NCBI GenBank assembly: GCA_027037705.1
Contig: JALVYZ010000042.1
Location: forward strand, 1-5,128
Direction of reading: 5' to 3'
Source of the DNA: a bacterium
GTDB lineage: Bacteria; DYJV01; JALVYZ01
DNA: 5,128 nucleotides
Shown here: in pieces, positions 1 to 5,128 of the stretch
Position numbering within the stretch: the stretch's first letter is position 1
Layout of the letters: each line of letters begins with the position of its first letter
Notes under the pieces: generated by a model
Told to the model about the DNA's origin: nothing
Database searches by the model: none
Seen by the model: only the letters and a program-made list of their open reading frames with translations
Position numbers and translations under genes: made by a program

Positions 1-256
1 TCTTAATAAAAGAGTGCAATATCACTATTTTTTGTCCTTTTTGATAGCAAAATATACTTCTTCCTATACCTTCTTTACCTTTTGCCCTTATTTCTAAAAG
101 TCCATTATCCAAATGCTTAATATAAGGTTCTCCTATAGCAGGACCAAGTTCTTGTATAAGCTCAAAAATATGTAACAACTTTGCTAAAATTTTTGGTGGA
201 AACTTTAAAGTTTCTTTTTCTACTTTTTCGTTAAAAAATAATATTTGCCATTTCAT
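1..256 (-). CDS. higB: HigB-like toxin (RelE/ParE superfamily, Gp49 type), 5' part; gene runs off the left edge
   Basis: About 85 codons are visible, read leftward from ATG at 256. The protein begins MKWQILFFNEKVEKE and contains LLEIRAKGKEGIGRSIF followed by a strand ending VILHSFIKK. The pattern L.E.RAKGK.G..R...C, then a VILH.F.KK strand, is typical of the phage-derived Gp49/HigB branch of the RelE toxins. These are ribosome-associated mRNA endonucleases paired with an HTH antitoxin (HigA). In this branch the toxin gene usually comes first, so the antitoxin should lie just beyond position 1; it is not visible. The last 20-30 residues, expected to be Lys/Arg-rich, are also missing. No Shine-Dalgarno precedes the ATG, and a candidate promoter would place the transcript start at about the ATG, so leaderless translation is possible. 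The gene lies outside the duplicated replicon. The family is fairly sure; the TA role is inferred from family. Confidence 0.8.
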   Translation of the reverse strand, partial: MKWQILFFNEKVEKETLKFPPKILAKLLHIFELIQELGPAIGEPYIKHLDNGLLEIRAKGKEGIGRSIFCYQKGQKIVILHSFIK

Positions 257-262
257 AATGCT

Positions 263-291
263 ATGTTATCAAAAATGATAACTTATTGCAA
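263..291 (-). promoter_or_regulatory. Candidate promoter and palindromic operator of the higB-like gene
   Basis: A perfect inverted repeat, GTTATCA-AAAA-TGATAAC (265-282), lies 8 bp upstream of the toxin start. On the minus strand a -35-like TTGCAA (291-286), a 17-bp spacer and a -10-like TAACAT (268-263) overlap it, putting the transcript start near 256. HigA and similar antitoxins repress their own operons through palindromes of this kind. The palindrome is seen; the regulator and promoter are inferred. Confidence 0.5.
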
Positions 292-341
292 ACAATTACT
301 TAACATAATTTTTTTACTATACAAAATGATATCGTATTGCA
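272..341 (+). repeat. Pair of 19-bp direct repeats bridging toxin operator and replicon edge
   Basis: AAAATGATAACTTATTGCA (272-290) recurs as AAAATGATATCGTATTGCA (323-341), 17 of 19 identical and 51 bp apart, about five helical turns. The first copy overlaps the palindrome upstream of higB. The second lies inside the duplicated unit, where its counterpart at 3323-3341 keeps only the distal part. It could be a second regulator site or a relic of the recombination that joined the TA region to the replicon. Confidence 0.45.
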
Positions 342-362
342 TATCCAAATAAACTGAGAAGT

Positions 363-491
363 AGTATAAAAATGAGTTTTTAAACTATAAATCCGATACA
401 ATTTAAGTATAATATAGTATAATTTTAGTATAAATAGTGTCTAAATTTAGTATAATGAGGTATATAAAATCGGCATAAAAAAGTAGTATAA
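363..491 (+). repeat. AGTATAA heptamer array, helically phased; candidate centromere or operator
   Basis: Exact AGTATAA occurs at 363, 406, 416, 427, 449 and 485. Variants are GGTATAT at 459 and GGCATAA at 472. Start-to-start steps from 406 are 10, 11, 22, 10, 13 and 13, so most sites face the same side of the helix. The array ends about 75 bp before the start codon of the HTH-coiled-coil gene. Par centromeres such as parC, and the pSK1 par upstream region, are short direct repeats placed this way. The GTATAA cores also resemble -10 elements and the region is very AT-rich, so a promoter cluster or an unwinding region are alternatives. The same spacing is kept in unit 2. The rest of 292-566 holds no gene that I can support. 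Confidence 0.6.
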
Positions 492-506
492 ATTTTGTTT
501 CAAAAA

Positions 507-559
507 ATGACGAAATTCACTCCCCTATTATAATAAATTAATAATTAAATTACTAGGAG
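507..559 (+). promoter_or_regulatory. Weak candidate promoter and clear RBS for the HTH-coiled-coil gene
   Basis: TATAAT at 529-534 has a poor -35 (ATGACG, 507-512) 16 bp upstream. The promoter is uncertain, and the unit 2 sequence here is even less like consensus. The ribosome binding site AGGAG (555-559), 7 nt before ATG 567, is strong and fixes the start; unit 2 has the same AGGAG at 3554-3558 with the same spacing. The promoter lies directly downstream of the AGTATAA array, which would suit autorepression by the protein it drives. Confidence 0.45.
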
Positions 560-566
560 CACTTGT

Positions 567-1160
567 ATGGAAGACTACAAATACTCAACAATTGAAGAAA
601 TTATCAAAAAAAATTCTCACCTAAAAAATGAAGAACTTGCAAAAAAAATTGGAAAAAGTATCTCTTGGGTAAAAGCCTTTAAAGCCTTTATGAGAGCTGA
701 AGACAAAGAAAAATATAGAGATACAAAAAATCCAATTTATAAAGCAATTTATAACATTTGGATTAAAGACCCAAAAGCTCAAAAAAAAGAAGAAGAAAAA
801 AATTTGATAAAAAAACTACAACAAAAATTAGAAGAGTGTGAAGACCTGCTGGAAGACTATGAAAATGATTTTTTTGAGTGCAGTGACAAATACAAAGAAC
901 TTAAAGAAAAATATGACTATCTCTTAAAAAACCTTGAAAAAGAAAAAGAAAAAATTGAAACTAAATTAAAAGAAAAATATTCACATCTTGTAGAAGAATG
1001 GGTTGAAGCAAAACACCAGTTAGAACAAGAAAAACTTGAATACTATGGAATGAAGAACGAATATTACCAAGATTACCGAAAATTAACATTGACTATTAAA
1101 GTATTGACAATTATTAGTGGAATAGAATTTATTATATGCTTATTTAAATTTACTCATTAA
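567..1160 (+). CDS. HTH-coiled coil-membrane anchor protein, copy 1; candidate single-protein plasmid segregation factor
   Basis: I do not recognise this 197-residue protein as a named family. Residues about 8-44 form a helix-turn-helix, with LKNEELAKKIGKSISWVKAF matching the recognition region of ParB/Spo0J- and KorB-like HTHs. Residues about 72-172 are a long Lys/Glu-rich coiled coil with Cys91 and Cys105. Residues about 175-195 are hydrophobic, so the chain could be tethered in the inner membrane with its DNA-binding end in the cytoplasm. The hydrophobic stretch carries Lys178 and Glu187 and a Cys191, all kept in copy 2. An AGTATAA array lies upstream and a replication origin downstream. 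HTH plus coiled coil beside direct repeats recalls the one-protein Par of pSK1, which has no such anchor that I know of. Alternatives are a membrane-bound repressor or a copy-number regulator. The domain layout is confident; the function is inferred. Confidence 0.75.
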   Translation: MEDYKYSTIEEIIKKNSHLKNEELAKKIGKSISWVKAFKAFMRAEDKEKYRDTKNPIYKAIYNIWIKDPKAQKKEEEKNLIKKLQQKLEECEDLLEDYENDFFECSDKYKELKEKYDYLLKNLEKEKEKIETKLKEKYSHLVEEWVEAKHQLEQEKLEYYGMKNEYYQDYRKLTLTIKVLTIISGIEFIICLFKFTH

Positions 1161-1179
1161 AAGCCATTTAGAGCGTTTT
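1160..1179 (+). repeat. Two 10-bp tandem repeats at the 3' end of copy 1 HTH gene
   Basis: AAAGCCATTT (1160-1169) is followed directly by AGAGCGTTTT (1170-1179). Unit 2 has three such 10-mers at the same place (4153-4182), so the number varies between copies. The first repeat begins on the last base of the stop codon. Confidence 0.4.
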
Positions 1180-1197
1180 TACCCCCTTTAGGCTATC

Positions 1198-1275
1198 TTA
1201 CCCCTTAAAATTCTCTCGCGTGGCTCAGAGGGGCTGGAAAGGGCATAAAATGAGCTATTTTTTTATAAGGGGTAA
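1198..1275 (+). ncRNA. Conserved structured element with GC-rich island; candidate RNA or nicking/origin structure
   Basis: A perfect 10-bp inverted repeat, TTACCCCTTA (1198-1207) and TAAGGGGTAA (1266-1275), encloses 58 bp. Inside, CTCTCGCGTGGCTCAGAG (1213-1230) can form a small hairpin (CTCT/AGAG). In unit 2 the next outer pair is C-G where unit 1 has T-G. The core 1213-1256 is identical in both units and about 57% GC in an otherwise very AT-rich sequence. No standard RNA family comes to mind. Conservation beyond that of the flanking coding coiled coil suggests selection on structure or on a DNA-binding site. It could be part of the transcript leaving the upstream gene, a small RNA, or a DNA element of the origin or transfer machinery. 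Confidence 0.45.
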
Positions 1276-1294
1276 TCTTAACTCAAAAAAGTAG
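1250..1294 (+). CDS. Possible 14-residue leader peptide (MSYFFIRGNLNSKK)
   Basis: ATG 1250 follows AAAGGG (1238-1243) with a 6-nt gap, an acceptable ribosome binding site. The ORF ends at TAG 1292-1294. Unit 2 keeps frame, length and sequence (MSYFFIRGNLSSKK), with one Asn/Ser change and a TAG-to-TAA stop swap. The 3' arm of the 10-bp inverted repeat lies inside the ORF, so a ribosome here would open that structure, as in attenuation leaders. Only 45 nt are involved and two sequences are compared, so this may be chance within a conserved element. Confidence 0.25.
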   Translation: MSYFFIRGNLNSKK

Positions 1295-1482
1295 CTTTAA
1301 AGAGAGACTAAAAAAAGACTTTCTTTAATCCAAAGACTTTCAATGTAATCCAAGAGCTTTTGGAAAATAATTCTCAAAATAGAGTTACGAAGTTAAGAAA
1401 AAGGGTCAAAGTCTCTATAAAGTCTCTTTGCTAAATAAAAGATACTTACCTTCTCTTAGTAGTAGTTTTATTTTTTCTTGAA
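1276..1482 (+). other. Conserved gene-less stretch with short internal repeats
   Basis: No credible ORF is seen on either strand. Across 1191-1405 the two units differ at only about five positions. Internal repeats include AAAGACTTTC at 1314-1323 and 1332-1341, TAATCC at 1326 and 1346 (20 bp apart), and AAAGTCTCT at 1408-1416 and 1419-1427. The last pair is altered in unit 2. The position between the segregation gene and the iterons suggests part of the origin or an untranslated RNA. Confidence 0.4.
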
Positions 1483-1522
1483 ATGTTAGTCCAAAAGCGT
1501 TAGCTTTTGGCTCACCTATTGG
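1483..1522 (+). other. Perfect 8-bp stem-loop with conserved flanks (hairpin family, member 1)
   Basis: ATGTTAGT precedes CCAAAAGC-GTTA-GCTTTTGG (1491-1510), followed by CTCACCTATTGG. Unit 2 has two related hairpins at 4485-4524 and 4544-4583 with the same flanks but different stems that still pair. No T-run follows, so it is not a terminator. AGCTTTTG here could also pair with CAAAAGCT at 1533-1540. A folded single-stranded DNA or an RNA structure is the likely object of selection. Confidence 0.6.
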
Positions 1523-1575
1523 ATAAACTTTTCAAAAGCTATTTACTTACGAATATTATATTAATATACTTACTT

Positions 1576-1601
1576 TACGCGCGCGCGCGCGCGCGTGTAT
1601 A
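1576..1601 (+). repeat. (CG)9 tract in a 26-bp alternating purine-pyrimidine run (Z-DNA prone)
   Basis: Nine CG dinucleotides (1578-1595) sit within T-ACG...CGTGTATA alternation. The unit 2 equivalent has four (4639-4646), so the tract length changes. A perfect AT palindrome TATATTAATATA (1557-1568) lies just upstream. The tract may absorb supercoiling beside the origin. A TATAAT at 1609-1614 follows, so length changes could also alter spacing of a weak promoter. Confidence 0.7.
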
Positions 1602-1644
1602 GTGTCTTATATAATATCTTGTAATATGTAATATGTTGGGGCTC

Positions 1645-1672
1645 AAAAAGTCCGAAATTTCGGGTTTTTTTT
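1645..1672. terminator. Bidirectional intrinsic terminator before the iterons
   Basis: The self-complementary CCGAAATTTCGG (1652-1663) is preceded by A5 (1645-1649) and followed by T8 (1665-1672). In unit 2 the stem is one pair stronger (CCCGAAATTTCGGG, 4702-4715). It would stop transcripts entering the iterons from the left, and any antisense transcript leaving them. Its conservation implies that the region to its left is transcribed. Confidence 0.75.
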
Positions 1673-1677
1673 ATTTT

Positions 1678-1797
1678 AACTATGACATTTTCAGGGTAAA
1701 CTATGACATTTTCAGGGTAAACTATGACATTTTCAGGGTGTGAACTATGACATTTTCAGGGTAAACTATGACATTTTCAGGGTAAACTATGACATAT
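1678..1797 (+). repeat. Iteron array of the replication origin: five 21-bp repeats plus a partial one
   Basis: Full iterons start at 1678, 1699, 1720, 1743 and 1764 with core ACTATGACATTTTCAGGGT. A partial one (AACTATGACAT) starts at 1785, and a further AACTATG follows at 1798. A 2-bp TG insert separates the third and fourth repeats (1741-1742); the rest are exactly 21 bp, two helical turns, apart. Rep_3 initiators bind such repeats to open the origin and also use them for copy-number control by pairing of Rep-bound origins. The rep gene begins 64 bp further on. The last base of repeats 1, 2, 4 and 5 is A; in unit 2 it is G. Confidence 0.9.
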
Positions 1798-1804
1798 AAC
1801 TATG

Positions 1805-1839
1805 TCTGTCTTGACAGAATATCATTTTTAATCTATAAT
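1805..1839 (+). promoter_or_regulatory. rep promoter with overlapping operator-like inverted repeat
   Basis: TTGACA (1811-1816), a 17-bp spacer and TATAAT (1834-1839) match the sigma70 consensus exactly. TCTGTC-TT-GACAGA (1805-1818) is a perfect inverted repeat that covers the -35. It follows an iteron-like AACTATG, so RepB dimers could bind here and repress rep, as known for RepA/RepE-type initiators. Transcription would start at about 1846, only some 15 nt before ATG 1861. Confidence 0.8.
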
Positions 1840-1860
1840 TCTTTTAAAAAAAGAGAGGAA

Positions 1861-2955
1861 ATGGCAAAATTCATTGAAGTTAATGGAAATTTAAAAGTCA
1901 GAAAAGCTGATTTAATAGTTAGAGCAAGATATAAATTAAATCCTTTAAGTTTAAAATTTATAACCACACTTATTGCAGGACTTAAAAGAAGTGATGATAT
2001 CAATGAAATTTATCAATTTAGAGTAAAAGATTTTAAAGAACTTACAAAATTAAAAAGAAAAGATTTATATTGGGCTGTAAAAGAAGCTCTAAAAGAACTT
2101 TTAGAAAAGCCTATTTATATACCAAAAGGTAAAACACCAGATGATAATAGCTTTTTAATGCTTAATTGGGTAGCAAGTGCAGAATATAAAGAAGGAGAAG
2201 GAATAGTTGAGTTTGAAATAAGTAATAAATTAAGACCATACCTTTTAGAAGCAAAAGAAAAATTTTTAAAATATAAACTTGAAAATATTCTACCACTTAA
2301 AAGTGGATATTCAATTAGAATGTATGAGATCTTAAAAGATTGGCTTGAACTTAATAGCAGATATGGAAATAAAGCTGAAAAAATTATTAAAGTAGATGAA
2401 TTAAGAGAAATACTTGAAATACCAAGAAGTTACCAATATGGAGATATAAAAAGAAGAATAATTGAAAAATCTAAAAAAGAACTAATAGAACACACAGACA
2501 TAATATTTGACTATGAAGAAATAAAAACAGGTAGAAAAGTGACTCATATAAAATTTATCATTCAACCAAATCCAAAAAAGAGCTTGCAGGAAAAGAAAAA
2601 AGCTCAAAATTATGATTTAAAAAGCCTAAAACACTTTGTATCTCTCTTAAGAAAGAATTATAGCGGAAATTATAGAACATTTGGATATAAAACAATAGAT
2701 AACAAAATTTATTGGCTAAAAATAAGTGGTGATGGTTTAATATATGGCACAGGAGAACACGGACTAAAAGATTTTAATTCTCTTGAAAGTGAAAAAATTT
2801 ATAAAATCTGGTATGAAATTGCAAAAGAAAATGAAGAATATTATGAACTACTAAAAAATGGTCTTGATTTTGAAGATGTTTATAAAAGAGATGCTGACTT
2901 TAGATTAAGTTTTAAGAAAATAATTGAGGAACTAAAAGAAAAAGGGAAAATATGA
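1861..2955 (+). CDS. repB: RepB replication initiator (Rep_3 family) with C-terminal extension
   Basis: This 364-residue protein binds the iterons just upstream and opens the plasmid origin. Residues about 10-115 match the first winged helix of Rep_3 initiators, including KADLIVRARYKLNPLSLKFI. Residues about 118-236 match the second, with the family's hallmark LKSGYSIRMYEILKDWL (146-162). Residues about 240-364 are an extra tail, beyond the usual 230-250 residue core, with KIYWLKISGDGLIYG in the middle and a charged helical end; I do not know its role. I chose ATG 1861 because it follows GAGAGG and because the in-frame ATG at 1789 lies inside the iterons, upstream of the promoter. The spacing to GAGG is short (2 nt). 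The stop overlaps the next gene by ATGA, so the two are probably translationally coupled. Confidence 0.93.
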   Translation: MAKFIEVNGNLKVRKADLIVRARYKLNPLSLKFITTLIAGLKRSDDINEIYQFRVKDFKELTKLKRKDLYWAVKEALKELLEKPIYIPKGKTPDDNSFLMLNWVASAEYKEGEGIVEFEISNKLRPYLLEAKEKFLKYKLENILPLKSGYSIRMYEILKDWLELNSRYGNKAEKIIKVDELREILEIPRSYQYGDIKRRIIEKSKKELIEHTDIIFDYEEIKTGRKVTHIKFIIQPNPKKSLQEKKKAQNYDLKSLKHFVSLLRKNYSGNYRTFGYKTIDNKIYWLKISGDGLIYGTGEHGLKDFNSLESEKIYKIWYEIAKENEEYYELLKNGLDFEDVYKRDADFRLSFKKIIEELKEKGKI

Positions 2956-3182
2956 GTAAATTAGATAAACAAAAAGAAAAAGTCTCAAATTATAGACTTA
3001 TTTGGGGTTTAACTCTGACAGCTCTTTTTGGAATGATAGCATTTATATTCAATTCATTTGATAAATTACCTTTAGTCAAGCAATATTTGGTAACTTTTGG
3101 ATTTGTTGCTATAATCGTTATAGTCTTATATTTGAGTTGGAAACTCAAAAAAGAAACTGATAAATTGGAGGATTTAGAATGA
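2952..3182 (+). CDS. Small membrane protein, two predicted transmembrane helices
   Basis: This 76-residue protein is not a family I can name. A short charged N-terminus (MSKLDKQKEK) precedes two hydrophobic spans at about 15-35 and 43-63, separated by NSFDKLPLVKQ. The tail KLKKETDKLEDLE is charged and could be a short coiled coil. The positive charge just after each span suggests a helical hairpin in the inner membrane. The start overlaps the rep stop (ATGA) and has AAGGG 5 nt upstream, so expression follows rep. It could anchor replication or segregation proteins, act as a holin- or toxin-like protein, or serve exclusion. No signal peptide cleavage site is evident. Confidence 0.7.
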   Translation: MSKLDKQKEKVSNYRLIWGLTLTALFGMIAFIFNSFDKLPLVKQYLVTFGFVAIIVIVLYLSWKLKKETDKLEDLE

Positions 3183-3280
3183 ATGGGATACTATTAGGAA
3201 TAGTTGGAGGATTAATTGCATTAATAGGAATTATTGTAATTTTTAATCAAGAGAAACATTCTGCAGAACATAAAAAATAA
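3179..3280 (+). CDS. 33-residue single-span membrane miniprotein
   Basis: The protein starts MNGILLGIVGGLIALIGIIV and ends in a polar tail rich in Lys and His (QEKHSAEHKK). One hydrophobic span covers residues about 3-22, with glycines at 7, 10, 11 and 17 that include a GxxxG. It opens with an ATGA overlap with the preceding stop and has a perfect GGAGG (3167-3171) 7 nt upstream, which makes translation likely despite its size. It is the third gene of a rep operon of overlapping genes. The glycine pattern favours helix-helix packing, perhaps with the 76-residue protein. The size and shape also resemble small type I toxins or phage/plasmid membrane peptides. Function unknown. Confidence 0.6.
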   Translation: MNGILLGIVGGLIALIGIIVIFNQEKHSAEHKK

Positions 3281-3364
3281 TTTTTTTTGTTAAATTTACT
3301 TAACATAATATATTTACTATATAATAAGATATCATATTGCATATCCAAACATAATGAAGAATAT

Positions 3365-3493
3365 AGTATAAAAACAAACTTTTAAATATTGAACTCTATA
3401 TAATTTAGGTATAATCTAGTATGATTTTAGTATAAGCAATGGCAAAATTTAGTATAATAGGGTATATAAAATCTGTATAAAAAAGTAGTATAA
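3365..3493 (+). repeat. AGTATAA heptamer array of unit 2
   Basis: Sites start at 3365, 3408 (GGTATAA), 3418 (AGTATGA), 3429, 3451, 3461 (GGTATAT), 3474 (TGTATAA) and 3487. The steps 10, 11, 22, 10, 13 and 13 from 3408 are identical to unit 1, while bases between the sites have changed (for example 3436-3447 against 434-445). Conserved spacing with drifting linkers points to protein binding. The rest of 3281-3565 is AT-rich without a gene; AGGAG at 3554-3558 is the ribosome binding site of the next gene. Confidence 0.6.
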
Positions 3494-3565
3494 ATTTTGT
3501 TTCAAAAAATGATGAATTTCATTTCCCCATATTATATATAAAATATTATTACTAGGAGAACTTGT

Positions 3566-4153
3566 ATGGAAGACTACAAATACTCAACAATTGAAGAAAT
3601 TATCAAAAAAAATTCCCACCTAAAAAATGAAGAACTTGCAAAAAAAATTGGTAAAAGTATCTCTTGGGTAAAAGCCTTTAAGGCTTTTATGAGAGCTGAA
3701 AACAAAGAAAAATATAAAGATACAAAAAATCCTATTTACAAAGCAATCTATAATATTTGGATTAAAGACCCAAAAGCTCAAAAAAAAGAAGAAGAAAAAA
3801 ACTTGTTAAAAAAACTACAACAAGAATTAGGAGAATGTAAAAAACTGCTGAAATACTATGAAAATGATTTTTCTGAATGCAAAGACCAATACAAAAAACT
3901 AAAAAAAGACTATGACTATCTTTTGAAAAACTTTGAGAAAGAAAAAGAAAAAATTGAAAATAAATTAAAAGAAAAATACTCATATGTTGGAAAAGAATGG
4001 CTTAAAGCAAAAAACGAATTAGAAGAGGAAAAACTCAAATATTATGCAATGAGAGATGAATATTATGAAAACGAAAGAAATTTAAAATTGACTATTAAAA
4101 CGTTGATAATTATTATCGTATTGGAAACTATTATGTGTATTTTTAAACATTAA
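3566..4153 (+). CDS. HTH-coiled coil-membrane anchor protein, copy 2
   Basis: This 195-residue protein is homologous to the one at 567-1160. The first 80 residues differ at only two positions (46 D/N, 51 R/K) and most base changes there are silent, so the DNA-binding half is under purifying selection. From residue 81 about 42 of 115 aligned residues differ. Many are charge reversals in the coiled coil: E92K, D93K, E96K, E111K, E114K, E143K, E147K and E158K, with K87E and K115D the other way. Cys91, Cys105, Lys178, Glu187 and Cys191 are kept, and the anchor (about 175-193) is more hydrophobic (TLIIIIVLETIMCIF). It has the same ribosome binding site and spacing as copy 1. I infer the same DNA site but separate self-association. 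Confidence 0.75.
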   Translation: MEDYKYSTIEEIIKKNSHLKNEELAKKIGKSISWVKAFKAFMRAENKEKYKDTKNPIYKAIYNIWIKDPKAQKKEEEKNLLKKLQQELGECKKLLKYYENDFSECKDQYKKLKKDYDYLLKNFEKEKEKIENKLKEKYSYVGKEWLKAKNELEEEKLKYYAMRDEYYENERNLKLTIKTLIIIIVLETIMCIFKH

Positions 4154-4182
4154 AAGCTATTTAAAGCCATTTAGAGCCATTT
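4153..4182 (+). repeat. Three 10-bp tandem repeats after copy 2 HTH gene
   Basis: AAAGCTATTT, AAAGCCATTT and AGAGCCATTT follow one another without gaps. Unit 1 has two. The period equals one helical turn. Slippage or a small binding site are both possible. Confidence 0.45.
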
Positions 4183-4200
4183 TAACCCTTTTAGGCTATC

Positions 4201-4278
4201 TTACCCCTTAAAAACCTCTCGCGTGGCTCAGAGGGGCTGGAAAGGGCATAAAATGAGCTATTTTTTTATAAGGGGTAA
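4201..4278 (+). ncRNA. Conserved structured element of unit 2
   Basis: TTACCCCTTA (4201-4210) pairs with TAAGGGGTAA (4269-4278), as in unit 1, around the same GC-rich core. The inner hairpin is CCTCT/AGAGG, one pair better than in unit 1. GAGCTA (4256-4260 region) can also pair with TAGCTC about 4281-4287. No known RNA family is recognised. Confidence 0.45.
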
Positions 4279-4297
4279 TCTTAGCTCAAAAAAGTAA
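4253..4297 (+). CDS. Possible 14-residue leader peptide, copy 2 (MSYFFIRGNLSSKK)
   Basis: This matches the ORF at 1250-1294 in frame, length and AAAGGG ribosome binding site, with stop TAA instead of TAG. See that entry for the case and the doubts. Confidence 0.25.
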   Translation: MSYFFIRGNLSSKK

Positions 4298-4484
4298 CTT
4301 TAAAGAGAGACTAAAAAAAGACTTTCCTTAATCCAAAGACTTTCAATGTAATCCAAGAGCTTTTGGAAAATAATTCTCAAAATAGAGTTACGAAGTTAAG
4401 AAAAAGGGTCAAAGCCTTATAAAGTTTCTTTTCTCAATAAAAGATACTTACCTTCCCTTAGCAGTAGTTTTATTTTTTCTTGAA
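4279..4484 (+). other. Conserved gene-less stretch of unit 2
   Basis: Counterpart of 1276-1482. It keeps the AAAGACTTTC pair and both TAATCC sites. The AAAGTCTCT pair is replaced by AAAGCCTTA and AAAGTTTCT. No ORF is supported on either strand. Confidence 0.35.
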
Positions 4485-4524
4485 ATGTTAGTCCAAGACC
4501 GGTAGGTCTTGGTTCACCTATTGA
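4485..4524 (+). other. Stem-loop, hairpin family member 2
   Basis: ATGTTAGT, then CCAAGACC-GGTA-GGTCTTGG (4493-4512), then TTCACCTATTGA. The 8-bp stem is perfect. Stem bases 5-7 differ from unit 1 on both arms, so pairing is kept by paired changes. Confidence 0.6.
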
Positions 4525-4543
4525 TTACTCTTTATTAAATCAG

Positions 4544-4583
4544 ATGTTAGTCCACGAGCGTTAGCGAGTGGTTCACCTATTGG
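4544..4583 (+). other. Stem-loop, hairpin family member 3, with tandem G-A mismatch
   Basis: ATGTTAGT, then CCACGAGC-GTTA-GCGAGTGG (4552-4571), then TTCACCTATTGG. Four outer and two inner pairs are Watson-Crick. The two middle positions oppose GA to GA, which in RNA or folded DNA can form stable sheared pairs. It starts 59 bp after member 2. The flank that follows (ATAAAATTTTCAAAAGC) matches that of the single unit 1 hairpin, so member 2 is the probable insertion or this pair a local duplication. Confidence 0.55.
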
Positions 4584-4636
4584 ATAAAATTTTCAAAAGC
4601 TATTTACTTACGTATATTATATTAATACACTTACTT

Positions 4637-4652
4637 TACGCGCGCGTGTATA
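4637..4652 (+). repeat. (CG)4 tract, short form of the unit 1 alternating run
   Basis: TACGCGCGCGTGTATA alternates for 16 bp and has four CG units against nine in unit 1. Flanks on both sides are the same, so the difference is a pure repeat-number change. Confidence 0.65.
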
Positions 4653-4695
4653 GTGTCTTATATAATATCTTGTAATATGTAATATGTTGGGGCTC

Positions 4696-4720
4696 AAAAA
4701 GCCCGAAATTTCGGGTTTTT
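4696..4720. terminator. Bidirectional intrinsic terminator of unit 2
   Basis: A5 (4696-4700), the perfect palindrome CCCGAAATTTCGGG (4702-4715) and T5 (4716-4720). The T-run is shorter than in unit 1 but the stem is longer by one Watson-Crick pair. Confidence 0.75.
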
Positions 4721-4728
4721 ATTGATTT

Positions 4729-4848
4729 AATTATGACATTTTCAGGGTGAACTATGACATTTTCAGGGTGAACTATGACATTTTCAGGGTGTGAACTATG
4801 ACATTTTCAGGGTGAACTATGACATTTTCAGGGTGAACTATGACATTT
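4729..4848 (+). repeat. Iteron array of unit 2: five 21-bp repeats plus a partial one
   Basis: Full iterons start at 4729 (AATTATG variant), 4750, 4771, 4794 and 4815, with a partial at 4836 and AACTATG at 4849. The 2-bp TG insert again follows the third repeat (4792-4793). The last base of every full repeat is G. The shared core suggests that both Rep copies could bind both arrays. Confidence 0.9.
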
Positions 4849-4855
4849 AACTATG

Positions 4856-4890
4856 TCTGTCTTGACTGAACATCATTTTTAATCTATAAT
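4856..4890 (+). promoter_or_regulatory. rep promoter of unit 2, with altered -35 and operator
   Basis: TTGACT (4862-4867), 17-bp spacer, TATAAT (4885-4890). Compared with unit 1, one A-to-T change at 4867 moves the -35 off consensus and also breaks the inverted repeat (TCTGTC-TT-GACTGA, 4856-4869). Expression and autorepression of this copy may therefore differ. Confidence 0.7.
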
Positions 4891-4911
4891 TCTTTTAAAA
4901 AAAGAGAGGAA

Positions 4912-5128
4912 ATGGCAAAATTCATTGAAGTTAATGGAAATTTAAAAGTCAGAAAAGCTGATTTAATAGTTAGAGCAAGATATAAATTAAATCCTCTAAG
5001 TTTAAAATTTATAACCACACTTATTGCAGGACTTAAAAGAAGTGATGATATCAATGAAATTTATCAATTTAGAGTAAAAGATTTTAAAGAACTTACAAAA
5101 TTAAAAAGAAAAGATTTATATTGGGCTG
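4912..5128 (+). CDS. repB: RepB replication initiator copy 2, 5' part; gene runs off the right edge
   Basis: The 72 visible codons give MAKFIEVNGNLKVRKADLIV onward, identical in protein sequence to the first 72 residues of the initiator at 1861; the only base change is a silent one (CCTTTA to CCTCTA). This covers most of the first winged helix. It has the same GAGAGG ribosome binding site. Whether the copy is intact cannot be told here. Two near-identical initiators on one molecule should cross-act on both iteron arrays. Confidence 0.88.
   Translation, partial: MAKFIEVNGNLKVRKADLIVRARYKLNPLSLKFITTLIAGLKRSDDINEIYQFRVKDFKELTKLKRKDLYWA

Follow-up and report, generated by a model that had tools for sequence, protein, structure and literature searches.

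The gene at 567-1160 (+ strand) of the window, by which we mean the whole 5,128-bp contig analysed here, encodes a 197-residue protein made up of a ParB-type helix-turn-helix (HTH) head, as judged from sequence profiles, a long helical rod and a hydrophobic C-terminal tail. Our leading reading, which we hold tentatively, is that this gene would serve a small theta-type Nautiliaceae plasmid (Rep_3, with iterons) as a stability module, and that segregation would follow from anchoring the plasmid to the membrane. The long helix would allow the protein to dimerise or oligomerise, the ParB-type HTHs would bind a phased repeat array in front of their own gene, also repressing its promoter, and the hydrophobic tail would keep the complex of plasmid and protein on the inner membrane. 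In the absence of a motor, plasmid copies would be spread along the growing envelope and prevented from clumping, which is what has been proposed for RocS and possibly for pSK1 Par. We infer array binding, autoregulation, oligomerisation, membrane insertion and the effect on stability from the features described below.

Two replicon copies and a probable complete circle

The window is one contig of a 496-contig, 2.05-Mb genome. It is not a single simple intact plasmid, since two diverged mosaic replicon copies (300-3290 and 3296-5128) lie head to tail, about 3.0 kb apart. These are 74-99% identical depending on the segment, and each comprises the array, the HTH-rod-tail gene, a conserved non-coding stretch of some 600-700 bp, iterons and rep. 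Copy 2 resembles a related contig, L007, at the array (91-97%), and copy 1 at the iterons and the start of rep (96-99%). The two-replicon contig may be a true cointegrate or an assembly join.

L007 (JALUZI010000077.1, 3,155 bp) has ends that share an exact 127-nt overlap and is therefore most simply a complete 3,028-bp circle. Its gene order matches that of the window: iterons, Rep_3, a 76-aa protein with two transmembrane (TM) segments, a 33-aa one-TM peptide, the array and the HTH-rod-tail protein. Apart from this last gene, L007 encodes just Rep and the two small TM proteins of its operon. The preliminary description had noted the lack of an ATPase gene in the window. This was borne out, and it extends to the circle, the whole 3,028 bp of which is devoid of ParA, ParM, TubZ or any other NTPase. 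Among larger Rep_3 relatives, ParA (L006) or ParA-ParB (L059) is found near rep, so a maintenance gene in the neighbourhood of rep suits this backbone. As a counterpoint to tethering, so small a plasmid (3 kb) may be present in many copies and do without partition.

The open reading frame itself is real. It is preceded by a strong Shine-Dalgarno sequence (AGGAG), a second copy of 195 aa, 77% identical to the first, lies at 3566-4153 (+), and a third is found on L007 (2254-2841). The three copies are 77-86% identical, all intact and under purifying selection (whole-protein dN/dS of copy 1 versus the others, 0.27-0.30). Residues 1-65 are 95-97% identical (dN/dS 0.04-0.08), and dN/dS is 0.17-0.35 in the rod and 0.16-1.3 in the tail; the HTH is thus nearly invariant while the rod drifts. 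Because the family has three known members, all from one plasmid type, arguments from conservation rest on few sequences.

The gene stands, as first described, downstream of the phased array (362-491) and upstream of the origin, whose iterons (21-bp units, AACTATGACATTTTCAGGGTA) lie at 1678-1795 (+). A promoter motif, TTGACA-17-TATAAT (1811-1839, +), precedes rep (1861-2955, +), which encodes a 364-aa Rep_3-family initiator (Pfam Rep3_N 2.9e-33, Rep3_C 4e-19) with its nearest plasmid relatives in Nautiliales. The gene for the 76-aa two-TM protein (2952-3182, +) has a start that overlaps the rep stop, and that for the 33-aa one-TM peptide (3179-3280, +; best 19-mer Kyte-Doolittle value, KD19, 3.06) likewise overlaps the stop of the 76-aa gene; dN/dS is 0.02 for each. 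In the second replicon copy, the iterons lie at 4732-4848 (+) and the rep reading frame (4912-5128, +) is cut by the contig end.

This arrangement lends itself to another explanation, in which a membrane-bound DNA-binding protein brings the replicon to the membrane for initiation, after the manner of p16.7 of phage phi29, an integral membrane protein that recruits viral DNA (PMC4974454). In addition to this precedent, the gene is linked to an iteron origin on every copy and two more TM peptides are translationally coupled to rep. However, the related Rep_3 contigs L008 and L022 have rep without the HTH-rod-tail gene, and the array lies outside the iteron region. We regard such a replication organiser as improbable.

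The best plasmid relatives of Rep are those of Nitratiruptor and Nitrosophilus (about 49% identity), and the contigs closest by Rep are contigs of metagenome-assembled genomes (MAGs) binned under widely differing names. In addition, window positions 15-291 are 95% identical to a contig from a genome placed in the same family as a Nautiliaceae MAG. Judging from the Rep relatives and this match, the plasmid host probably belongs to the Nautiliaceae, which are deep-sea-vent bacteria, and the assignment of the contig to its present bin may be wrong. L007, L009 and L010, close Rep_3-family relatives, come from MAGs named Desulfurococcales, Gracilibacteria and Desulfurellales; mis-binning of these small plasmids is probable.

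The predicted DNA-binding head

The HTH spans residues 19-46 (621-704, +), as placed by AlphaFold2, profile searches and hhalign. The AlphaFold2 head is wingless, with helices at residues 9-15, 21-28, 32-43, 47-52 and 56-67 and a pLDDT of about 80-88 over residues 10-65. The sub-threshold Pfam matches that make sense are KorB and HTH_ParB, both at residues 15-47. When a profile of residues 1-73 was run against 21 Nautiliaceae-family genomes it gave four weak matches, three of which are the chromosomal ParB proteins of three Nautiliaceae genomes, each adjoining ParA and each matched at its HTH. In hhalign, the same profile aligned with the Nautiliaceae ParBs over residues 8-46, the HTH only (E 7e-5, Prob 63%). 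The head is 37% identical to the Nautiliaceae ParB HTH over 38 residues (TIEEIIKKNSHLKNEELAKKIGKSISWVKAFKAFMRAED on ParB HTH), with a shuffled Smith-Waterman P of about 0.002 or less. An independent plasmid ParB from L059 also aligned (hhalign E 1e-3), and control hhalign comparisons of the head with two unrelated HTH proteins were null. A ParB-like HTH, as originally proposed, is thus upheld by the profile search, both hhalign comparisons and the controls. VIA-align was non-discriminating: a KorB chain (8qa9_B; 38 residues, rmsd 2.2, Z 3.1) appears in its list, but so do many generic HTHs.

There is no match to PF02195, the ParB N-terminal CTP-binding domain, and the protein starts about 20 residues before the HTH. 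By sequence, then, the head is a ParB-type HTH without the CTP-binding domain of ParB.

The upstream repeat array

Array 1 (362-491, +), a putative operator or centromere upstream of the copy 1 gene, consists of direct GTATAA cores and degenerate units with a phasing of about 11 bp. The cores start at 364, 407, 417, 428, 450 and 486 (+). Its equivalent in the second replicon copy, array 2, occupies 3364-3493 (+), with GTATAA at 3366, 3409, 3430, 3452, 3475 and 3488. Within the 275 bp before the gene, GTATAA occurs 6, 6 and 7 times in the three copies, in one orientation, as against 0.5-0.6 expected from dinucleotide shuffles; the observed counts exceed the maximum of 2,000 shuffles. Identity at lags of 11, 22 and 33 bp is above that of shuffles (P = 0.0005, 0.012 and 0.007; P = 0.003, 0.06 and 0.036 when any period from 8 to 14 is allowed), the signal being strongest in copy 1. 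A plain any-lag test for an array is not significant in this short AT-rich DNA. Substitutions spare the cores: between copy 1 and the others they affect 2/48 core against 23/104 other positions (Fisher P 0.004) and 1/48 against 23/104 (P 0.001). No comparable GTATAA cluster was seen on five related contigs that lack the gene (L008-L011 and L022) or in the Nautiliales plasmid regions L005 and L006. The phased array of the preliminary description therefore stands, as one that is enriched, uniformly oriented, core-conserved and, in the contigs compared, specific to the gene.

Because the cores also contain the -10-like TATAAT, a promoter role and a protein-binding role are confounded here. The HTH protein might simply be an autoregulated transcription or copy-number regulator that binds the array to shut down its own promoter and might modulate rep as well; the rod and tail would then serve only for oligomerisation or for keeping the protein at the membrane as a sensor. 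In favour of this, the array sits immediately in front of the gene and overlaps -10-like sequences, and upstream operators are typical of autoregulators, KfrA-type HTH-coil autorepressors among them (PMC7821693). Taken by itself, the upstream array suits a plain autorepressor equally well. Repression, however, needs neither a long conserved rod nor a hydrophobic tail, and the array exceeds the typical length of an operator. On balance, we consider a mere regulator rather unlikely.

The array could also be an oriT-like site, the protein being a mobilisation accessory that would bring the plasmid to a membrane-located conjugation channel. On the Nautiliales Rep_3 contig L011, an unrelated HTH-coil-TM protein (1631-2074) is encoded directly upstream of a possible relaxase (2076-3962), and StbA of R388 couples stability with transfer (PMC3098194). 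Yet the complete circle L007 has no relaxase candidate, and the HTH heads of the L011 protein and the plasmid protein are not alike, which leaves mobilisation very improbable.

The rod and the tail

AlphaFold2, given three sequences only, predicts a single continuous helix over residues 69-196. Its first part, residues 69-172 (771-1082, +), is, from the model and its periodicity, a long amphipathic helix and probable coiled coil. The hydrophobic periodicity of the rod is significant, but its peak is at 3.56-3.6 and not 3.5, and the phase drifts past residue 108; pSK1 Par, a control for the same method, peaks at 3.50. A coiled coil is therefore likely, but with no plain heptad, and the predicted rod may be either a straighter bundle or a coil whose heptads are broken by stutters. 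The coiled coil of about 100 residues in the preliminary description is supported as a long continuous predicted helix.

The hydrophobic segment at residues 175-193 (1089-1145, +) is a candidate membrane anchor. The best 19-mer Kyte-Doolittle values of the three copies, 2.14 (copy 1), 2.36 and 2.46, all pass. Insertion energies are about +1.3 (copy 1), -0.5 and -0.2; these are rough estimates without length correction. The segment is uniformly hydrophobic with a low hydrophobic moment, and K178, E187 and K194 are invariant in the tail region of all three copies. Between copy 1 and L007, the tail is only 50% identical (dN/dS about 1.3) and its hydrophobicity is kept (KD 2.1-2.5). A membrane anchor is plausible on these grounds, although a true TM helix is marginal, most so in copy 1. 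Of the C-terminal anchor first described, the hydrophobic tail is present in all copies, whereas its TM prediction is weakened by the short core and the invariant Glu.

Alternatively, the tail might be a buried C-terminal helix for oligomerisation, with which the Glu and the short core would also be compatible; in that case the protein would be soluble and filament-forming, KfrA- or Par-like, and would stabilise the plasmid by bridging or by hitch-hiking on the nucleoid. The marginal insertion energy, Glu187 within the core and the continuous predicted helix 69-196 all agree with this. On the other hand, the tail keeps its hydrophobicity despite free sequence change, as a membrane segment would, and its hydrophobic moment is low. 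A buried helix seems to us quite unlikely.

Comparison with known systems

No match to the protein exceeded the cutoff in Pfam, NCBIfam, PHROGs or PDB sequences, all those seen being sub-threshold or compositional. Plasmids, phages, viral contigs and genome contigs yielded no full-length homologue beyond the plasmid type, the genome-contig search by the protein itself having used poor peptide patterns. None was found among the 60 genomes listed as relatives, and searches of 199 and 397 genomes sampled around a Nautiliaceae MAG gave coil or chance matches only. As a positive control, the L007 copy was recovered at 2.5e-119. Foldseek against the PDB gave no significant match with the whole model or the head alone. 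The contig L027 was checked as a homologue and rejected, as were PADLOC matches (LmuB 1.6e-4 and others), which are compositional and lie almost wholly on the coil. By these searches, the HTH-rod-tail protein is an orphan family.

Among the closest known systems is RocS of Streptococcus pneumoniae, in which the HTH, oligomerisation through the coil and the membrane helix are all required and which is nearly normal when a TM domain replaces its amphipathic helix (PMC11500499). The authors of that study propose membrane tethering of DNA for RocS and possibly for pSK1 Par, whose C-terminus is reportedly all but identical to the RocS/MinD amphipathic helix (PMC11500499). Like RocS, for which a mechanism without a cognate ATPase is proposed, the plasmid protein has an N-terminal HTH, a central coil and a C-terminal membrane-type tail. 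RocS, however, is chromosomal, with a winged HTH of the MerR type, DUF536 and a MinD-like amphipathic helix, whereas the plasmid protein has a wingless ParB-type HTH, a hydrophobic tail and no DUF536 match.

pSK1 Par (NC_014369; L033 988-1725) is likewise a single plasmid-encoded HTH-coil protein for segregation, adjoining rep, and as a sequence layout the plasmid protein does have HTH, coil and membrane-type tail in the Par/RocS order, in one chain with no motor. There is no detectable similarity between the two (hhalign E 0.46). DUF536 (PF04394) matches Par itself at 3e-6 and does not match the plasmid protein at E <= 1, and the coils differ in periodicity (3.50 against 3.56-3.6). Nor does the tail resemble the KKGFWSRLFGG of Par, a MinD-like C-terminal amphipathic helix. 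The preliminary statement that no described system has exactly this layout was nevertheless too strong, given that RocS and, by sequence, pSK1 Par are HTH-coil-C-terminal membrane helix proteins. By sequence comparison, the plasmid protein departs from them in its ParB-type HTH, its hydrophobic tail and the absence of DUF536.

StbA of R388 stabilises its plasmid without its ATPase by way of upstream 9-bp repeats set 2 bp apart, and links stability and transfer (PMC3098194). The array resembles these stbDRs, which are direct repeats with an 11-bp period (9 bp + 2) before StbA's own operon. StbA differs in being 141 aa, in an operon with StbB and tied to conjugation, and the HTH profile of the plasmid protein shows no homology to it (hhalign E 0.2). 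The plasmid protein thus appears to fall outside the Par/RocS and StbA families, and any functional likeness is at most by analogy.

ParB, KorB and Noc share its type of HTH; of these, the ParB paralogue Noc is a membrane tether for DNA (PMC8429893). Unlike these proteins, the plasmid protein is without a CTP-binding domain and without a ParA partner, none being encoded on the complete 3,028-bp circle; moreover, the anchor of Noc is an N-terminal amphipathic helix. TubY of pXO1-like plasmids combines an HTH, a helical bundle and a C-terminal membrane-binding tail (PMC7762940), but it is of the MerR type, acts beside TubR and TubZ, and has an amphipathic tail with a lysine cluster. KfrA-type proteins (N-terminal DNA-binding head, long alpha-helical tail, no anchor) are similar in layout; no KfrA profile is among the matches listed, and the tail here is hydrophobic.

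The precedents of RocS, StbA, Noc and TubY make a tethering stability module credible. More doubtful is the specific proposition of a motor-free one-protein system in Gram-negative thermophilic vent bacteria, in which a CTPase-less ParB-type HTH, a rod and a TM tail would fix the array in the envelope. If true, it would be a very small test case for whether one DNA-binding protein can segregate DNA merely by membrane tethering, the open question raised by RocS and pSK1 Par. A plasmid of 3,028 bp that has four genes, a defined array and a tail that can be transplanted would open that question to direct testing. It would also suggest that the HTH-coil-tail layout has been assembled at least twice from different DNA-binding heads.

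Other features of the plasmid

A rep-coupled two-TM protein of about 76 aa, usually followed by a one-TM peptide of 33-37 aa, is found in the window, L007 (1639-1967), L008 (5122-5349) and L022 (1537-1927). The rep-coupled TM proteins of these Rep_3 plasmids evolve very slowly (dN/dS about 0.02). Together with the tail protein, this makes three predicted membrane-associated products among the four of the minimal plasmid.

On L011, the HTH-coil protein has 147 aa and two TM segments, and the orphan next to it (628 aa, with a PHIHLIL motif) is a possible HUH nuclease or relaxase. Large orphan proteins similar to the latter occur on L054 and L055.

An Rfam search of the window gave no match. Its non-coding segments 1160-1660 and 4159-4720 are 96% identical over 259 nt, exceeding the conservation of much coding DNA; a strong fold is predicted near 1195-1275 in the former, which also has a (CG)n tract that varies in length and, at 1645-1670, a terminator. 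TTAGTCC-hairpin-TCACCTATTG, a repeat of about 40 nt, is present in the window (1480-1521, 4482-4523 and 4541-4582), in L007 (129-170 and 188-229) and in a genome of the Nautiliaceae family (contig C9 of G253, 3445-3501). Its stem shows compensatory changes between copies (CCAAAAGC/GCTTTTGG, CCAAGACC/GGTCTTGG, CCACGAGC/GCGAGTGG).

A HigB/Gp49-type toxin-like gene (PF05973, 1.7e-17) lies at 2-256 (-), cut by the contig end, with no antitoxin in view beside it in the window. Its DNA is 95% and 88% identical in two Nautiliaceae-family genomes.

Follow-up and report, generated by a model that had tools for sequence, protein, structure and literature searches.

The question raised by this locus is what kind of function could be served by a hairpin whose stem differs from copy to copy while the sequences on its two sides remain the same. 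The stretch of DNA that was analysed (5,128 nucleotides, referred to as the window) consists of two diverged copies of a plasmid unit of about 3 kb, and an earlier note had described in it three hairpins (1491-1510, 4493-4512 and 4552-4571), one in unit 1 and two in unit 2. A pattern search of the sequence confirms both the hairpins and their copy number. The relevant features of the window are the following:

567 to 1160, plus strand: ORF of 197 aa, 5' neighbour of the origin region
1218 to 1231, minus strand: CCTCTGAGCCACGC motif, unit 1
1483 to 1521, plus strand: hairpin element of unit 1, ATGTTAGT-CCAAAAGC-GTTA-GCTTTTGG-CTCACCTATTG, with the stem at 1491-1510
1645 to 1670, plus strand: intrinsic-terminator-like palindrome AAAAAGTCCGAAATTTCGGGTTTTTT, between hairpin and iterons
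1678 to 1796, plus strand: iteron array of unit 1, AACTATGACATTTTCAGGGTR-type, five full copies and one partial
1811 to 1839, plus strand: perfect sigma-70 promoter (TTGACA-17-TATAAT), ahead of rep
1861 to 2955, plus strand: rep, Rep_3 family initiator (Rep3_N and Rep3_C, by Pfam), 364 aa
4221 to 4234, minus strand: CCTCTGAGCCACGC motif, unit 2
4485 to 4523, plus strand: hairpin element, unit 2 copy a, stem CCAAGACC/GGTCTTGG at 4493-4512, loop GGTA
4544 to 4582, plus strand: hairpin element, unit 2 copy b, stem CCACGAGC/GCGAGTGG at 4552-4571, loop GTTA
4730 to 4847, plus strand: iteron array of unit 2, recognised from sequence
4912 to 5127, plus strand: rep of unit 2, truncated where the contig ends

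At 2-256 on the minus strand the contig start truncates the gene of a Gp49-like (HigB/RelE-type, DUF891) protein; unit 2 does not begin with an equivalent, and the contig is therefore something other than a simple dimer. The protein of the 197-aa ORF has an HTH-like N-terminus, a coiled coil and a hydrophobic C-terminus, and it matched no Pfam family above the cut-off. The CCTCTGAGCCACGC motif is also present in L006 (position 245, plus strand) and, as CCTCAGAGGCCACGC, in L007 (position 3854, minus strand), the two related contigs described below; in the window, L006 and L007 this small-plasmid motif (CCTCWGAG[G]CCACGC) is located 250-370 nt 5' of the hairpin, and in the window it sits between the inverted-repeat arms TTACCCCTTA/TAAGGGGTAA. 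The AT-rich origin region also contains a run of CG dinucleotides (ACGCGCGCGCGCGCGCGCGT) at 1577-1596, shorter in unit 2, which is a possible candidate for forming Z-DNA or a cruciform. The viral contigs that were searched contained no relatives of either Rep. Another contig of the window's MAG (C152, locus L021) is relaxase-bearing and has CTTTCCCTATTGCC repeated many times, in either orientation, beside and between its genes (at about 531, 709, 2090-2190, 2660, 2745 and 3385), including a large inverted repeat at about 2090-2190. The binning of small plasmids into MAGs is unreliable, and this bears on the host assignment of the window plasmid.

Each hairpin element is 39 nt long with a layout of 8+20+11, viz. 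a 5' flank which is ATGTTAGT in all three copies, a hairpin with an 8-bp stem and a 4-nt loop, and a 3' flank which in all three reads YTCACCTATTG. The stem letters given in the earlier note are correct, but the stem is longer than the 6 bp described there, as the flanking CC and GG belong to it. Perfect hairpins with an 8-bp stem and a 4-nt loop occur three times in the window (two are these elements and one is the CG repeat), compared with 0.4 on average, and never more than 2, in 200 dinucleotide shuffles. When folded as single-stranded DNA, the perfect members gave z-scores of -4.6 to -5.1 relative to shuffled sequences (-5.1 for unit 1), and copy b of unit 2, whose stem contains a tandem G.A mismatch and is identical to that of copy b in L006, gave a z-score of -1.9.

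The stem changes occur in pairs, with the tandem G-A in the third copy, as had been claimed. Across six members (three from the window, two from L006 and one from L007) 91.7% of the cells are paired, three of the eight stem pairs have changed on both sides, and the covariation score was reached in 3 of 500 shuffles; however, the close relationship of unit 1, unit 2 and L006 means that their counts are non-independent events, and the independent evidence for the paired stem comes from L007 and the wider family. Copy a of unit 2 and copy a of L006 are found at an equivalent position with an identical 20-nt spacer, whereas their stems differ (AAGACC/GGTCTT in unit 2 versus AAAAGC/GCTTTT, within CCAAAAGC/GCTTTTGG, in L006), and therefore the stem has changed in situ, pairwise. 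Judging from its flanks, the unit 1 hairpin looks like a fusion of the left flank of copy a with the right flank of copy b, as recombination between tandem copies would produce. On the plus strand the tandem mismatch is G.A, whereas on the other strand it would be C.T, which makes the plus strand the likelier folded strand. A minus-strand peptide (IGEP..GLT frame), which was noticed by eye, was rejected, as it has no in-frame start codon and both arms change together.

The earlier note had named a lack of other members in related plasmids as a ground for rejecting its reading, and such members were found. A scan for exact flanks in a genome collection with one genome per species (84,980 species) identified two further true members, in the contigs L006 and L007 only; the exact-flank matches in L005 (Cellulophaga) and L008 (viral) are due to chance, their interiors being unpaired and scoring about 20 bits, and BLAST of the hairpins against plasmids and phages gave nothing convincing. 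L006 is a 3,155-nt contig with an exact terminal overlap of 127 nt and it is therefore a complete circular plasmid of 3,028 bp, which also has two hairpins, a rep similar to that of the window and small ORFs, and which encodes no primase, loader or RepB'-type primase. It is binned in a MAG of a Desulfurococcales archaeon, and for this bacterial plasmid the archaeal binning is almost certainly wrong. L007 is a contig from a Campylobacterales bin and an otherwise unrelated plasmid, whose sole strong DNA similarity to the window is a 53-nt block, TATTTTTTCTTSAAATGTTAGTCC...CACCTATTG (51/53 identical, E 2e-20), which stops exactly at TATTG.

A covariance model built from the same six members, on which the unit 1 element scores 69 bits, was run on 392 Campylobacterota genomes and gave four weak matches besides L007. 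Two of these (L113 and L114) are intergenic hairpins, AAAAGTCC-AAATTTTGC-TTTA-GCAAAATTT-GGTTTACCTATTG, which reside in an integrated element that encodes a MobP1-like relaxase; the other two (L111 and L112) look like chance or coding sequence. Pattern matches allowing three mismatches in 398 genomes were at about the level of a reversed-pattern control and were set aside. A scan for the hairpin together with its flanks, covering 43 stretches (mostly relaxase neighbourhoods) and 25 Rep loci, revealed the same flanks with other stems in L118, L148 (AGTTC-AAAATTTGGC-TTT-GCCAAATTTT-GATTTACC) and L129/L130. With shuffled flanks, at least 4 loci were obtained in 0/1000 cases when up to one mismatch was allowed and at least 6 loci in 2/1000 with up to two mismatches; the loci outnumber the independent cases, since L115, L116 and L118 belong to a single element family and L129/L130 to a single plasmid.

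The signature of the wider family, AGKYC-stem-GRYTYACC, is present in pTet-type conjugative plasmids and in integrated mobilisable elements. L129 is a pTet-type plasmid, and 228 Campylobacter plasmid records match an 801-nt query taken from around this locus; at 11 pTet-type origins the block TAAAAGKTCAAAAATTTTAATTTTTGATTTACC is nearly invariant, and the DNA on either side of it has diverged. A 61-nt query from the pTet hairpin gave no match, probably owing to low-complexity filtering, and this does not count as absence. Among 15 family members the outermost pair alternates between C-G and T-A, more than one Watson-Crick type is seen at 5/8 stem pairs (the innermost register-dependent pairs being left out), and an ACC located 4-6 nt 3' of the hairpin is invariant. 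Stems of 8 to 12 bp are found across the family, and both flanks stay in register at the stem base. Judging from these short flanks, the window family and the pTet family may be related. Selection on a folded strand, which the earlier note had regarded as the simplest reading, is supported by the paired changes, by the variable stem length with fixed flanks and by the recurrence in unrelated plasmids. GNNA loops as a mark of DNA hairpins were also considered and dropped, since the window family conforms to this and the wider family (TTTA, TTT) does not. A second, sequence-variable hairpin is seen just 5' of the invariant one in the pTet-type origins L158-L161, L163, L129, L122, L124, L139 and L144; as aligned by eye, its stems (AAAATCAC/GTGATTTT, AAAATTGC/GCAATTTT, AAAATCGC/GCGATTTT and AAAATTATA/TATAATTTT) apparently also change in pairs.

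In the window, L006, L007 and most of the pTet-type plasmids checked the hairpin lies 5' of the iterons, on the strand of the replication gene, and members occupy one strand only of each origin. The distance from hairpin to iterons in the window is 163-169 nt (in unit 1 the first full iteron copy is 169 nt 3' of the stem); in the window, L006 and L007 the iterons start about 160-250 nt 3' of the hairpin, with rep next on the same strand, and in L158-L161, L129, L122 and L124 they start about 70-90 nt 3' of it. The iteron pattern used gave no match in L119, L139 and L144. In the integrated elements the hairpin is found at the element edge, near a repressor-like gene and a gene for an AAA_25 ATPase, and no iterons were seen beside it. 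The initiator is a Rep_3 protein (Pfam) in the window, a protein with no Pfam match in L007, and an AAA_25 ATPase/helicase in the pTet-type plasmids and elements, where the profile weakly matches RadA, RSF1010 RepA and T7-type helicases. As the initiators differ among the origins bearing the hairpin, the hairpin follows the origin and not the initiator. The element is absent from C242, a Rep_3 plasmid of the window's MAG, and from the Arcobacter and Nitratiruptor Rep_3 plasmids checked; hence it is not generally needed for a Rep_3 initiator and is not universal.

Of the functions suggested in the earlier note (an RNA, a single-strand origin or primosome site, or a REP-like element), the second fits best. 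The linkage and orientation to the iterons, the fold, the paired changes, the fixed flanks and the independence from the initiator point to an oriV-associated single-strand initiation (ssi-type) hairpin for priming or helicase loading, a reading to which we give about an even chance and in which the single-stranded state, the priming and the identity of the recognising protein are inferred. If this is correct, then the initiator would open the iteron/AT-rich region of oriV, and the plus strand thus exposed would fold into the hairpin, after which a replication factor (a primase, or a helicase loader or primosome protein) would recognise the stem base and both single-stranded flanks. Because the complete 3-kb plasmid codes for neither, this factor would be host-encoded or act in trans. 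DNA synthesis would start within the 3' flank, probably close to the invariant ACC. The stem would merely hold the two flanks together, and it would therefore be free to change in sequence and length, in pairs; as the flanks are fixed at the stem base and the stem is free, the reader probably sees the folded form. The conjugative relatives carry the hairpin in the leading region of the transferred strand, and there a second role could be to initiate synthesis of the complementary strand in the recipient. To our knowledge, it has not been established how the first primer is laid at Campylobacterota plasmid origins. We put forward more tentatively, as a possibility falling short of even, that these hairpins could constitute an undescribed family of oriV ssi hairpins (AGKYC-stem-GRYTYACC, with free stems), shared by unrelated initiators and read by a conserved host replication protein and not by a plasmid primase. 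If so, a portable hairpin common to vent plasmids, pTet-type plasmids and integrated elements would provide a testable handle on priming and a sequence signature by which unannotated plasmids could be searched for oriV; lying on the transferred strand, it would also be a candidate establishment signal after conjugation.

The same paired changes could, however, reflect a dyad-symmetric protein site, if at oriV the element is bound, as a duplex or as a cruciform, by a DNA-binding protein of the host or the plasmid (in replication control or host-factor binding). The position beside the iterons and the palindromic core would suit such a site, and a homodimer site would likewise change symmetrically. 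We nevertheless consider this explanation unlikely, as the two flanks, which are not symmetric, remain at the stem base although the interior ranges from 20 to about 28 nt in length; a protein reading both flanks in the duplex would thereby be thrown out of register, and one reading the hairpin would not. A structured RNA encoded at the origin (a leader, antisense or copy-control RNA) is also quite unlikely. The element folds as RNA too, and tandem G.A is stable in RNA also; however, the covariance models of Rfam 15 gave no match, no promoter-like site is present on the hairpin strand from 1100 to the hairpin, and plasmids whose genes are unrelated have the element upstream of their iterons as well. 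Further, the window 3' flank has no T-run, so that the hairpin is not an intrinsic terminator; only the palindrome at 1645-1670 qualifies as one.

After the 53-nt block was found, our leading idea was an orphan oriT for mobilisation in trans, with the hairpin as its inverted repeat and nic at the block end, TATTG, where the conservation stops abruptly. The block resembles the RP4 nic region, and related hairpins are present in relaxase-carrying elements. Staphylococcus oriT mimics also have variable stems, a fixed core 3' of the hairpin and 2-3 copies per plasmid (PMC4652767), a likeness which applies to MOBP oriT as well. However, the nic consensus of MOBP is YATCCTGY (PMC3772185), and in a MOBP oriT it is located 3' of an inverted repeat and adjoins the mob genes, whereas the window hairpin is without such a motif (no ATCCTG is present in the window) and adjoins iterons instead. 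The mobilisable relatives have canonical TATCCTG[CT] sites of their own directly upstream of the mob genes, 3-7 kb from the hairpin. In four of them (L115, L116, L118 and L148) a 9-11 bp inverted repeat is followed directly by TATCCTGC, 4-7 kb from the hairpin, and in L129/L130, C. jejuni L164 and C. upsaliensis L165 the TATCCTG[CT] is intergenic. Past ACC the pTet-type block is not conserved, and TATTG therefore cannot be a shared nic; the covariance model also found nothing in the 1.5-kb flanks of relaxases. Due to the separate canonical sites and the position beside iterons the idea was dropped, and we now regard it as very improbable. In each of these mobilisable relatives the hairpin is on the strand of the TATCCTG site and 3' of it, which places it in the leading region of the transferred strand, although the relaxases are related and this common orientation may be inherited and not independent. 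The suggestion of a REP-like element or HUH-transposase substrate spread by transposition, which the fixed flanks and the two tandem copies might recall, is extremely improbable, as the only copies in the 2.05-Mb MAG are the three on the window contig, at a fixed position relative to the iterons, whereas REP/BIME are dispersed chromosomal copies.

With regard to known systems, the nearest comparison for an ssi-type hairpin is RSF1010 ssiA, which has a 6-nt 5' tail, a hairpin at nt 7-27 and a 13-nt 3' tail, with a proposed initiation motif (GTG) at nt 31-33, 4-6 nt after the hairpin, and whose 5' tail and first base pair are contacted by the primase (PMC4434180). The element described here resembles the RSF1010/IncQ sites ssiA and ssiB (RepB' primase) in its size of about 40 nt, its place at oriV, its short 5' tail and its hairpin of about 20 nt; the 3' tail is of about 13 nt in RSF1010, and a conserved trinucleotide follows the hairpin after 4-6 nt in both, GTG there and ACC here. 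However, there is no sequence match, RSF1010 has one site per strand whereas the hairpin here is on one strand only, and the small plasmids encode no RepB'-type primase, their initiators being Rep_3 or without a family match. A candidate IncQ ssi hairpin in pMS260 likewise differs in sequence from the window hairpin. The pTet-type plasmids carry a Toprim/DUF5710 protein in place of RepB' primase, and RSF1010 RepA (1g8y; E 0.0096 single, 0.00085 profile) is a weak match for the AAA_25 ATPase of the mobilisable elements. Since the GTG motif, a second-strand site and a cognate primase are absent here, we do not assign the element to the RSF1010 ssi sites. The primosome/DnaG ssi sites of theta plasmids, such as pAMbeta1 ssiA (PMC5703833), are similar in being host-dependent priming sites beside a theta origin, but no shared motif was found. 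In the literature searched no description of the hairpin of pTet-type origins was found; in these Campylobacter origins the inner stem is all A/T, the outer pair is T-A and TATTG is lacking, but AAAAGTTC-stem-GATTTACC is present at the equivalent position, 5' of the iterons.
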